Of a stretch of DNA of 64,000 nucleotides, positions 1 through 64,000 are shown one piece after another. The notes below the pieces were generated by a model that saw nothing but the letters and a program-made list of their open reading frames with translations, was not told the DNA's origin and searched no databases. This DNA is from an uncultured Thermomicrobiaceae bacterium. GTDB lineage: Bacteria; Chloroflexota; Chloroflexia; Thermomicrobiales; Thermomicrobiaceae. The translations under genes and the position numbers were made by a program. The number at the start of each line of letters is the position of its first letter. Within the stretch, counting starts at the first letter, position 1. The stretch lies in contig CALKCJ010000026.1 of the NCBI GenBank assembly GCA_938082375.1, positions 62,001 to 126,000 of the forward strand, written 5' to 3'.

Positions 1-119
1 AATGGCTCGTACTCATCAGACCTGCTCTGCGGTATCCGGTCGAGCTGGTCTGGCCTCACGTTCAGGCGCGGTGGGCCGACTGGCTCTTGGCCCACGTGGC
101 GGAGCTGGGCGTCGGGTGG

Positions 120-413
120 TTATGAGAAGCGTCCCCGCTGGAGCTGGCGCATCCGCCAACGGAAGGCGACGAGCGTCAGCGTGGCGAGCATGAAGCCGAA
201 GAGCAAGAGCAACTCGGGGTTGGGGCGGTCGACGAAGCGCGCACTGATCATGCCCAGCAGGGTCGGATAGATGAGGAGTCCACCGAGTGCGAAGATGCTC
301 GCCTCGATCGCGGCCAGGCGCGGTGAGGCCCCGGTACGCCAGCTCACCAGGAAGGGGAGAAGGGTACCGGCCGGTAGCCAAAGCAGGAGCGCGCGCAAGA
401 CTTCGCCTGACAT
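120..413 (-). CDS. small integral membrane protein, unknown function
   Basis: A 97-residue protein with three hydrophobic stretches (about residues 5-22, 33-57 and 68-85) separated by short charged loops and ending in a basic tail, so it is predicted to sit in the cytoplasmic membrane. The ATG at 413 is preceded by GGGAGAG, a fair ribosome binding site. It lies downstream of the folD-like gene on the same strand with a gap of about 180 bases, which contains no further gene. Residues 1-97 match no family that I recognise. An ATG at 16 on the same strand could begin another gene running off the left edge, but too little of it is visible to call. Confidence 0.5.
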   Translation of the reverse strand: MSGEVLRALLLWLPAGTLLPFLVSWRTGASPRLAAIEASIFALGGLLIYPTLLGMISARFVDRPNPELLLLFGFMLATLTLVAFRWRMRQLQRGRFS

Positions 414-596
414 CCGACTCTCCCAAGCGTCTCAGCGTCGTATCGACCGGGGCCACCGAGAACCGTGCTGTCAAGTATGCCTTGGGAATGGATCGCGGAT
501 AGCCACATGCCTGGCCCGCTCAGCCGGAAACGGGCATGAACTGGCATCTCCCAGCCCTTGAGGTGTCCGAAAGGGGAGCGGCCTGACCGTCATGGC

Positions 597-1436
597 TCAG
601 CTTCGCTGCTGCCGCGCCAAGGTTACCAGGTTGCGCGCCAGGATAGCATTTGTAACTGGGCCGGTTCCTCCCGGCACGGGAGTGATCGCGCTGGCGACCT
701 CGGCCACGGCCGGGTCAACGTCGCCGACGAGGCGTTCCCCGACGACGTTTATCCCGAAGTCAACGACCACCGCACCGGGCCGAACCATGTGCGGCTCGAT
801 CAGGCCCGGTGAGCCCGCAGCCACGAACAGCAGCTCAGCGGTTCGTGTGACTTCCGTGAGATCGGTGGTCTTACGGTGGCAAACCGTCACCGTGGCGTCT
901 GCGGAGAGGAGGAGCGAGACGAGCGGGCGACCGACAACTGGGCTGCGGCCGACCACGACGGCCTGGCGGCCGCTGACGGCGATGCCGTAGTAGCGGAGGA
1001 GCTCTATTCCGCCAAGGGGAGTACTCGGCGCGATGGCTGGGAGGGAGAGGAAGAGCCGACCGGCATTGATGGGGGTAATCCCGTCGACGTCCTTTTCCGG
1101 TGCGATCGTCAGCGCCGGGAGCCAGCGGGGGAGTGATCTCGGCAGCGGCTGCAACGCCAAGATACCTGCGACCTCCGGCTGCTGGTTGAGTCGCGTGACC
1201 ATTTCCCGGAAGCCGGCTTCGTCGATGGACTCGTCCAGCGGAGCCTCTCGCACTTCGACGCCGAGCGGGGCGAGCGTCTTATGGATGGCGCGGGCGTACG
1301 CCTTTGCTCCGGGGTCATCGGGAAGCAGGAGCGCCAGGCTCAACGCCTGTTGCGTGCTGATTTGTCGTATTTCTTCACGTACAGCACGCAATATCTCCTT
1401 AGCCAGCGGTCGACCGTCAAGCATGCGGGCGGGCAT
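597..1436 (-). CDS. folD: FolD-like methylenetetrahydrofolate dehydrogenase, cyclohydrolase residues missing
   Basis: A 279-residue FolD homologue of normal family length. The NADP-binding part is well conserved (VVGRSPVVGRPL, TVCHRKT, then PVPGGTGPVT near the C-terminus), as is KDVDG at residues 115-119. FolD normally oxidises 5,10-methylene-THF and hydrolyses methenyl-THF in the cytoplasm. Aligned by eye with E. coli FolD, the active-site Tyr is kept (Y47), but the catalytic Lys four residues later is Ile51 and the Gln of the VQLPLP motif is Leu95 (ALQPLP). Loss of these residues is expected to remove cyclohydrolase activity and may leave a dehydrogenase only. The ATG at 1436 lies inside the 3' end of the upstream cyclodeaminase-like gene (20-base overlap), so translation is probably coupled; 1424 is an alternative start. 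Confidence 0.85.
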   Translation of the reverse strand: MPARMLDGRPLAKEILRAVREEIRQISTQQALSLALLLPDDPGAKAYARAIHKTLAPLGVEVREAPLDESIDEAGFREMVTRLNQQPEVAGILALQPLPRSLPRWLPALTIAPEKDVDGITPINAGRLFLSLPAIAPSTPLGGIELLRYYGIAVSGRQAVVVGRSPVVGRPLVSLLLSADATVTVCHRKTTDLTEVTRTAELLFVAAGSPGLIEPHMVRPGAVVVDFGINVVGERLVGDVDPAVAEVASAITPVPGGTGPVTNAILARNLVTLARQQRS

Positions 1437-2097
1437 TGGCTGCTCCGACGTCTGGCGGGGTCGGGGTCGACGGAAGCGCGCTGGCAAGCTGGCGAGCGAG
1501 GCTGCTAGCCTCCTCAGCGATCGCTCGGGCGCGAGCGCGTGTGGAGGCCAGCGCTGCGCCTGCGAGAAGGGGCATGTTGGCCTCGGCCATGCAGAGGGCG
1601 GCCTCGATCGCCGCACGGGCCACGTACCCGGCAGCGGCGAGGTCGCTGGCGACGAACCGTGAGCAGAGCGGCGCGATAGCCAGCGCGCGGCGGAGCAACT
1701 CGAGCCCAGCCTCGGCCGTGGTGAGCGGGCCGTCGGCGGCTGCCGCGGCCGCCTCGTGCAGGTTCTCGGCGGGTAGGCGGGCGCCGCCCTGCCGTGAGGC
1801 ACGGAGGGTCGCCAGCAGGCGAGCCAGTATCGCTCGCTCGAGATCGGCCTGCCGCAGCAACTGTTCGGCCAGTTGACCGAAGCACCTTTCAGCCTCAGCG
1901 AAGGCCTGCGCGCGCACCTGATCCTGACGCGCACGCTTGCGTTCAATCGTTGCGACCATCTGGGTTACGGCAGCTGTACTGGCCAGAGTGACCGCGGCGA
2001 GAAGGCCTCCGCCTGAAGGATCGCGTGGGTCGGCGAGCCGCTTCACAAGCGTCTGGAGGGGCCACTGTGCGACCGATTCGGTCGTATCCGGTGTCAT
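1417..2097 (-). CDS. formiminotransferase-cyclodeaminase C-domain / methenyl-THF cyclohydrolase (FchA) family protein
   Basis: A 226-residue, almost entirely helical protein of the FTCD_C family. It has the glycine signature near the N-terminus (DPSGGG, GGG at residues 29-31, followed by small residues) and the later SDLAAAGYVA segment followed by an alanine-rich helix, as in cyclodeaminases and in stand-alone FchA-type methenyl-THF cyclohydrolases. Both enzyme types act on the methenyl-THF node of folate one-carbon metabolism in the cytosol. The ATG at 2097 follows GAGGTGCAAGGGC, a good ribosome binding site, and is preferred over longer in-frame starts. The gene overlaps the folD-like gene downstream. 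Because that FolD lacks cyclohydrolase residues, the cyclohydrolase role is the more likely one, but sequence alone does not separate it from cyclodeaminase. Confidence 0.75.
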   Translation of the reverse strand: MTPDTTESVAQWPLQTLVKRLADPRDPSGGGLLAAVTLASTAAVTQMVATIERKRARQDQVRAQAFAEAERCFGQLAEQLLRQADLERAILARLLATLRASRQGGARLPAENLHEAAAAAADGPLTTAEAGLELLRRALAIAPLCSRFVASDLAAAGYVARAAIEAALCMAEANMPLLAGAALASTRARARAIAEEASSLARQLASALPSTPTPPDVGAANARPHA

Positions 2098-2154
2098 GCC
2101 CTTGCACCTCAGAACGAGTAGGCAAGAACACGCCGCAGGGCGACGCCCGGGGGC

Positions 2155-2160
2155 AGTATA
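2155..2160 (-). promoter_or_regulatory. extended -10 promoter element upstream of the cyclodeaminase/folD operon
   Basis: On the minus strand this reads TATACT preceded by TGG, an extended -10 (TGnTATACT), about 58 bases before the ATG at 2097. No good -35 lies at 16-18 bases, as is common when the extended -10 is present. The same TGGTATACT string occurs before the zincin gene at 41582. Confidence 0.45.
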
Positions 2161-2218
2161 CCACCGACAGCGCGCCACAGCGTGGAAACGCGATTGTTGT
2201 CTGGTAGTTGCCGTGATG

Positions 2219-2338
2219 GTGTCACGATACTGGCACGCCAGGCGACTCCCCAATTTGTGTGTCAGAATGTCACAAGAGTGTGGACAAGGCGGAAAGTGAT
2301 TGACAACTGGGCACGAGAATGGTAGCATGGGGGTGACA
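2219..2338. promoter_or_regulatory. repeated TGTCAC motifs around a divergent promoter (candidate operators)
   Basis: TGTCAC occurs at 2220-2225 and 2268-2273 and on the opposite strand (GTGACA) at 2333-2338; a related TGTCAG is at 2260-2265. The pair at 2260-2273 is embedded in TTGTG...CACAA (2255-2275), an imperfect palindrome just upstream of the -35 box at 2300, and the GTGACA copy is just downstream of the -10. This placement would suit an autoregulatory site of the XRE regulator that follows. It is inference from repetition only. Confidence 0.35.
2300..2328 (+). promoter_or_regulatory. sigma70-type promoter for the XRE regulator
   Basis: TTGACA at 2300-2305 and TAGCAT at 2323-2328 with a 17-base spacer form a near-consensus promoter. 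Transcription would begin near 2335, about 45 bases before the GTG at 2379. It may also read through into dnaE, because no terminator is visible in the roughly 100-base gap that follows the regulator gene. Confidence 0.7.
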
Positions 2339-2378
2339 CGGAGGCAGGGCGTTCGCCTGGAGCGAAAGGGGCGCGAGC

Positions 2379-2822
2379 GTGACCGAGCACCGGAACCACG
2401 AACTGTTGCACGTTGGCGGATTTGCAGAACTGTTGCGGCGCTACCGGGAGAGTGCACGCGTGTCTCAGAGTCGTTTGGCGCAGCTCTCCGGGTTCGATCA
2501 CAGCTATGTCAGTCGACTCGAGAGCGGCCGACGTGCGCCGACGCGGGAGGCGGTGCTGCGTCTGGCGGCGGCCCTGGGGTTGACAGCGGCACAACGAGAT
2601 AGCCTACTGGCCGCTGCAGGTTTCCTGCCCCAGCGAGCTGAGCACCTGTTCGGGGACGTCCCAGTGTTGACCGACGTCGTGCAGCTCCTGCAGAGCGATG
2701 ACGTGCCCGAGCCAGTGCGGCAAGACTTCCGGCAGATGCTCGAGCTCTTGGTGCGACAGGTGCGCCGCACGGCCTCAAGCGGGCAGGCAACGCTTACCAG
2801 CGAGTTCGCTGGGATGGTCTGA
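2379..2822 (+). CDS. XRE-family helix-turn-helix transcriptional regulator
   Basis: A 147-residue protein with an N-terminal helix-turn-helix of the XRE/Cro type at about residues 15-70. The segment VSQSRLAQLSGFDHSYVSRLESGRRAPT is the usual recognition-helix pattern (written here as one motif at about residues 28-55; key residues are SRLAQLSG, YVSRLESG and P). The C-terminal 75 residues are helical and may form an oligomerisation or ligand domain. The GTG start at 2379 has AAAGGGG upstream. It is expected to bind DNA in the cytoplasm, possibly at the TGTCAC repeats flanking its own promoter. Its targets are unknown; it precedes dnaE by about 100 bases on the same strand. Confidence 0.8.
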   Translation: MTEHRNHELLHVGGFAELLRRYRESARVSQSRLAQLSGFDHSYVSRLESGRRAPTREAVLRLAAALGLTAAQRDSLLAAAGFLPQRAEHLFGDVPVLTDVVQLLQSDDVPEPVRQDFRQMLELLVRQVRRTASSGQATLTSEFAGMV

Positions 2823-2923
2823 TTGGTACCATTACCATCGCGGGGCTCCGTTCGGTGAGCCGTCCCGGACACGCGGGACGGGGCGCTCAGGGTCGCGACG
2901 AGAGGCGAGAGAGTGGTGCTGAC

Positions 2924-5900
2924 ATGGGTCGTGCCCACCCCTTCGTTCACCTGCACGTGCACACGGAGTTCTCACTGCTGGACGGTGTCGGCAGGGTCTC
3001 AGAGTATATCGCCCGCGCTCAGCAGCTCGGGATGGAACACGTCGCCATCACCGACCACGGCGTAATGTATGGCGTCATCGACTGGTACAAGGCTGCGAAA
3101 GCGGCCGGCCTCCACCCGCTTCTGGGCGTCGAAGCGTATCTTGCTCCCCGGAGCATCGCAGACCGTGACAAGTCTTCCTATCACCTGCTCCTACTCGCTG
3201 AGAACGAACGAGGCTACCGCAACCTGCTCAAGCTCGTGAGCAAGGCGAGCCTCGAGGGGTTCTATTACAAGCCGCGTCTCGACCTGGAACTGCTCGCTCA
3301 GCACGCGGAGGGAATCATTGCTACCTCGGCCTGTCTCAAGGGCCCAGTCGCGACGCATCTTCTGAACGGCAACGACGACGAGGCTCGTCGCTACGCTGTG
3401 GCGCTCCGTGATATCTTCGGCTCCGATCGTTTCTTTCTCGAGCTGCAGGATCACGGCCTACCCGACCAGCACCAGGCGAACCGGAGACTGATCAGCCTGG
3501 CACGTGAACTCAGCCTACCGTTAGTCGCGACGAACGATGTGCACTATCTCGACCAGGCAGATGCCGCTGTTCAAGATCTCCTGGTCTGTATTCAGACCAA
3601 TAGCACCATTCACGATCCCAAACGGATGCGCATGCAGTCCGATCAGCTCTACTTCAAGAGCGCGGAAGAGATGTGGCGCCTGTTCGACTCAGTGCCGGAG
3701 GCGCTCGAGAATACAGTGAGGATCGCGGAGCGCTGTCAGGTCGAGCTGGAGTTCGGTCGTCTTCACTTGCCCGACCCGGGCGTGCCGGACGGAATGACCG
3801 CAGACGAATACCTTGCGCAGCTCTGCTGGGAAGGGGTTCGCCAGCGCTACCCGGAGTTGACCGACGAGGTGCAACGCCGGTTGGAATACGAACTGGACGT
3901 CATCAAGCAGACCGGGTTTTCCAGTTACATGCTGATTGTGCGTGATTTCGCCGACTTCGCACGGCGGCAACGGATCCCCTTCGGCGTGCGTGGCAGTGCT
4001 GCCGCCAGTATCGTGCTCTACACGCTGGGGATTACCGACATCGACCCGCTCGCGAACCGACTCGTCTTCGAACGCTTCCTCAACCTCGAGCGCCGGGAGA
4101 TGCCGGATATCGACATGGACTTCGCGGACAATCGGCGCGCTGAGGTGATCGACTATGTGGCGCGGAAGTACGGGCCCGAACGGGTAGCGCAGATCATTAC
4201 CTTCGGAACAATGGGTGCCAAAGCCGCTATCCGCGACGTCGGGCGCGCCATGGGGTGGGCCTACTCTGACGTCGACCGCATTGCCCGGCTGATCCCCTCG
4301 ACGCTCAATATGACGCTCGATCGCGCGCTGGCTGAGAGTCCCGAGCTGCGCCAGCTCTATGAGACCGATCCTCGGTCGCGGGAGCTGATCGACAACGCAC
4401 GTCGACTCGAAGGAATTGCGCGCCACGCGGGCACACACGCGGCAGGCGTGGTGATCGCGGCGTCGCCGCTGGTCGAGCACGTGCCGCTCCAGCGCCCAGC
4501 GCGAGCTGAGGAAGGTGCGCTGCCCACCACGCAGTTCCCGATGGAGACGGTGGCCGAAATCGGCCTGCTCAAGATGGATTTCCTCGGCCTGGCGAACCTG
4601 ACTATTCTTGGCGAGGCGGTCGAGATTATCAAGGAATTGCACGGCATCGAGTTGGATCCGAAGCAGTTCCCCGACGGCGACAAGAAGACCTATCGGATGC
4701 TGGGTCAGGGTGAGACGTTTGGGGTCTTCCAGCTCGAGAGTGCTGGGATGCGGCGCTACATCCGCGAACTGCAGCCGACCTCGGTCGCCGAGCTGGCGGC
4801 GATGGTTGCGCTCTACCGGCCGGGCCCGATGCAGCATATCCCAACCTATTGCCGAGCCAAACACGGGCTGGAGCCGATCTCCTACCCGCATCCAGACCTC
4901 GCCGAGATCCTCGATGAGACGTACGGAGTCATCGTCTATCAAGACCAGGTATTGCTCATTGCCCGCAAGTTCGCTGGTTACACACTGGGCGAAGCCGACA
5001 TCATGCGCAAGGCGATGGGCAAGAAGATTCCCGAGAAGATGAAGGCGGAGCGCGAGCGGTTCATCGCTGGCGCGGTGGCGAAGGGGTACAGCGCTGAGGA
5101 CGCGGAGCGGATCTTCAACCTCATCGAGCCGTTTGCAGGGTATGCCTTCAACAAAGCGCACGCGGTCTGTTATGCGACCATCTCGTATCAGACTGCTTAT
5201 CTGAAAGCGAATTATCCCGCGGAGTACATGACTGCCGTGCTCCGGCTGGCGCCCAGCCACCCGGCAGGCACAGCCAAGCGTGTGGCAGCCGCCTTGGCCG
5301 AATGCCAGAAGCTAGGCATTCCGGTGTTGCCGCCTGACATTAACCGGAGCGGCAAGACGTTCGAGGTGGAACAGTTGCCTGACGGTGGGCTTGGAATCCG
5401 CTTCGGCCTGGCGATGGTGAAGAACGTCGGCGAGGGGGCAGTCGAAGCGATCGTGAAGGCGCGCGACGAGCGCCCCGGCAAGCACTTTTCAAGTTTCGAA
5501 GAGTTCTGCGAGGCCATCGACTGGTCGGTGGTGAACCGCCGCGTGGCTGAGAGCCTGATCAAATGCGGAGCGCTCGACTGCCTCGGGGATCGCAAGATGT
5601 TGCTGGCCATGCTCGATCAAGCCATCAGCGCCGCGCAGGCCAGGCAACGTGCCAATCGCAAGGGACAGATCGACCTCTTCGCGGCTGCCGGACAGTCGCC
5701 AGCGCTGGCCATTGCCAAGCCAGAGAAGGAGCCACCGGACATTCCGCACGCGACGTTGCTGGCGTGGGAGAAGGAGTTGCTCGGAGTCTACCTCAGCTCC
5801 CACCCGCTCGACGACTATATCGGCGTCGTACGAAGAGACGGACTGGTGCAAATTGCTGAGATCGACGAGGAGTCTGCGGGCGAGACAGTCGAGTTGCTGG

Positions 5901-6442
5901 CTATGGTCGCCGGGATGCGCAAGCTGACGACGCGTTCGAACCGGGTGATGGCCGTCTGCCAGCTCGAGGATCGCTCCGGCAGCATCGAACTGGTGGTCTT
6001 CCCCGACCTTTACGAGGAGAGCAAAGAGCTGCTGGCCGAAGATATGGTGTTGCGCGTGACGGCGCGGGTGGACGTGCGCAACGAAGCGGTGCAGCTCATT
6101 GGCCAGCAGATTCGGCTGGCCGAGGTGAGCGTGCCCGCTCCCAAGCGGCAGCCGGGCGTGGTTCACGTTCGGCTGCCGGTGACGAGCGATACGGAGCAGG
6201 ACATCGTGGCCATGCACCGGCTGAGAGAGCTGCTCGACGAGTTCCCGGGCGAGGATCGGTTGATCCTTCACCTCGGTACCGCGTCAGGAGAGGTGCTCCT
6301 CATGTCGTCCCTGCGCGTGGACTGGTGCTCCGACCTGGCTCAGGCTCTCCAGCAGACCCTTGGCCCTGAGTGCGTGTGGCGAGAGGAGGTCGTCGAGCGC
6401 CGCGGTTCCGACCACGAGACGGCGGTGGCGCTCTCCGCTTAG
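2924..6442 (+). CDS. dnaE: DNA polymerase III alpha subunit
   Basis: A 1172-residue replicative polymerase subunit that extends DNA in the replisome. The order is an N-terminal PHP domain (residues 1 to about 210, HLHVHTEFSLLDG), palm with the catalytic aspartates D397 and D399 in PDIDMDF and D552 in KMDFLG, fingers, a helix-hairpin-helix region, and an OB fold near residues 985-1070 (AVCQLEDRSGSIELVVF). The length is normal for the DnaE1 type, and there is no inserted exonuclease domain as in PolC. The ATG at 2924 starts directly at the PHP domain; an in-frame GTG at 2855 would add 23 residues with no homology and is less likely. It converges with the broken PHP gene, with a 45-base gap. Confidence 0.97.
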   Translation: MGRAHPFVHLHVHTEFSLLDGVGRVSEYIARAQQLGMEHVAITDHGVMYGVIDWYKAAKAAGLHPLLGVEAYLAPRSIADRDKSSYHLLLLAENERGYRNLLKLVSKASLEGFYYKPRLDLELLAQHAEGIIATSACLKGPVATHLLNGNDDEARRYAVALRDIFGSDRFFLELQDHGLPDQHQANRRLISLARELSLPLVATNDVHYLDQADAAVQDLLVCIQTNSTIHDPKRMRMQSDQLYFKSAEEMWRLFDSVPEALENTVRIAERCQVELEFGRLHLPDPGVPDGMTADEYLAQLCWEGVRQRYPELTDEVQRRLEYELDVIKQTGFSSYMLIVRDFADFARRQRIPFGVRGSAAASIVLYTLGITDIDPLANRLVFERFLNLERREMPDIDMDFADNRRAEVIDYVARKYGPERVAQIITFGTMGAKAAIRDVGRAMGWAYSDVDRIARLIPSTLNMTLDRALAESPELRQLYETDPRSRELIDNARRLEGIARHAGTHAAGVVIAASPLVEHVPLQRPARAEEGALPTTQFPMETVAEIGLLKMDFLGLANLTILGEAVEIIKELHGIELDPKQFPDGDKKTYRMLGQGETFGVFQLESAGMRRYIRELQPTSVAELAAMVALYRPGPMQHIPTYCRAKHGLEPISYPHPDLAEILDETYGVIVYQDQVLLIARKFAGYTLGEADIMRKAMGKKIPEKMKAERERFIAGAVAKGYSAEDAERIFNLIEPFAGYAFNKAHAVCYATISYQTAYLKANYPAEYMTAVLRLAPSHPAGTAKRVAAALAECQKLGIPVLPPDINRSGKTFEVEQLPDGGLGIRFGLAMVKNVGEGAVEAIVKARDERPGKHFSSFEEFCEAIDWSVVNRRVAESLIKCGALDCLGDRKMLLAMLDQAISAAQARQRANRKGQIDLFAAAGQSPALAIAKPEKEPPDIPHATLLAWEKELLGVYLSSHPLDDYIGVVRRDGLVQIAEIDEESAGETVELLAMVAGMRKLTTRSNRVMAVCQLEDRSGSIELVVFPDLYEESKELLAEDMVLRVTARVDVRNEAVQLIGQQIRLAEVSVPAPKRQPGVVHVRLPVTSDTEQDIVAMHRLRELLDEFPGEDRLILHLGTASGEVLLMSSLRVDWCSDLAQALQQTLGPECVWREEVVERRGSDHETAVALSA

Positions 6443-6487
6443 CCGGTGGCGAGCGAAGCAAGCCTTGGCGGAGATCACCGCGTTCGC

Positions 6488-7166
6488 TCATCGTTGGTGC
6501 GTCTCGCGGCGCTCGATCGTCCGTCGGAGGAGGTTCTCCGGCCAGTTCTGGAGCACGTCGGGAAGTGACGCTTCGTCCACCCCAGCGCCAAGGGCGGCAA
6601 TTCGTTGCCGCTCTGGGGTCAGGAGGTCGCACGCATTGTGAGCGTCGCTGTTGACCAGGAGCTTGGCACCGATCCGGAGCGCCAGCCTGGCGACATGGCC
6701 GTTGGTCAGCGCATGGCCGCAGCGTGCGGTGAGTTCGAGGCACACGTCGTACTCTTTGGCCAGTTGCACGTCCTCCTTGGAAAGGAGGCCAGGGTGGCCA
6801 ACGATGTCGATTAAGCCCGTCGTGATGCCCGCACGTACTGTTCCCGGCAACACCGGCTCCGGGGTCTCGCCGTGGAGGACAATCAGCTCCGCTCTGGCCT
6901 CACGCGCGAGGTTCGCTGCCTCGAAGAGCGCCTCAGGTGGGAGATGTGTCAGCTCCACCACCCACCACGACATGGAGCGGCCAGTGTCGCTCGATCACAT
7001 CGCGATCGGCTTTGAGTCTCGACATTAACTCGTGGAGAGCGCCCACTCCGACGTGATCGGTGAGGCCTAGAGCCCGGTAACCTCGATCGCTTGCCCAGCG
7101 AGCGAGTTCCATCGGCGAGAGCTTGCCGTCGCTGTAGGACGTGTGGGTATGGAAGTCGTACACCAC
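6488..7166 (-). pseudogene. PHP-domain phosphoesterase (histidinol-phosphatase-like), interrupted by a single frameshift
   Basis: Two reading frames together give one complete PHP-family metal-dependent phosphoesterase. The upstream frame (7166 to about 6970) carries DFHTHTSYSDG and LTDHVG; the downstream frame (about 6970 to 6488) carries VELTH, HGE, GHPG and NSDAH. All expected metal-ligand motifs are present and in order. The break falls in a slippage-prone repeat, CCACCAC CCACCAC on the plus strand (about 6956-6969); removing one base restores the reading frame. The start is probably the GTG at 7166, which has GGAG eight bases upstream. Either the gene is recently inactivated, or the repeat is mis-sequenced, or expression needs slippage. 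The intact enzyme would be a cytoplasmic phosphoesterase of uncertain substrate. Confidence 0.75.
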
Positions 7167-7431
7167 GAAGTGATCTCCGCCTCGAAGAATGCCCCCACAG
7201 CCTGTGGCAAGGGTAAGCTCCCTCGGCACTCGCGTCCATTCGAGCTTACCGGAGCACGGAGCTTGCCGCCAGTGAGGCCGCGGCGTGCGACGGCCACCTA
7301 TCACTCCCCCCTGTGCCGGTGCTGGACGCAACGCCGTCTCGACCGTGCTCGACCATCCGCGGGCAGAGTGAGTGTGCGGCATACTGAGTACTGATGTTCG
7401 ATCGCATCGACCAGCACGAACGGAGGCCTGC

Positions 7432-8178
7432 GTGTCTGAGTCCGTCGGGCCCGAAGCGTGGGCGGCATCGGGGTACAGCAGGGTGCTCGGTCGGCTTACC
7501 CAGCGCGGCGCGCCAGTCCTGGTCGGTGGGGCATACGCCATGAGGGAGTATGTCGGCATCTCCCGCTGGACGAAAGATCTTGACCTGTTCAGTCCGCCGA
7601 GCGAGGTGGCGCGCGTACTCGCGGTGCTGGAGGAAGATGGCTGGGAAGTCGAGCTCACCGATCCTGTCTGGCTCGCGAAAGCTCGTCTGGCCGGCTTGTT
7701 AATCGATGTGCTCTTCAACACAGGAAACGGGCTACACCCGGTGGACGAAAGCTGGTTGCAGCGTGCTCCCCAAGCTGTTCTCTTCGGTGTTCAGGTTCGC
7801 CTGGTGCCTGTGGAGGAGATGATTCTCGTGAAGGCGTACGTCCAGACACGAGATCGCTACGATGGAGCGGACATCCACCACCTGATCCTCAAGTATGGGC
7901 AGCGCATGGACTGGAAACTTCTGCTCGACTTGCTCGGGGCACACTGGGAAGTGCTACTGGCACATCTGGTGAACTTTCGTTTTGTCTATCCCTCGGAACA
8001 CGAGGCTGTACCGGAGTGGCTGTGGCGCGAGCTGCTGCGCCGAGCGCAGGAGCAGATCGAGTCTCCTCCAGTGGCCGACCGTGTCTGCCGTGGTACCTTG
8101 TTCTCCCGGAGCGAGTACGAGATCGACGTGCGGGAGTGGGGCTACCGTGATGCACGAGCAGATTTCCTGCTGGCGTGA
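7432..8178 (+). CDS. nucleotidyltransferase-fold protein
   Basis: A 248-residue protein with the minimal nucleotidyltransferase signature: LVGGAYAMREY (Gly32-Gly33), then TKDLDLF with the metal-binding pair D49 and D51, and a third acidic residue in LIDVLF. The later segment EEMILVKAYVQTRDRYDGADI resembles the helical part of AbiEii-type and related transferases. Such proteins move NMP groups to protein, RNA or small-molecule targets; the substrate here is unknown. The GTG at 7432 has GGAGG six bases upstream, which settles the start over an in-frame one 60 bases earlier. The metallophosphoesterase gene follows after 15 bases, so the two are very likely co-transcribed and may work as transfer and removal partners. 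Confidence 0.7.
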   Translation: MSESVGPEAWAASGYSRVLGRLTQRGAPVLVGGAYAMREYVGISRWTKDLDLFSPPSEVARVLAVLEEDGWEVELTDPVWLAKARLAGLLIDVLFNTGNGLHPVDESWLQRAPQAVLFGVQVRLVPVEEMILVKAYVQTRDRYDGADIHHLILKYGQRMDWKLLLDLLGAHWEVLLAHLVNFRFVYPSEHEAVPEWLWRELLRRAQEQIESPPVADRVCRGTLFSRSEYEIDVREWGYRDARADFLLA

Positions 8179-8193
8179 CTGAGGAGCGTGGAC

Positions 8194-8901
8194 ATGCGCA
8201 TCGCGGCGATGGGTGATCTCCACGTCCACGAGTCGACACTGAGCACCTGCCGAGCGGTACTTCGCGAGATCACAGGGCGCGCCGATCTGCTGCTTCTGTG
8301 CGGTGATCTGACTGAACGGGGCCTTCCATCGCAGGCCGAACTGCTGGCGGAGGAGCTCGGTGCCTGCTCGATCCCGGTTCTCGCTGTATTGGGGAACCAT
8401 GACCACGAATCGGGGAAGGCAGCGGAAGTGAGAGCGGCCCTCGCTCACGCTGGCGTGCACTGGCTCGACGAGCAGCCGTATGAGATCGGGTCGGTGGGCT
8501 TTGCTGGGGTGAAAGGGTTCGCTGGCGGGTTTGGTGAGTACCAGCTCCAGCCCTGGGGCGAGCACGTGACCAAGCGCTTCGTGTACGAGGCGATCGAGGA
8601 GGCGCTGCGTCTCGAAGAGGCTCTCGCGCGCTTGCGCACAGCGCACAAGGTGGTGACGCTGCACTATGCGCCGGTACGTCAGACGGTGGAGGGAGAGCCG
8701 CCGGAACTGATCCCCTTTCTCGGCACATCGCGGCTGGTTGAGCCGATCGACCGCTTCAGCGTCGCAGTGGTCTTCCACGGGCACGCGCACTATGGGTCGC
8801 CGCGTGGGGAAACGGTCCGCGGCATCCCAGTCTACAACGTTGCCTTCCCTCTCCTGCAACGAGTGCAGCCGGAGCAGCCATTCGTGGTCGTTGAACTTTA
8901 A
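8194..8901 (+). CDS. calcineurin-like metallophosphoesterase
   Basis: A 235-residue cytoplasmic phosphoesterase with the complete two-metal motif set: GDLHVHES near the N-terminus, CGDLTERG, LGNHDHESG and HGHAHYG near residue 193. No signal peptide is present. The ATG at 8194 has GAGGAG seven bases upstream, whereas a GTG at 8188 would lie too close to it. The gene is the second of a two-gene unit with the nucleotidyltransferase; a nucleotidylate or other phosphodiester bond made by that enzyme is a possible substrate, but this is inferred from position only. Confidence 0.8.
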   Translation: MRIAAMGDLHVHESTLSTCRAVLREITGRADLLLLCGDLTERGLPSQAELLAEELGACSIPVLAVLGNHDHESGKAAEVRAALAHAGVHWLDEQPYEIGSVGFAGVKGFAGGFGEYQLQPWGEHVTKRFVYEAIEEALRLEEALARLRTAHKVVTLHYAPVRQTVEGEPPELIPFLGTSRLVEPIDRFSVAVVFHGHAHYGSPRGETVRGIPVYNVAFPLLQRVQPEQPFVVVEL

Positions 8902-8963
8902 GGAGGGCTGGAGATCGAGGTGGCACGCCTACACGGCTCAACCGCCCCACACCAAAACGGCGG

Positions 8964-11099
8964 TCATTCGTGCGGGCTAATAAGGCTGGTCTGACCCGTC
9001 TGATCCCGCTCGGAGCCTGCCGAGGGTACCGACAGCGCGCCCGCGACCAGCTCGGCGATATCGAGCACTTGGAGGCTGCCTTCAGCCCCTGCCTCCCGGA
9101 CGCCGTCTTCGAACATGGTCATACAGAACGGGCAAGCAGCGGCGAGTACGGAGGCGCCGGTGGCTTTCGCTTCGGCGACGCGGGCTCGGTTGATCCGCTG
9201 GCCTCGCGTTTCCTCCATGAAGATGCGCCCGCCACCGCCTCCACAGCAGAACGAGTGACTCCGGTTACGCGGCATCTCGGCGAATTCGATGCCCGGCAAC
9301 GCCGCGAGCGCCGCACGCGGCTCCTCGAAGACGCGGTTGTAGCGACCGAGGTAGCAGGGATCATGGAAGGTGACCCTCCCCTGCGCAAGAGCCGAGTCTG
9401 ATTGCAGCCGGATGCGCCTTTCGGCCAGCAGGGTACTGATGAGCTGGCTGTGGTGGATGACCTCGTAGTGTCCACCATGAAGGGGAAACTCGTTCCTGAT
9501 CGCGTTGAAGCAGTGTGGGCAGGCGGTGACGATCTTCCGCACGTGATACGCGTTCAATTGTTCGACCGCCTGCTGGGCCAGGAGCTGCGCGAGGTACTCG
9601 TTGCCAACCCGCCGAGCCGGGTCGCCAGTGCATGTCTCCTCGCGCCCCAGGATCGCGAAGCGGATGCTGGCCGCTTGCAGGATACGGGCCAGCGCGATGG
9701 TGGTGCGCTGGTTTCGGCCGTCGAACGAGCCGAGACAGCCGACCCACAACAGGTAGTCAACATTCTGGCCCGACGCGACTACCTCGGCCATCTCCGGCAC
9801 TGGATGCTCGAGCTTCCGCGTCCAGTCCGCGCGCTGGGCGGGACGGAACGGGTAAGGGCTACCGAATCGCTCAAGGTTGGTGAACACGGCTGTGAGCTCG
9901 GTAGGGAACTCGCTCCGTTCCAGGACGAGGTGGCGTCGAAGGCCGACGATGAGCGGCACGTGCTCGATATAGACCGGACACTGCTCCATGCACGCGCCGC
10001 AAGTCGTGCAATCCCAGATCTCCTCGGTGGAGACGACACCGCCGATAAGAGGGCGCTGGGAGCCCGAGCCCCAGCGGTAGCGCGCGGAGAGTGAGCCCTG
10101 GCCGAGCTCGCCGGAGAAAACTCCACCGTGGTCGGCGATGTAGCCGGCGACCTCGAGGATTAGATCGCGCGGGCGCAACGGCTTGTCGGTTCGGAACGTG
10201 GGGCAGTACTCCAGGCAGCGGCCGCAGTGCATGCAGGCGTCGACCTGCAGGAGCTGCGTCCAGGTAAAGTCCTCGAGGCCAGCGATTCCGAGCCGTTCAG
10301 CATCCTCCAGGTTCTCGATCGGGTCGAGACGGCCCGGTGGTTGGAGCCGGCGGAAGGTGACGCTCGCGAGACCGGTGAAGGGATGAATCATCTTACTGTA
10401 GGCGACGAAGGCGAGGAAGACCGTCGTGGTCAGCATGTGGCTCCACCAGTTGAGGAGATGGAGGCCACGCAGCCATTCCGCGGGCAACCCGCGCAGTGCC
10501 GCGGACATGGGATAGGAGACGAATGACCAGGTGGCCCAGGGGTCGCGCTCGACCGCTAGCCGCAGCGCCTGCAGGATGAAGCCCTGGACGCTGAGCACGA
10601 GTAGGAAGGCGAGTACGACCAGGTCATCTGCACTGCTCTCGAGCGTAGCCGGTTGGAGGATGAGTCGTCGAGCAAGGGCCATCAGCACGCCAGCGATCAA
10701 CATCAGCCCGGCGAGGTTCATAGCCAGTTTGAAACCGAGGTAGAAGTTGCCACGGTAGAAGCTAAACCCGAAAAGCGGCACCGCGACGTCGTGTTCGACC
10801 ATAACGATGACCGTTCCGATGAAGAGAACGATGAATCCCCAGAAGATGAGTACGTGCGTCACCCCGCCATAGAGGTTTCGTCTCCGGACGATGCGAGCGT
10901 GCATAAGAGCCTGGACGAACGCGCCCCACACGCGTGTCGTTAAGCGATCGAGCCGGTCGTCCGCTCGACCGAGCCGCCAGAAGCGGGCACGCCGGCCTAG
11001 CCCGAAGGCGAGCATACCGACCGGGATCGCCAGCAACGCATAGAGCGCAATCCGGCCGACGAGATCGACATTCCAGGTGATCTCTCGTGTCGGGATCAC
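8964..11099 (-). CDS. membrane Fe-S oxidoreductase, ETF:quinone-type (FadF/HdrD-like)
   Basis: A 711-residue fusion. Residues 1 to about 260 form five or six membrane helices of the NarI-like cytochrome type, with histidines in GGVTHVLIFWG and WWSHMLTTT that could bind heme b. Then come two 4Fe-4S motifs (CMHCGRCLEYCP and CTTCGACMEQCP), followed by two cysteine-rich CCG-type domains (CPHCFNAIRNEF and SFCCGGGGGRIF). This is the architecture of B. subtilis FadF-like and related proteins, thought to pass electrons from electron-transfer flavoprotein to menaquinone. The gene overlaps the preceding membrane-protein gene by four bases, and etfA and etfB are upstream in the same operon, which strongly supports this role. 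Confidence 0.85.
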   Translation of the reverse strand: MIPTREITWNVDLVGRIALYALLAIPVGMLAFGLGRRARFWRLGRADDRLDRLTTRVWGAFVQALMHARIVRRRNLYGGVTHVLIFWGFIVLFIGTVIVMVEHDVAVPLFGFSFYRGNFYLGFKLAMNLAGLMLIAGVLMALARRLILQPATLESSADDLVVLAFLLVLSVQGFILQALRLAVERDPWATWSFVSYPMSAALRGLPAEWLRGLHLLNWWSHMLTTTVFLAFVAYSKMIHPFTGLASVTFRRLQPPGRLDPIENLEDAERLGIAGLEDFTWTQLLQVDACMHCGRCLEYCPTFRTDKPLRPRDLILEVAGYIADHGGVFSGELGQGSLSARYRWGSGSQRPLIGGVVSTEEIWDCTTCGACMEQCPVYIEHVPLIVGLRRHLVLERSEFPTELTAVFTNLERFGSPYPFRPAQRADWTRKLEHPVPEMAEVVASGQNVDYLLWVGCLGSFDGRNQRTTIALARILQAASIRFAILGREETCTGDPARRVGNEYLAQLLAQQAVEQLNAYHVRKIVTACPHCFNAIRNEFPLHGGHYEVIHHSQLISTLLAERRIRLQSDSALAQGRVTFHDPCYLGRYNRVFEEPRAALAALPGIEFAEMPRNRSHSFCCGGGGGRIFMEETRGQRINRARVAEAKATGASVLAAACPFCMTMFEDGVREAGAEGSLQVLDIAELVAGALSVPSAGSERDQTGQTSLISPHE

Positions 11100-11575
11100 A
11101 AGTGCCGCTCTCTGGTACCAGATCCCACTTGCCGACCGCCGACTTTCGACAGAGCCGCACGCGTGGCACGGAGCGCGACGAGGGTCACAGCCGTCATCGC
11201 CGCCAGCATGCCCGCCGCGACCGCGAGGCCTACAAGGGATATCGTGTCGATTGCGCCCTCAGAGACCAGAAGCACTGACCCGATCGCTGCGGCTCCCAGC
11301 GCCAGCACGGCCGGGAGCGAAATGAGTGCGGCAAGGAGCCACAGGAGCGCCAATCCGCCCCGCGCCAGCCAGCCGCGCCAGCGTCTTCGATGGGGCTCGC
11401 GTATGCCGGAGGCGATGCCGAGTGCGAGGCCGCCAACGCTCACGAGCGCTGCGGCGACGAGGCGTGCCCCGCCCCAGCCGGCCAGCTCGCCAGCGACAAT
11501 GGTGGCGATGCCCAGGGCGATCGCTAGCCAGGCGAATGCAGTGATGTGGCGCCAGAGCGTGGTCAGCCTCGTCAT
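11096..11575 (-). CDS. integral membrane protein encoded between etfA and the Fe-S oxidoreductase
   Basis: A 159-residue protein with four predicted membrane helices (about residues 12-30, 38-56, 72-100 and 112-136) and a basic C-terminal tail. It is not a family I recognise. Its gene overlaps etfA by four bases (ATGA) and the Fe-S oxidoreductase gene by four bases, so the three are translated together. This suggests an accessory subunit or assembly partner of an ETF-to-quinone complex in the membrane, but no cofactor motif is visible to prove it. Confidence 0.65.
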   Translation of the reverse strand: MTRLTTLWRHITAFAWLAIALGIATIVAGELAGWGGARLVAAALVSVGGLALGIASGIREPHRRRWRGWLARGGLALLWLLAALISLPAVLALGAAAIGSVLLVSEGAIDTISLVGLAVAAGMLAAMTAVTLVALRATRAALSKVGGRQVGSGTRERHL

Positions 11576-12534
11576 CGAGCTCGGATCCGTTCAGTGAGCT
11601 TGGGGACGATGGTGAGTGCATCTCCGACCACACCGAGGTCGGCCAGTTCGAAGATAGGGGCATCGGGATCGGTATTGATCGCGATGACGTATCGGCTGCC
11701 GCGCATTCCGGCCACGTGCTGGATCGCGCCCGAGATCCCACAAGCGATGTAGAGCGTCGGTTTCACCGTTCTTCCTGTCTGCCCGACCTGGTAACGGTAC
11801 GGCACCCAACCGGCGTCCACGACAGCACGGCTGGCGCCGACGGCACCACCGAGTGTGTTGGCTAGCTCCTCCAGCAGCCGAAAGTTTTCTGCTCGACCGA
11901 GGCCACGCCCCCCGGCGACGATCACGGTGGCCTCTTCGAGGTTCGGCCCCGCTGCCGACTGCTCGACGGTCTCGATCACCCGGACACGGCAACTCGTCTC
12001 AGCGACAGGGAGATCGACGAGACAAACTTCTGTCTGGCCGCCCACAGCCTCAGCAGCGTATGCCTTGGGGCGGAGCTGGACGAGGTGGGGGAGTGGGCCC
12101 TCCAACGTGACTGTGGCCAGCGCGTCAGCCCCGCAAGGCACGGTCGCCAGCAGCCGCCCACTTGTGTCGTAGTCGAGCGCGACGGCGTTGGCAATGGCGC
12201 CGCGGCCTAGTTGCCCAACCAGGCGCGCGAGCACGTCGCGAGCCGTCGGAGTGCTGGGAAAGAGAAGGAGATCGGGCCGTTCGGACTCGATCAGGGAGGT
12301 AAGCGTGGCGACGTGCGGCTCGACGAGGAATTGAGCGTAGATGGGATCGGCGGCGTAGTGGACCAGTTGGGCGCCGAACTCGCCCAACTGCTCGAGAGCC
12401 TGCTCGCTCGTCAGGCCGAGTACGACAGCCTCTGCCCGACCGAGTGCGCGAGCCGGAGTGAACAGCTCCAACGAGAGACGGTGAGGCGCATCGCTGGCGA
12501 TTTCCGTCCAGACCCAGACTCGTCGCTCTCCCAT
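11572..12534 (-). CDS. etfA: electron transfer flavoprotein alpha subunit
   Basis: A 320-residue EtfA. The C-terminal FAD domain is canonical: VIVAGGRGLGRAENF, GQTGRTVKPTLYIACGISGAIQH (key residues GQTG, PxLYIA, GISGAIQH), AINTDPDAPIF and a final VGDALTIVPKL. With EtfB it forms a soluble FAD-containing heterodimer that accepts electrons from acyl-CoA and other flavin dehydrogenases. The gene starts nine bases after etfB and overlaps the next gene by four bases. The neighbouring membrane Fe-S protein is its probable electron acceptor. Confidence 0.95.
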   Translation of the reverse strand: MGERRVWVWTEIASDAPHRLSLELFTPARALGRAEAVVLGLTSEQALEQLGEFGAQLVHYAADPIYAQFLVEPHVATLTSLIESERPDLLLFPSTPTARDVLARLVGQLGRGAIANAVALDYDTSGRLLATVPCGADALATVTLEGPLPHLVQLRPKAYAAEAVGGQTEVCLVDLPVAETSCRVRVIETVEQSAAGPNLEEATVIVAGGRGLGRAENFRLLEELANTLGGAVGASRAVVDAGWVPYRYQVGQTGRTVKPTLYIACGISGAIQHVAGMRGSRYVIAINTDPDAPIFELADLGVVGDALTIVPKLTERIRAR

Positions 12535-12543
12535 GCCCGCCTC

Positions 12544-13329
12544 CTACACCATCTGGATCGACCGCAGGAAGGCCAGGATCTCCTCGATGCTACTGCCAGT
12601 CCCGTCCTCGACGACGATCCGGCCCTGCTTCACCTGCCGAACCTCCCTGACCTCGAGTACCCGCTCGCGTGCGCCCCGCTCGCCTACCTCGCGCAGCTCT
12701 ACGCCGAGCACAGCGAGTCCTCGTGTAATAAGCGGTTTGCGTTTGGCGGCCATCAGGCCTTTGAACGAGGGGTAGCGAGGCTCGCCCACGCTGGCCGTCA
12801 CGGTGACGAGCGCGGGGAGGGCCGCCTGAACGAGCTGGTATCCCGTCTCTGTCGCCCGCTGCACAGTGACGATGTTCCCTTCGACCGCGACTGTGCGGGC
12901 GAAGGTGAGCTGGGGCAGGTCGAGCAGGGCGGCCAGGGCGCCAGGGAGCAGCCCGGTATACGCGTCGGTGCTCTCGGTAGCGCAGAGCACGAGGTCTGGT
13001 TGCTCGGGGCGGATGGCGGCCGCGAGCGCGCGGGCCGTAGCGAGCACATCCGAGCCAGCGAGTGCCTCGTCGCTTACCAAAATCGCACGGTCAGCGCCCA
13101 TCGCCATCGCTCGCCGGAGCGCGTCCTCCGCTGCCGGCGGGCCCATCGACACAACAACCACCTCCCCGCCATGAGCCTCGACGAGCCGGAGCGCCGTCTC
13201 GACGCCGTACTCGTCGCCGGGGTCGAGGATGCAATGCGCCGGGTCGCGAACCAGTCGCCGAGTGTCGAGATCTACCTGCACCGGCAGGTTCGGATCGGGC
13301 ACGTGCTTCACGCAGACGCAGATCTTCAT
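12544..13329 (-). CDS. etfB: electron transfer flavoprotein beta subunit
   Basis: A 261-residue EtfB that begins with the typical MKICVCVKHVPDP and contains the family's nucleotide-binding segment (CATESTDAYTGLLP) and the AKRKPL motif near the C-terminus. It is the first gene of the etfB-etfA-membrane protein-Fe-S oxidoreductase operon. The ATG at 13329 is chosen because homology begins exactly there; an in-frame ATG 27 bases upstream would add nine residues. An AAAGGA lies about 13 bases before it. A promoter is visible at 13461-13490. No acyl-CoA dehydrogenase gene is nearby, so the donor is encoded elsewhere. Confidence 0.95.
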   Translation of the reverse strand: MKICVCVKHVPDPNLPVQVDLDTRRLVRDPAHCILDPGDEYGVETALRLVEAHGGEVVVVSMGPPAAEDALRRAMAMGADRAILVSDEALAGSDVLATARALAAAIRPEQPDLVLCATESTDAYTGLLPGALAALLDLPQLTFARTVAVEGNIVTVQRATETGYQLVQAALPALVTVTASVGEPRYPSFKGLMAAKRKPLITRGLAVLGVELREVGERGARERVLEVREVRQVKQGRIVVEDGTGSSIEEILAFLRSIQMV

Positions 13330-13460
13330 TGTCGCTTCGGAATCCTTTCGACTCATGTACGGCGAGGAAGAGCGGCGTAATGAGAGCACGATCGACTCGC
13401 TGCGAAGCAAGGCGCGCCATTGCGGGCTCCCAGGCGGCACTGGCTGCGGAACCGGGATGC

Positions 13461-13490
13461 ATCGTACGGGCAATCCGTGCTGAGTGTCAA
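13461..13490 (-). promoter_or_regulatory. promoter of the etf operon
   Basis: On the minus strand TTGACA (13490-13485) and TACGAT (13466-13461) are separated by 18 bases, a near-consensus promoter. It would give an untranslated leader of roughly 125 bases before etfB. The rest of the gap 13330-13640 holds no gene; a second TTGACA at 13615-13620 on the plus strand lies too close to the next start codon to be a convincing -35. Confidence 0.65.
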
Positions 13491-13640
13491 CCGGACGACG
13501 CGATTCCAGAAGGTTCAGCTAGTGTCACTCTCGTGTGGGTGGGCGGTGAGTTAGAATGGCGAGCACAGGGGTGACCAGCCTATACGTGAACTCGCAGGGA
13601 TGCCTTCACGGGTGTTGACAACGACGGTGAGAGATTAACG

Positions 13641-14045
13641 ATGGTGCAGCGCGCAGCGGATTGGTTTCGCCAGGCCGAGCGCGACCTCGCCCTGGCCGAA
13701 CAGTCGCGCCTGGAGGGCTGGCACGAGTGGGCGTGCTTCGCCGCCCATCAGGTGGCCGAGAAGGCGGTAGAGGCGCTACACCATGCGCTGGGTCAAGACA
13801 TCTGGGGCCATGCGGTGGCCCGCTTGCTGACGCAGTTGCCGGAGACGGCTCTGCCGCCAGCCGAACTGATTGAGCGAGCACGGTACCTTGATACCCTCTA
13901 CATTCCCACGCGCTATCCGGACAGCTATCCGGAGGGAGCGCTGTTCGAGCATTATGGCCCGCTGCAGAGCGCCCAGGCAGTGGAGTACGCCCGTGCGATC
14001 CTGGACTTCGTCCGCCCGCACTTGGCCCGACCGCGACTTGGTTGA
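13641..14045 (+). CDS. HEPN domain protein
   Basis: A 134-residue helical HEPN protein (PF05168-like). The first helix pair has WFRQAERDLALAE and CFAAHQVAEKAVEALHHALG, and the middle carries LDTLYIPTRYPDSYPEG, a pattern typical of this family. HEPN proteins paired with MNT nucleotidyltransferases can be toxins, usually RNases with an R-x4-6-H motif. I do not find that motif here, so RNase activity is doubtful. The ATG at 13641 has GGTGAGAG upstream. The stop overlaps the probable start of the MNT gene, so the two are coupled. Confidence 0.8.
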   Translation: MVQRAADWFRQAERDLALAEQSRLEGWHEWACFAAHQVAEKAVEALHHALGQDIWGHAVARLLTQLPETALPPAELIERARYLDTLYIPTRYPDSYPEGALFEHYGPLQSAQAVEYARAILDFVRPHLARPRLG

Positions 14046-14397
14046 CCGTGCCGTGCGCGTATGGGCTATAACGTTGGTGCGGGAACATCCTCAACCGCCG
14101 ATCCGCTGCATCGGCTACTTCGGTTCCTATGCTCGCGGCGACTGGGGGTTCGGAAGCGACGTCGACCTGATCGTGATCGTCGAGGACGACTCGACACCCT
14201 GGATGCTGCGCCCGTTGAGGTACGACACACTCTGCCTGCCGGTTCCGGCGGATCTTCTGGTCTATACCGTTGACGAGTGGGAGAAGATCCGACAGGAGCC
14301 GTTCGGGCAGCAGATCGCCCGCGAAGCCGTCTGGGTGTACTCTGACGGCAGCAGAGCTGGCCTTGACCTAGGTCCTCACGGGTCTTCCCACCAGTAG
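14038..14397 (+). CDS. MNT-type minimal nucleotidyltransferase, partner of the HEPN protein
   Basis: About 119 residues with the MNT signature GSYARGDWGFGSDVDLIV: the GS motif and the D-x-D metal pair are intact. In known HEPN/MNT pairs the MNT protein adds AMP groups to the HEPN toxin and neutralises it. The start is uncertain. A TTG at 14038 inside the last codons of the HEPN gene gives the usual N-terminus length; a GTG at 14053 is the alternative. Neither has a clear ribosome binding site, which fits translation by coupling to the HEPN gene. Confidence 0.75.
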   Translation: MVDRAVRVWAITLVREHPQPPIRCIGYFGSYARGDWGFGSDVDLIVIVEDDSTPWMLRPLRYDTLCLPVPADLLVYTVDEWEKIRQEPFGQQIAREAVWVYSDGSRAGLDLGPHGSSHQ

Positions 14398-14458
14398 TTC
14401 GCGTACCAAATACGGTTTCGCGGCCAGACGCGATGATTCCGGCTTTCAGTTTGCAGCC

Positions 14459-14674
14459 GTGTCTCCGCATACGAAGCTATTCGTCGCCATGAATGGGACG
14501 ACAGTAATTGGATTTGTCTCTATCAGCCTCGTGCAGCCGTCACTCGTGCCCGGCATGCTTTGGTCCAGGGTGCGAGCGGGCTTTGCAATCGCGGTCGAGC
14601 CACGGTGTCGCGGGCCCAGCATCGGCAGGAGCTTGATGTGCGCCGCTGAGCGGCGGGCAAAGGCACGGCACTGA
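14459..14674 (+). pseudogene. remnant of a GNAT-type acetyltransferase
   Basis: The translation of this stretch contains TTVIGFVSISLV and, after a gap, FAIAVEPRCRGPSIGRSLM, which resembles the beta-4 strand and the acetyl-CoA loop (R/Q-x-x-G-x-G/A) of GNAT acetyltransferases. The second Gly position is altered (CRGPSIG), the reading frame ends shortly after, and the usual C-terminal strands are absent. An open frame continues upstream to about 14400 without a convincing start. I read it as a decayed gene. The rest of the gap 14398-14897 shows no other gene. Confidence 0.35.
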
Positions 14675-14897
14675 TGGGGCTGGATGTCCCGTGCCAGCAC
14701 CTGGCCGAATGGACAGGGGACAGCGGTCACGGATGGGCTAGAGTATCGACGCAGGCTCTGAAGCGAGAGGCGTACTCTTCAACCAGAAGTGCCGTGGCAT
14801 CGCTTCAGGTTGTCACCGGGGTGATGTGCCGGGTGCTCAGCTGAGGCCCTGCGTGAAGCAGGTGTTCGCGAGATAGAGAGCGGAGTAGGAGGACACA

Positions 14898-16631
14898 ATG
14901 GCGAACCGCTACGTCTGTGCAGCGCGCCTCGACCAGCTCCGACAAGCGGGGAGACTGTCTGTGTCGCTCGACGGGCAAGCGATCCTGCTGGTCGCGCAGG
15001 GGGAGCGCGTGTATGCTCTGGACAACCGCTGCCCACACATGGGCTTTCCGCTGCATCGCGGCACCGTCGAGGACGGCATCCTGACCTGCCACTGGCACCA
15101 CGCCCGCTTCGATCTGGCGACCGGGGGCACATTCGATCCCTGGGCCAGCGATATTCGAACCTATCCGGTCGAGATCCGCGGTGACGAGGTGTGGGTCGAT
15201 CTGACGGCGCCGGTCGATGCTCGAGAGCGGCAGCGTGCGCGGCTGCGCGAGGGGTTGGAGCGCAACATCTCGCTAGTGATTGCTAAGGCTGCCATCGCCA
15301 TGCTCGACAGCGCCGGGGATCCGGCTTTGGCGGCCCGAATCGGTCTCGAATCTGGCGCGCGTTATCGCCGGGAAGGCTGGGGCCAGGGGCTGACGATCCT
15401 CGCCTGCATGGTGAATCTGCTTCCGCACCTGGCAGCGGAGGATCGTGCCCAGGCGCTCTATCACGGCCTGTCGGCGGTGGCCAGCGATACCCGCAACTCG
15501 TCGCCGCGCTTCCCACTCCGGCCGCTGCCGGGAGGGCCGCACGACGCTGACACGCTCAAGCGCTGGTTCCGGCGGTTCATCGAGGTGCGGGATGCCGAAG
15601 GGGCAGAACGGTGTATCGTCTCGGCAGCGCACTGTGGCGCTGACCGCCGGCAGTTGGCCAACATGCTGTTCGCGGCCATCACCGATCACCGGTACGTGAG
15701 CGTAGGCCACCCGCTCGACTTCACAAATAAGGCGCTCGAGGCGCTCGATGCCGTGGGCTGGGATCTCGCGGAGCCGGTGCTGGCCAGCCTGGTGCCAGGC
15801 TATGCCGACGGCGACCGAATGGAGGAGTCGAACCAGTGGCGCCATCCAGTAGACCTGGTGGCTATCCTGGACGAGGCGTTCGCGGCCCTGCCAGCGGCGC
15901 TCAGCGCCGGGCGAGCGCGTCGTGGCACGTGGCAGGGGTCACGTGGCCTCGTTCCAGTGCTGGTAGGTGACGACCCGAGCGCGATCGTCGAGGAGCTATT
16001 GGAGGCGCTCCGGCAGGGCGCGAGTGAGGTCGAGCTGGCCAGCACGGTCTCCTACGCCGCTGCCCTGCGCATCGCCCGCTTCCCGACGAGCAACGAGTTC
16101 GGAGACTGGGATACGGCGCTACACACGTTCACGTTCGCCAACGCCGTCGAGCAGGGGCTGCGCCGGGCGCCGTCAGCAGAGTTGCTCCGTGGCGTGTTCG
16201 ACGCGGCGATGAGCGTCTACCTCGACCGGTTCCTCAACGTGCCGGCTGTACGGCTACCTGCGGTCGACGAAGCTCCCGATGACCCACGAGCGCTGCTGGA
16301 CGAGCTGGCTGGCCTGCTCGACCGACAGCAACAGGTCGACGAAGCCGGCCGGCTGGTGGCTCGCTACGTTGCCGGCGGGGGTGACTTAGCTAAGCTGATC
16401 GCGGCGCTGGGGCGACTGCTGCTGCGAGAGGATCGCAACTTCCACACGATTCAGATGATCGAGGCTGCCGTCCGCCAGGTCACAACGCGTGGGGCGACCG
16501 AAGAGGCGACCCATATCCTGGTCGCCGCAACACGATACCTTGCAGCGCATGCGCCGACGATGCGGGCGCAGAGCCAGACATTCCGAATTGCCCAGCGCCT
16601 GCACCGCGGGGAACGGCTGTACGAGGAGTGA
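14898..16631 (+). CDS. Rieske [2Fe-2S] domain fused to a long helical domain of unknown function
   Basis: A 577-residue protein with no signal peptide or membrane helix. Residues 1-105 form a Rieske ferredoxin-like domain; the cluster ligands are C45 and H47 (CPHMGF) and C64 and H67 (CHWHH). The remaining 470 residues are predicted helical and rich in Ala, Leu and Arg, with scattered histidines in conserved-looking settings (WRHPVDLV, TALHTFTFANAV, NFHTIQMIEAA). I do not recognise this part. A questin-oxidase-like fold was considered but cannot be supported. The ATG has GGAGTAGGAGGA just upstream, a strong site. The gene stands alone between a decayed gene and the convergent aspS. A redox role is inferred from the Rieske domain only. 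Confidence 0.8.
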   Translation: MANRYVCAARLDQLRQAGRLSVSLDGQAILLVAQGERVYALDNRCPHMGFPLHRGTVEDGILTCHWHHARFDLATGGTFDPWASDIRTYPVEIRGDEVWVDLTAPVDARERQRARLREGLERNISLVIAKAAIAMLDSAGDPALAARIGLESGARYRREGWGQGLTILACMVNLLPHLAAEDRAQALYHGLSAVASDTRNSSPRFPLRPLPGGPHDADTLKRWFRRFIEVRDAEGAERCIVSAAHCGADRRQLANMLFAAITDHRYVSVGHPLDFTNKALEALDAVGWDLAEPVLASLVPGYADGDRMEESNQWRHPVDLVAILDEAFAALPAALSAGRARRGTWQGSRGLVPVLVGDDPSAIVEELLEALRQGASEVELASTVSYAAALRIARFPTSNEFGDWDTALHTFTFANAVEQGLRRAPSAELLRGVFDAAMSVYLDRFLNVPAVRLPAVDEAPDDPRALLDELAGLLDRQQQVDEAGRLVARYVAGGGDLAKLIAALGRLLLREDRNFHTIQMIEAAVRQVTTRGATEEATHILVAATRYLAAHAPTMRAQSQTFRIAQRLHRGERLYEE

Positions 16632-16745
16632 GCGGGTACCGACCTCGCGACATGGCAAGCCGATAGGAGCAAGAGGCACAGGCACAAAGGAGGGCTCGTG
16701 CCAGGACGCATATCGCGAGGTCAGCGACGACGATCCGGCGGGAAG

Positions 16746-16773
16746 CTTGGCTGACCCGATCGGTTGAGCCAAG
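16746..16773. terminator. hairpin between convergent genes, possible bidirectional terminator
   Basis: CTTGGCT at 16746-16752 and AGCCAAG at 16767-16773 are perfect inverted arms around a 14-base loop that contains its own CCGATCGG palindrome. It lies in the gap between the Rieske-domain gene and aspS, which end facing each other. There is no T-run on either side, so an intrinsic terminator is only suggested. Confidence 0.35.
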
Positions 16774-16783
16774 CAGCTCGTGC

Positions 16784-18613
16784 TCAGCCTTGCTTTTCTT
16801 CCTCGGGCAGCACCACGCGAATGTGCAGCTCGCGGAGTTGCTGCTCGTCGATCGGTGCCGGTGCGCCAAACATCAGATCCTGGGCGCGCTGGTTCTTGGG
16901 GAAGGCAATGACCTCGCGAATCGTCTCTTCTCCGGCCAGGATCATGACCGTGCGGTCGAGGCCAGGCGCCATGCCGCCGTGAGGCGGTGCGCCGTACTCG
17001 AAGGCGCGCAGCAGGTGGCCGAAACGGCGATCGATTTCCGCGTCGTCGTAACCCATGATCCGGAAGATGGCGTTCTGCACCTCTCGACGGTGAATCCGGA
17101 TACTGCCCGTGCCTAGCTCCAGTCCGTCGGCCACGAGATCGTAGGCTTTCGCTCGTACCCGGCCGGGATCCGTCTCCAGGAACGGCACGTCTTCATCGAT
17201 CGGCGCGGTGAACGGGTGATGCATTGCCTCCCAGCGCTGCTCCTCGGCATTCCACTCGAAGAGCGGAGGATCGACGACCCAGCAGAAGGCATGGACGCCG
17301 GTGTCGACAAGCCCCAGCTCGTGGCCGAGGTGGCTTCTCAGCCGGCCCAGCACGTTGGTTGCCACGTCAACCTGGTCGGCCACAAGGAGGAGAAGATCTC
17401 CCGGCTTGCCACCAAAACGAGCGGCGATCCCGCAGAGCTCCTCGCTACTCAGGAACTTCGCAACCGGAGACCGGGCGGTCAGCTCACCCGCATCGTGCTG
17501 TAAGGCAAGCCAGACCAGCCCCCGGGCGCCAAAGCTGCGCGCCAGCTCGGTGAGCTCATCGGTCTGACGGCGCGAGGCGCTCGCCATGCCCGGCGCGACC
17601 AGGCCGCGAACGACGCCCCCCTCCTCGACGGCGCGGGCGAAGACGGTGAACTGACTGCCGGCGACGAGGTCAGTCACGTCGCCGATCTCTAGGCCGAACC
17701 GCAGATCCGGCTTGTCACTCCCGTAGCGCGCCATCGACTCGGCGAAGGTCAGGCGCGGGAACGGCTTTTGGAGGATCGGCTTGCTCGAGAACCGCTCGAA
17801 GAGCTCGGTGTAGAGGCCCTCGATCAGAACCAGGATGTCCTCGACGTCGACGAACGACATCTCGAGGTCGAGCTGGGTGAACTCCGGTTGGCGATCGGCA
17901 CGCAAGTCCTCGTCACGCATGCAGCGCGCGATCTGGTAGTAACGGTCGAAGCCGGCGACCATTAAGAGCTGCTTGAGCTGCTGCGGTGACTGGGGCAGCG
18001 CGTAGAAGTGCCCAGGGAAGAGCCGGCTGGGCACGACGTAATCGCGGGCTCCCTCGGGTGTGCTCTTGATCAGCATCGGCGTCTCGACTTCGATGAAGTC
18101 GCGCTCGTCGAGGTACTGACGGATGAAGCGCATCACCTGGTGGCGCAGCATCAGGTTGCGCTGCATGCGCTCGCGCCGCAGGTCGAGGTAGCGGAACTCG
18201 AGCCGTAGCGACTCGTCGACCTCGGTCTCCTCGTGGATCGGGAAGGGAAGCGGCTTGGAAGGGTTGAGGATCTCGATCCGCTCGGCCAGTACCTCGATCT
18301 CGCCGGTCGGCAAGGCCGAATTGACGGTCCCCTCAGGCCGGGCCACCACGCGGCCGGTCACCGCCAGCACGTACTCGCCGCGGACGCGCTCGGCGATGGC
18401 GTGCGCGTCCGGCGAATGCGCCGGGTTGGCGACCACCTGGGTGATGCCGTAGCGGTCGCGCAAATCGAGGAAGATCAAGCCGCCGTGGTCGCGCCGCCGG
18501 TTCACCCAGCCCTTGAGTGTTACGAGGCGGCCGACATCGCCGAGCCGGAGCTCTCCGCAGGTGGTGTGGGCGCGGGCACCGGGCCTTCGCACCGTCGTTG
18601 GGGATTCCGCCAT
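16784..18613 (-). CDS. aspS: aspartyl-tRNA synthetase (bacterial type)
   Basis: A 609-residue class II synthetase that charges tRNA-Asp in the cytoplasm. It has an N-terminal OB-fold anticodon-binding domain ([20 protein letters not shown]), class II motif 2 around residue 220, a bacterial GAD insertion in the middle, and motif 3 near the C-terminus ([13 protein letters not shown]). The length is normal for the bacterial type. The ATG at 18613 follows GGAGAGGGTGACAGT; a longer in-frame start at 18661 has no such support and would add unrelated residues. The mazG-like gene lies just upstream on the same strand. Whether it also charges tRNA-Asn cannot be decided from this sequence. Confidence 0.96.
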
Positions 18614-18664
18614 ACTGTCACCCTCTCCTCGAACCCAGTTCGTTCCCCAGGAGTGTTGCACAGG

Positions 18665-20055
18665 TCAGCTGCCCTCCACAGAGGATCCGTGATCGCGCAA
18701 GCGCCCTTCCAGGGCCAACGTCCACCGGCGCAGGGCCTGCTCGGCGTCGAGGCCAGCCTCCTGTGCCAAGGCGCAGAGCGCTGCCAGTGCGACCGCGAGC
18801 CTGTCCTCGGTCACGTGGCCGTCCGCGAGTACGGATCGCCAGTAGGCCAGCGTGTCTGAAGGGATCGCTTCGTGACCGTGCCGACGCGCCCGCCGTATCA
18901 GTGTCTGGGCCCGCGCCAGAGCGGGCATCGCTGCCGGTATGCGTCCCAGCGGGTGTTCCTCGGCTTCCCCGCGCTCGGCTCGCTCCGCCTGCTTGATCCG
19001 CTCCCAGTTCGCCAGGACGGCTCCCGCCGTCTCCGCTATGACATCGCCGAAGACGTGGGGGTGTCGCCGCACCAGCTTGCGGATTTCGTGGCCCGCGACC
19101 TCCTCCAGAGTGAAGTCGCCCGCTTCCTCGGCGATCTGGGCGTGCATCAGCGCCTGGAGCAGGTAGTCGCCCAGCTCGTCGCGCAGCGCCTCGGAGTCGC
19201 CAGACTCGATGGCGTCGGCGACCTCATAGGTCTCCTCGATGAGGTGGCGAAGGAGCGTCCGGTGGGTCTGCTCTCGATCCCAGGGGCACCCACCGGGCGC
19301 GCGCAGGCGTGCCACGATCTGCTGCAGGGCATCGACCGTCTGTGCCCGCTCGACCGGCACTGGAGGCAGGTATAGGGCAGTCACATGGTCGACTTCCCGG
19401 TGGTCGAGCTCGTAGAGTGAGATCTGCCTGGCAGCCTCCTTGGCGGTTCCGGCTGCCTGGATCAGCGTCACCGGCCAGTCCTCGGGGTAAAGCCGGAACA
19501 GCGCCAGCTTGACGTCGCCAGCGATCAGCCGGCTAGAGATCTGGCCGACCAGCGCTGGCCGGAGCGGCGACAACGGCCAGCTCCCGGCGGAGAACGGCTG
19601 ACGCTCGAGGCTGACGACAAGTTCCAGCGCGTCCACCAACTGGAGGTTCTCACTCAGCGCGTCGACCCCGAGGAGCGGCAACGCCACATCGACGAAGCTC
19701 AGCCCGGGCACGATGTGCACGCTCAGGCCCCGTTTGGGAGCCTGCTCTCGGATGAGGCGTGTCGTCGTCTCGCCGACCAGCGGGTGTCCTGGCACGGCAT
19801 AGACCAGTGGCCCGTGCGCTGCTTCGCTGAGCAGCGACTCGACGATCCCCTGGTAGACCTCCTCGAAACGGTTCGCTCGCTCGTAGAACGCGTCGAAGGA
19901 GGGCCAAGCGCTGGCTTCGGGGAGCTCGTCCACAGTCGGATGGTGGCGCGTCCGCAGGAAGACTCGACCTGTCCGCAGGGCCTCACGGGCCTCTGAGGTG
20001 AGGAGGCCGGCTCGTCCCGGGCCCAACCCGACGATCGTGATGTCTGCGGTTGCGC

Positions 20056-20059
<4 letters not shown>
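18665..20059 (-). CDS. mazG: tetrapyrrole methylase-domain / MazG nucleoside triphosphate pyrophosphohydrolase fusion
   Basis: A 464-residue two-domain protein of the B. subtilis YabN type. Residues 1 to about 205 form a tetrapyrrole (SAM-dependent) methylase-like fold starting [15 protein letters not shown], with [10 protein letters not shown] later. Residues about 235-345 are MazG, with [25 protein letters not shown] as its start (key residues CPWDREQTH, the EET metal site, and DELGD further on). MazG hydrolyses (d)NTPs to monophosphates and may clear damaged nucleotides. A C-terminal extension of about 100 residues is helical. The ATG at 20059 overlaps the lepA stop by four bases. Confidence 0.9.
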
Positions 20060-21888
<1,829 letters not shown>

Positions 21889-21927
21889 TGCGTCCTTCGA
21901 ACACGGCGCGTTCGGTTTCACCGTGCA

Positions 21928-21933
21928 AGTATA
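21928..21933 (-). promoter_or_regulatory. -10 element upstream of lepA
   Basis: TATACT on the minus strand, about 40 bases before the lepA ATG in the only gap between murJ and lepA. No good -35 is seen at the right distance. It would drive the lepA-mazG pair and possibly aspS. Confidence 0.35.
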
Positions 21934-21949
21934 GCTGTCGCGCCGGCGC

Positions 21950-23578
21950 TCAGTCCGGGCTACTAAAGGGGGTTCGCCTCCTGCCTCTGAGGCGTTGCAG
22001 GAACTGGTGCGGCTCGGCGACGCCGAGGCTCCGAGCGGTGACGAAATAGCAAGCGGCAACAGTGAGCAGAGTATAGGCGAAGGCGAGAAGCTGGCTAAGG
22101 GAACGGCCGGCGGTCGGGTCGGTGGCACGTGCCAGCGGGCCGGCCAGCCACCAGCCGGCAAGGGCCATCGCCGCGCCGGCCGCCAGCATCCGCGCTAGCG
22201 ATCCGAAGAGCCCGGTTCCGAGACCGACGAGGCGGCGACGCAGCACCAGGAGAAGAATTGCCATCTCCAGGGTAGTGGTGAGCGAGAGGCTGAGCGCTAA
22301 CCCGCGATGGCCGAGGGAGGGCGTCAACAGCCAGCTCAGCGCGATGTTGGCGGCGATGGTGGTGACTGCCGCTAGCACCGGCGTTAGCGTATCCTGCATG
22401 GCGTAGTAGACGCGGGTGACGGCCTCGACGACGGCGAAGGCGACCAGGCCGAGGGCGAAGTAGCCGAGCGCGGCGGCGACCAGTTCGGTCGAGGTCGCCG
22501 AGAAGGCGCCGAACTGGAACAAGACCTGCACGATGCTGGTGCGGAACAGGAGCAACCCGAGTGTCGCCGGGATGGTCAGGAAGAGCAGCGGGGAGAGCGC
22601 CTGCTGGAACGTCCGACTCATACCAGAAAGATCGCCCACGGCAAACTGGCGAGCCATCAGCGGGAAGATCACGGTCGAGAGGCTGAGCGCGAGCACGCCG
22701 TGCGGCAGCATGAAGAGCTGGAAGGCGTAGTTCAGCGCGGAGACGTGGCGCTCACCGAGCCGGGATGCGAAGTTCGTCATCACGATCATGTTAACCTGGA
22801 AGGCGGCCTGTCCCAGGATGCGCGGCGCCATCAAGCGGCCGACCTGGCCCAGCCCCTCGGTGCGGAGATCCAGGGTGGGAACGAATCGCCAGCCGCGCCG
22901 CAGCAGGTCGAGGAACTGAATCCCGGCATGGCCGAGCGCGCCGCCGATGACGCCGATCGCCAGACCGAACGGCCCGTAGGAGGGGGCCAGGAAGAGCGCG
23001 CCCAGGATGATGCCGAGGTTGTAGAGCACCGGCGCGAAGGCAGCGACCGCGAAGGCGTTCTGCGCCTCGAGCATGCCTTTCCCGGCCGCCCCGAGGCCGA
23101 GGAGGAGCGGGGAGAGCAGGAGCAGGCGGGTGAGGTCGGCTGCGAGATCCTGCTGCGGCGGGGCGAGGCCGGGGGCAACCAGCGTACGGATCAGCCAGCC
23201 AGCGAGCAGAAAAGTGAGCAGCGAAGCGACTGCGAGCACGACGAGCGCCAGCGTGAGGACAGTGTTGGCGAGTCGCCAGGCGCGCGCATGGTCCCCGCGA
23301 GCGAGCAACCCGCCGAAGACAGGGATGAACGCCGAGCCGAAGGCGCCGCTCATCACCACGAGGAAGAGGAGATCGGGGATACGAAAAGCCGCCACGTAGG
23401 CGTCGTAGTCGGGGCCGGTACCGAAGCGGGCTGCGATCAGGATCTCGCGGATCAGGCCGAGCATGCGGCTCAGCACGAAGGCAGCCGCGACGATGGCGGC
23501 GTTCGCGCCCACGCCGCGAGCCGTGTCTCTCTCGATGCTGGTCAACTCCTGGGTCTGCCCAGGCGTCGCGTCGCTCAC
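21950..23578 (-). CDS. murJ: lipid II flippase MurJ (MviN family)
   Basis: A 542-residue polytopic membrane protein of the MOP superfamily with about 14 membrane helices. The N-terminal segment is the typical MurJ signature ([29 protein letters not shown]; key residues SRxLGxxRE and FGxG) followed by [15 protein letters not shown]. It moves lipid-linked peptidoglycan precursor across the cytoplasmic membrane and would serve the FtsW/PBP pair at 38.6-41.5 kb. The start is a GTG at 23578. No Shine-Dalgarno sequence precedes it, and a -10-like box ends only seven bases upstream, so the message may be leaderless. Confidence 0.93.
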
Positions 23579-23585
23579 AGGCCGA

Positions 23586-23591
23586 ATTGTA
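23586..23591 (-). promoter_or_regulatory. -10 element placed for a leaderless murJ transcript
   Basis: TACAAT on the minus strand, seven bases before the GTG start of murJ. A start of transcription six or seven bases downstream would coincide with the start codon. No clear -35 is present, so confidence is low. Confidence 0.35.
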
Positions 23592-23750
23592 GGAGATGAG
23601 CAGCGGGCTGCTGGTGGCGGTGCTCACGATGCCGCCGAAGGCCCGAAGGGTTGGAGAGCCGAGGGCCGCGTGACAGGCGACCAGAAACGTGTCATTGTTA
23701 CCTTCGCTGGGAGGTGGGCAGCTCGCGACCAGGGCCGGACACCACATACC

Positions 23751-24080
23751 CTAAGGGCGAGATTTGGGCAGTTTGTAAACGATATTACCGATTTGAAGCC
23801 GTTTCGGGTCTGGGAGGCCGCTTGCGCCCAGGGTACTGTCACTTCGGACGTACTGGTGGGCTAACACAAGAGGCTTGCCCTGTCGATCGAAGTAGTAGAC
23901 CATCTGGCTCATGCTACAGTGTTCGGTGTGGCTCGGGTTACTCACATGACGAGGCTTGCCTTTCGGACAAGGAGTGAGTTCGCCGCGCTGGATTCGATCG
24001 AGAAGGCTGTGATTCTTGAAGAGTTCACGCATTTCTTCCTCAGTGACGCGCTTCACTTCCAGAAAGGAGGGAGATTCCAT
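23751..24080 (-). CDS. small protein of unknown function, divergent from a colicin-immunity-like gene
   Basis: A 109-residue protein. It has an acidic N-terminal helix (EVTEEEMRELF-like, after FLEVKR) and a C-terminal half with VYYFDRQGKPLVLAHQYVRSDSTLGASGLPDPKRL; the key residues are the TLGxSGxPDPKRL block, which I associate only loosely with uncharacterised small bacterial proteins. The ATG at 24080 has GAGAGGAG at a spacing of eight, a good site, and it shares the palindrome CATG with the start of the plus-strand gene. The local base composition is clearly less GC-rich than the surroundings. A toxin role opposite an immunity-like partner is possible but unproven. Confidence 0.5.
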   Translation of the reverse strand: MESPSFLEVKRVTEEEMRELFKNHSLLDRIQRGELTPCPKGKPRHVSNPSHTEHCSMSQMVYYFDRQGKPLVLAHQYVRSDSTLGASGLPDPKRLQIGNIVYKLPKSRP

Positions 24081-24447
24081 GACTGTCGCTCCTCTCGTGA
24101 GCAAGCTGACCCAAATCGCTAGCGCATATCTCGATGGCCAGCTCTCTTTCGACGAGTTCGAGAGCGAGTTCATTCGTATTACCTGGCCTGCGCATCCGAT
24201 CTTCGACGAGTCGCTCCAGGAACTTGTCTTGAATATCGACGCGGCTATCGTTCGATATCATGAGGATATCCTGAACGAAGAGGAACTTCGCCGCGAACTG
24301 GCATCGCTTATTCGGCAATTGCAGGTGAGTGTGGATAATGATTCCGTTACTAGGACGCACACTGCTACAACGGCATCAACTACGCATAGCCCCGAGAAGG
24401 TAAGCGCGTGGCCTGGTATTGTAACAGCAGGGGCACCCGCGTCATGA
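24079..24447 (+). CDS. small acidic helical protein resembling colicin-immunity family proteins
   Basis: A 122-residue protein whose first 80 residues look like bacterial self-protective colicin-like immunity proteins (PF09204 type): an opening helix, then YLDGQLSFDEFESEFI, a middle helix NIDAAIVRYHED and a closing LNEEELRRELASLI. The final 40 residues are low-complexity (Thr, Ser, Ala) and overlap the convergent gene, so the true end may differ. The ATG at 24079 has AGAAAGGAGG ten bases upstream, one of the best ribosome binding sites in the window; that sequence lies inside the opposite gene. The assignment is by eye and uncertain. Confidence 0.5.
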   Translation: MTVAPLVSKLTQIASAYLDGQLSFDEFESEFIRITWPAHPIFDESLQELVLNIDAAIVRYHEDILNEEELRRELASLIRQLQVSVDNDSVTRTHTATTASTTHSPEKVSAWPGIVTAGAPAS

Positions 24448-24835
24448 GCCTGCTGTCGAGCAGCACGTCGAACCAGTAGAGCCCAGGCTGTTCGGTATCG
24501 AGTTGAAAGTTCAGGATGAGATTGACCGGGCTACTCGGCGCGTCGAAATGGACGGTAAATTCTAGGGGCTCGCGCTTGAGACCAGATGGCTCTTCCGTCT
24601 GAACTTGAACCCTGGCGCTCCCACGAGCTTCTCCGGGAATGAGCGAGATCAGGAGAGCAAAAGGAACCGTGGTCTTAGGGATACTCTGTGGCGCATCAGG
24701 TCCCGTTGCGGCGACGATAAAGCGCTCGAAGATCCGAATAGCGCTGAGCACGTTGTCCTTCTCTTCGAGCACGCGCTCGCACATAAGCGCACATCGTAGA
24801 TAGGGGCCTCCCTGAAGAGGCGCGTCAGTGGACAT
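24380..24835 (-). CDS. conserved hypothetical protein (DUF6941-like)
   Basis: A 151-residue cytoplasmic protein beginning shortly before PYLRCALMCERVLEEKDNVLSAI, followed by a strand-rich body (FTVHFDAPSSPVNLILNFQL and GLYWFDVLLDSRLMTRVPL). The pattern of an N-terminal Cys-Glu helix and a beta-sandwich-like remainder recalls the uncharacterised DUF6941 family; function is unknown. The start is taken as the ATG at 24835, from which the homologous part begins; an in-frame extension upstream is unrelated. It is convergent with the immunity-like gene (68-base overlap of predicted ends). Confidence 0.5.
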   Translation of the reverse strand: MSTDAPLQGGPYLRCALMCERVLEEKDNVLSAIRIFERFIVAATGPDAPQSIPKTTVPFALLISLIPGEARGSARVQVQTEEPSGLKREPLEFTVHFDAPSSPVNLILNFQLDTEQPGLYWFDVLLDSRLMTRVPLLLQYQATRLPSRGYA

Positions 24836-25299
24836 CGGCCGCGCTCCCCGATTCTCATGACCACTACATAAGGATCGGCAATAAACCGCGCACGGGAGCA
24901 CTAGGCAGCCCTCTACCGATGAACCATACCTACCACCTAGCACGAACCGTCACCGCCGAATCCCTAGAAGTGGACAATGTTGCTCAACGTCACCCAAGAC
25001 CAACGGGTGACCTCGTTTTCAAGAGTGGCACATTTCTTTGGAATCATCTGCGCGGCTGGGACGAGTGCTCAAGGGATTACAGTGGAGTCGGGTGACTTCC
25101 TCCAGTCTTCGGTAGCTGAGGTGACACGTTTGCCGGACGAGCGGCCGCCGGATGGAGGGCAGCGGCTGCTCAAGGTGGCCGATGGCATCCTCGCCCCCTC
25201 CGACTCCTCAGCCGAGAAGGAGGGCGCGGTCTATCGCCATACCCGGATTCTGCAGTAGCTCCACGATCCTCGCGCTGCGGCTACGCCACGTGCGGCTCG

Positions 25300-25357
25300 G
25301 CTAACGGCGGCGATTGGCGGAGAAGCCTGGCGCTCGGGCTCAGCCTTGGCCGTTAGC
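25300..25357. repeat. inverted repeat with 9-base arms upstream of rpsT
   Basis: GCTAACGGC at 25300-25308 and GCCGTTAGC at 25349-25357 are perfect inverted arms around a 40-base GC-rich loop that can form smaller hairpins. It lies upstream of the rpsT promoter, so it is not part of the rpsT leader. It may be a terminator or a small structured RNA; there is no T-run. Confidence 0.4.
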
Positions 25358-25402
25358 TGCGCTGGCTTACCGTTGGTGGACATTAGCCCCGATCCGCGAC
25401 GT

Positions 25403-25432
25403 TTGCTGTGATCGATGCCGATCTGGTAGGAT
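25403..25432 (+). promoter_or_regulatory. promoter of rpsT
   Basis: TTGCTG at 25403-25408 and TAGGAT at 25427-25432 with an 18-base spacer. It would give a leader of about 55 bases before the TTG start of rpsT. Confidence 0.5.
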
Positions 25433-25492
25433 GGATCGGTGAACTTGCTCGCGTCTGTGCGTGCGTGGCAGCAGATGGGGAGGTAGTGAGCT

Positions 25493-25783
25493 TTGCCGCA
25501 TACAAAGTCAGCCGCAAAGCGTGCCAGGCAGGCCGAGAAACGCCGGCTGCGTAACCGCGTGTACCGCTCGGCCGCTCGTACGTACATCAAGAAGGCCGAA
25601 AAGCTGATGGCGGCAGGCGATCTCGAGGCAGCCGCCCGCGCGATCGGCGATGCGATCAGCACGCTCGACCGGGCTGCGATCAAGGGGATCATTCACAAGA
25701 ACAACGCTGCCCGGCGCAAGTCACGCCTGATGAAGAAGTTCAACCGGCTGGTCAAGGTGCGACTGGAAGCGGCGCAGACCTAG
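25493..25783 (+). CDS. rpsT: ribosomal protein S20
   Basis: A 96-residue basic helical protein with the S20 pattern: [20 protein letters not shown] at the N-terminus and [20 protein letters not shown] at the C-terminus (key runs AAKRxRQ and [10 protein letters not shown]). It binds 16S rRNA in the 30S subunit. The start codon is TTG, with GGGGAGG nine bases upstream. E. coli rpsT also starts with UUG, and its translation is autoregulated, so a similar weak start may be functional here. The stop overlaps the stop of the convergent holA gene by three bases. Confidence 0.95.
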
Positions 25784-26847
25784 GAGCGGTTCTGGTTCGA
25801 CTTCGAGGCGCGACGAGATGAACTCGTCGCGCTGTTTCGTGTTGCCAAGAGCTGAGCCAGGCGCTGTACAAGAGCCGGGAGGCTGTCCGCGAGGTCAGCC
25901 TGGCCGAGTTTGACCGCGGCATCGAGGTGGCGCAGCCAGCCAAGCGCCTCCGCGACGGCGGTGCGGTCGAGCCCCAAGGCAGCTCGCTGGGCCCGCCGGA
26001 GGCGTCCCTCGCTGAGTCCGGTCTTCGCCGCGATTTGTTCGATCGGTTCTCCCGGAGCGCCCACGAGTGCCGCGTAGGGCTCGTAGTGGCCGACGAGCTG
26101 GCCGAGCACCACTTCCGGTTGGATTCCCCGCGCCAGCGCGCGCTCCAGCTCCCTGATCGCAGCTTCCTCGTCTCCCTTGGCGAGCGCCTCGGCCAGCGCC
26201 CAGTCGTCTCCGGCGTCCTCGCTCATTACGAGCTGACTAACTAGCTCACTCGTAATGACGCCTGCTGGGAGTGCGGCGACGGCCAGTTTCGCGAGTTCCT
26301 GATCCAGCCGGTAGAGATCGGGTGGCAGGTCGTCGCCGCGAGCCGGGCGCTGCCAGGTCGCAGGAAAGAGCGCCTCCAGCAGCCGCGTCGCAACCCGGCG
26401 ATCGAGCGAGCTGCCATGCCGGCGAGCGCGCTCGACCGTCCACTCCACGAGCTCAGGGCCGCGCGGCGTCGCGTGCTGCTGCACGACGGCATCCGGAACC
26501 GCTCTCTGGATCGCACGCGCGAGGCCAGAGTCGAGCGCGCGCTCGACCAGCACCAGAACGGTAGACTCCGGGAGTTCGTGCAAGAACTCCGCCAGAGGTG
26601 CTGCCAGCGTCGCAGCCTGTCGACCTGAGCGCTGGCCAACGGTCGAGACTACGAGGTCGTAGACGATCACCAACCTGGGGGAGCCGAAGAAGCCGGGAGA
26701 GAGGCAAGCAACGCGAACCACCTCGATGCCGTCACCGGGCATCGAGAAGATGCTGGTCGCGAATCCGTCCGGATCGTACTGGGCGCGCAGCTGGCGCACG
26801 CGCTCGTCGATCGCCAGCCGGTTGTCGCCGCAGAGGACGATGAGCAC
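25780..26847 (-). CDS. holA: DNA polymerase III delta subunit
   Basis: A 355-residue clamp-loader subunit. The opening [20 protein letters not shown] and the later [14 protein letters not shown] are typical of the N-terminal AAA-like domain of HolA, which lacks a working ATP site. The C-terminal collar domain follows ([25 protein letters not shown] region; key residues AIRELxxALxxG and LxxQL). HolA opens the beta clamp during loading onto primed DNA and works with DnaE, also encoded in this window. The ATG at 26847 has GGAG upstream. The roughly 215-base gap to the divergent M23 gene should contain both promoters, but none is clear. Confidence 0.92.
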
Positions 26848-27062
26848 TCCGAGCTCTCCAGCTCTGTGCGACGACTACAGTGATCGTCGCCCCGTCCGCA
26901 CCCTCGGAAAAGAGGTGGAATCTCCTTGTTACCCTCGCCGCATGACGCCCGGGCCGCGGGGCAGTTCAATTCTAAGCCATGAAAGGGGCGGGCAAGCGCT
27001 CGTGCTGTGGTATGGTCTCTGGTGCTCGGATAATGCGGGTTCTCGACGGAGTCGGGGAGCAG

Positions 27063-27776
27063 ATGCGTCAGGTGCGTTGCCGTTGTGTAGCGCGAGCCGG
27101 CTTCCTCCTCACGTGGATCTGCCTTGGCGGCCTGATGGTATTGGGATCGGCGCAGCCAGCTTCTGCCCAGCGGCCGTTCGGGCTGCCCTTCACGTCGCAA
27201 GCCGGGCCGTCGACCTGGTTCGTGACCCAGTTCTACGGCAACACGGTGTGGGCCTACCGCAACCGTGAAGATCTGTACAGCGCAGGGCAGGGCCTGCACT
27301 TCGGTGTCGACTTTGCCGCTCCCTGCGGCACCCCGGTAGTCGCGATCGGGGACGGCGTGGTCGTCGCCGTCGATGGGCCATACGGTTCTGCGCCGCACAA
27401 CGTGGTCATCGAGCACCCGAACGGCTACCGGTCGCTCTACGGGCATCTCGGCCAGCGCTCTCCGCTGGTTGCTGGCCAGCGCGTGCGGCGAGGCGACTCG
27501 GTCGGCGTGGTCGGTGACCCGGCTAGTCCGGCGTGCGACCGCGCCCCACACCTGCATCTGGAGATCCGCGACCGTACCATGCGCCGGGCGTTCAACCCGG
27601 TGACCCTCATCGATGCCGACTGGCGACGAATCACGCTGGGCCTGGGAACCGAAGGGACGCAGTTTGCGCTCGCTTACGAGGAGCCCCAGCGGTGGCGTAC
27701 GCCGTGGGATCAGCCGGAGGTCAGGTTCGGTGGGTCAGTGCTGAACGCGTACCCTGACGCCTGGCCACCCCGGTAG
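27063..27776 (+). CDS. secreted M23-family metallopeptidase (LytM-like)
   Basis: A 237-residue protein with a signal peptide (positive start, hydrophobic core at residues 13-28, likely cleavage after ASA at 35). The M23 domain follows with zinc motifs HFGVDFAAPCG (H-x3-D) and HLHLE (H-x-H), and the GDGVV and YGHL segments typical of the family. M23 enzymes cut peptide cross-links in peptidoglycan outside the cell. Because it lacks obvious wall-binding repeats, its role may be in wall remodelling or spore- or division-linked processes. The ATG at 27063 is close behind GGGGAG; earlier in-frame starts would bury the signal peptide. It is followed after 13 bases by the lipoprotein gene. Confidence 0.85.
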   Translation: MRQVRCRCVARAGFLLTWICLGGLMVLGSAQPASAQRPFGLPFTSQAGPSTWFVTQFYGNTVWAYRNREDLYSAGQGLHFGVDFAAPCGTPVVAIGDGVVVAVDGPYGSAPHNVVIEHPNGYRSLYGHLGQRSPLVAGQRVRRGDSVGVVGDPASPACDRAPHLHLEIRDRTMRRAFNPVTLIDADWRRITLGLGTEGTQFALAYEEPQRWRTPWDQPEVRFGGSVLNAYPDAWPPR

Positions 27777-27789
27777 GCACGGATCCGAG

Positions 27790-28986
27790 ATGAGCCGGCT
27801 TCGACTTGCGCTTTTCGGGCTCTCGCTGACGGTGCTGGTCATCGGCTGCCGTGGGTCTCACAGTGCGGCGCCAGCGACGACGGTACCGCTGCGTGTCACG
27901 GTCACGGCGTCGCCGGAGCCGACACGAGTCGAGGTCACCGCTCGACCGACCGCAGGATCGCCCCAGAGTTCGCAACCCTCCTCGATAGCCAGCCCGACAC
28001 CAGCCCTGTCGGCTGCGGCGATCGTCCCGCTGAGTCCGACAGCTCCACCGAGCACGAGTGGCTCTGAGATCGATGTCGCAACCTGCTGCGGTCTCCTGGC
28101 GTGGCTCGATGGCGCGCGCCTGCTGGTCTACGACACCCGCCCTGAGGCGCCAATGGGCGCCTGGCTGGTCACGCTGCCCGGCGGCGAGCGCCGCTTCCTC
28201 GCGCCGCGCTTCGGTCTCCCCTCGCCTCCGGGTATCGTAGCCCTCCCCGACACGCTGGAGCAGCGGACGACGGTCGTGGATCTGGAGGGGAACGAACTGG
28301 CGGTCGTGCCGAACGGTGGGGCGCTGAGCTGGCCATCCCCTGATGGCCGGTGGCTCGCCTGGCTTGAGCGCCTGCCGGTGCGGACGCCAAGTTCCTCAGT
28401 CAACCGGGTGAGACGCTTGTGGGTCGCGGAGCTCGCGACGGGGGAGCGACGAGCGCTCCTCGAACTCCAGGCCGCCACGCTTACCTGGTTGCCCGATAGC
28501 CGGCGGCTGCTCGTTGCGGCTCGCTCTCCAGGAGGAGAGCAGCCGGGCATCTGGCTGGTGGACGTACAGTCTGGCGCGGTCGATATCCTGGTTGAGGGTA
28601 CATTCCTATATAACGTGCGCCTCTCACCGGACGGGCGTCGACTCGGGTACGTGCGCGCTTTCAGCGGCGAACCGGGTGGCGATGGGCTGTGGATCCTCGA
28701 CCTCGCGTCGCGAGAGAGCTGGCGCTTACCGGTCGCTGCCGGATTCCGCTGGGCTGGGAGCGGGGACGCTCTCTGGCTCCTCGACCCCGGAGAAGGCGAC
28801 CATCCAGACGCGCTTGTACTCCTTGACGCACGGAGCGGCGAACGGCTGCGCACGGTCCCGCTCCCAGGACAAGTGCTCAACTCGGTCTGGGAGGTCTCAC
28901 CGAACGGACGGTGGATGGCCTTCTGGCGATTGCACGATCAGCACGTGGTCGCCGTGGAGCTGGAGAGGCGACTTCTAGGCGCGTGA
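27790..28986 (+). CDS. lipoprotein with a WD40/TolB-like beta-propeller
   Basis: A 398-residue protein with a lipoprotein signal (LVIGC, lipidated Cys20), so it is expected to be anchored to the outer face of the cytoplasmic membrane. A Thr/Ser/Pro-rich linker runs from about residue 25 to 90. The remainder has repeated blades with TolB/WD40-type signatures such as SWPSPDGRWLAWLER, LSPDGRRLGYVR and VSPNGRWMAFWRL (the repeated element is SPDGRxLAx). Propellers of this type bind proteins or ligands; no catalytic motif is seen. It lies next to the M23 peptidase and is probably co-transcribed. The 3' end overlaps the convergent flippase gene by 12 bases. Confidence 0.8.
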   Translation: MSRLRLALFGLSLTVLVIGCRGSHSAAPATTVPLRVTVTASPEPTRVEVTARPTAGSPQSSQPSSIASPTPALSAAAIVPLSPTAPPSTSGSEIDVATCCGLLAWLDGARLLVYDTRPEAPMGAWLVTLPGGERRFLAPRFGLPSPPGIVALPDTLEQRTTVVDLEGNELAVVPNGGALSWPSPDGRWLAWLERLPVRTPSSSVNRVRRLWVAELATGERRALLELQAATLTWLPDSRRLLVAARSPGGEQPGIWLVDVQSGAVDILVEGTFLYNVRLSPDGRRLGYVRAFSGEPGGDGLWILDLASRESWRLPVAAGFRWAGSGDALWLLDPGEGDHPDALVLLDARSGERLRTVPLPGQVLNSVWEVSPNGRWMAFWRLHDQHVVAVELERRLLGA

Positions 28987-30555
28987 ACCGGCGGCCTGCG
29001 GCCGACCCGCGAGCTCACGCAAGATCCGATACTCCGTCATGCCGACGGCGCGCGAGAGAGGCAGGGCGATGAAATAGAGGAGCAAGCCGAGCGTCACGGC
29101 GAGGATCGGCTCAATCCACCGGCTCAGCAGGACCCCCCCCGTCATCGCCGCCACAGCGGGCAGCGGCGTCAGCGCCAGCCGAGCCCAGGAGACCGCGCCG
29201 ATGTACCGGTGGACGGCCCGTTGCAGCGGGATGAACAGAACGATCTCGGTGAGAACAGTGATCACCGCGGCCGCGAGGTAGCCGTAGCGGGGAACCAGTA
29301 GCACATTGGCGACCAGGTTGAACAGGGTGGCAACCGTGTAGGCCAGCGCGATCTGTCGCTGCTGGTTGACCGCAATGATGGCGTATTGCGCGACTCCGTT
29401 GACGTAATGTAACGGTGTAAACCAGATCAAGACGCGGAGCACGGTGGCGGATTCAGGGAGGAAAGCACTGCCGCCCAGGAGCTGGATCATCAACGGTGCG
29501 AGCGCCAGCGTGCCGAGCACGATCGGCCAGGCGATGAGGAGAAGGAACTTGGCCGCCAGTTCGAAACTGTCGCGCAGGCGATCACTGCCGGCCTGGCGCG
29601 AGAGGATCGGAAAGATGGCGAGGACGAAGTACGAGGGAATGAGCAGCAGGAGGTTCGCGAACTTGTAGGCTGCGTCGTACGTCCCAAGGGCCCGGTCGCC
29701 CTGTACCGCCTGGATGACGAAGGTATCCAGGCGGAAGAAGAGCGTGATCAGCAAGCCGTTCAGCAGGAGCGGCCAGGCGAGGCCAAGAAGGCGGCGGGCC
29801 TCGTCCAGCGGAAACGACCAGATCGGCTGCACCTGCAGGTGGCGGAGTGCAAGTCGAAAGGCCAACGCCGAGAGCGTGGTGACGAGGACAGAGACGGCGG
29901 CTAAACCTGGTACACCGTACCCGGCGAAAAGTGCCGCGAGACCGAAGCCAAACCGACCGAGGTTCGTGAGCACGGTGAGCGCAGCCGGTAGGTGCATCTG
30001 CTCGCGACCATTGAAGACCGCGTTGATCGCCTCACTGTAGCTTCCCGGCACGAGCGAGAGGTACAGGAGCAGGATCGCCTGCACGCTCTCCGATGAAAGG
30101 TGGAACCAGGAGCGGCCTGCGAGGACGAGCACGGCCACAACCGGGCCGAGCGCCAGGAGCACCAGGAGCCTGAGGAGTGTCGTCAGGCCGAGGAGCCGCC
30201 CGGCGATGGCAGCCGTTTGAGCGACCTCGCGGGTCACCAGCACGCTCAGTCCGAAGTCGGAGATCGTCTTGAGATAGAGCCAGGTAACGACCGCGATCGC
30301 GTACTGGCCGTTCCCGGCCACGCCGAGTAGCCTGAGGGCGAAGGCCGCGAAGACCAAGTCGACCGCGCGGTTGAAGAACTGAGCTGCCAAGGGCGTGGCG
30401 CTGTTAGTGAAGACGCGCCGCGCTGAGGTGGTGAGCGCCCGCTCGACGGCGGGCAGCCCGCTCCAGGCCAACGCGAGCAGAGCGATCGCGTTGGCCACGC
30501 CAAAGAGGGAAAAAGCGAGCGGTGCGGGGGACCAGGAAACGAGCGTCTCAACCAT
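28975..30555 (-). CDS. polysaccharide (oligosaccharide) flippase, Wzx/MOP family
   Basis: A 526-residue membrane protein with about 14 helices and the pattern of Wzx-type flippases: FTNSATPLAAQFFNRAVDLVFAAFALRLLG near the N-terminus (key residues AQFFNRxVD and RxLG) and GDRALGTYDAAYKFANLLLLIPSYFVLAIFPILSR in the middle (key residues YDAAYK and FPxLSR). It should move lipid-linked glycan units across the membrane. It is the last gene of the minus-strand surface-glycan cluster, separated from the glycosyltransferase by about 180 bases that contain no gene. A signal for its own promoter is not evident. Confidence 0.85.
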   Translation of the reverse strand: MVETLVSWSPAPLAFSLFGVANAIALLALAWSGLPAVERALTTSARRVFTNSATPLAAQFFNRAVDLVFAAFALRLLGVAGNGQYAIAVVTWLYLKTISDFGLSVLVTREVAQTAAIAGRLLGLTTLLRLLVLLALGPVVAVLVLAGRSWFHLSSESVQAILLLYLSLVPGSYSEAINAVFNGREQMHLPAALTVLTNLGRFGFGLAALFAGYGVPGLAAVSVLVTTLSALAFRLALRHLQVQPIWSFPLDEARRLLGLAWPLLLNGLLITLFFRLDTFVIQAVQGDRALGTYDAAYKFANLLLLIPSYFVLAIFPILSRQAGSDRLRDSFELAAKFLLLIAWPIVLGTLALAPLMIQLLGGSAFLPESATVLRVLIWFTPLHYVNGVAQYAIIAVNQQRQIALAYTVATLFNLVANVLLVPRYGYLAAAVITVLTEIVLFIPLQRAVHRYIGAVSWARLALTPLPAVAAMTGGVLLSRWIEPILAVTLGLLLYFIALPLSRAVGMTEYRILRELAGRPQAAGSRA

Positions 30556-30734
30556 ACAACGTGACCTCGACCGTCAACGGTGTGCCACCGCGTCCCGGCT
30601 AAAGGCCCAAGAGCGGGCGATCTTCCTCGCCCTCGTCGCTGCAAGGCATACGCTGGAAGGGTGACGACGGAGCCAACAGGCATCGACCGCACACCCGGTA
30701 TCGCATCGTCGCCGGTGCCCCGGCAGGCGGACCA

Positions 30735-31874
30735 TCAGCCGGCCCTTTCGGAAATCTGCCGATAGAGCTCGAGGTGAAGCCGTGCGGTGTGTTCCCAGGA
30801 ATACGCCGCTGCCCGTTGTATCCCACACGCAGCGAGCCGCTGACGGAGGGCAGCGTCACCGATCAGTCGCTCCATCGCCTCTGCCAGAGTTTCCGGCTGG
30901 CCAGGCATGATCGTCAGCGCGGCGTCGCCAGCCGTCTCAGCGGGCGCTCCCACTCCAGTCGTAATGACGCACGTTCCGCACGCCATTGCCTCGAGGATCG
31001 GCAACCCGAAGCCCTCATACCAGGAAGGATAGAGCAGTGCAAGGCTCCGGCTATACAGCGCGGCCAGATCCTTGTTGGCCACCGGGCCCAGGTAGCGTAC
31101 CGGCAGCCGCGCCGCAGCTTCACTCAGTGCCCGCATGATCGGCTCAGAGAGCCAGCCTGGGCGGCCTACCACGACCAGGGAGACCTCGGGGTACCGTGGC
31201 GCCAGCATGGCGAAGGCTTCGAGCGCGCCGAGATGGTTCTTGCGCGGCTCGATCGTTCCGACCATCAAGAAGTAGGGCTCGTGGACACCGAGTCGGGAGA
31301 GCGTGTCTCGCGCTTCCTCTTCGCGGAGTGGCCTCAGCCAACTGGTCACGCCGTGTGGAATGACGATGGCTCGTTCCGGTGGTAGGCCGAAATACTCGAC
31401 GACCTCGCGGCGCACCTGCTCGGAGACCGTGATCACCACGCTGGCCCGTCGTACTGAGCGGGGAACAGCGGTAGCAAGGTAGACCCGCAGCCGCGGGTGG
31501 GCGTACTGGGGTACCACGATGAAGCTGAGGTCATGAACCGTCACCAGGCAGGGCGCGCGGCTCGGCGGCACGACGAAGTCTGGCCCGTGGCTCACGGTGA
31601 GCGAGCCGGTGAAGCACTCGAGGGGCAGCGGCACACGGAGCCGTTGCCACAGCCGCGTGACCCAGGCCGGCGAGAACGGTAGCTCGACCTCTCGGACGGG
31701 TGCGCGCTCCGGCCACTCGCGAGCCACAGGCGCAACGGCGCGTCCGTGCCAGAGAACCAGTTGCTCCTGACTTCCCAATAGCGGGATGAGCGCCCGGGCC
31801 AACTCGCGCACGTAGCGCCCAATGCCGGCATGCTGGGTCAACGCTGCAGTAAAGTCAAGCGCGATGCGCATCAT
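30735..31874 (-). CDS. glycosyltransferase family 4 (GT-B)
   Basis: A 379-residue cytosolic or membrane-associated glycosyltransferase. The N-terminus MRIALDFTAALTQHAGIGRYVREL is a typical GT4 start (G-I-G-R-Y). Further on are VPHGV, GTIEPRKNHLGALEAF, and the donor-binding block LYPSWYEGFGLPILEAMACGTCVITTG (key residues E-G-F-G-L-P and E-A-M-A-C-G-T). It transfers a sugar from a nucleotide donor, most likely onto the lipid-linked glycan of this cluster. Start codons at 31874 and 31871 are adjacent; both overlap the end of the upstream gene by about 18 bases. Confidence 0.9.
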   Translation of the reverse strand: MMRIALDFTAALTQHAGIGRYVRELARALIPLLGSQEQLVLWHGRAVAPVAREWPERAPVREVELPFSPAWVTRLWQRLRVPLPLECFTGSLTVSHGPDFVVPPSRAPCLVTVHDLSFIVVPQYAHPRLRVYLATAVPRSVRRASVVITVSEQVRREVVEYFGLPPERAIVIPHGVTSWLRPLREEEARDTLSRLGVHEPYFLMVGTIEPRKNHLGALEAFAMLAPRYPEVSLVVVGRPGWLSEPIMRALSEAAARLPVRYLGPVANKDLAALYSRSLALLYPSWYEGFGLPILEAMACGTCVITTGVGAPAETAGDAALTIMPGQPETLAEAMERLIGDAALRQRLAACGIQRAAAYSWEHTARLHLELYRQISERAG

Positions 31875-32925
31875 GCCTGAGGAACCGCCAGTGTGAATAT
31901 GCCCAGACCGGGGGGACGATGACGAGGACGCTCCAGTAGGCCACCAGCCGGTCGAGGATAGCCACCGACACAGCGGAGGATTCAGCAATGCCAAGGAGGA
32001 GGAGCAGCCCAACGACGCCGGTCTCGACCACACCGACCCCGGCGGGCGTGAGGGGCACGGTCGTCAGCAGCGAGGCAAGCAAGGCTGCCAGGAACGCGAC
32101 TGCGAAGGGAAGAGAGACGCCGACGGCCTTGGCGGCGGCGAAGAACCGCACTCCTTCGAGGCTCCAGATGGCCGCGGTCAGAAGAGCGATGAGGGGGAGG
32201 CGCTCGATGCCGCCGAACAGGCCCTGTTGCAGACCCCAGAAGACCTGGCGAAGCGCGGTGGGCAGCAGCTCGACGAGCCTTCCCCGCAGCGCATAAGTGA
32301 CGGCAAGGATAATAGTGACCAACAGCGCCAGCAGCAGCGCCCAGACCACCCAGTGCCGCGCGGTGTCCATGAGCCGGCTTCCGAAGACGAGGGCCCCGAA
32401 GACGACGAACAGCGAGCTCAGCGCGAGGAGATCGCTGGCACGCTCAAAGATGACGGTGCCAAAGGTGCTGCTGAGGCGCACTCCCGACTGCCGGCGGAGC
32501 AGGTACGTGCGATAAACTTCGCCCGCCTTGGCCGGCAGCAGGCAGTTGACAAGCCAGCCGAGCAAATAGATACGGAGCAGGCTCGGCAGAGCGGGTAACC
32601 TTGCCTCTCGATCCGGGAGCGCTTCGGATCGTTCGAGGATCACCCTCCAACGCCACGCCCGGAGCGGCATCGAGCCGTAGTAAGCCACTAGCGAGACCGC
32701 GAGCAGGAGTGGTTGGGCACGGAGCAGTTCTGCCACCACGACTGAGACGTCGAGGTCGAGCCGCGAAAGGCCGAAGGCTCCGATCGCACCAGCGAGCAGC
32801 AACGACCCGGCCAGGCGTCCCCACACCCTGAAATCCGCCAAACGCGGCTGTCGTGTGTCCTGATCCCGTTCAACTCCAACCGGAGTCGCGCTGGTTGCCC
32901 GCTCGGTTTCAATCACGGAGTCCAT
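31855..32925 (-). CDS. lysylphosphatidylglycerol-synthase-like transmembrane protein (PF03706)
   Basis: A 356-residue protein with seven or eight membrane helices. It carries the hallmark segments of the LPG-synthase TM / flippase-like family: LRAWRWRVILE, the LLGWLVNCLLPAKAGEVYRTYLL motif (key residues N-x-x-L-P-x-x-x-G-E) and TTVPLTPAGVGVVE (P-x-x-P-x-G-x-G). Members in glycan clusters are thought to move lipids or glycolipids. The ATG at 32925 has AAGGA upstream and overlaps the O-antigen ligase end by 17 bases, so the cluster is translated in tight succession. Confidence 0.85.
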   Translation of the reverse strand: MDSVIETERATSATPVGVERDQDTRQPRLADFRVWGRLAGSLLLAGAIGAFGLSRLDLDVSVVVAELLRAQPLLLAVSLVAYYGSMPLRAWRWRVILERSEALPDREARLPALPSLLRIYLLGWLVNCLLPAKAGEVYRTYLLRRQSGVRLSSTFGTVIFERASDLLALSSLFVVFGALVFGSRLMDTARHWVVWALLLALLVTIILAVTYALRGRLVELLPTALRQVFWGLQQGLFGGIERLPLIALLTAAIWSLEGVRFFAAAKAVGVSLPFAVAFLAALLASLLTTVPLTPAGVGVVETGVVGLLLLLGIAESSAVSVAILDRLVAYWSVLVIVPPVWAYSHWRFLRHDAHRA

Positions 32926-34474
32926 TGTCCTTGCCAGAGATGGACGGTTTCCAGGACGCTGCCTGGGAGTCGATCCGGACGACATGGGTCGACGCTGCGA
33001 GTGCCCAAAGTGCCGCGAGCTGAACCGACAAGTTGAGCACGTGTAGGTTCTCGACCACATTATGAACCATCACCGCTGTCGTCGCCGCGAGTGCCCCGAG
33101 ACCCAGAGCGCGGTCGAGTGGCGTGGGCCCGCGCTTCGAGGCGCGAATCGCCGTGGCGACTCCAGCCGACAAGACCAGCAGGTACGTCGCCAGCCCAAGC
33201 AAACCCGTCTCGGCCGCAGCATGGATGTAGTAGTTATGGGCGTGCCCTTGGGAGATCCGGAACAGCGGATGAGGTGAGAACTCCGGGAAGCGGACGTTGT
33301 AATTTCCTACGCCCACCCCGGTCAGAGGAGACGCTTTTGCCATCTCTAGGCCCGCCTGCCAGTGTGTCATGCGCTCGATGGCGGCAAAGCTCTCATCGGT
33401 GAGCTGGACGTCCCGGACATCGAAGAGGCGGAGCTGAGACGTGAGCTGCACTGCGCGTTCCCGGAGCGGAGTTGGCAGGAGGGTTCCGCCGCCAGCCAGG
33501 AGAACCGGGATACCTACTAGCGCTAGACTGAGGGCAAGGATCTGCACGCGTCGCGAGGCGGCCAGGAGCAAAACGGCAAGCCCGGCTGTGATACCCAGCC
33601 ACGCTCCCCGAGAAAAGCTGAGGCCGATACCAAGGAGACTCGCAGCGCTCCCCAAGGCCAGCCACGTACACAGCCCGAGCTGGCGCAGGACTGCGCGCCG
33701 GGCCTGGCGGCTGGCCGTGAAGCCGGCCAACCGTGCCTGCCTCCAGCCAGCGAGCGAGGCTAGGCATTCGCGGAAAGCCCAGATAGCCATCGGCAGGAGC
33801 CACAGCCCGGTCATCTCAAGGTAGCCAGCGTAGGGGTTGGGCTTACCGAACGTGCCGTACGCCCGCAACAGGTTGCCGACCGCGAAACTCTCTGGCCCCA
33901 GACGCAGGAAAGACTGGGCCATGCCCAATACAGCCTCCCCGATGGCGCCGGTCGCCACCACCAGACTCAGCCAGAGCACCGCCGCTCTGCCGCGCACGAG
34001 ATGAAGCACCGCGAGAAATGCGAGGAGCGCGACCCCCCAGCGATAGATCTCTGCCAAACCCGGCAGCAGCTCGCGTGCCGACCGCAGCGAGAGAACCTGA
34101 GCCATCATGTAGAGCACGAGCGCGAGAGCCGGCGGCGGCACGCGCAACGCCCTGCGTTGCGCGAGTAGGGCGAGCGGCAAAACGATCGCTGTGGCGGCAA
34201 CGGCCGCTTTGGTTGCCGTCAGCGTCTGGACACCAAGCGAGACCGCTCCGGCGTTCTGGATCGGTACCGAAGCGACCAAGAGGATCGGTGCCGACGCCGG
34301 AAAGCGGAGGACAAGGATGCCCAGTATCGCTCCCGGTACCAGGAGCAGATTCAGTGGGAAGGGGAGCGAGAGTATCGCCAGGGCGAGCACGAGCGAGGCC
34401 AACAGCCCAGCGAGTGATGGGAGGCGTGTGACCGCGCGGCCGCGCGCCAAGCTATGTGCCGGCAGCGGGAGCAT
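32909..34474 (-). CDS. O-antigen ligase-like membrane protein (Wzy_C family), copy 1
   Basis: A 521-residue polytopic protein with about 12 helices and the large extracytoplasmic loop of O-antigen ligases/polymerases (about residues 340-400), containing MTHWQAGLEMAKASPLTGVGVGNY and GHAHNYYIHAAAETGLLGLATYLLVL; the key elements are P-L-T-G-V-G-x-G-N and A-H-N-x-x-x-x-A-A-E-x-G. Such enzymes polymerise or attach glycan units outside the membrane. The ATG at 34474 overlaps the end of the UXS gene by 23 bases. A second protein of the family is encoded at 35417-36826. Confidence 0.88.
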   Translation of the reverse strand: MLPLPAHSLARGRAVTRLPSLAGLLASLVLALAILSLPFPLNLLLVPGAILGILVLRFPASAPILLVASVPIQNAGAVSLGVQTLTATKAAVAATAIVLPLALLAQRRALRVPPPALALVLYMMAQVLSLRSARELLPGLAEIYRWGVALLAFLAVLHLVRGRAAVLWLSLVVATGAIGEAVLGMAQSFLRLGPESFAVGNLLRAYGTFGKPNPYAGYLEMTGLWLLPMAIWAFRECLASLAGWRQARLAGFTASRQARRAVLRQLGLCTWLALGSAASLLGIGLSFSRGAWLGITAGLAVLLLAASRRVQILALSLALVGIPVLLAGGGTLLPTPLRERAVQLTSQLRLFDVRDVQLTDESFAAIERMTHWQAGLEMAKASPLTGVGVGNYNVRFPEFSPHPLFRISQGHAHNYYIHAAAETGLLGLATYLLVLSAGVATAIRASKRGPTPLDRALGLGALAATTAVMVHNVVENLHVLNLSVQLAALWALAASTHVVRIDSQAASWKPSISGKDNGLRD

Positions 34475-35405
34475 GGTCGAGCGTTCCAGCGAAGTAGGCG
34501 ATCGTCATCCTCAGGCCCTCGCGAAGGTCAACGGAGGGCTCCCATCCGAGAAGGCGACGAGCCTTGGCGATGTCGGGGCATCGCCGCGCGGGGTCGTCGG
34601 GCCGCGGTGGGGCGAAGGTCACGGGAGAAGACGAGCCGGTCAGCTCCAGGATGAGCTGGGCCAGCTCGAGCACAGTGCGTTCATCGGGATTGCCGAGATT
34701 GATCACTTCACCGGCGAGTCCCTCGAGTTCCAACGCGAGCCGGATCCCACGAACCATATCGCTGACGTAACACAGGGAGCGCGTCTGTCTGCCGTCACCA
34801 TAAACAACCAGCGGTTCGCCGCCCAACGCCCGCATGACGAAGTTCGGTACCACCCGGCCATCTCCTGGGTCGGTTCGCGGGCCGTAGGTGTTGAAGATAC
34901 GGACGATACGCGCGTCGAGGCCGAAGGTACGCACGAACTCCATGGTCAGCGACTCGCCGAAACGCTTGCTCTCGTCGTAACAGCTTCGTGGTCCAACGGG
35001 GTTCACGTTGCCGTGATAGGTTTCAGGCTGGGGGTGGATTTGGGGGTCACCGTAGACCTCCGAGGTGGAGGCGAAAAGAAAGCGCGCGCCCTGGCGGCGT
35101 GCGAGTTGGAGCAGATGGAAGGTACCAAGCGAGTTGACGAGGTGTGTCTCGATCGAGTGCTGGCGGTAGCCGACTGGGCTGGCAGGGCTAGCGAGGTGGA
35201 AGATCGCGTCCACATCGAGATCAAGCGGCTCGGTGATGTCGTGCTGGATGAAGGTGAAGCGCGGATGATCGAGGAGGCTGGCCAGGTTGGCCAGTCGCCC
35301 AGTGATCAAGTTATCAACTGCAACGACTTCCCACCCCGAACTCAGCAGCGACTCGCACAGGTGTGACCCGATAAACCCAGCGCCTCCGGCAACAAGGACT
35401 CGCAC
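34452..35405 (-). CDS. UDP-glucuronate decarboxylase-type NAD-dependent sugar epimerase
   Basis: A 317-residue short-chain dehydrogenase/reductase enzyme. It has the NAD motif GGAGFIGSH (residues 7-15), FHLASPASPVGY, a hallmark of UDP-xylose synthases (UXS), STSEVYGDP, and catalytic Tyr143 and Lys147 in YDESKR. UXS makes UDP-xylose from UDP-glucuronate in the cytosol; a related NAD-dependent sugar epimerase or dehydratase is an alternative. It would supply a donor sugar to the nearby glycosyltransferase. It lies between two O-antigen-ligase-like genes, with an 11-base gap upstream. Confidence 0.88.
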   Translation of the reverse strand: MRVLVAGGAGFIGSHLCESLLSSGWEVVAVDNLITGRLANLASLLDHPRFTFIQHDITEPLDLDVDAIFHLASPASPVGYRQHSIETHLVNSLGTFHLLQLARRQGARFLFASTSEVYGDPQIHPQPETYHGNVNPVGPRSCYDESKRFGESLTMEFVRTFGLDARIVRIFNTYGPRTDPGDGRVVPNFVMRALGGEPLVVYGDGRQTRSLCYVSDMVRGIRLALELEGLAGEVINLGNPDERTVLELAQLILELTGSSSPVTFAPPRPDDPARRCPDIAKARRLLGWEPSVDLREGLRMTIAYFAGTLDHAPAAGT

Positions 35406-35416
35406 ACGTCGCTCCT

Positions 35417-36826
35417 TTAGCTCGTCTTAGCGGCCTCAGCCCGTTCGGCGAGGCTGCGCGGCTCTGGCTCAAGTATGGCAGCGAGCAGCCAGAAGGTCAG
35501 AGCAAGATCGGGCAAGAAATAGCCGTTGTCGACCAAGCCGTGCATCGCCCCGCCGACAATCGCCAGCGCTGCCGCGAGCGCAAGGGTCTGACCTGTTCGA
35601 ACCGCATGGGAGAGAGCGCGTCCGATCACGACCGCCCCAGAGAGGAGCAGGGCGAGACCCATCAACCCGAGCCGCAGCCAAGCATCGAGGAAGAGATTGT
35701 GCGGATGCGAGGTGAATCGCTCTGGCCAGGCCTCGGGAGCGACGTAGCGCGGCGCGTACTGGTACAGGAACTGGTCGAGCCCGACACCGAACAGTGGATA
35801 GTCGCGCAGCATCGCCACCGCCGCACTCCAGATGTGGAGCCGTAGGCTGCCGCTGCCACCCTGGAAGAGGCTCAGGATCCGTTCCGGCGCGACCGCCAGG
35901 AGGCCGCCGACGGCGAGTATACTGGCGACGGCTAGAGCGACGGTGCGGCGCGGATGCCGGGTAAGTATCCCGGCAAGCCCGAGAGTGACGAGGACGCTCA
36001 AGAGAGCGCCACGTGAAAAGGTCAGCACCAGGGCCGCGCTTATGATCGTGGCCGACGCCGCCCAAAGCCAGCGCGAGCGCCCGGAGTGTGCGATCGCGAG
36101 CATCGCAGCCAGCATGAGGGGGCGTTCCAAGTACAGCGCGAGAGCGTTCGGGTGGGGGTGCAGGCCACGGATGCGCAGCACACCTTCGCTCTCGACACCC
36201 GCCCCGGCCAGCCCGGCTCCGATGCTGTACAGCCCGACCACGCCACTAGCGATGACCCAACCGGAAACCGCGCGCCAGCGGTCGGCAGGCTCACGGACGT
36301 ACCAGCAGTACAGGAAATAGGCGACCACAGGTTCGAGAATGACCCAACGGAAGTCGCGCACGCTCTCACGCAGGTGAGTGGGGTCAGCCACCGTTCCTAG
36401 CGATACCGCACCGGCGACTACGAGCCCGACAGCGAGGGGGGCGAAGCGCAGTTCACCGAGCCAGGAACGGAGCACGGTCAATTGTGGATGCCGATTCGAC
36501 GGTGAGCGGATCACGCTCCAGGATGCGCGTGCTGCCACGCCGGCAGCCGTGGCCGCGAGGATGATCTCGGCCGGGTTAAAGCGGGTTGTCCCTAGTCCGA
36601 CCAGCACGGGCTGATAGACGAGACCGAGGCTGGCTGGCAAGACGAGCAGCGTGCCGCGAGGGGCGACGACCGCGAGCGCTGTGAGGAGCGCGAGCGCCAG
36701 GAGCGCCAGCGGCGAACCAGAGGTGGCGTACGCCAGCGCGACCAGAAGTGCCGCGCACGCGGGACTGAACCACGGGGCAACTGCGCGCATGCGGCGAGGA
36801 GAGCGCCGGACTAGGTGGTCAAGCAA
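35417..36826 (-). CDS. O-antigen ligase-like membrane protein (Wzy_C family), copy 2
   Basis: A 469-residue membrane protein with 10-12 helices and the periplasmic ligase loop at about residues 320-390, containing LRDYPLFGVGLDQFLYQYAPRY and TSHPHNLFLDAWLRLGLMGLALLL (key elements P-L-F-G-V-G and H-P-H-N-x-x-L-D-x-x-x-x-x-G). It is clearly different in sequence from copy 1 rather than a recent duplicate, so the two may act on different glycans or one may polymerise and one ligate. The ATG at 36826 overlaps the end of the upstream gene by eight bases. Confidence 0.85.
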   Translation of the reverse strand: MLDHLVRRSPRRMRAVAPWFSPACAALLVALAYATSGSPLALLALALLTALAVVAPRGTLLVLPASLGLVYQPVLVGLGTTRFNPAEIILAATAAGVAARASWSVIRSPSNRHPQLTVLRSWLGELRFAPLAVGLVVAGAVSLGTVADPTHLRESVRDFRWVILEPVVAYFLYCWYVREPADRWRAVSGWVIASGVVGLYSIGAGLAGAGVESEGVLRIRGLHPHPNALALYLERPLMLAAMLAIAHSGRSRWLWAASATIISAALVLTFSRGALLSVLVTLGLAGILTRHPRRTVALAVASILAVGGLLAVAPERILSLFQGGSGSLRLHIWSAAVAMLRDYPLFGVGLDQFLYQYAPRYVAPEAWPERFTSHPHNLFLDAWLRLGLMGLALLLSGAVVIGRALSHAVRTGQTLALAAALAIVGGAMHGLVDNGYFLPDLALTFWLLAAILEPEPRSLAERAEAAKTS

Positions 36827-37553
36827 GACTGTCGTCCTCCACCTTCTCGGGGGGAAGAGCCGGCCGGAGCCAGCCGCGAGCCTCGGCGAGCGCGTACCAA
36901 GAGCTGCGGATCACGATGAAGAGGAGTCCGGTCAGGGTGCTGAATCCGAGAGACAGCACCCAACCGAGCCCAGGTCGATTGCTGACCTCCACGCTGCTCA
37001 CCGCCAATTCGACACCTGACGTGTTCGTCAGCGTGACGACATGGTGCCCTGGCCTGAGCTCGGCGGTGACGAGAACGACCGTGCCGGCAGCCTTTGGTGC
37101 TCTCAACGTCAGGAAGGCTCCGAGATCGTCGCGTGGGAGACCCGATACCGGAGCGCCATCGACCGTCACATACACGCGGCCGGCGTCGGGGCCAGTGCGA
37201 GCGGTGAGACTGAGTGCAGTGCCGTAGAACGGAATCGTCAGCGTGGCGCCGGCAGCGCGAGTGGCGAGGTAGGTTTGGCCGCCGACCTGCTGCGTCACCC
37301 AGTCACCCTGGGTTGAGACGGCGGGATGGGGGAGCGTGACGTTTCCGGGGTAGAGGGCCTCACGAGCGGCAGCCTCCGGCCTCGGAATTCCCACCTGGTT
37401 CAGACGGTCGGCCACGGTAAGCATCCAGGCTGAGGCCAGGACGATAAGTCCGACGGTAGCGGCCCAAAGCCCGATCCCACGGGCCGCCAGGAGTGGGGTG
37501 GTGAAGCGGCGTGTGAGGAAAGTCCGATTCAGCGAGTGGTTCGATGAACGCAT
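36819..37553 (-). CDS. membrane-anchored protein with a beta-sandwich ectodomain, surface-glycan cluster
   Basis: A 244-residue protein with one helix near the N-terminus (about residues 20-48) and one near the C-terminus (about 205-225), leaving a beta-rich extracytoplasmic domain of roughly 150 residues between. Segments such as ATLTIPFYGTALSLTARTGPDAGRVYVTVDG (key residues G-T-x-L-x-L and V-Y-V-T-V-D-G) and PGHHVVTLTN resemble carbohydrate-binding or esterase-associated beta-sandwich domains. It is the first gene of the glycan cluster; the ATG at 37553 follows AGAAGGGAAGC. The ligand is unknown. Confidence 0.7.
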   Translation of the reverse strand: MRSSNHSLNRTFLTRRFTTPLLAARGIGLWAATVGLIVLASAWMLTVADRLNQVGIPRPEAAAREALYPGNVTLPHPAVSTQGDWVTQQVGGQTYLATRAAGATLTIPFYGTALSLTARTGPDAGRVYVTVDGAPVSGLPRDDLGAFLTLRAPKAAGTVVLVTAELRPGHHVVTLTNTSGVELAVSSVEVSNRPGLGWVLSLGFSTLTGLLFIVIRSSWYALAEARGWLRPALPPEKVEDDSLA

Positions 37554-37663
37554 GCTTCCCTTCTCCAACACTGGGGAAAGTATGCGGTACCTGCCTGTCA
37601 CCGTCACCGGTTTGCGCTCCAGGTACAATTCCGGGCGACTGCCGGGAGTGGAAGGGGGAGGAT

Positions 37664-38542
37664 GTGCAGGCGGAGATTGGGGTTATCGGCGGCAGTGGCT
37701 TGTACCGCATGGCCGAGCTAGTGAACACCCAGCAGGTGACGGTCGAGACGCCGTTTGGCCCGCCAAGCGCGCCGATCACGATCGGGACGCTACAAGGAGT
37801 TCAGGTCGCCTTTCTTCCCCGGCATGGATTGCAGCACCAGATCAGTCCGAGTACCGTGCCGGCCCGGGCGAACTTCTGGGCGCTGAAGCAGCTCGGTGTG
37901 CGCAGGGTGGTCTCGATCAGTGCTGTCGGGAGCATGCGTGAGGAGATCGCACCGCTCGATCTCGTCGTGCCGGATCAGATCTTCGACCGGACGGTGCGAC
38001 GCCCGCGCTCGTTTTTCGACGAGGATGGGCCGGTTGTCCATGTCGCGCTGGACGAGCCCTTTTGCCCTGAGTTGCGGCTCGCGCTGATCGAAGCGGCGAG
38101 GCGAGCCCAAGCGCGTGTCCACGGCCACGGGACCTACATCTGCATTGAGGGGCCACAGTTTTCGACCAAGGCCGAGTCGAGGATCTACCGGGGCTGGGGA
38201 GTCGATGTCATCGGTATGACTGCGATGCCCGAAGCGAGGCTGGCTCGCGAGGCTGAGCTCTGCTTCGCGATCCTCGCGCTGGTAACCGACTACGATGTGT
38301 GGCACGTTTCGGAGCAGCCAGTGAACGTCGCAACGGTGATCGAGAATCTGCACCGTAACGTGCAGACGGCACAGCTCGTGTTGAAGGAGCTGATACCACT
38401 GCTCTCTGGGGAGCCGACCTGCGCCTGTGCAAACGCGCTCGCGCAGGCGATCGTGACTGCGCCCGAGGCGATTCCCAGCGAGGTACGTCGACGCTTCAGC
38501 TTGCTGCTCGGTCGCTACTTGCCAGGCGAGCCGACCGGCTGA
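37664..38542 (+). CDS. mtnP: 5'-methylthioadenosine phosphorylase
   Basis: A 292-residue purine phosphorylase of the MTAP/PNP-2 family. It starts with IGVIGGSGLY (phosphate site), followed by FLPRHGLQHQISP, TVPARANFWALKQLGV, and the purine site GMTAMPEARLAREAELCFA...TDYDVWH; the Asp pair in TDYD is typical of enzymes that use 6-aminopurines such as MTA. It returns adenine and methylthioribose-1-phosphate from polyamine synthesis. The start is the GTG at 37664, preceded by GGGGGAGG; homology begins there. It diverges from the glycan cluster, and a TACAAT box lies about 40 bases upstream. Confidence 0.92.
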   Translation: MQAEIGVIGGSGLYRMAELVNTQQVTVETPFGPPSAPITIGTLQGVQVAFLPRHGLQHQISPSTVPARANFWALKQLGVRRVVSISAVGSMREEIAPLDLVVPDQIFDRTVRRPRSFFDEDGPVVHVALDEPFCPELRLALIEAARRAQARVHGHGTYICIEGPQFSTKAESRIYRGWGVDVIGMTAMPEARLAREAELCFAILALVTDYDVWHVSEQPVNVATVIENLHRNVQTAQLVLKELIPLLSGEPTCACANALAQAIVTAPEAIPSEVRRRFSLLLGRYLPGEPTG

Positions 38543-38590
38543 CAATGGGGGCTGCGATCTGGTCTCAGCGGTTCCGGGAGAGGTGAGGTT

Positions 38591-39889
38591 GTGGCCGCCC
38601 GAGTCCGACTGCTGGAGCTGCAGCTCTTGGTGCTTCCCGCGCTCCTTGGGATCGTTGGGTTGCTGACCATCTATCTCTCCGGCACCGGTTCCACACGGTG
38701 GAGCTGGTCAGACATCTGGGTCAGCCTCGTGTTCATGGGTATGGTGCTCGGCACCAGTGTGTGGTTGAGCCTGATCGGCTTCAGCGGTGATCAGGTACTG
38801 TTCCCGCTGGTCGCCATGTTGAGCGGGTTAGGGCTTCTGCTGAGCCAGCGGCTCCAACTGGTGTTGCAGCACGACGCGGGGTGGGCGACGCTCGCACAGC
38901 GACAACTGGTGTATCTCGTCATGTCTTTTGGTCTCCTCTGGGGCACTCTCACGTTCCTTCGGCGGCTCGATTGGCTGCGTCGCTACAAGTACACCGCGGC
39001 GGTCGTGGGCCTGGCGCTGACGGTGGTCACGATGCTCTTCGGTGTAGAGATCCAGGGTGCCCGGCTCTGGCTTGACCTCGGCGTCGTCACCGTGCAGCCT
39101 GGTGAGCTGGTCAAAGTCCTCCTGGTGGTCTTCCTCGCCGCATATTTGGACGACTATCGGAACCTCATCGCGACCGGCTACCGCCTGGGCCCGGTGACGA
39201 TCCCTCCCTTACCGTATCTGCTGCCGATGCTCGTCATGTGGGGTCTCTCAGTCCTGGCGGTGGTGTTGCAGCGCGACCTGGGCAACGCACTCCTGCTCTT
39301 TGGTATCTTCCTCGCCATGCTCTACATGGCGACAGGCCGGATAGCCTATGTGGCTGCTGGTCTGTTGACGTTTGCGGCGGCAGTGTGGGTCGCGCTTCAC
39401 CTCTTCAGTCACGTCATGGTGCGTATCCAGGTATGGCTCAATCCCTGGAGCCAGCCACTGCACGCGGGATTCCAGCCGATCCAGGCCGATTACGCGTTCG
39501 CCCACGGCCACCTATTCGGCACCGGATTGGGCTTCGGGTTCCCTCAGTTCGTTCCCCTGGTGGCGAGCGACTACGCGCTCGCTGCCCTCGGGGAGGAGCT
39601 CGGCCTGCTGGGGACGACGGCGGTGCTGGGGCTGTACGTGCTCCTCGTCGCACGGGGGACGCTGATCGCCCTCCGAGCCAGAGGGTCGTTCGTTCGGCTA
39701 CTCGCGGCCGGGCTCACTGTCGTGTTGGGGCTGCAGACGCTGATTATCCTCGGTGGAAACGTCCGCCTGTTGCCGCTCACCGGCATCACGCTGCCGTTCA
39801 TCAGTGCCGGAGGGAGTTCGCTTTTGACCAATTTCCTTATCGTCGCGCTGCTGCTCAAGGCGAGCGAGAGGGTAGGGGAACTGCGGTGA
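38591..39889 (+). CDS. SEDS-family glycan polymerase (FtsW/RodA)
   Basis: A 432-residue membrane protein with 10-12 helices and SEDS signatures: GARLWLDLGVVTVQPGELVKVLLVVFLAAYL (key residues G-A-x-x-W, Q-P-x-E-L-x-K) and PLTGITLPFISAGGSSLLTNF (P-x-T-G-I-x-x-P-F-x-S-x-G-G-S). SEDS proteins polymerise peptidoglycan with a partner class B PBP. The next gene encodes such a PBP and starts inside the stop codon of this one (GTGA), so they form a coupled pair. FtsW and RodA cannot be distinguished from this sequence. The start is GTG at 38591 after GAGAGGTGAGG. Confidence 0.92.
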   Translation: MAARVRLLELQLLVLPALLGIVGLLTIYLSGTGSTRWSWSDIWVSLVFMGMVLGTSVWLSLIGFSGDQVLFPLVAMLSGLGLLLSQRLQLVLQHDAGWATLAQRQLVYLVMSFGLLWGTLTFLRRLDWLRRYKYTAAVVGLALTVVTMLFGVEIQGARLWLDLGVVTVQPGELVKVLLVVFLAAYLDDYRNLIATGYRLGPVTIPPLPYLLPMLVMWGLSVLAVVLQRDLGNALLLFGIFLAMLYMATGRIAYVAAGLLTFAAAVWVALHLFSHVMVRIQVWLNPWSQPLHAGFQPIQADYAFAHGHLFGTGLGFGFPQFVPLVASDYALAALGEELGLLGTTAVLGLYVLLVARGTLIALRARGSFVRLLAAGLTVVLGLQTLIILGGNVRLLPLTGITLPFISAGGSSLLTNFLIVALLLKASERVGELR

Positions 39890-41532
39890 GCTGGTTCGTC
39901 CGCTCCGCTGCACTTGTCGCAGCCACCGCGATCGTCGCCTATGGAGTGGCGACCATCGAGGAGCGCACTGATCCACGATGGCTCGTGCTGCTTGCAATCG
40001 TGGGGCTGCTCTGGGGTATCGCGCTGTGGCCGGCGACCGTGCGGCAGGCACACCCTGTGGATCGGGCTATGATCCATGTGGCAGCCGTCATTGGCATCGG
40101 GTTTCTCCTGGTAGCGACTCAGCTTATCAGAGCACAGGCCCTCGACCGCGAGCGGATCCAGTCGCGCGTTGTTTCCACCGGGACAGAAGTGGTGGCTGAC
40201 CCACGTCGCCAGGTGCTGACTCCGGAGTCGCGACGTGGGAGAATTCTGGCGCGTGACGGTACAGTCCTCGCCGAGACGAGGGTCGGCGAGGACGGCCGAT
40301 CGAGACGAGTGTATCCCTTCGGCCCGGCCGCATACCTGGCCGGGTACTACTCGCCGGCGTTATACGGGGCGGCAAACGTCGAGCTGGCGTACGACGGCGC
40401 GCTCAGTGGCCGGACCCGCATGAGACGCCTAGGCGAGTGGATCGACGGAATTCTGAACCGACCGACGCCGGGCTACGATGTCGTCCTCACCATCGATCCT
40501 GAACTCCAGTCCGAAGCTGATCGCCTGCTCGGTGGGCGTGCTGGAGCCGTCGTGCTGCTCGACGCTCGAACAGGCGCTGTCCTGGCGATGGCGAGTGCGC
40601 CGACGTTCGACCCGAATGCGCTCTCCGTCGGAACGCGCGCGACGCCGGAGGAACTCGAGGCTGCCCGTGCCTACTGGGCATCGTTGCAGCAGTCAAATGA
40701 CGGGCGGCTGGTGTTGCGGGCAACTCAGGGGCGGTATCCGCCAGGCTCGACATTCAAGACGGTAACGCTGGCTGCCGCGCTCGAGAGCGGGATCGCGAAC
40801 CTCGACACGCTGTACCGAGATGAGGGTGCGTTTACGGTTGGCTCTCGGGTCATCATCGAACAGAACCGGCCGGACCCGAACCGGGTATCCTACACGCTCC
40901 TGGAAGGGTACGGCTACTCGCTCAACGTGGTCTTCGCACAGCTCGGTCTACAACTGGGAGCAAGCCGGTTGTCGGAAGCGGCCCATCGATTTGGATTCGG
41001 CGAGTCGATTCCGTTCGACCTGCCGGTAACGGCGAGTGTAGTTAGCGTGGACACGGGGTACTTGACGAACCCCGCCGGTCTGGCTGAGACCTCCTTTGGC
41101 CAGGGAGAGTTGCTGGTGACGCCATTGCAGATGGCTCTGGTAGCGGCGGCCGTGGTCAATGGCGGGGAGGAACCGGTTCCTTTCCTCGTGGAGAAGATCC
41201 AGACAGCCAGCGGGGAGATCGTCGAGCAGCATCGACCCCGTGCCTGGCGCAGGGCTCTGTCGCCGGAGACAGCCATGCAGCTCGAGCAGGCCATGCGCTG
41301 GTCGGTGGAGCACGGTTATGCCCGGGGCGCGCAGATCCCAGCGGCGGTGGTCGGAGGCAAGACGGGTACTGCCGAAGTCGGTGACCGCCCTCCTCATGCC
41401 TGGTTCATCGGCTTTGCCGGTCGGGAGGAACCGCAATACGTCGTAGCGGTGGTGGTGGAGAACGCTGGGTCAGGCACCGAGGTCGCACTTCCGATCGGCC
41501 GGGCTCTGCTCGAGCGAGCACTCGGCCGCTGA
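39886..41532 (+). CDS. penicillin-binding protein, class B transpeptidase
   Basis: A 548-residue transpeptidase. Three or four hydrophobic segments at residues 5-25, 32-50 and 65-82 anchor it; then comes a dimerisation-like region and the penicillin-binding domain with all three active-site motifs: S288-T-F-K, S345-L-N and K492-T-G. It cross-links peptidoglycan peptides on the outer face of the membrane. The start GTG at 39886 overlaps the stop of the SEDS gene (GTGA). More than one N-terminal helix is unusual for this class, since most have a single anchor. Longer in-frame open sequence upstream belongs to the SEDS gene in another frame and is not used. Confidence 0.93.
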   Translation: MSWFVRSAALVAATAIVAYGVATIEERTDPRWLVLLAIVGLLWGIALWPATVRQAHPVDRAMIHVAAVIGIGFLLVATQLIRAQALDRERIQSRVVSTGTEVVADPRRQVLTPESRRGRILARDGTVLAETRVGEDGRSRRVYPFGPAAYLAGYYSPALYGAANVELAYDGALSGRTRMRRLGEWIDGILNRPTPGYDVVLTIDPELQSEADRLLGGRAGAVVLLDARTGAVLAMASAPTFDPNALSVGTRATPEELEAARAYWASLQQSNDGRLVLRATQGRYPPGSTFKTVTLAAALESGIANLDTLYRDEGAFTVGSRVIIEQNRPDPNRVSYTLLEGYGYSLNVVFAQLGLQLGASRLSEAAHRFGFGESIPFDLPVTASVVSVDTGYLTNPAGLAETSFGQGELLVTPLQMALVAAAVVNGGEEPVPFLVEKIQTASGEIVEQHRPRAWRRALSPETAMQLEQAMRWSVEHGYARGAQIPAAVVGGKTGTAEVGDRPPHAWFIGFAGREEPQYVVAVVVENAGSGTEVALPIGRALLERALGR

Positions 41533-41581
41533 GCTCAGGCGGCCGAGGTGTGGCCGGGTTTTAGCGTACGGACAATGAAAA

Positions 41582-41590
41582 TGGTATACT
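41582..41590 (+). promoter_or_regulatory. extended -10 promoter before the zincin gene
   Basis: TGGTATACT, an extended -10, lies 35 bases before the ATG at 41625 and after the stop of the PBP gene. A weak TTTAGC is about 19 bases further upstream. It is the same string as on the minus strand at 2155. Confidence 0.5.
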
Positions 41591-41624
41591 GGCTGGGGTG
41601 CGGCCGCTCATCTCGGGAGCCGTC

Positions 41625-41996
41625 ATGCTGCTCAGTCGACAGGCATTTGAGCAACTCGTTGTGGAAGCGTTGGAGGAGTTGCCGCCGGAGATTGCAGCGG
41701 CGCTTGACAATGTCGAGATCGTGGTCGAACGCGAGCCGAGGTATCGCCACCGTCGGGCAGCCGGGATCGCACGCGGCACCCTGTACGGGCTCTATGAAGG
41801 TATTCCACTGACGGAGCGCGTATCATCGTATAACCTCGTACCTCCGGACGTGATCACCATCTTTCAAGGGCCCATCTGCCGCACAGCTCGAACCATCGAC
41901 GAGGTGCGCCAGATCGTGCGCGACACCGTGATTCACGAGGTAGCGCACCACTTCGGTATCACCGATGAGCGGCTGCGGCAACTTGGGCGGTACTGA
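41625..41996 (+). CDS. zincin-like metallopeptidase family protein (PF06262)
   Basis: A 123-residue protein with the zinc-peptidase motif HEVAHHFGITDE (H-E-x-x-H-x-x-G-x-x-D) near residues 103-114, preceded by the acidic VEALEELPPEIAAALDNVEIVVE block that is typical of this small family. The family is widespread but its substrate is unknown; the absence of a signal peptide puts it in the cytoplasm. The ATG at 41625 has GGGAG seven bases upstream and is preferred over a GTG at 41598. The next gene starts 19 bases after its stop. Confidence 0.85.
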   Translation: MLLSRQAFEQLVVEALEELPPEIAAALDNVEIVVEREPRYRHRRAAGIARGTLYGLYEGIPLTERVSSYNLVPPDVITIFQGPICRTARTIDEVRQIVRDTVIHEVAHHFGITDERLRQLGRY

Positions 41997-42015
41997 GGCG
42001 ATTGGGAGGAAAGGG

Positions 42016-42984
42016 GTGAGCATCTCGCAGGCGGGTGCTGGTCGGACCGTGCCGGGCGTTATCGACACGATCGGCACCGCGTATGCGCTGCTGAACCGGC
42101 AGCCATACATGATCCTGTGTCTGGTCGCTCTGGATGTTGTGTACTGGCTCGGGCCGCGGCTGTCGCCCCTTGCCTTTCTGCGTGTGGTAGCAGACTGGCT
42201 AGGACAGATAGGAGCAGATACTCAGGCGCAGAGCTTGATTTCTGAGCTTGGTTCGCAGTTCGATAATGTGTTTCTGTTGTTAAGCGACGTTGTGCCGACG
42301 CTTGTCTTTGCTCTGGGAGTCAGAGGATTGCCCGAGCTGCCGGTACGCTCCTTACGGATAGAACTCCCGTGGTGGCTGGTGCCGCCCTCGATCCTGGTGC
42401 TCGCTGTTACTGGTGTTGTGTTGGGAATGGGGTATTTGACGATGCTTGGCCGGCTGGTACGCGGATACCCGGTCATCAGCCGGGAATTGCCGCGAGCGGC
42501 TGTGCAAAACGGACTGAGATTGGTGGGGCTCAACCTTATCTTGTTCGGCCTCTTTGTCCTGCTGGTGATGCCGGCAACAATTACCGTGGCACTGGCGGTG
42601 TTGATCGGCATCGATGCCCTGATACTGCCGCTCATGTCCTTGTTTCTGTTCGCGCTTTTCCTTTGGGTATTCCTGCTTACATTCTTCGTGGAAGAGGCGA
42701 TCGTGCTGTCACAGGCCGGTCCGCTACGCGCACTCTACCTGAGCTACCACCTGCTGCGTTCGTATTTCTGGCAGGCCCTTCGGTTCATTCTGGTCGTGAC
42801 CCTTATCCAGACTGGTGCCCCGATCGCCCTCAGCCTGTTCACGAGGACGCCCTGGGGTATGCCCTTTGCGTCGGTGAGCTATGCGTACCTCGTCACAGGG
42901 CTCGCGCTTGCCACCATGCTCTTCTACCGTGACCGTATCGCTGGGGTGCTAGCGCAGCAGGCATCGAAGAGTGCACGTCCGTGA
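42016..42984 (+). CDS. multi-pass membrane protein, unknown function
   Basis: A 322-residue protein with about six predicted helices, including YMILCLVALDVVYWLGPRL, WLVPPSILVLAVTGVVLGMGYLT, LVGLNLILFGLFVLLVMPATI and a cluster at residues 200-225. It lacks recognisable enzyme or transporter motifs. The pattern recalls membrane proteins of the DUF7544/glycerophosphoryl-diesterase-like type in its repeated 'LLRxYFWQALRFILVV' region, but I cannot assign it. The start is GTG at 42016 with GGGAGGAAAGG upstream. It lies 18 bases before gyrB and may be in the same transcript. Confidence 0.65.
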   Translation: MSISQAGAGRTVPGVIDTIGTAYALLNRQPYMILCLVALDVVYWLGPRLSPLAFLRVVADWLGQIGADTQAQSLISELGSQFDNVFLLLSDVVPTLVFALGVRGLPELPVRSLRIELPWWLVPPSILVLAVTGVVLGMGYLTMLGRLVRGYPVISRELPRAAVQNGLRLVGLNLILFGLFVLLVMPATITVALAVLIGIDALILPLMSLFLFALFLWVFLLTFFVEEAIVLSQAGPLRALYLSYHLLRSYFWQALRFILVVTLIQTGAPIALSLFTRTPWGMPFASVSYAYLVTGLALATMLFYRDRIAGVLAQQASKSARP

Positions 42985-44916
<1,932 letters not shown>

Positions 44917-45073
44917 GCTTCGGGGTGCCGGGATCGCTTCAGTGCGCGTCGAACGGTTTGTAAGGTGGGCCTTCCGAGGCTGACCGGCGCGCGGATCGAG
45001 CCGAGCTGAGAGGTCGACGCGCCAGGGCGAGGCCGAGCGGGTAACGCCCGCGAGCCGACAAGGGCGGAAGCTA

Positions 45074-46129
45074 GTGAACGCTGGGCGAACCGTTGATTCA
45101 CACGCGCAGCTACCGGTCATCGTCGATGCCATGGGTGGTGATCACGCCCCCGCTGCTCCAGTGCAGGGCGCGATTTTGGCCGCGCGCGAGCATGGGGTTT
45201 CAGTGATTTTGGTGGGGCACCAGGATAGGGTGCGCTCGCTTGTGCCTGACACAGGGTTGGGGGAGCTGATCCGGATCCACCATGCGCCGGAAACGGTCGG
45301 GGTGGGGGAGGAGGCAGTTGCGGCCGTTCGCCAGCGAACTGGATCTTCGATCGTGGTGGCCATGGAGCTACTGAAGGCCGGACGGGGGGGCGCCGTCGTC
45401 TCCGCCGGTCACTCCGGCGCGGTGGTAGCGGCTGCGGTACTCCACCTCGGGCGATTGTCTGGTATCGAACGGCCCGGGCTGGCCATCCCGTTTCCGACGA
45501 CGGTGGGCAGGTGGGTTCTGGTGATCGATGCAGGGGCGGTCGTGGATCCACGACCCCAGTGGCTTGTCCAACAAGCGATACTGGCCGCGGGTTATGTCCG
45601 GGCGGTCTGGGGAGTGCTGCAGCCACGCGTTGCTCTGCTGAGCAACGGGGAGGAGCCGACGAAGGGGAACCGGCTGGTACGGGAGACCCATCAGCTCCTG
45701 GCAGCCGCTCTCGGGCCATCGTTCGTGGGGAACATCGAGCCGCACAAGATTCCAGACGGGATAGTGGATGTGGTCGTCTGCGACGGGTTCACGGGCAACA
45801 TTCTGCTTAAGACGGCCGAGGGAGCCGCCGCCCTTGTTCAACAGACGTTGCGTGTCGCACTCGCCCGCCATTGGTACACCAAACTTCTAGGCGTGCTGCT
45901 TCGGCCGACGTTACGCCGCGAGATGCTTCGCTTGGACTATCGAGCCTATGGCGGCGCGCCCCTGCTCGGTGTGGCTGGCCTCGTCTATATAGCCCACGGG
46001 CGTTCGGATGCCTGGGCGATGCGGCAGGCGGTCCTGGCGGCCGCGAGCGCTGCTCGATCAGGTCTGCTGGCTCATCTCGAAGAGATCGCTGCAAGCCAGC
46101 TCCGCGAGCGCTCACAGCCTGCGGGGTAA
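45074..46129 (+). CDS. plsX: phosphate acyltransferase PlsX
   Basis: A 351-residue cytosolic, membrane-associated enzyme that converts acyl-ACP to acyl-phosphate for phospholipid synthesis. Signatures are VDAMGGDHAP at the N-terminus, SAGHSGAVVAAAVLHLGRLSGIERPGLA in the middle (the G-x-x-x-A and G-I-x-R-P parts), and DGFTGNILLKTAEG toward the C-terminus. The start is GTG at 45074 after GGCGGAA. The usual neighbours rpmF, fabD, fabH and acpP are absent, so plsX stands alone here, convergent with hup. Confidence 0.93.
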   Translation: MNAGRTVDSHAQLPVIVDAMGGDHAPAAPVQGAILAAREHGVSVILVGHQDRVRSLVPDTGLGELIRIHHAPETVGVGEEAVAAVRQRTGSSIVVAMELLKAGRGGAVVSAGHSGAVVAAAVLHLGRLSGIERPGLAIPFPTTVGRWVLVIDAGAVVDPRPQWLVQQAILAAGYVRAVWGVLQPRVALLSNGEEPTKGNRLVRETHQLLAAALGPSFVGNIEPHKIPDGIVDVVVCDGFTGNILLKTAEGAAALVQQTLRVALARHWYTKLLGVLLRPTLRREMLRLDYRAYGGAPLLGVAGLVYIAHGRSDAWAMRQAVLAAASAARSGLLAHLEEIAASQLRERSQPAG

Positions 46130-46164
46130 CGAAGCAGACCTTGACGCTGGTGTCGGGAGATAGA

Positions 46165-46203
46165 GTACCCCGAGCGGAGCGCTCAGGCTCACGCCCGGGG
46201 TAC
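46165..46203. terminator. hairpin between convergent plsX and hup
   Basis: GTACCCCG at 46165-46172 and CGGGGTAC at 46196-46203 form perfect 8-base arms; the 23-base loop contains a second hairpin GAGCG/CGCTC. Its position between two genes ending toward each other suits a bidirectional terminator. There is no T-run, so function is inferred. Confidence 0.45.
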
Positions 46204-46225
46204 CGAGAAACGCTACAGTTTGGGG

Positions 46226-46504
46226 CTAGCGCCCAGCCACAGCACGCTTGAGCTGTGTGCCAGGCCGGAAACTCGGGCTTCTGCGGGCCTGAATAGTAAT
46301 GCGAGCGCCGGTCTGAGGGTTACGGCCCTCACGGGCAGCCCGCTCGCTGATCCGGAAGGTACCGAAGCCGGCGATGCTCACCTCTTCGCCGGAGGCAAGC
46401 GCCTCCTGAATTGTGGCGAAGACCGCGTTGACGATCGGGGCCACCTGGCTCTGCCGCATCCCCGACCTCTCTGCGACTGTCCTGATTAGATCGCTCTTGC
46501 GCAT
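46226..46504 (-). CDS. hup: HU-family DNA-binding protein
   Basis: A 92-residue nucleoid protein. It has the HU pattern: an N-terminal helix pair (KSDLIRTVAERSGMRQSQ), VSIAGFGTFRISERAAREGRNPQTG, with the beta-arm RNPQTG that inserts in the minor groove, and a closing PSFRPGTQLKRAV. The ATG at 46504 follows AAAGGGGGTAGG, and an extended -10 promoter lies at 46560. A second HU domain, fused to another domain, is encoded at 61610-62455. Confidence 0.95.
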   Translation of the reverse strand: MRKSDLIRTVAERSGMRQSQVAPIVNAVFATIQEALASGEEVSIAGFGTFRISERAAREGRNPQTGARITIQARRSPSFRPGTQLKRAVAGR

Positions 46505-46559
46505 AGTTTACCTACCCCCTTTTCCCTTCCGGACAAACCGTCACATCGAGATCACCGCC

Positions 46560-46587
46560 ACTATAGCACAAATTGCAGATTTCTCAA
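46560..46587 (-). promoter_or_regulatory. promoter of hup
   Basis: On the minus strand TTGAGA (46587-46582) and TATAGT (46565-46560) with a 16-base spacer, and TGC just before the -10 (extended -10). It is one of the best promoters in the window. The leader would be about 50 bases. Confidence 0.7.
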
Positions 46588-46645
46588 GCCTACGCCCGAA
46601 ATGCCGCTCGATTCGAATATGGCTTCCAGGTGCGGACGAAGCTGC

Positions 46646-47452
46646 TCACATCTTGCCGGCGACACGCCGCTGGCGCGCTGCCTCGAAGAGGATGATTGAG
46701 CCTGCCACTGCGGCGTTGAGCGACTCTAGCCCTCCGTGGAGGGGGATCGCAATCTGATCCGTAACGATGGCCATCGCTCTGTCGGAGAGGCCGTGTGCTT
46801 CACTGCCGATCAGCACGGTCGCGCTGCACGTCCAGTCCACCTCATCGTACTGCCGCTTAGCTCGGGGCGTGGCAGCCAGTCGCTGACTGCACCGCATTAA
46901 GAGTTCCTCCGGTACGTCCCAATGAACCCATCTGAGCGGCAACTTGAAGTGACTGCCTGCCGCCGCGCGGACGACCTTCGGTGCGAAAGGGTCGGTCGTA
47001 CCTGGAGATAGGTACACGGCATGGACTCCGGCGCCGAGGGCGGAGCGCAGCAGCGTGCCGAGGTTGCCTGGATCCTGCAAACAGTCGACGAGGAGGAGCA
47101 GCGGTGCCTCGCCATGGGGGACAACGACCGGCAAATCTGGGAACGGGAACACGGCAACGATCCCTTGCGGCGTCATCGTATCGGTCAACTGGTCAAAGAC
47201 GTGCTCAGCGACCAGCAACACGCGGGCAGACCTGCTGCGTGCCGTTTCGATGAGGTCATCGAAGTGATCTCTGGTCCGTGTGGGCGCGATGAACACGGCC
47301 GTCGGGGTGGCGCCAGCGCGCAGGGCATCGGCGATGATTCGCGGTCCCTCGACGAGAAACGCCCGCTCACGGTAGCGGGCGCGTCGCTGGTGGAGGGAGC
47401 GGGCATACTTGACCCAGGGATTGCTCAAGCTGGTGATGAGACCGGAGGACAC
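46646..47452 (-). CDS. SpoU/TrmH-family RNA 2'-O-methyltransferase
   Basis: A 268-residue SPOUT-class methyltransferase. An N-terminal substrate-binding domain (SNPWVKYARSL, then FLVEGPRIIADAL) is followed by the knotted catalytic domain with the SpoU motifs LLVDCLQDPGNLGTLLRSA (key N and R), VLIGSEAHGLSD and IPLHGGLESLNAAVAGSIILFE (the SLN-x-x-x-A segment). It methylates ribose in rRNA or tRNA; the exact site cannot be told. The GTG at 47452 lies five bases after the rplT stop, so it belongs to the infC-rpmI-rplT operon, a common arrangement for this gene. Confidence 0.88.
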   Translation of the reverse strand: MSSGLITSLSNPWVKYARSLHQRRARYRERAFLVEGPRIIADALRAGATPTAVFIAPTRTRDHFDDLIETARSRSARVLLVAEHVFDQLTDTMTPQGIVAVFPFPDLPVVVPHGEAPLLLLVDCLQDPGNLGTLLRSALGAGVHAVYLSPGTTDPFAPKVVRAAAGSHFKLPLRWVHWDVPEELLMRCSQRLAATPRAKRQYDEVDWTCSATVLIGSEAHGLSDRAMAIVTDQIAIPLHGGLESLNAAVAGSIILFEAARQRRVAGKM

Positions 47453-47456
47453 AGCA

Positions 47457-47810
47457 TCAGCTCGCCTGCCGGGCGACCTCAACAAGCTGAGCGAAGGCGG
47501 CTGGATCACGCACGGCAATATCGGCGAGCGCCTTTCGATCGACTTCGACACCGGCCTGCTTCAACCCGTGCATAAACTCACGATACGGCATCCCATGCTC
47601 GCGGGCTGCCGCATTGATCCGAACGATCCAGAGCCGCCGAAAGTCGCGCTTGCGGTCGCGCCGGTCGCGGTACTGGTATCGCAGAGCCTTGAGCACCGCC
47701 TCGTTCGCATGGCGGAAAAGCTTGCTCCGTGTAAGCTGGTACCCCTTAGCAAGCTGCAGGACCTTCTTGTGCCTGCGGCGCTTCGTGACGCCCCGCTTAA
47801 CTCTCACCAT
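47457..47810 (-). CDS. rplT: ribosomal protein L20
   Basis: A 117-residue basic protein with the L20 pattern [24 protein letters not shown] at the N-terminus, [25 protein letters not shown] in the middle, and [19 protein letters not shown] near the end. It binds 23S rRNA early in 50S assembly. In other bacteria L20 also represses its own operon through a structure in the mRNA upstream of rpmI. It follows rpmI by 96 bases. Confidence 0.97.
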
Positions 47811-47906
47811 TGCCCGTACTGTCTCCTCTCGTGCCCTCTTGCTCCGACCGATCTCGCGTCTACAGGCGGTACCTCTAAGCCTGTCTCGGGGCTGAGGCTG
47901 GGTGCA

Positions 47907-48113
47907 TCACAGGCTATAGGGTAAGAGCTGCTTGAAGCGGTGCCGATCGGCGGGAGCTACTTCCACCATCTTGTCGAAGGCGCGGATCGTGCGCTTGGTC
48001 TTCTTCGTCCGGTTGTGGCCGCGGGCACCGCGCATCCGGAGGATCTTCCCGGTCGCGGTGACCTTAAAGCGCTTGGCTGCGGCTCGCTTGGTCTTCATCT
48101 TCACTTTCGTCAT
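47907..48113 (-). CDS. rpmI: ribosomal protein L35
   Basis: A 68-residue basic protein that starts MTKVKMKTKRAAAKRFKVTATGKI and continues MRGARGHNRTKKTKRTIR (the A-x-K-R-F and H-x-x-x-K-K-x-K-R elements are typical of L35). The ATG at 48113 is chosen because homology begins there. It is ten bases downstream of infC. Confidence 0.95.
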   Translation of the reverse strand: MTKVKMKTKRAAAKRFKVTATGKILRMRGARGHNRTKKTKRTIRAFDKMVEVAPADRHRFKQLLPYSL

Positions 48114-48123
48114 CGTACGTCCC

Positions 48124-48705
48124 CTATTCCATCGCTTGCGTCGGCTCGCGGGCCGGCTCAGGCGCACTTGGCCGGGAAGTGGATGGCGCGGCCTGCAAGG
48201 GCGAGAGAAGCATCACCATCGTCCGCCCTTCCAAGTGCGGTGGCTGATCCAGCACAGCGCGATCGCGCAGTTGCTCCGCCATCCGCTGGAGCAAGCGTTC
48301 CCCGAGATCCTGGTGTGCAATCTCGCGCCCTCGGAAGAGCACGGTGACCTTGACCTTGGCGCCGTCCTCCAGAAACTGCTGCGCCTGGCGAACTTTGGTC
48401 TGGAAGTCGTGGGTATCGATTCGCGGGCGCATGCGGATTTCCTTGATTTCAATCGTTCGCTGCCGTTTGCGCGACTCTCGCTCGCGGCGGCTCTCCTCGT
48501 ACCGATACTTGCCGTAATCCATCAGCCGGCAGACCGGTGGCACCGCGTTCGGCTGCACCTCGACAAGGTCGAGTCCCCGCTCACGCGCCAGCTGAAGCGC
48601 TTCGCTAGTACGGACAACACCGACGTGGGTACCGTGTTCGTCGATGAGCCGGACTTCGGGTACGCGGATGCGCTCGTTCACACGCAGTGGTCTCGTAGTA
48701 CTGAT
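48124..48705 (-). CDS. infC: translation initiation factor IF-3, probable AUC start
   Basis: A 193-residue IF-3 with the N-terminal domain NERIRVPEVRLIDEHGTHVGVV, LDLVEVQPNAVPPVCRLMDYGKYRYEE, the linker rich in Arg/Lys, and the C-terminal domain IRMRPRIDTHDFQTKVRQAQQFL. IF-3 controls start-codon choice. No ATG is available: an in-frame TAG stands five codons before an ATC at 48705. That ATC has GAGGAGGG at five bases, ideal spacing, while the later GTG (48681) and CTG lie more than 20 bases from it. I therefore place the start at AUC, which fits the known use of rare start codons by infC for autoregulation. A C-terminal extension rich in Pro and Ala is present. Confidence 0.93.
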   Translation of the reverse strand: MSTTRPLRVNERIRVPEVRLIDEHGTHVGVVRTSEALQLARERGLDLVEVQPNAVPPVCRLMDYGKYRYEESRRERESRKRQRTIEIKEIRMRPRIDTHDFQTKVRQAQQFLEDGAKVKVTVLFRGREIAHQDLGERLLQRMAEQLRDRAVLDQPPHLEGRTMVMLLSPLQAAPSTSRPSAPEPAREPTQAME

Positions 48706-48741
48706 GGAGCCCTCCTCATCCTACGTACAGGGATAACAGCA

Positions 48742-48761
48742 CTCGCCACGGGAGTGGCGAG
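48742..48761 (-). promoter_or_regulatory. hairpin in the infC leader
   Basis: Perfect 8-base arms CTCGCCAC and GTGGCGAG with a 4-base loop. It lies right after the -10 box of the infC promoter, at the start of the predicted transcript and about 37 bases before the AUC start. It has no T-run, so it is a leader structure rather than a terminator; a role in operon autoregulation is possible. Confidence 0.45.
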
Positions 48762-48771
48762 GCCGGCCCAA

Positions 48772-48800
48772 ATCGTACCACAGGCGTATCCCCCGGTCAA
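48772..48800 (-). promoter_or_regulatory. promoter of the infC-rpmI-rplT operon
   Basis: On the minus strand TTGACC (48800-48795) and TACGAT (48777-48772) with a 17-base spacer, close to consensus. The leader is about 60 bases to the AUC start. Confidence 0.7.
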
Positions 48801-48832
48801 TTGAGTTTGACCGGTCACAATGCGGCATCTCG

Positions 48833-51142
48833 TCAGGGTGCCGCCTCTCCTGGCGGGCCGTAAACGGCTACCTCGCCCTGCGCGAAGTACCGACGCCAGC
48901 CGAGCGCCTCCAGCGAGCGCTCGAGCCGCTGGGGATCGGGCATGGAAAGCGTGCTGCACTGCGGCCCCAAGCCACGCCGCTCCAGTATCCCGATGTAGAC
49001 GAAGCTCACGCGATATCGCTCAAGGATGGCGCTCAACAGTCCGGGATCCGCCTCCTGGTAGAGGGCCGCGATCTCCTCGCGGCGCGCATCCAGTTCGGCG
49101 AGCTGAGCCGCGCTACCTCGGCGCCACTGGTACTCGTGACCGCCCCAGCCGAGGACGGTGGGAATGCCGGTTGCCATCGAGACGCGGTTGTGGGGGATAC
49201 CGCCGGTCACGCCGTAGGAGCAACCCGGCGCCTCGACGATGGTGCCAGGCGAGGGGTACGTGCGTAACCAGGCGATCCCAGCTGCCTCGTCTGGGGCAGT
49301 CGCTTCTAGATAGCTCAGGCCATCGATCCCCCTCCAAGTGGAAAAGCCACCCGTCCAGTGATAGGCAGAGATTGGGAGGTAGGTCGCTGAACCGAGCACG
49401 AGCAGTCCCGTGACGGCGCCGAGGCCACGCCTCACCGCGCGACGAGTGGCTCGGAGGCGATGGATCACAGCGGGCAGCGCAGCTCCCAATACTACCGACT
49501 GGAGGGCCCATGCCTGGAAGTAGATTTTGAAGACAGTGTTCATCCGATCACCGAAAACATCCTGTAGGTAAAAGATCTCCACCGCCGTGATTAACGCCCA
49601 GCAGAGGCCGAGAAGCAGTGCAGTGAACCGCTCCGCTGCGGGCAGGCCGCCGGCCCAAGCGACCCAGAGCAAGGCCGCGGCCGGCAATCCGAAGAGGATC
49701 AGGGCTGGAAACCCACCGAGGAGGGCCAGAGCCGCAACGGAACCGATCGCCGCGACGCTGACTGCGGGAGAGGGGCGCAGCGGTTCGGGTAGGCGCTCGA
49801 CCAGGAAAATCACCAGGAGCCAGCCAAGGAACAGAAACAGCCCGTGGACGAGCAGCAGTTCTCCGACCGAACTCCGCGACCACACCACGATACCGATTGT
49901 CCGGGTCAGCCAACCGACGAGGGGTAACGAGGCAAACGGCTGCGGGATGAGCTCGGGTTGGACGCCGAAGGATGGGACATAGCGGTGGCTGAACGGGAAG
50001 GAGACGACGATGGCAATCAGCACGAAGGCCACCGCCGCTAGCACTTTGGTCGCGCTGCGGATCGAGGCGGTGGAGACCGGAAGCGTCGCCAGAGTGAACA
50101 GGGCGATAGTCGGCATATCCCAGGAGTTGATTGCATAGGCACTCCCCGCGACAAATCCTCCAAGGAACCACCCCCAGCGGTTGAGAGGATCGAGGAACAG
50201 AGAGAGCGCCACTCCAAGCCCGAGCAACAATGTCGGGAGAGCCAAAAGGTGAGGGTGGAGATCTCCCAGGACGAACGAGAAGGCGGGGAACTCGTTGATC
50301 GTCGGGCGTGGTTCGCCGTCCCAGGGGAATTCGGAGTCGACGATCACCCGTGAGGCTCGCCAACCGACCCCCTGCCACCAGGAGGCGTGCAGCGTGCTGC
50401 CGGGGTTGCGAAGCAGTTGCCAGGGGGTGTACAGGTTGCCGAGCCCGATGAGCAAGACGACCGCTGCAGCTCCGCCGAGCCACCACCGCCTGCCGACCGC
50501 ATCAGGTTGCCAGAACCGCGCCAGGTTTGCGGCGATCCCGAAGGTCGCCGTCGCTGTGAGCGCGAAGACCGTCGCCAGCGCGAGGTTAAAGGCGATCTCA
50601 GGGGTCGTGCTGGTCAGTTTGGCGAGCGAAGCGGCCTGCACGTAACCAAGGACATAGTAGTTCGCCGGCAGCCCGGCGAACCACGGATCCGGGACCGGCA
50701 ACCGCTCAGTTCGGGTAGCACTCGCCAGGAACGCTAAATCCATCGGCTTTTCCGTGTAGGCGATATCGGGTTGAAAGCCTCGAAATGCGACATAAAGAAC
50801 GAAGGCGAGGAGGCTCATTAGCTCGAGGACACCGACAAGGCGCCACCGCTGCTTGATAAAGAAGAGAGCACCAGGACGCGTCAGCTCGAGCACCATACCC
50901 CCGAGAGCGACGACTCCCGCAGCCGTCACGAGGGTCTCGACGCGGAACGGCAGCGACAGCGTCTCCGATGTCCACCAAACCGGCACGACGACGAGGAGCA
51001 GCCCCGCAGGCCGGGCGAGAGAAAGACCGCGATCCATCAAGCGGGCGCAGGCACGGTACAGAATCGGATACCCGACCCATCCGAGCAGCGAGACCGCTAG
51101 ATACCAACGGATCGCCTGGATCGCAGTGTCACCGACGGTCAT
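48833..51142 (-). CDS. large DUF2298 (Chlor_Arch_YYY) membrane protein
   Basis: A 769-residue protein with about 15 membrane helices. It contains the family block YTEKPMDLAFLASATRTERLPVPDPWFAGLPANYYVLGYV (key residues E-K-P-M-D, D-P-W-F-A-G and N-Y-Y), followed by FNLALATVFAL. A C-terminal soluble region of about 170 residues includes GWGGHEYQWRRG. DUF2298 proteins occur mainly in Chloroflexota and Archaea; they resemble glycosyltransferase-C membrane proteins, but their reaction is not known to me. The gene overlaps the 1493-residue partner by four bases, and the two share the same C-terminal architecture. Confidence 0.85.
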   Translation of the reverse strand: MTVGDTAIQAIRWYLAVSLLGWVGYPILYRACARLMDRGLSLARPAGLLLVVVPVWWTSETLSLPFRVETLVTAAGVVALGGMVLELTRPGALFFIKQRWRLVGVLELMSLLAFVLYVAFRGFQPDIAYTEKPMDLAFLASATRTERLPVPDPWFAGLPANYYVLGYVQAASLAKLTSTTPEIAFNLALATVFALTATATFGIAANLARFWQPDAVGRRWWLGGAAAVVLLIGLGNLYTPWQLLRNPGSTLHASWWQGVGWRASRVIVDSEFPWDGEPRPTINEFPAFSFVLGDLHPHLLALPTLLLGLGVALSLFLDPLNRWGWFLGGFVAGSAYAINSWDMPTIALFTLATLPVSTASIRSATKVLAAVAFVLIAIVVSFPFSHRYVPSFGVQPELIPQPFASLPLVGWLTRTIGIVVWSRSSVGELLLVHGLFLFLGWLLVIFLVERLPEPLRPSPAVSVAAIGSVAALALLGGFPALILFGLPAAALLWVAWAGGLPAAERFTALLLGLCWALITAVEIFYLQDVFGDRMNTVFKIYFQAWALQSVVLGAALPAVIHRLRATRRAVRRGLGAVTGLLVLGSATYLPISAYHWTGGFSTWRGIDGLSYLEATAPDEAAGIAWLRTYPSPGTIVEAPGCSYGVTGGIPHNRVSMATGIPTVLGWGGHEYQWRRGSAAQLAELDARREEIAALYQEADPGLLSAILERYRVSFVYIGILERRGLGPQCSTLSMPDPQRLERSLEALGWRRYFAQGEVAVYGPPGEAAP

Positions 51143-54100
51143 GTGGGGCTTGCTCCATTCGTCGCTGGCGACAGGGCAGGGAAGGGAAGCACTTCATAGA
51201 TGATCGTCGAGCCCGACTGGAAGACACGCCGGAGCAGCGATCCCTCGAGCTTTTGAAACGCAGCGAGCCCAGCCTCGGAGGCGTATGGCTCGGCATTCGT
51301 GCGCGCGCCAGCGAACGGAGGATCGATTCGCCAGCGCCGCTCGACATCGCCGACGACGACGTAGCGCACGCCGTAGCGGCGCAATAACCAGCGCTTGCGC
51401 TCCAGATCGGTTGTCTGGTACAAGTCGCGAACATCGAGCAGCCGCTGGTCGACTGCTGGCGTCTGCCGTTGCTGCCGCTCGTGCCGGTCCCATCCTAAAA
51501 CGGCCGGAAGGCCGGTCGCTGACGAGAAGCGGGCGCCGTTCCCCCGGTAAGGCCCGATGCTGGCCTCTACGATCACCGGATTCCCGCGTGCATGCTCCCG
51601 TAGCCATTGGATAGCCTCGTAATCACCAGTCAGCATGAGCGGCTCGCCGAGTTGATTCTGGATCCAGGCACCTTTCATCCAGGCATAGCCATCGAGGCTC
51701 CCCGGAGAAGGGGTAGTCGGCATCCGCTGGGCAAGCCGCTGCGGGGTGCCGAGAGCAGGGTAGAGCAGGCCGGCGGCCAGGAAGAAGACGTTGACCAAGA
51801 TCAGAAGATACGGTGCGGCTCGGGCTCCGACGACTCGCAGGTTGGTTACTGGTGGTCGCCAAGGAAGGGCCCAGCGTGAAATGATCCCGAGCGTCGTCTC
51901 CGCCGTCACAGCGAGCGCCTGCCAGCACGTCCAAAACAGCCACGTGGCGGCGGCTCCCGCGGCGACCGCGAATAACAGCCAGGCTTCAAGGTAGAACTTG
52001 AAAACGGTGTTCATCCGCTCCCAAGGTGACCGGTAGAGGTCGTCGACGATGAGCACGAGGTCGACCGCGATCGTGATCCAGAGGCCGGCGGATGCAACGA
52101 GGGTAACGAAGCCGAGTGCCGATCTGCGCCGCAGGCGAAGTACGGCGACTGAAGCGAGCACGGCGGGGATCAAGGCCACACCGGCGGCGGGTCGAAGTGC
52201 GAGTAGGAGTCCGGTGGTCGCGTTGAGCAGAGCCACCCCGACCAGCAGCTCGAGGTGTCCGGACTGCCCGCCGGTGAGCGCAAGCGCGACGAACGGCGCG
52301 AGCATGCCGACGAGCAGCGCCGTGACCAGTCCCACCCAGTCAACTTCTAGCGGGATCCCGAGTTCGCGAGCGAACAAGAATTTCCCCAAACAATAGCCTG
52401 CGGCTACGGTGCCCGCGCCGAAGAGGGCGGCCCGGGCGATGCTCGTCTGCCAAGCTGAGCGCTCTCGCATCAGCCACCAGAGTGTTGAAGTGGCTAGCAA
52501 CCCGAGGAGGACGCCAAAGTGAGTCAGGTACTCACCGGCCGGCGTCCCACTTGTGGTCGGGGCGAGCCCTCCAGCGACCCAAACGAAGTGCTCGAAGAAC
52601 GGGCTGAACAAGAACCAGCTTGCGCCCACCAGTGCGACGGCGAGCAGTGCGCCACCCACCAATGACTGAACGGAGAACCGGGCCTGCCTCAGGGCTGGCG
52701 CCAGAGCGAGGACAGTGAGCAAAAGAGCCGCAAGCGGCGTGTCCCAGGTATTCGTCACCGCGAGAGAACCGGCGGTCAAACTGGCGGCACCGGCCGTAAG
52801 CAGGCTCCAGGCCAGCAGGCGTTGCCGTGCCTCAAACCAGCGGCTCAAGACGAGTGCGAGTAAGAGGACGATGAGGGGCTGAGCGATGGCATGGGGATGT
52901 AGGTCGGCCCACAGGAAGGTGAAGTATGGGAACTCGGTTATCGCGTTGGTGACAGCGCGAGAGCTTTGCCAGAAATCGATGGTGAGCGTGTTGCGCGAAA
53001 GGATCTGCCACAAGGGATCGAGGTTACCGGTCAACAGGCCCAGGACGACGGTGAGGCCACCTGACGCGAGCGTATACAGCCAGGTCAGCTGACCGCGAGG
53101 CCGGAGTGCATGGCCGATGGCGGCTCCCAAGCTAAAGAGGCCGCTCGCAAGCAATCCGGCGAGCGTGGCGACACTGAGCTGAAAGCCGATCTCCGGCGCA
53201 ACACCGCTCAGTTTCCATAGGTACGCGACCAGGAAGAAACCGTAGTAGTAATAGTTCATCGTGCCGTCGGCGAACCAGGGGTCGTAGGGTGGCAAGCTCA
53301 TGCTCCGCGCCACCGCGTTAAGATAGGCGAGTTCCATCGGCTTCTCGCCGCCGAAGATCGGGTGCCACAGGTCCGGATTCAACCACCGAAAGGTGAGAAA
53401 CAGCAGGAAGGTGAGCCAGAAGACCGCCTCAGAAGCAGCGAGGTACAGCCTACGCGGGCGCAGGTAGCTAGCGAGCTGCGCGGGTCGTAACCGAGCGGCA
53501 ACACTGGCTGCGACGCTCACCAGAGCCGCTGGCATGATCAGCCACGGCATGGTGAAGGGCATGACGTCGAGGCTCACAAGGATCCAGGTCAGGTAACCCG
53601 TCGCTATCAGGCCCAAGAGACGCACGAGGCCAAGGCCTCCGTCGGGGAATGAAGGGAAAAGCCGCAGGGCGAGGGGTAAGACGGTAACTCCGACGATGGT
53701 CGTAATCAGCAGCCACCAAACGACCGCGACCGGCTGAAATCCGGTGAGCGGCGTCGACCAGCCAATATCGTCTGCGATCTGGATCGTCGATGCCGGGCGC
53801 CCGAGCAAAGCCTTGTACTCTGGGGGTCGCTCTCGGCTCGGGTCGAACGGCTGGGCGAGCGCCCATGCGAAGCGCTCGCGGAGCTCCTGACGTGAAAGCT
53901 GTTGCACTTTGCGATAGATCCTGACCCTCGGGTGGTCGTAGACGGTGAAGCTCTCGTCCGCGGAAAGGTCGTCGATCGTGAGCGGCCCGAGATGAGGCAG
54001 GGTGCGCGCCTCGTAGACGAGCTGGAAGCCGAGCTGCCCACGCTCGAGCAGTCGGTAGTACTCGGCGGTCACCGGGTAGCGCCACGGCACCCGAGGTATC

Positions 54101-55620
54101 GACCCGGCCAGACGATTACTGCTGAGGACGATGTAGTCGACCTGCTCGAGATTGGAAACGATGTAGTCGAATGCCTCCTCGTTCGGACGTATGTCGTAGA
54201 GGTTGAAGGACACTGTCCGGAATGCCGTGCTCGCATTTGGCACGTCGTCTAGGTTGAGGGGAAGCGCGTCGTCCCAGTGCTCCAGCCCTATCGACGCCCC
54301 CCTTGGGATGTTGTCGAGCATCCAGCGTGAGGCAGCGATCCGCGGGTGGGTCTGCCAATAGACTGAGGAGAAAGCCAAAGCCCATACAGCGGTCGAGAGA
54401 ACGACGCCAGCCACGGTGATGCGGGGGACAGCCCGGTATAGCCCTGATCTGCTCCGACTCGTCCAGGATACCAGCATCGAGCTCGCAAGGATGACCAGCG
54501 CTGGTACCAGCGGTAGCAGGTAGCGCAGGTACTTTGTCTCCGCTCCGGCTATGCTGGCACTGTACGCGACGATCCAACTCAGCAGGATCAGATCGCTCGG
54601 CCGGCGAGCCGTCCACCAGCGGCGGGCGGCCACGAACACGGCCACGAGACAGGCGATACCCAGTGAGGGGCCGAGACCCCATTTGACGAGCTGTTCGATC
54701 TGGTAGATCCCCGGTGTCGTCTCAACGTACTGGAGTGTATACGGCACGTCCACCCGACCGGTGGCGATCTGCCACTGTAGCAAAAGGTCGCTCAAAAAAG
54801 GCCTGGGCGACAGCACTGCGTACGGCTCGATGAGCAGGAACGTCATGCCCGCAGCACCGACGAACGCCATAGCCAGTCGAGCCCGGCTGCTCCGCTTTCG
54901 GTCACGAGAGAACAGGGCCGGCCACGCAATGGCGAGGAGTACAGGGAGGGCGAGGGGTAGAATGCTCGCCTTCGTGGTAAGCGCGGCTCCGAACGCAGCT
55001 CCGGAAAGCAGTGCCCACGGTGCTCGGCCTGTCTTGGCGAGCTGCAGCGCGCAGACAAGAGTGGCCATGGTGAACGTCGTCGTCCAGGGATCGACCACGA
55101 AAAAGTGCGCTTGCTGGATCATGATGACGCTGAGTGCGAGGAGGAGCCCCGTCAGCAGTGCGGCTGCCCGCCCGTAGGCCCGGCGTGCGAAGGCCATTGC
55201 GAGCGCGATGGTCGCCACATCGAGGAGGGCGCTAAGAAAGCGCCCGACGTACGCGATTGTCGTATGTGGTAGCGGGGCAGGATGGAGCCAACGCCCTGCG
55301 ATCCATGCCACGACTTTCACGACATAGAGTGGCAGCGAGCCGTAGGCATACTGTTGTGGATGCCCATCCGGGCCGACCGCGCGTGGATTGAGGGGGCTGT
55401 GAGCGGGATCAAGCATGATAGGGAAGTTGGAGATGCCCGGCCAATGAATGCGGTCGACTGCGACGATGGTGAGGAAGCGTTCATCCGGGTGGAGGAGATA
55501 TCCAGCGTCCCAGGTCAAGCCGACCACGCGGACGGCTAGCGCCAAAGCAAGGATCGCCAGAGCGAGGAGCCGGGTGTAATCGGGAGAGGAGACGCGACTT
55601 TTCCGAGCAAGGTCTTCCAT
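51139..55620 (-). CDS. giant membrane protein: GT-C glycosyltransferase domain fused to a DUF2298 domain
   Basis: A 1493-residue protein with 25 or more predicted helices. Residues 1 to about 640 look like a GT-C glycosyltransferase (PMT/ArnT type) with YLLHPDERFLTI near residue 40, the usual acidic first loop. Residues about 680-1493 form a DUF2298 unit with GGEKPMELAYLNAVARSMSLPPYDPWFADGTMNYYYYGFFL (key residues E-K-P-M-E, D-P-W-F-A-D, N-Y-Y-Y) and ends in a soluble domain with DRHERQQR, matching GGHEYQWR in the next gene. GT-C enzymes use lipid-linked sugars at the outer membrane face, so this protein probably makes a surface glycan or glycoprotein. The start is ATG at 55620; the end overlaps the next gene by four bases. 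Confidence 0.82.
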   Translation of the reverse strand: MEDLARKSRVSSPDYTRLLALAILALALAVRVVGLTWDAGYLLHPDERFLTIVAVDRIHWPGISNFPIMLDPAHSPLNPRAVGPDGHPQQYAYGSLPLYVVKVVAWIAGRWLHPAPLPHTTIAYVGRFLSALLDVATIALAMAFARRAYGRAAALLTGLLLALSVIMIQQAHFFVVDPWTTTFTMATLVCALQLAKTGRAPWALLSGAAFGAALTTKASILPLALPVLLAIAWPALFSRDRKRSSRARLAMAFVGAAGMTFLLIEPYAVLSPRPFLSDLLLQWQIATGRVDVPYTLQYVETTPGIYQIEQLVKWGLGPSLGIACLVAVFVAARRWWTARRPSDLILLSWIVAYSASIAGAETKYLRYLLPLVPALVILASSMLVSWTSRSRSGLYRAVPRITVAGVVLSTAVWALAFSSVYWQTHPRIAASRWMLDNIPRGASIGLEHWDDALPLNLDDVPNASTAFRTVSFNLYDIRPNEEAFDYIVSNLEQVDYIVLSSNRLAGSIPRVPWRYPVTAEYYRLLERGQLGFQLVYEARTLPHLGPLTIDDLSADESFTVYDHPRVRIYRKVQQLSRQELRERFAWALAQPFDPSRERPPEYKALLGRPASTIQIADDIGWSTPLTGFQPVAVVWWLLITTIVGVTVLPLALRLFPSFPDGGLGLVRLLGLIATGYLTWILVSLDVMPFTMPWLIMPAALVSVAASVAARLRPAQLASYLRPRRLYLAASEAVFWLTFLLFLTFRWLNPDLWHPIFGGEKPMELAYLNAVARSMSLPPYDPWFADGTMNYYYYGFFLVAYLWKLSGVAPEIGFQLSVATLAGLLASGLFSLGAAIGHALRPRGQLTWLYTLASGGLTVVLGLLTGNLDPLWQILSRNTLTIDFWQSSRAVTNAITEFPYFTFLWADLHPHAIAQPLIVLLLALVLSRWFEARQRLLAWSLLTAGAASLTAGSLAVTNTWDTPLAALLLTVLALAPALRQARFSVQSLVGGALLAVALVGASWFLFSPFFEHFVWVAGGLAPTTSGTPAGEYLTHFGVLLGLLATSTLWWLMRERSAWQTSIARAALFGAGTVAAGYCLGKFLFARELGIPLEVDWVGLVTALLVGMLAPFVALALTGGQSGHLELLVGVALLNATTGLLLALRPAAGVALIPAVLASVAVLRLRRRSALGFVTLVASAGLWITIAVDLVLIVDDLYRSPWERMNTVFKFYLEAWLLFAVAAGAAATWLFWTCWQALAVTAETTLGIISRWALPWRPPVTNLRVVGARAAPYLLILVNVFFLAAGLLYPALGTPQRLAQRMPTTPSPGSLDGYAWMKGAWIQNQLGEPLMLTGDYEAIQWLREHARGNPVIVEASIGPYRGNGARFSSATGLPAVLGWDRHERQQRQTPAVDQRLLDVRDLYQTTDLERKRWLLRRYGVRYVVVGDVERRWRIDPPFAGARTNAEPYASEAGLAAFQKLEGSLLRRVFQSGSTIIYEVLPFPALSPATNGASPT

Positions 55621-55694
55621 CTCGCAAGAACCTCGACGATTGAAGGCCAGTGCCCACGGGCTGTCCGGCCACAGTGTCGCCCCACGATTGTACG

Positions 55695-55724
55695 TTGATC
55701 CCTGGGCCGTGACCGCTTTATACT
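55695..55724 (+). promoter_or_regulatory. promoter of the Ras-like GTPase gene
   Basis: TTGATC at 55695-55700 and TATACT at 55719-55724 with an 18-base spacer, ending about 38 bases before the ATG at 55763. The divergent giant gene on the other strand shows no clear promoter in the same gap. Confidence 0.65.
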
Positions 55725-55762
55725 GAGCCCCGATTCACCGACTGGACTCCTCGGGGGTAGCG

Positions 55763-56269
55763 ATGCAACGGACATTGAAGGTGATCATCGGCGGAGAGGG
55801 GAACGTCGGCAAGACTTCCCTGGTGCGCCGGTATGCGCGGGGAAAGTTCAGCCAAGCACGGCAAGTAACGCTCGGCATCGATATCACCACCCAGGAGTTC
55901 AGGATCGACGACGAGTTCGTGAAGCTCGCCATCTGGGATATCGAAGGGCAGAGCGGGAACCGCCCCGCCTTCTACTTGGGCGCCCAGGCGGCGCTCCTGG
56001 TATACGACGTCACCAGCCTGTCCTCGCTCGAGCGATTAGTTGAGTGGTACCGCCGCTGTCGGGAGTACGCACCCGAGGCTGGCCTGCTGATCGTTGGGAA
56101 CAAGGCCGACCTCGCACCGGCGTTCCCGATCCTGTGGGGCCGGATCTTCGCTCGCGTCATACACGCGCCACACGCGATCGTCTCTGCGAAGACCGGTCAC
56201 AATGTCAGGGGAGCTTTCGAATTCCTCGCGATGAGTGCCATGGAGCGAGCGACGCGCCAGCGGGTTTAG
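55763..56269 (+). CDS. bacterial Ras/Rab-like small GTPase
   Basis: A 168-residue GTPase with a near-complete Ras-type G-motif set: G1 GGEGNVGKTS (P-loop G11-K17-T18), a switch-I Thr in DITTQEF, G3 WDIEGQSG (D59-x-x-G62-Q63), G4 NKAD (113-116) and G5 SAK (141-143). The catalytic Gln is present, so it should hydrolyse GTP. No C-terminal lipidation motif, leucine-rich repeat or COR domain follows. Bacterial members of this group are rare and mostly uncharacterised; no activator, exchange factor or MglB-like partner is next to it. The fmt gene follows after six bases, so the two are probably co-transcribed. Confidence 0.85.
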   Translation: MQRTLKVIIGGEGNVGKTSLVRRYARGKFSQARQVTLGIDITTQEFRIDDEFVKLAIWDIEGQSGNRPAFYLGAQAALLVYDVTSLSSLERLVEWYRRCREYAPEAGLLIVGNKADLAPAFPILWGRIFARVIHAPHAIVSAKTGHNVRGAFEFLAMSAMERATRQRV

Positions 56270-56275
56270 GCGTGC

Positions 56276-57214
56276 ATGGTGCTCGGGATCGTCTTCTTCG
56301 GTACCGCTGACTTCGCCGTGCCGATTCTTCGCGCGCTTGCTGGCGATCCGCGCTTTGTGGTTCGCCTCCTGGTGACACAGCCGGATCGATCCGCTGGCCG
56401 TGGGCAGCGGCCGAGCGCTCCGCCAGTCAAGCGGGTGGGGCTCGAACTAGGGTTGGAGGTATGGCAGCCTGAATCCCTCCGGCTTCCTGAGAGTAGGCGC
56501 CGGCTTGAAGGGGAGGTAGCCGACCTTTATGTCGTTGCCGCGTACGGTGAGATCCTGCCGAGAGCACTATTGCGCTTGCCACGTAGTGGTGCAGTCAATG
56601 TCCATCCCTCGCTTCTACCGAAATACCGAGGAGCCTCTCCGGTGCAAGCGGCGATTTTGAACGGTGACGAGGAGACCGGAGTAACGTTCATCGAGATGTC
56701 GGCGCGAATGGATGCCGGGCCAATCCTGGCGCAGTTCCGGGTTCCCATTCTCCCGGGCGAGACAGCTGGTGAACTCTCGGCACGCCTGGCCGTGCTGGCG
56801 GCAGAGAAGCTCCCTGAGGTGCTGCTCCAGTATGCTCGGGGAGAGTTGACACCGGTGCCGCAAGACGAGACGGTGGCAAGCTATACGCGACCACTTCGGA
56901 AGGAAGACGGCCGCATCGATTGGACTCGGCCGGCTGAGGAGATCGAGCGCCTGGTACGGGCGATGCAGCCCTGGCCGCGGGCGTGGACGACGGTAGATGG
57001 GGAACGTCTGGTCGTGCTTCGCGTCGACATATCCCTCGAACGCACACCACTCCAACCCGGACACATACGCGTCTACGCTGATCGCCTACTGGTCGGCACT
57101 GGCACCGCTCCGCTCATCCTCAGGCAAGTCCTTCCCGAAGGACGCAAGCCGATGTCTGGCATTGCGTGGTGGCGCGGCGCTCGCTTGCCCGAAAGTGCGC
57201 GCTTCGCCCCATAG
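56276..57214 (+). CDS. fmt: methionyl-tRNA formyltransferase
   Basis: A 312-residue enzyme that formylates Met-tRNA for initiation. It opens IVFFGTADFAVPILRAL and has VNVHPSLLPKYRGASPVQAAI with the catalytic Asn and His, then EMSARMDAGPIL with the catalytic Asp; the C-terminal tRNA-binding domain is present. It uses 10-formyl-THF, the product downstream of the folate pair at the left end of the window. The ATG at 56276 is six bases after the GTPase stop. The usual partner def is not adjacent. Confidence 0.95.
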   Translation: MVLGIVFFGTADFAVPILRALAGDPRFVVRLLVTQPDRSAGRGQRPSAPPVKRVGLELGLEVWQPESLRLPESRRRLEGEVADLYVVAAYGEILPRALLRLPRSGAVNVHPSLLPKYRGASPVQAAILNGDEETGVTFIEMSARMDAGPILAQFRVPILPGETAGELSARLAVLAAEKLPEVLLQYARGELTPVPQDETVASYTRPLRKEDGRIDWTRPAEEIERLVRAMQPWPRAWTTVDGERLVVLRVDISLERTPLQPGHIRVYADRLLVGTGTAPLILRQVLPEGRKPMSGIAWWRGARLPESARFAP

Positions 57215-57231
57215 AGGGTGGAGAAGTCATC

Positions 57232-57909
57232 GTGCGCGCAGCCCGTAGGGTATCCACACTCGATCTCGCCAGCCTGAGTGAAACGCAACGACAACTGGCG
57301 CTTCAGGTCGTCGAGCGCCCACTCGCGCGAGAGCCAGCGTTCGTCGCCGGGACAGACGTCCATATCGCCGGCAACGAGGCGGTAGCGGTGGTGGTCGTGA
57401 TGGATCCACAGGGCCTGGTCGTGTACGAGCATCGGCAGCTCGTCCGTCCTGTCGATTTTCCGTATGTCCCAGGCTTTCTTTCCTTCCGCGAGGCACCGGC
57501 CGTGATCGACGCGGTACGAGCGTTGGTAACCTGGCCAGACCTTTTATTTGTTGATGGCCAGGGCAGAGCTCACCCACGACGGTGCGGACTGGCCAGCCAC
57601 ATCGGGGTACACCTCGGCGTCCCGACGATCGGGGTAGCCAAGTCGAAACTGGTTGGTCGCTATGACGAGCCCGGTCCAGAGCGCGGGGCCGTATCGCCCC
57701 TCATCGACGACGGAGAGGTCGTCGGCATGGTCGTTCGGACAAAGGCCGGTGCTCGACCGGTCTTCGTGTCCGTGGGGCATCTGATCACACTCGAGGAAGC
57801 TGTGAGCTGGACATTACGACTTGCGCGCGATCGCATTCCCGAGCCGACGCTGCGTGCGCACCGGGAAGCGCAGCGAGCGGTAGCCGCGTTTCGCGCCCGA
57901 CGCTCGTGA
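57232..57909 (+). CDS. nfi: endonuclease V (deoxyinosine-specific)
   Basis: A 225-residue repair nuclease, the normal length. It has FVAGTDVHI with the first catalytic Asp, PYVPGFLSFREAP with the Tyr and Glu of the lesion wedge and metal site, and LFVDGQGRAHPRRCGLASHIG with the second Asp, then GVAKSKLVG. It nicks DNA one base 3' of inosine, which arises by adenine deamination and is frequent at high temperature. The start is GTG at 57232 with GGTGGAG upstream. It follows fmt by 17 bases. Confidence 0.93.
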   Translation: MRAARRVSTLDLASLSETQRQLALQVVERPLAREPAFVAGTDVHIAGNEAVAVVVVMDPQGLVVYEHRQLVRPVDFPYVPGFLSFREAPAVIDAVRALVTWPDLLFVDGQGRAHPRRCGLASHIGVHLGVPTIGVAKSKLVGRYDEPGPERGAVSPLIDDGEVVGMVVRTKAGARPVFVSVGHLITLEEAVSWTLRLARDRIPEPTLRAHREAQRAVAAFRARRS

Positions 57910-58298
57910 GCGGCTGGGGGTAGCAGGTTCGCTGTTAACTGCGAGCCTCCCGGGCAGCCGTAGCCGGACGGGGCAGAAGCAGATCGCAGGATGAGCCCCC
58001 TGGGGGTGGTGTGTTCGCTGGGCACCCTGCCCTCCATATTGCGCATAAGCCGACTTATGCGCAAGAGCGCGCTGAGAGCCTGGCCGCACGCACAGTGCGC
58101 ACCCGGCCGGTCTAGGCCCGATCGGCTCACTCGCGCGTCCTAACGCCGCCACCGTGAGTCCCCTGGGAACCACAACGCCCCAGGCTCTCTCCCTCGAGAT
58201 CGATGAGGATTGAGGACCAACAGTGGGATGTGCAGCTATACTACGCGCTGGCAGCTCGCCGGGAGACGCACTGCAGGTATGGGTGGGAGCTGAGACAG
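57910..58298. other. gap of about 390 bases upstream of the TPP enzyme gene
   Basis: It holds an imperfect hairpin just after nfi (AGGTTCGC...GCGAGCCT at about 57926-57949) and the strong inverted repeat at 58039-58064. I looked for TPP-riboswitch and T-box signatures and found none. An in-frame ATG at 58203 would extend the downstream gene but lacks homology. Confidence 0.5.
58039..58064. repeat. perfect 11-base inverted repeat upstream of the TPP enzyme gene
   Basis: TTGCGCATAAG (58039-58049), loop CCGA, CTTATGCGCAA (58054-58064). The arms match perfectly and are less GC-rich than the surroundings. It could be an operator for a dimeric regulator or an RNA hairpin in the leader; there is no T-run for a terminator. 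Confidence 0.6.
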
Positions 58299-59936
58299 GT
58301 GGCAGTAGAGACGAAACGCCGCGTGAGCGGCGGCGTGGCTTTAGTCAAGGCCCTCGAAGCGCAGGGTGTAACGTATGTCTTTGGTATCCCCGGGGTTCAC
58401 ACGCTCGAGATCTATGATGCACTCTACGACAACGATCACGTGTCGACAATCCTCCCACGCCACGAACAAGGCGCTGGCTTTATGGCCGATGGCTACGCCC
58501 GTGCTTCCGGCCAACCGGGCGTGGCCATCACGATCACCGGCCCGGGAGTGACGAACATTGCGACGCCTGTTGCCCAGGCCTTCGCCGACAGTTCTCGTGT
58601 CCTCCTGATCGCTACCAACCTGGAACGCCGTTTTCTGGGTAAACTCGAAGGTAACCTCCATGAGATGACTGACCAGATGGCGTCTATCAAGCCACTGGTC
58701 AAATGGGCATACCGGGTTCGCACTGCGACCGAGATTGTCCCTGCCATCACCGAAGCCTTTACACAACTGTATACGGGCCGGCCGCGTCCGGTTTATGTCG
58801 AAATCCCCCTTGACGTCCTCGAGGAGGAGACCACACTGGAGCAGCCCGCAAGGATCGAGCCAAGTCTAGCGCCTCCGCCCCCCTCGCTCGTCGATCAGGC
58901 GGCCGAGTTGATTCGCCAGGCGCGGCGTGTCTTCATCTTCGCTGGCGGTGGCGCAGCAACCGAGGAGGCTGCGCCGCTTGTGCGCGAAGTAGCCGAGGAA
59001 CTCGGCGCGCCCGTTTGCACGTCACTCCCCGGCAAGGGTGCCATTCCTGAGGATCACCCGTATGCCACAGGTGCCTTCGGGTACCGGTGGTCTCCCGAGA
59101 ACCCGGTTGCTTCCCTGATGAACGGCTCGGATCTGACGATCGCCATCGGTACCGGACTTGGCGTCCGCACGACCGCGGATGGTACCATGCCGCTACCGAA
59201 GCCGCTCATTCATATCGACATTGATCCGAGCGAGTTTGGCAAGCGCTATCCTACGACCGTCGCTATCCCGGCCGACGCGGCCTGCACACTCCGTGCACTG
59301 CTCGAGCGGATCCGTGCCGGTGCTCGTCCGGTTGAGCGCTGGCCTGTCGCAGACGTGCGAGCGGTTCGGCAACGACTGCTCGAACCGGTCGACGACCGAA
59401 CTACGCGCTATCTCCCCTATCTCGAGGCTCTTCGTCAGACATTACCCCGCGATGCGGTCATCGTGAACGATATGACGATGATGTGCTACGAGGGAGTCCG
59501 CTATCTCCCAATGTACGAGCCGCGCACGTACATTTTCCCACGCGGCTTCGGCACGCTTGGATCTTCTTTGCCAACAGCGATCGGCGCGAAGCTGGCACGG
59601 CCAGAGCGAACGGTCGTCTCGCTCGCTGGGGATGGCGGGTTCCAGTTCACGCTGGAGGAACTCGGCGTACTGGCGCACTATCGCATTCCGATCACCGTGG
59701 TCATCTTCAACGATAGTACCCACACGGCTGTCAAAGTGGCGATGCGCCGGTCGCACCCGGGCCGGTATATCGACGTCGATCTCGTGAACCCGGATTTCCT
59801 TAAGATCGCTGACGCCTACGGCATCCAGGCGCTGCGGGCGAGTTCACCGGATGAGCTGGCGGCGGCACTGCAGCGTAGCGCCACCAGCGGTCGACCGGTG
59901 CTGATCGACGTACCTGTGGCGCTCGAGCGCTACTGA
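58299..59936 (+). CDS. thiamine-pyrophosphate-dependent enzyme, acetolactate-synthase-like
   Basis: A 545-residue member of the pyruvate oxidase/acetolactate synthase family. The Pyr domain has VFGIPGVHTLEIYDAL and RHEQGAGFMADGYARASG with the cofactor-activating Glu; the middle domain follows (FIFAGGGAATEEAAPL); the PP domain has GTLGSSLPTAIGAKLA and AGDGGFQFTLEELGVLAHYRIPITVVIFND (metal site G-D-G...N). The family carries out decarboxylation and carboligation of 2-oxo acids. No small regulatory subunit gene is adjacent, and it lacks diagnostic AHAS residues that I could identify, so the exact substrate is open. The start is placed at GTG 58299 (GGGAG upstream); 58203 is an alternative. The next gene starts directly at its stop. 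Confidence 0.85.
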   Translation: MAVETKRRVSGGVALVKALEAQGVTYVFGIPGVHTLEIYDALYDNDHVSTILPRHEQGAGFMADGYARASGQPGVAITITGPGVTNIATPVAQAFADSSRVLLIATNLERRFLGKLEGNLHEMTDQMASIKPLVKWAYRVRTATEIVPAITEAFTQLYTGRPRPVYVEIPLDVLEEETTLEQPARIEPSLAPPPPSLVDQAAELIRQARRVFIFAGGGAATEEAAPLVREVAEELGAPVCTSLPGKGAIPEDHPYATGAFGYRWSPENPVASLMNGSDLTIAIGTGLGVRTTADGTMPLPKPLIHIDIDPSEFGKRYPTTVAIPADAACTLRALLERIRAGARPVERWPVADVRAVRQRLLEPVDDRTTRYLPYLEALRQTLPRDAVIVNDMTMMCYEGVRYLPMYEPRTYIFPRGFGTLGSSLPTAIGAKLARPERTVVSLAGDGGFQFTLEELGVLAHYRIPITVVIFNDSTHTAVKVAMRRSHPGRYIDVDLVNPDFLKIADAYGIQALRASSPDELAAALQRSATSGRPVLIDVPVALERY

Positions 59937-60746
59937 ATGGCTTTGCACATGCTCGATTTCCCGCTCGACGTGTACCGCTTTCGTCACCTGGAGGCACTCG
60001 GTGTGCCGCACGGTATTACGCGGCGGCACCCGGCACTTCCGCTGGAAGGAGACGTAAGTTTCGCCACCGGCGAACCGGCGGTAGTATGCGACAACCGGCA
60101 ACGCTGGTGGCAGGCTATCGGTTTGGACTGGCGCCGGACAGTGTGTGCACGCCAGGTGCACGGCACTCGCATCGCGCTCGTCTCAGAACGTGACGCCGGG
60201 CGCGGCGCTGCTGTGCTCGAGGCAGCTATTCCAGCGACGGACGGATTGGCCACGTGCACCCCAGGGCTGCCCCTTGCGGTCTTCTGCGCCGACTGCGCGC
60301 CGGTTGTCCTGTACGACCCGGTCAACCGCGTTGCCGCGGCGCTGCATGCCGGGTGGCGAGGCACGGTAAGCGGCATTGTGCTCGAAGCGGTGCGGCTGCT
60401 CCACGCAGAGTTCGGGACTGATCCAGCTCAGCTCCGCGCTGGTATAGGCCCGGCTATCGGCGTCTGTTGTTATGAAGTCGGGGACGAGGTCATCGAGGCC
60501 TGGGCCAGGTGTGGGATAGACCGGCATGGCCGGGCGGTGCTGCGGCGCGGCAGCGGCTGGTATTTCGACCTCGCGGAGGCAAATCGGTTGTTCCTCTTGA
60601 CAGCCGGCCTGCTTCCTCGCTTTATCGAGCGAGCTGCCATCTGTACGCGTTGTCGAAGTTCCGACTGGTTTTCTCATCGCGCCTATCGCGCCGGTAGGTG
60701 CCGCCCAGGACGCTTCGCGGCAGTGATCGCGGTGCCGGGCTCCTAA
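59937..60746 (+). CDS. pgeF: PgeF/YfiH-family purine nucleoside phosphorylase (multicopper-oxidase-like 'laccase domain')
   Basis: A 269-residue protein of the DUF152/YfiH family. Zinc-binding motifs are present: RQVHGTRIALV, FCADCAPVVLYDP, AALHAGWRGTVSGI and IGPAIGVCCYEVGDEV. Members were first called laccases; several have purine nucleoside phosphorylase or adenosine deaminase activity, and E. coli YfiH also affects peptidoglycan editing. The ATG immediately follows the stop of the TPP enzyme gene, so translation is probably coupled. A metallo-beta-lactamase-fold gene comes next. Confidence 0.9.
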   Translation: MALHMLDFPLDVYRFRHLEALGVPHGITRRHPALPLEGDVSFATGEPAVVCDNRQRWWQAIGLDWRRTVCARQVHGTRIALVSERDAGRGAAVLEAAIPATDGLATCTPGLPLAVFCADCAPVVLYDPVNRVAAALHAGWRGTVSGIVLEAVRLLHAEFGTDPAQLRAGIGPAIGVCCYEVGDEVIEAWARCGIDRHGRAVLRRGSGWYFDLAEANRLFLLTAGLLPRFIERAAICTRCRSSDWFSHRAYRAGRCRPGRFAAVIAVPGS

Positions 60747-60789
60747 GGTACGAGCGGGCGGAGAGAGCAGTGAGGATGGGAGAGCGGCC

Positions 60790-61593
60790 GTGCGCGTGGT
60801 CTCGCTAGCCAGCGGTAGCAGCGGCAACGCATTGGTGATTCAGCATGGGGACACGACCCTGCTGCTGGACGCTGGTCTACCGACTCACGCGCTGCGCACG
60901 GCGCTGGCGGCACTCAGGGTCGGCGACGATACCCTCACAGCCATCCTCCTGTCACACGAGCACCACGACCATGTCTGCGGGCTTGCTCACCTGCTCCGGT
61001 ACCAGCACGTGCCAGTCATCTGCACCGCCGGGACCCTGCGAGCGCTCGATCCTGGTCCTGGTTTTGGACACAAGGTCATTGTGCCGGGCCGAGCCTACGA
61101 ACTCGGTGCGCTTGTTGTCCTGCCGGTCGAGGTCTCTCACGATGCCTCGGAACCGGTCGGCTTCGTCGTGAGCGATGGTGAGGCGACCGCCGCTGTCTTT
61201 ACCGATCTTGGTACAGTTGACCAGCATGTCTACGAAGCGCTGCGCACGGCACACCTCGTGGTTTTGGAAGCGAACTACGACAGCGGGCTGCTTGAACGCG
61301 GCTCCTATCCCTGGCCGCTCAAGCAGCGCATACGCAGCCCACGCGGGCACCTCAGCAACGAGGAGTGCGCATCGACACTGGCCAGGCTGGACTTTTGGGC
61401 CGGGCGCGAGATCTGGCTCGCTCACCTCTCAGCTGAGAATAACACCCCTCGCCGTGCGCTTCAGACCGTCAGACAGACGATCGGCATCAGACACGAGCGT
61501 GTGCCGATACGGACATTACCCCGCCGGGGTTCACCGGTTGAGTGGGACTCGCGCGCTCCCGTCGTGGGCACGGGTCAGCTACGCCTGCTGTAG
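60790..61593 (+). CDS. metallo-beta-lactamase-fold hydrolase, YycJ/WalJ-like
   Basis: A 267-residue cytosolic protein that opens VVSLASGSSGNALVIQHGDTTLLLDAGL and has the MBL metal motif SHEHHDHVCGL (H-x-H-x-D-H), a further DLG and the closing LAHLSAENN. This is the pattern of WalJ (YycJ), an exonuclease-like protein linked to DNA repair or wall homeostasis in Firmicutes; here the walRK genes are absent, so the role is uncertain. The start is GTG at 60790. It converges with the HU-fusion gene. Confidence 0.85.
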   Translation: MRVVSLASGSSGNALVIQHGDTTLLLDAGLPTHALRTALAALRVGDDTLTAILLSHEHHDHVCGLAHLLRYQHVPVICTAGTLRALDPGPGFGHKVIVPGRAYELGALVVLPVEVSHDASEPVGFVVSDGEATAAVFTDLGTVDQHVYEALRTAHLVVLEANYDSGLLERGSYPWPLKQRIRSPRGHLSNEECASTLARLDFWAGREIWLAHLSAENNTPRRALQTVRQTIGIRHERVPIRTLPRRGSPVEWDSRAPVVGTGQLRLL

Positions 61594-61609
61594 TGCCGGC
61601 TCTGAACCA

Positions 61610-62455
61610 TCAAGTGCCTAAGAGGGTGAGCCGTCGCAACCCCAAAAGGATCGACGGTTCGGAGAAGCTCGCTCGGCTCGGCCCGTGAACGGTCACCTGC
61701 CAGAGTGGGATGAAGCGTTGCTCCTCCTGGCTCAACTCGCGGACCAGTGCTGCCCAGGGCAGTGAGGACTTGCCGCGGACGGCAAACACCCCGCACATTG
61801 CCTGCACCTCGGTAACTGTGACGCTCGGTGGCTCCGTGGTCAGCTCGCCGCGCGCTACGACAAAAAGCACGTCGTCTTTGCGCACAGCGACCTCTTTCGT
61901 CCTCGTCGGTGGACTTCCTTCCAGATACGGAAAGGCGACCGCATTATGCACATACAAGCACGTGCCAGAGACCTGGAGGAACTCAGCGAGCGAAGGTTCG
62001 GATACGAACAGCTCTCCTATCACCACACACTCTGGGAGATACAGGTGCGCTCCGACCCGGCGGCTGAGGTGCTCCCCCGCCGGCCCGGGATGCTCTACAG
62101 TCGACCTCGCTGCGTCCTCTGTCACCTGCATAGTCCACCCCGACACTGACTGCTCAGGCCGCAATCCGCCTATCCGATCTTTAGGGAAGACCGCTCGTCG
62201 GAGCCGATCGCTGGCAACGAAGGTGGGGACAAACCGGGCAGCCACTGGCTGGAGTTCACCAGTACGCGGGTTGCGCACGTAACGCGCCGGGAGAGCGCGC
62301 CGGCGAAACGCGCCGAAGCCCGCGACGCGCACCTCTTCACCCCGGCCGAGCGTTTCGGCGATTACTCTGAACAAGAGAGCGACAACGTGGGTCGTTTTGT
62401 CCAGAGGCTGACCACTCCGTTGGGCGACTCGTGCTGCAAGCTCGACCTTATTCAC
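61610..62455 (-). CDS. HU DNA-binding domain fused to an unknown C-terminal domain
   Basis: A 281-residue fusion. Residues 1-90 are a complete HU domain: N-terminal helices, GEEVRVAGFGAFRRR and the DNA arm RNPRTGE (61-67). Residues about 115-281 are strand-rich and unrelated to HU; the segments VVIGELFVSEPSLAEFL, VRKDDVLFVVARGE and RFIPLWQVTVHGP recall small beta-domain proteins of the DUF6812 sort, but I cannot prove this. HU proteins are normally about 90 residues, so the fusion is unusual. The GTG start at 62455 has AGAAGGGA upstream. It may be a nucleoid protein that senses or binds something through the second domain. Confidence 0.75.
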   Translation of the reverse strand: MNKVELAARVAQRSGQPLDKTTHVVALLFRVIAETLGRGEEVRVAGFGAFRRRALPARYVRNPRTGELQPVAARFVPTFVASDRLRRAVFPKDRIGGLRPEQSVSGWTMQVTEDAARSTVEHPGPAGEHLSRRVGAHLYLPECVVIGELFVSEPSLAEFLQVSGTCLYVHNAVAFPYLEGSPPTRTKEVAVRKDDVLFVVARGELTTEPPSVTVTEVQAMCGVFAVRGKSSLPWAALVRELSQEEQRFIPLWQVTVHGPSRASFSEPSILLGLRRLTLLGT

Positions 62456-62604
62456 GTTTGTCCCTTCTTGGTCGCAAGCTTATTCGCGTAGGCCAACACC
62501 GATACGCTCGATGACTGGCTCGACCTCTTGGGGAACGCTACAAGCATTGTTTCACGAGAGGCGTACGTCCGCAAGGTTTCGCGCAGACACCCGTGACCGT
62601 TCGG

Positions 62605-64000
62605 CTAGTCAGCCACTAGCTTATCTGCCGTCTGGAACTGCAACCGGTAAAGGCGCCGGTAATGCCCCTCACGGGTGAGTAACTCGTCATGCCTTCCGAC
62701 CTCCACGATCCGCCCCTGGTGGAGCACGAGGATGCGCGTCGCATCACGCACAGTCGATAAGCGATGGGCGATAACGATGGCGGTTCGTCCGCTCAGCAGC
62801 CGTTTGACCGCTCGCTGGACGAGCTGCTCGGTCTCCGTGTCGATATAAGCGGTCGCTTCGTCGAGGATAACGATACGCGGATTGGCCAGCAGTACGCGCG
62901 CAATCGTGAGTAACTGTCGCTGGCCCACCGAGAGCCGAACGCCGCGCTCGTGAACCGGTGTATCGTACCCTCGCGGCAACTGCATGATGGCTTCGTGGAT
63001 ACCGACTGCCCTCGCCACCTCGACGATCTCGTGCTCCCCGGCTTCTGGGCGCGCGTACGCGAGATTGTCACGTACAGTACTCGCGAAGAGGAAGGGATCC
63101 TGCGGCACGACACCGAGCTGTGAGCGGAGCGAGCGCAGCGTCACGTCCCGTAAATCGTAGCCGTCAATCCGGATTGCGCCAGCCCAGACATCGTAGTACC
63201 GGGCCAGGAGAGCCGCCATGGTGCTCTTCCCCGCTCCGGTCTCACCGACGAGGGCAACCGTCTCACCGGGTTCGATTCGAACGGTGACATCGTGCAGAAC
63301 TGGTACCTGGTCGTAGCCGAACGTGACGTGGTCGTACACGACTTCGCCGCGTACTGGCGGCAATTCAACCGCACCAGGGCGATCCTCCACCTCGGGGCGT
63401 ACGTCCTCAAGCTCGAAGATCCGCTCCGCCGCCGTGCTCGCTGCCTGCAGTGTGTCGTAGCGCATGCTCAGCGTACGGATCGGCTCATAGAACCGCGAAA
63501 CGTATGCAGCGAACGTGACGAGTTCACCGACCGTGAATGCCTGTGTCCCGAGCAGTAACCAGCCACCGACGCCGATGAGCAGTGCCGTCGTCGCCGCTTC
63601 CACCGCCTGTACGGAAGGGAAGAGCAGTGACGAGAGCCGCGCCGCTCGCAAGCTGGCATCGAGATAACCCCTGTTCACCTGCTCGAAGCGTTGGAGCTGT
63701 CGCTCCTCCTGTGCGAAGGTCTGGATCACCCGGATTCCGTTGATGCTCTCGGCCAGGTGGCCGTTCAGTCGAGCAATCGCCAGTCGGGTGGCCCGATACG
63801 CCTCGACGGCATATCGTCTCCACCACACCATTCCGCCCACTACGAGCGGTACCGCAGCAAAGCTGACAACCGCGAGTCTCCAGTTGGTTACGAGCATGAC
63901 TGTGACGATCCCTACCAAGGTCAGCAGGTCACTCAGGACTCCGACCAAACCGTCGCTGAAGAGTTCGTTGATCACGCTGACGTCGTTCTGAACCCGAGAC
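62605..64000 (-). CDS. ABC exporter (MsbA/multidrug type), 5' end outside the window
   Basis: At least 464 codons of a half-size ABC exporter. The visible part begins in the membrane domain at SRVQNDVSVINELFSDGLV, continues through four or more helices, then the nucleotide-binding domain with Walker A GETGAGKST, Q-loop VPQDPFLF, signature LSVGQRQLL, Walker B VILDEATA and the H-loop IAHRLSTV. The open frame continues to the edge, so the gene begins upstream of position 64000. Substrate is unknown; lipids and drugs are usual for this type. A heterodimer partner may be encoded just outside. The 149-base gap after its stop contains no gene. Confidence 0.92.
   Translation of the reverse strand, partial: SRVQNDVSVINELFSDGLVGVLSDLLTLVGIVTVMLVTNWRLAVVSFAAVPLVVGGMVWWRRYAVEAYRATRLAIARLNGHLAESINGIRVIQTFAQEERQLQRFEQVNRGYLDASLRAARLSSLLFPSVQAVEAATTALLIGVGGWLLLGTQAFTVGELVTFAAYVSRFYEPIRTLSMRYDTLQAASTAAERIFELEDVRPEVEDRPGAVELPPVRGEVVYDHVTFGYDQVPVLHDVTVRIEPGETVALVGETGAGKSTMAALLARYYDVWAGAIRIDGYDLRDVTLRSLRSQLGVVPQDPFLFASTVRDNLAYARPEAGEHEIVEVARAVGIHEAIMQLPRGYDTPVHERGVRLSVGQRQLLTIARVLLANPRIVILDEATAYIDTETEQLVQRAVKRLLSGRTAIVIAHRLSTVRDATRILVLHQGRIVEVGRHDELLTREGHYRRLYRLQFQTADKLVAD

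Follow-up and report, generated by a model that had tools for sequence, protein, structure and literature searches.

A division of labour between a dehydrogenase-only FolD and a separate cyclohydrolase is already known, from Clostridium perfringens and from the gene cluster of Acetobacterium woodii. In C. perfringens, FolD reportedly acts as a dehydrogenase only, while FchA is said to provide the cyclohydrolase activity and Fhs is also present. The same three-protein combination is proposed here for the genome of the window, a stretch of 64,000 nucleotides from an uncultured Thermomicrobiaceae bacterium (Chloroflexota). The Clostridium FolDs that were compared, a set that does not include C. 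perfringens, lack Lys56 (human numbering, as for all active-site residues below unless indicated), as does the FolD of the window. However, in these Clostridium proteins Lys56 is replaced by Gln, Gln100 is kept and the FTCD_C gene is not located near folD, whereas in the window Ile replaces Lys56 and Leu replaces Gln100, the two genes overlap and the FTCD_C protein is strongly diverged. In A. woodii, the genes are arranged in the cluster fhs1-fchA-folD-rnfC2-metV-metF (PMC6925170). The window resembles this cluster in gene order, with fchA directly upstream of folD, but the A. woodii pair is part of a Wood-Ljungdahl operon, while that of the window is a two-gene pair.

More distant likenesses are seen with Methylorubrum extorquens and yeast. 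FchA of M. extorquens (PDB 7vg4) is a stand-alone cyclohydrolase that has the same fold as the FTCD_C protein of the window at about 20% identity, but several residues conserved in FchA are absent from the latter. The partner of M. extorquens FchA is MtdA, not FolD. For yeast MTD1 (PDB 1edz), a eukaryotic protein distant from the window FolD (E 7e-10), we know of no FTCD_C partner. MTD1 is a FolD-family enzyme described as dehydrogenase only (Barlowe and Appling 1990, as cited in PMC6443876). The split itself is known from clostridia and acetogens; no description of its extent across Chloroflexota, or of the order of the residue losses, was found in a literature search that covered few subscription papers.

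The gene pair and the FolD active site

The first-pass annotation had noted a 20-base overlap between folD and an FTCD_C-family gene, with which both the coordinates (Table 1) and the PF04961 match of the upstream protein (E 9e-18, 65.1 bits, curated cut-off 24.5) agree. Translational coupling of the two genes through this overlap is likely. The Pfam domains THF_DHG_CYH and THF_DHG_CYH_C of FolD both score above their curated cut-offs, while the protein falls below the cut-off of an NCBIfam FolD equivalog (275.7 bits, the best among the matches listed, vs 411). The genome is 99.97% complete and encodes a single FolD, a single FTCD_C protein and a single formate-THF ligase (Fhs), so that no second, complete FolD is available to it. 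Both genes of the pair are under purifying selection: relative to the sister species, folD has a dN/dS of 0.18 and the FTCD_C gene one of 0.29, and values of 0.08-0.33 were obtained in seven of the eight pairs compared, with 0.15-0.37 for the nearly identical genomes G008 and G014.

Table 1. Features of the folD/FTCD_C locus in the window
Feature	Coordinates	Strand	Length	Description
folD	597..1436	minus	279 aa	Predicted monofunctional 5,10-methylene-THF dehydrogenase; both Pfam domains
FTCD_C (FchA/cyclodeaminase) family gene	1417..2097	minus	226 aa	PF04961; predicted methenyl-THF cyclohydrolase
Reading-frame overlap, FTCD_C 3' end / folD	1417..1436	minus	20 bp	

In FolD, Lys56 and Gln100 are described as partners in catalysis, and Tyr52 and Asp125 as residues that bind and orient the substrate (PMC3368264, PMC6443876). 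The best PDB match of the window FolD is the Thermus thermophilus enzyme (6v6y), and the region of the active site aligns to it without a gap, such that Tyr47 corresponds to T. thermophilus Tyr46, Ile51 to Lys50 and Leu95 to Gln94, and the Asp of the KDVDG motif is present. Ile51 and Leu95 therefore occupy the positions of human Lys56 and Gln100 in the cyclohydrolase site, while the substrate-binding Tyr52 and Asp125 are present, bearing out the residue assignments that had been made by eye. Lys53, considered as a displaced catalytic Lys, was ruled out, since it is located two residues past the catalytic position and pairs, in the same ungapped alignment, with a second conserved Lys (T. thermophilus Lys52, E. 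coli Lys56), so that no Lys stands at the catalytic position itself. The Gln of the window motif ALQPLP is shifted by one place to the position of human Leu101, where most sister families have Met. A single-sequence structure prediction of the window FolD reached a pLDDT of 44 and was set aside.

Distribution and history of the cyclohydrolase site

A set of 61 genomes was compared (that of the window and 60 relatives), with FTCD_C found in 51 and FolD in 50 of them. Ile or Leu occupies the Lys position in 50 of the 51 FolDs of the order, indicating that the substitutions of Lys and Gln are not due to chance. The position of Gln100 is more varied: families f1, f2 and f3 have Leu or Phe there, and two of the three f4 and f5 members still have Gln. 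The annotation had suggested a search of related genomes, and the same gene pair with the same substitutions is indeed present in 17 relatives of the window's family and in most of the order. The exception among the 51 FolDs is a second, unlinked copy in genome G030 (L033, G030:C111), which has the canonical Lys and Gln, is located on a 3.7-kb contig and may stem from contamination or horizontal transfer.

The phylum was covered by an even sample of 221 genomes, 120 further stretches were read, and 220 FolD copies were scored over the order and the phylum sample (mostly even sampling). Lys is absent from 145 of these copies; a stand-alone FTCD_C protein is encoded in the same genome for 140 of the 145, adjacent to folD and on the same strand in 113 cases, and the five FolDs lacking an FTCD_C partner all come from metagenome-assembled genomes of family f3 that are 72-93% complete. 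By contrast, none of the 74 copies that retain Lys is adjacent to an FTCD_C gene: 45 are in genomes lacking FTCD_C, 18 are accompanied only by full-length FTCD (>500 aa) and 11 by a short, unlinked FTCD_C. Thus FTCD_C can occur where Lys is retained, while FolDs that have lost Lys are almost never seen in the absence of FTCD_C, an asymmetry that matches the prediction of a hand-over. The pair is also present in named records (Chloroflexus, Herpetosiphon, Thermogemmatispora and Anaerolineae), and the FolDs of Chloroflexus and Herpetosiphon share 95-100% of their residues with members of f6 and f7. Since these two families belong to the window's class, the window can be placed in Chloroflexia, and its order is probably Thermomicrobiales. 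The split folate pair appears to span a large part of the phylum. No fusion of folD and the FTCD_C gene was found in relatives among the loci read. Short, divergent and unlinked FTCD_C genes were observed in genomes of families f22 and f25 (e.g. G073, G131 and G253), the FolDs of which keep both Lys and Gln.

In a FolD tree from which the columns of Lys and Gln had been left out, the proteins lacking Lys form one split of 149 rows with a support of 0.95, which includes no Lys-bearing member and within which Lys was never regained. Gln100 changed 20 times inside vs 2 times outside this split, and Ser49 23 times vs once, whereas Tyr52 changed 2 times vs 0 and Pro102 and Asp125 remained fixed on both sides (0 vs 0). 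Among the 47 positions conserved in Lys-retaining FolD, Lys56 is the most relaxed, with 0% kept. Together with the roles assigned to the residues (PMC3368264, PMC6443876), the drift of Gln100 and Ser49 and the constancy of Pro102 and Asp125 fit a loss of the cyclohydrolase activity while the dehydrogenase activity was kept. Lys was lost in about one event in the phylum, and in two to five changes in all when other phyla are added. Such a small number of independent losses does not allow a strong p-value from independent replicates for the co-occurrence, and a phylogenetically independent test of Lys loss against FTCD_C, with only two to five losses, was accordingly without significance. Judging from the sequences, the putative hand-over is an ancient, clade-wide state rather than a local event.

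The FTCD_C partner and the competing explanations

The predicted structure of the window FTCD_C protein (pLDDT 90.5) has the all-helical FchA fold, with a VIA Z of 25.7 to the Thermotoga maritima protein 1o5h and of 24.5 to M. extorquens FchA (7vg4), whereas unrelated helical bundles reach a Z of only about 12. Its sequence is far less typical, scoring 26.3 bits against the FchA equivalog NF045657 (NCBIfam, cut-off 275). The FTCD_C proteins of families f1 and f2 are divergent: the PTP preceding the GGG, the NLTxGK and LPKxT motifs, Arg97 and Asn158 have been lost, while GGG, Pro112, Ser139-Asp140 and Asn162 are kept, and this in all f1 members. The window protein itself carries a Glu at the otherwise near-invariant Asp73 (7vg4 column), where the sister species G003 (L076) has Asp. 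Among FTCD_C proteins linked to FolD, the conserved set consists of PTPGGG, Asp73, Pro112, Ser139-Asp140, Asn158 and Asn162, so that the window protein shares this set in part. Canonical FTCD_C proteins are retained in sister families that have the same FolD. No catalytic residues of FchA or of the cyclodeaminase domain were found published in the open literature. The window protein is probably an FchA-type cyclohydrolase, and the activity of this partner in the window's family is the main doubt of the whole reading.

A dehydrogenase-only FolD that works with a stand-alone FchA-type cyclohydrolase is the best explanation, to which we assign a probability of about 0.78. FolD would oxidise 5,10-methylene-THF to 5,10-methenyl-THF with NAD(P)+, having lost the ability to hydrolyse the latter, and the FTCD_C protein, translated just before FolD, would hydrolyse methenyl-THF to 10-formyl-THF, which would serve the synthesis of purines and fMet-tRNA. 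In this scheme, both enzymatic activities are inferred from the sequences, as are the cofactor and a possible contact of FolD with its partner. The original proposal, that FolD is monofunctional and that the cyclohydrolase moved to its neighbour, is supported by the phylum-wide co-occurrence with FTCD_C and by the relaxed site, but for the window's own genome the hand-over is something we infer, since the site of the neighbour has itself diverged. It is a tentative and rather unlikely idea that FolD and FTCD_C form an obligate two-protein enzyme in the window's family, channelling methenyl-THF with a rebuilt active site, instead of acting as two independent enzymes; the FTCD_C proteins of this family have lost the canonical motifs of the substrate loop, and a linked FTCD_C is retained in every family member in which both genes were found.

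A monofunctional FolD whose FTCD_C neighbour is a non-catalytic structural or regulatory partner would also be compatible with the presence of Fhs in the genome and with the many FchA-conserved residues that f1 and f2 have lost; methenyl-THF would then be hydrolysed non-enzymatically, or 10-formyl-THF would be made by Fhs from formate. However, the FchA fold is kept, the gene is under purifying selection, the set of residues named above persists throughout f1 and sister families combine the same FolD with a canonical FTCD_C, so that we regard a non-catalytic partner as improbable. Less probable still is a FolD that remains bifunctional by means of Gln96, Lys53 or other groups, with FTCD_C performing, for example, formimino-THF cyclodeamination. 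A computational study of MTHFD2 left the role of the Lys as catalytic base unsettled (PMC9173628), and the window's family does have a Gln one position later, but most sister families have no Gln at the Leu101 position and Lys53 pairs with another conserved Lys. Moreover, Gln100 and Ser49 were lost repeatedly only after the loss of Lys, and FTCD_C adjoins folD only where Lys is absent. A frame error, pseudogenes or misassembly, for which the divergence of the sequences alone could speak, are refuted by the relatives sharing the pair and its substitutions, as well as by the dN/dS values, leaving an artefact or a decaying pair with virtually no weight compared with the dehydrogenase-only FolD and its FchA-type partner.

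Other phyla and implications

Outside Chloroflexota, 43 genomes were compared that had been picked for carrying FTCD_C and are thus a biased sample; their FolDs often lack Lys or Gln. Apart from the K56Q of the Clostridium FolDs, the positions of Lys and Gln are occupied by Ile and Phe in [Clostridium] ultunense, by Ala and Phe or Ile and Phe in Christensenella and Synergistota, and by Ile and Leu in Dictyoglomus and Eisenbacteria. If the proposed reading is true, much of Chloroflexota would be without the textbook two-in-one FolD, and the same would hold for parts of Synergistota, Dictyoglomota, Clostridia and candidate phyla. Family models label the Lys-less FolDs as “bifunctional,” and their usual annotation is that of an ordinary enzyme; metabolic models of one-carbon flux and predictions of the essentiality of folD and FTCD_C genes would therefore be affected. 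The clade would also represent a natural experiment, in which about 150 sequences seem to have lost one activity of a shared active site and kept the other, and which points to Lys56, Gln100 and Ser49 as residues needed for the cyclohydrolase only, and to Tyr52, Pro102 and Asp125 as those needed for the dehydrogenase.

Where folD adjoins fchA in Clostridia, as in Desulfosporosinus and Desulfotomaculum among others (L347, L349, L351, L353, L356 and L357), Lys is kept and Gln100 is replaced by Glu, which can be presumed to represent a different route to the same loss of cyclohydrolase activity. Tandem folD genes were observed at three loci, L363 (G322), L150 (G110) and L144 (G166); at L363, from a member of the Syntrophomonadaceae, one copy carries K56Q, while the other is canonical.
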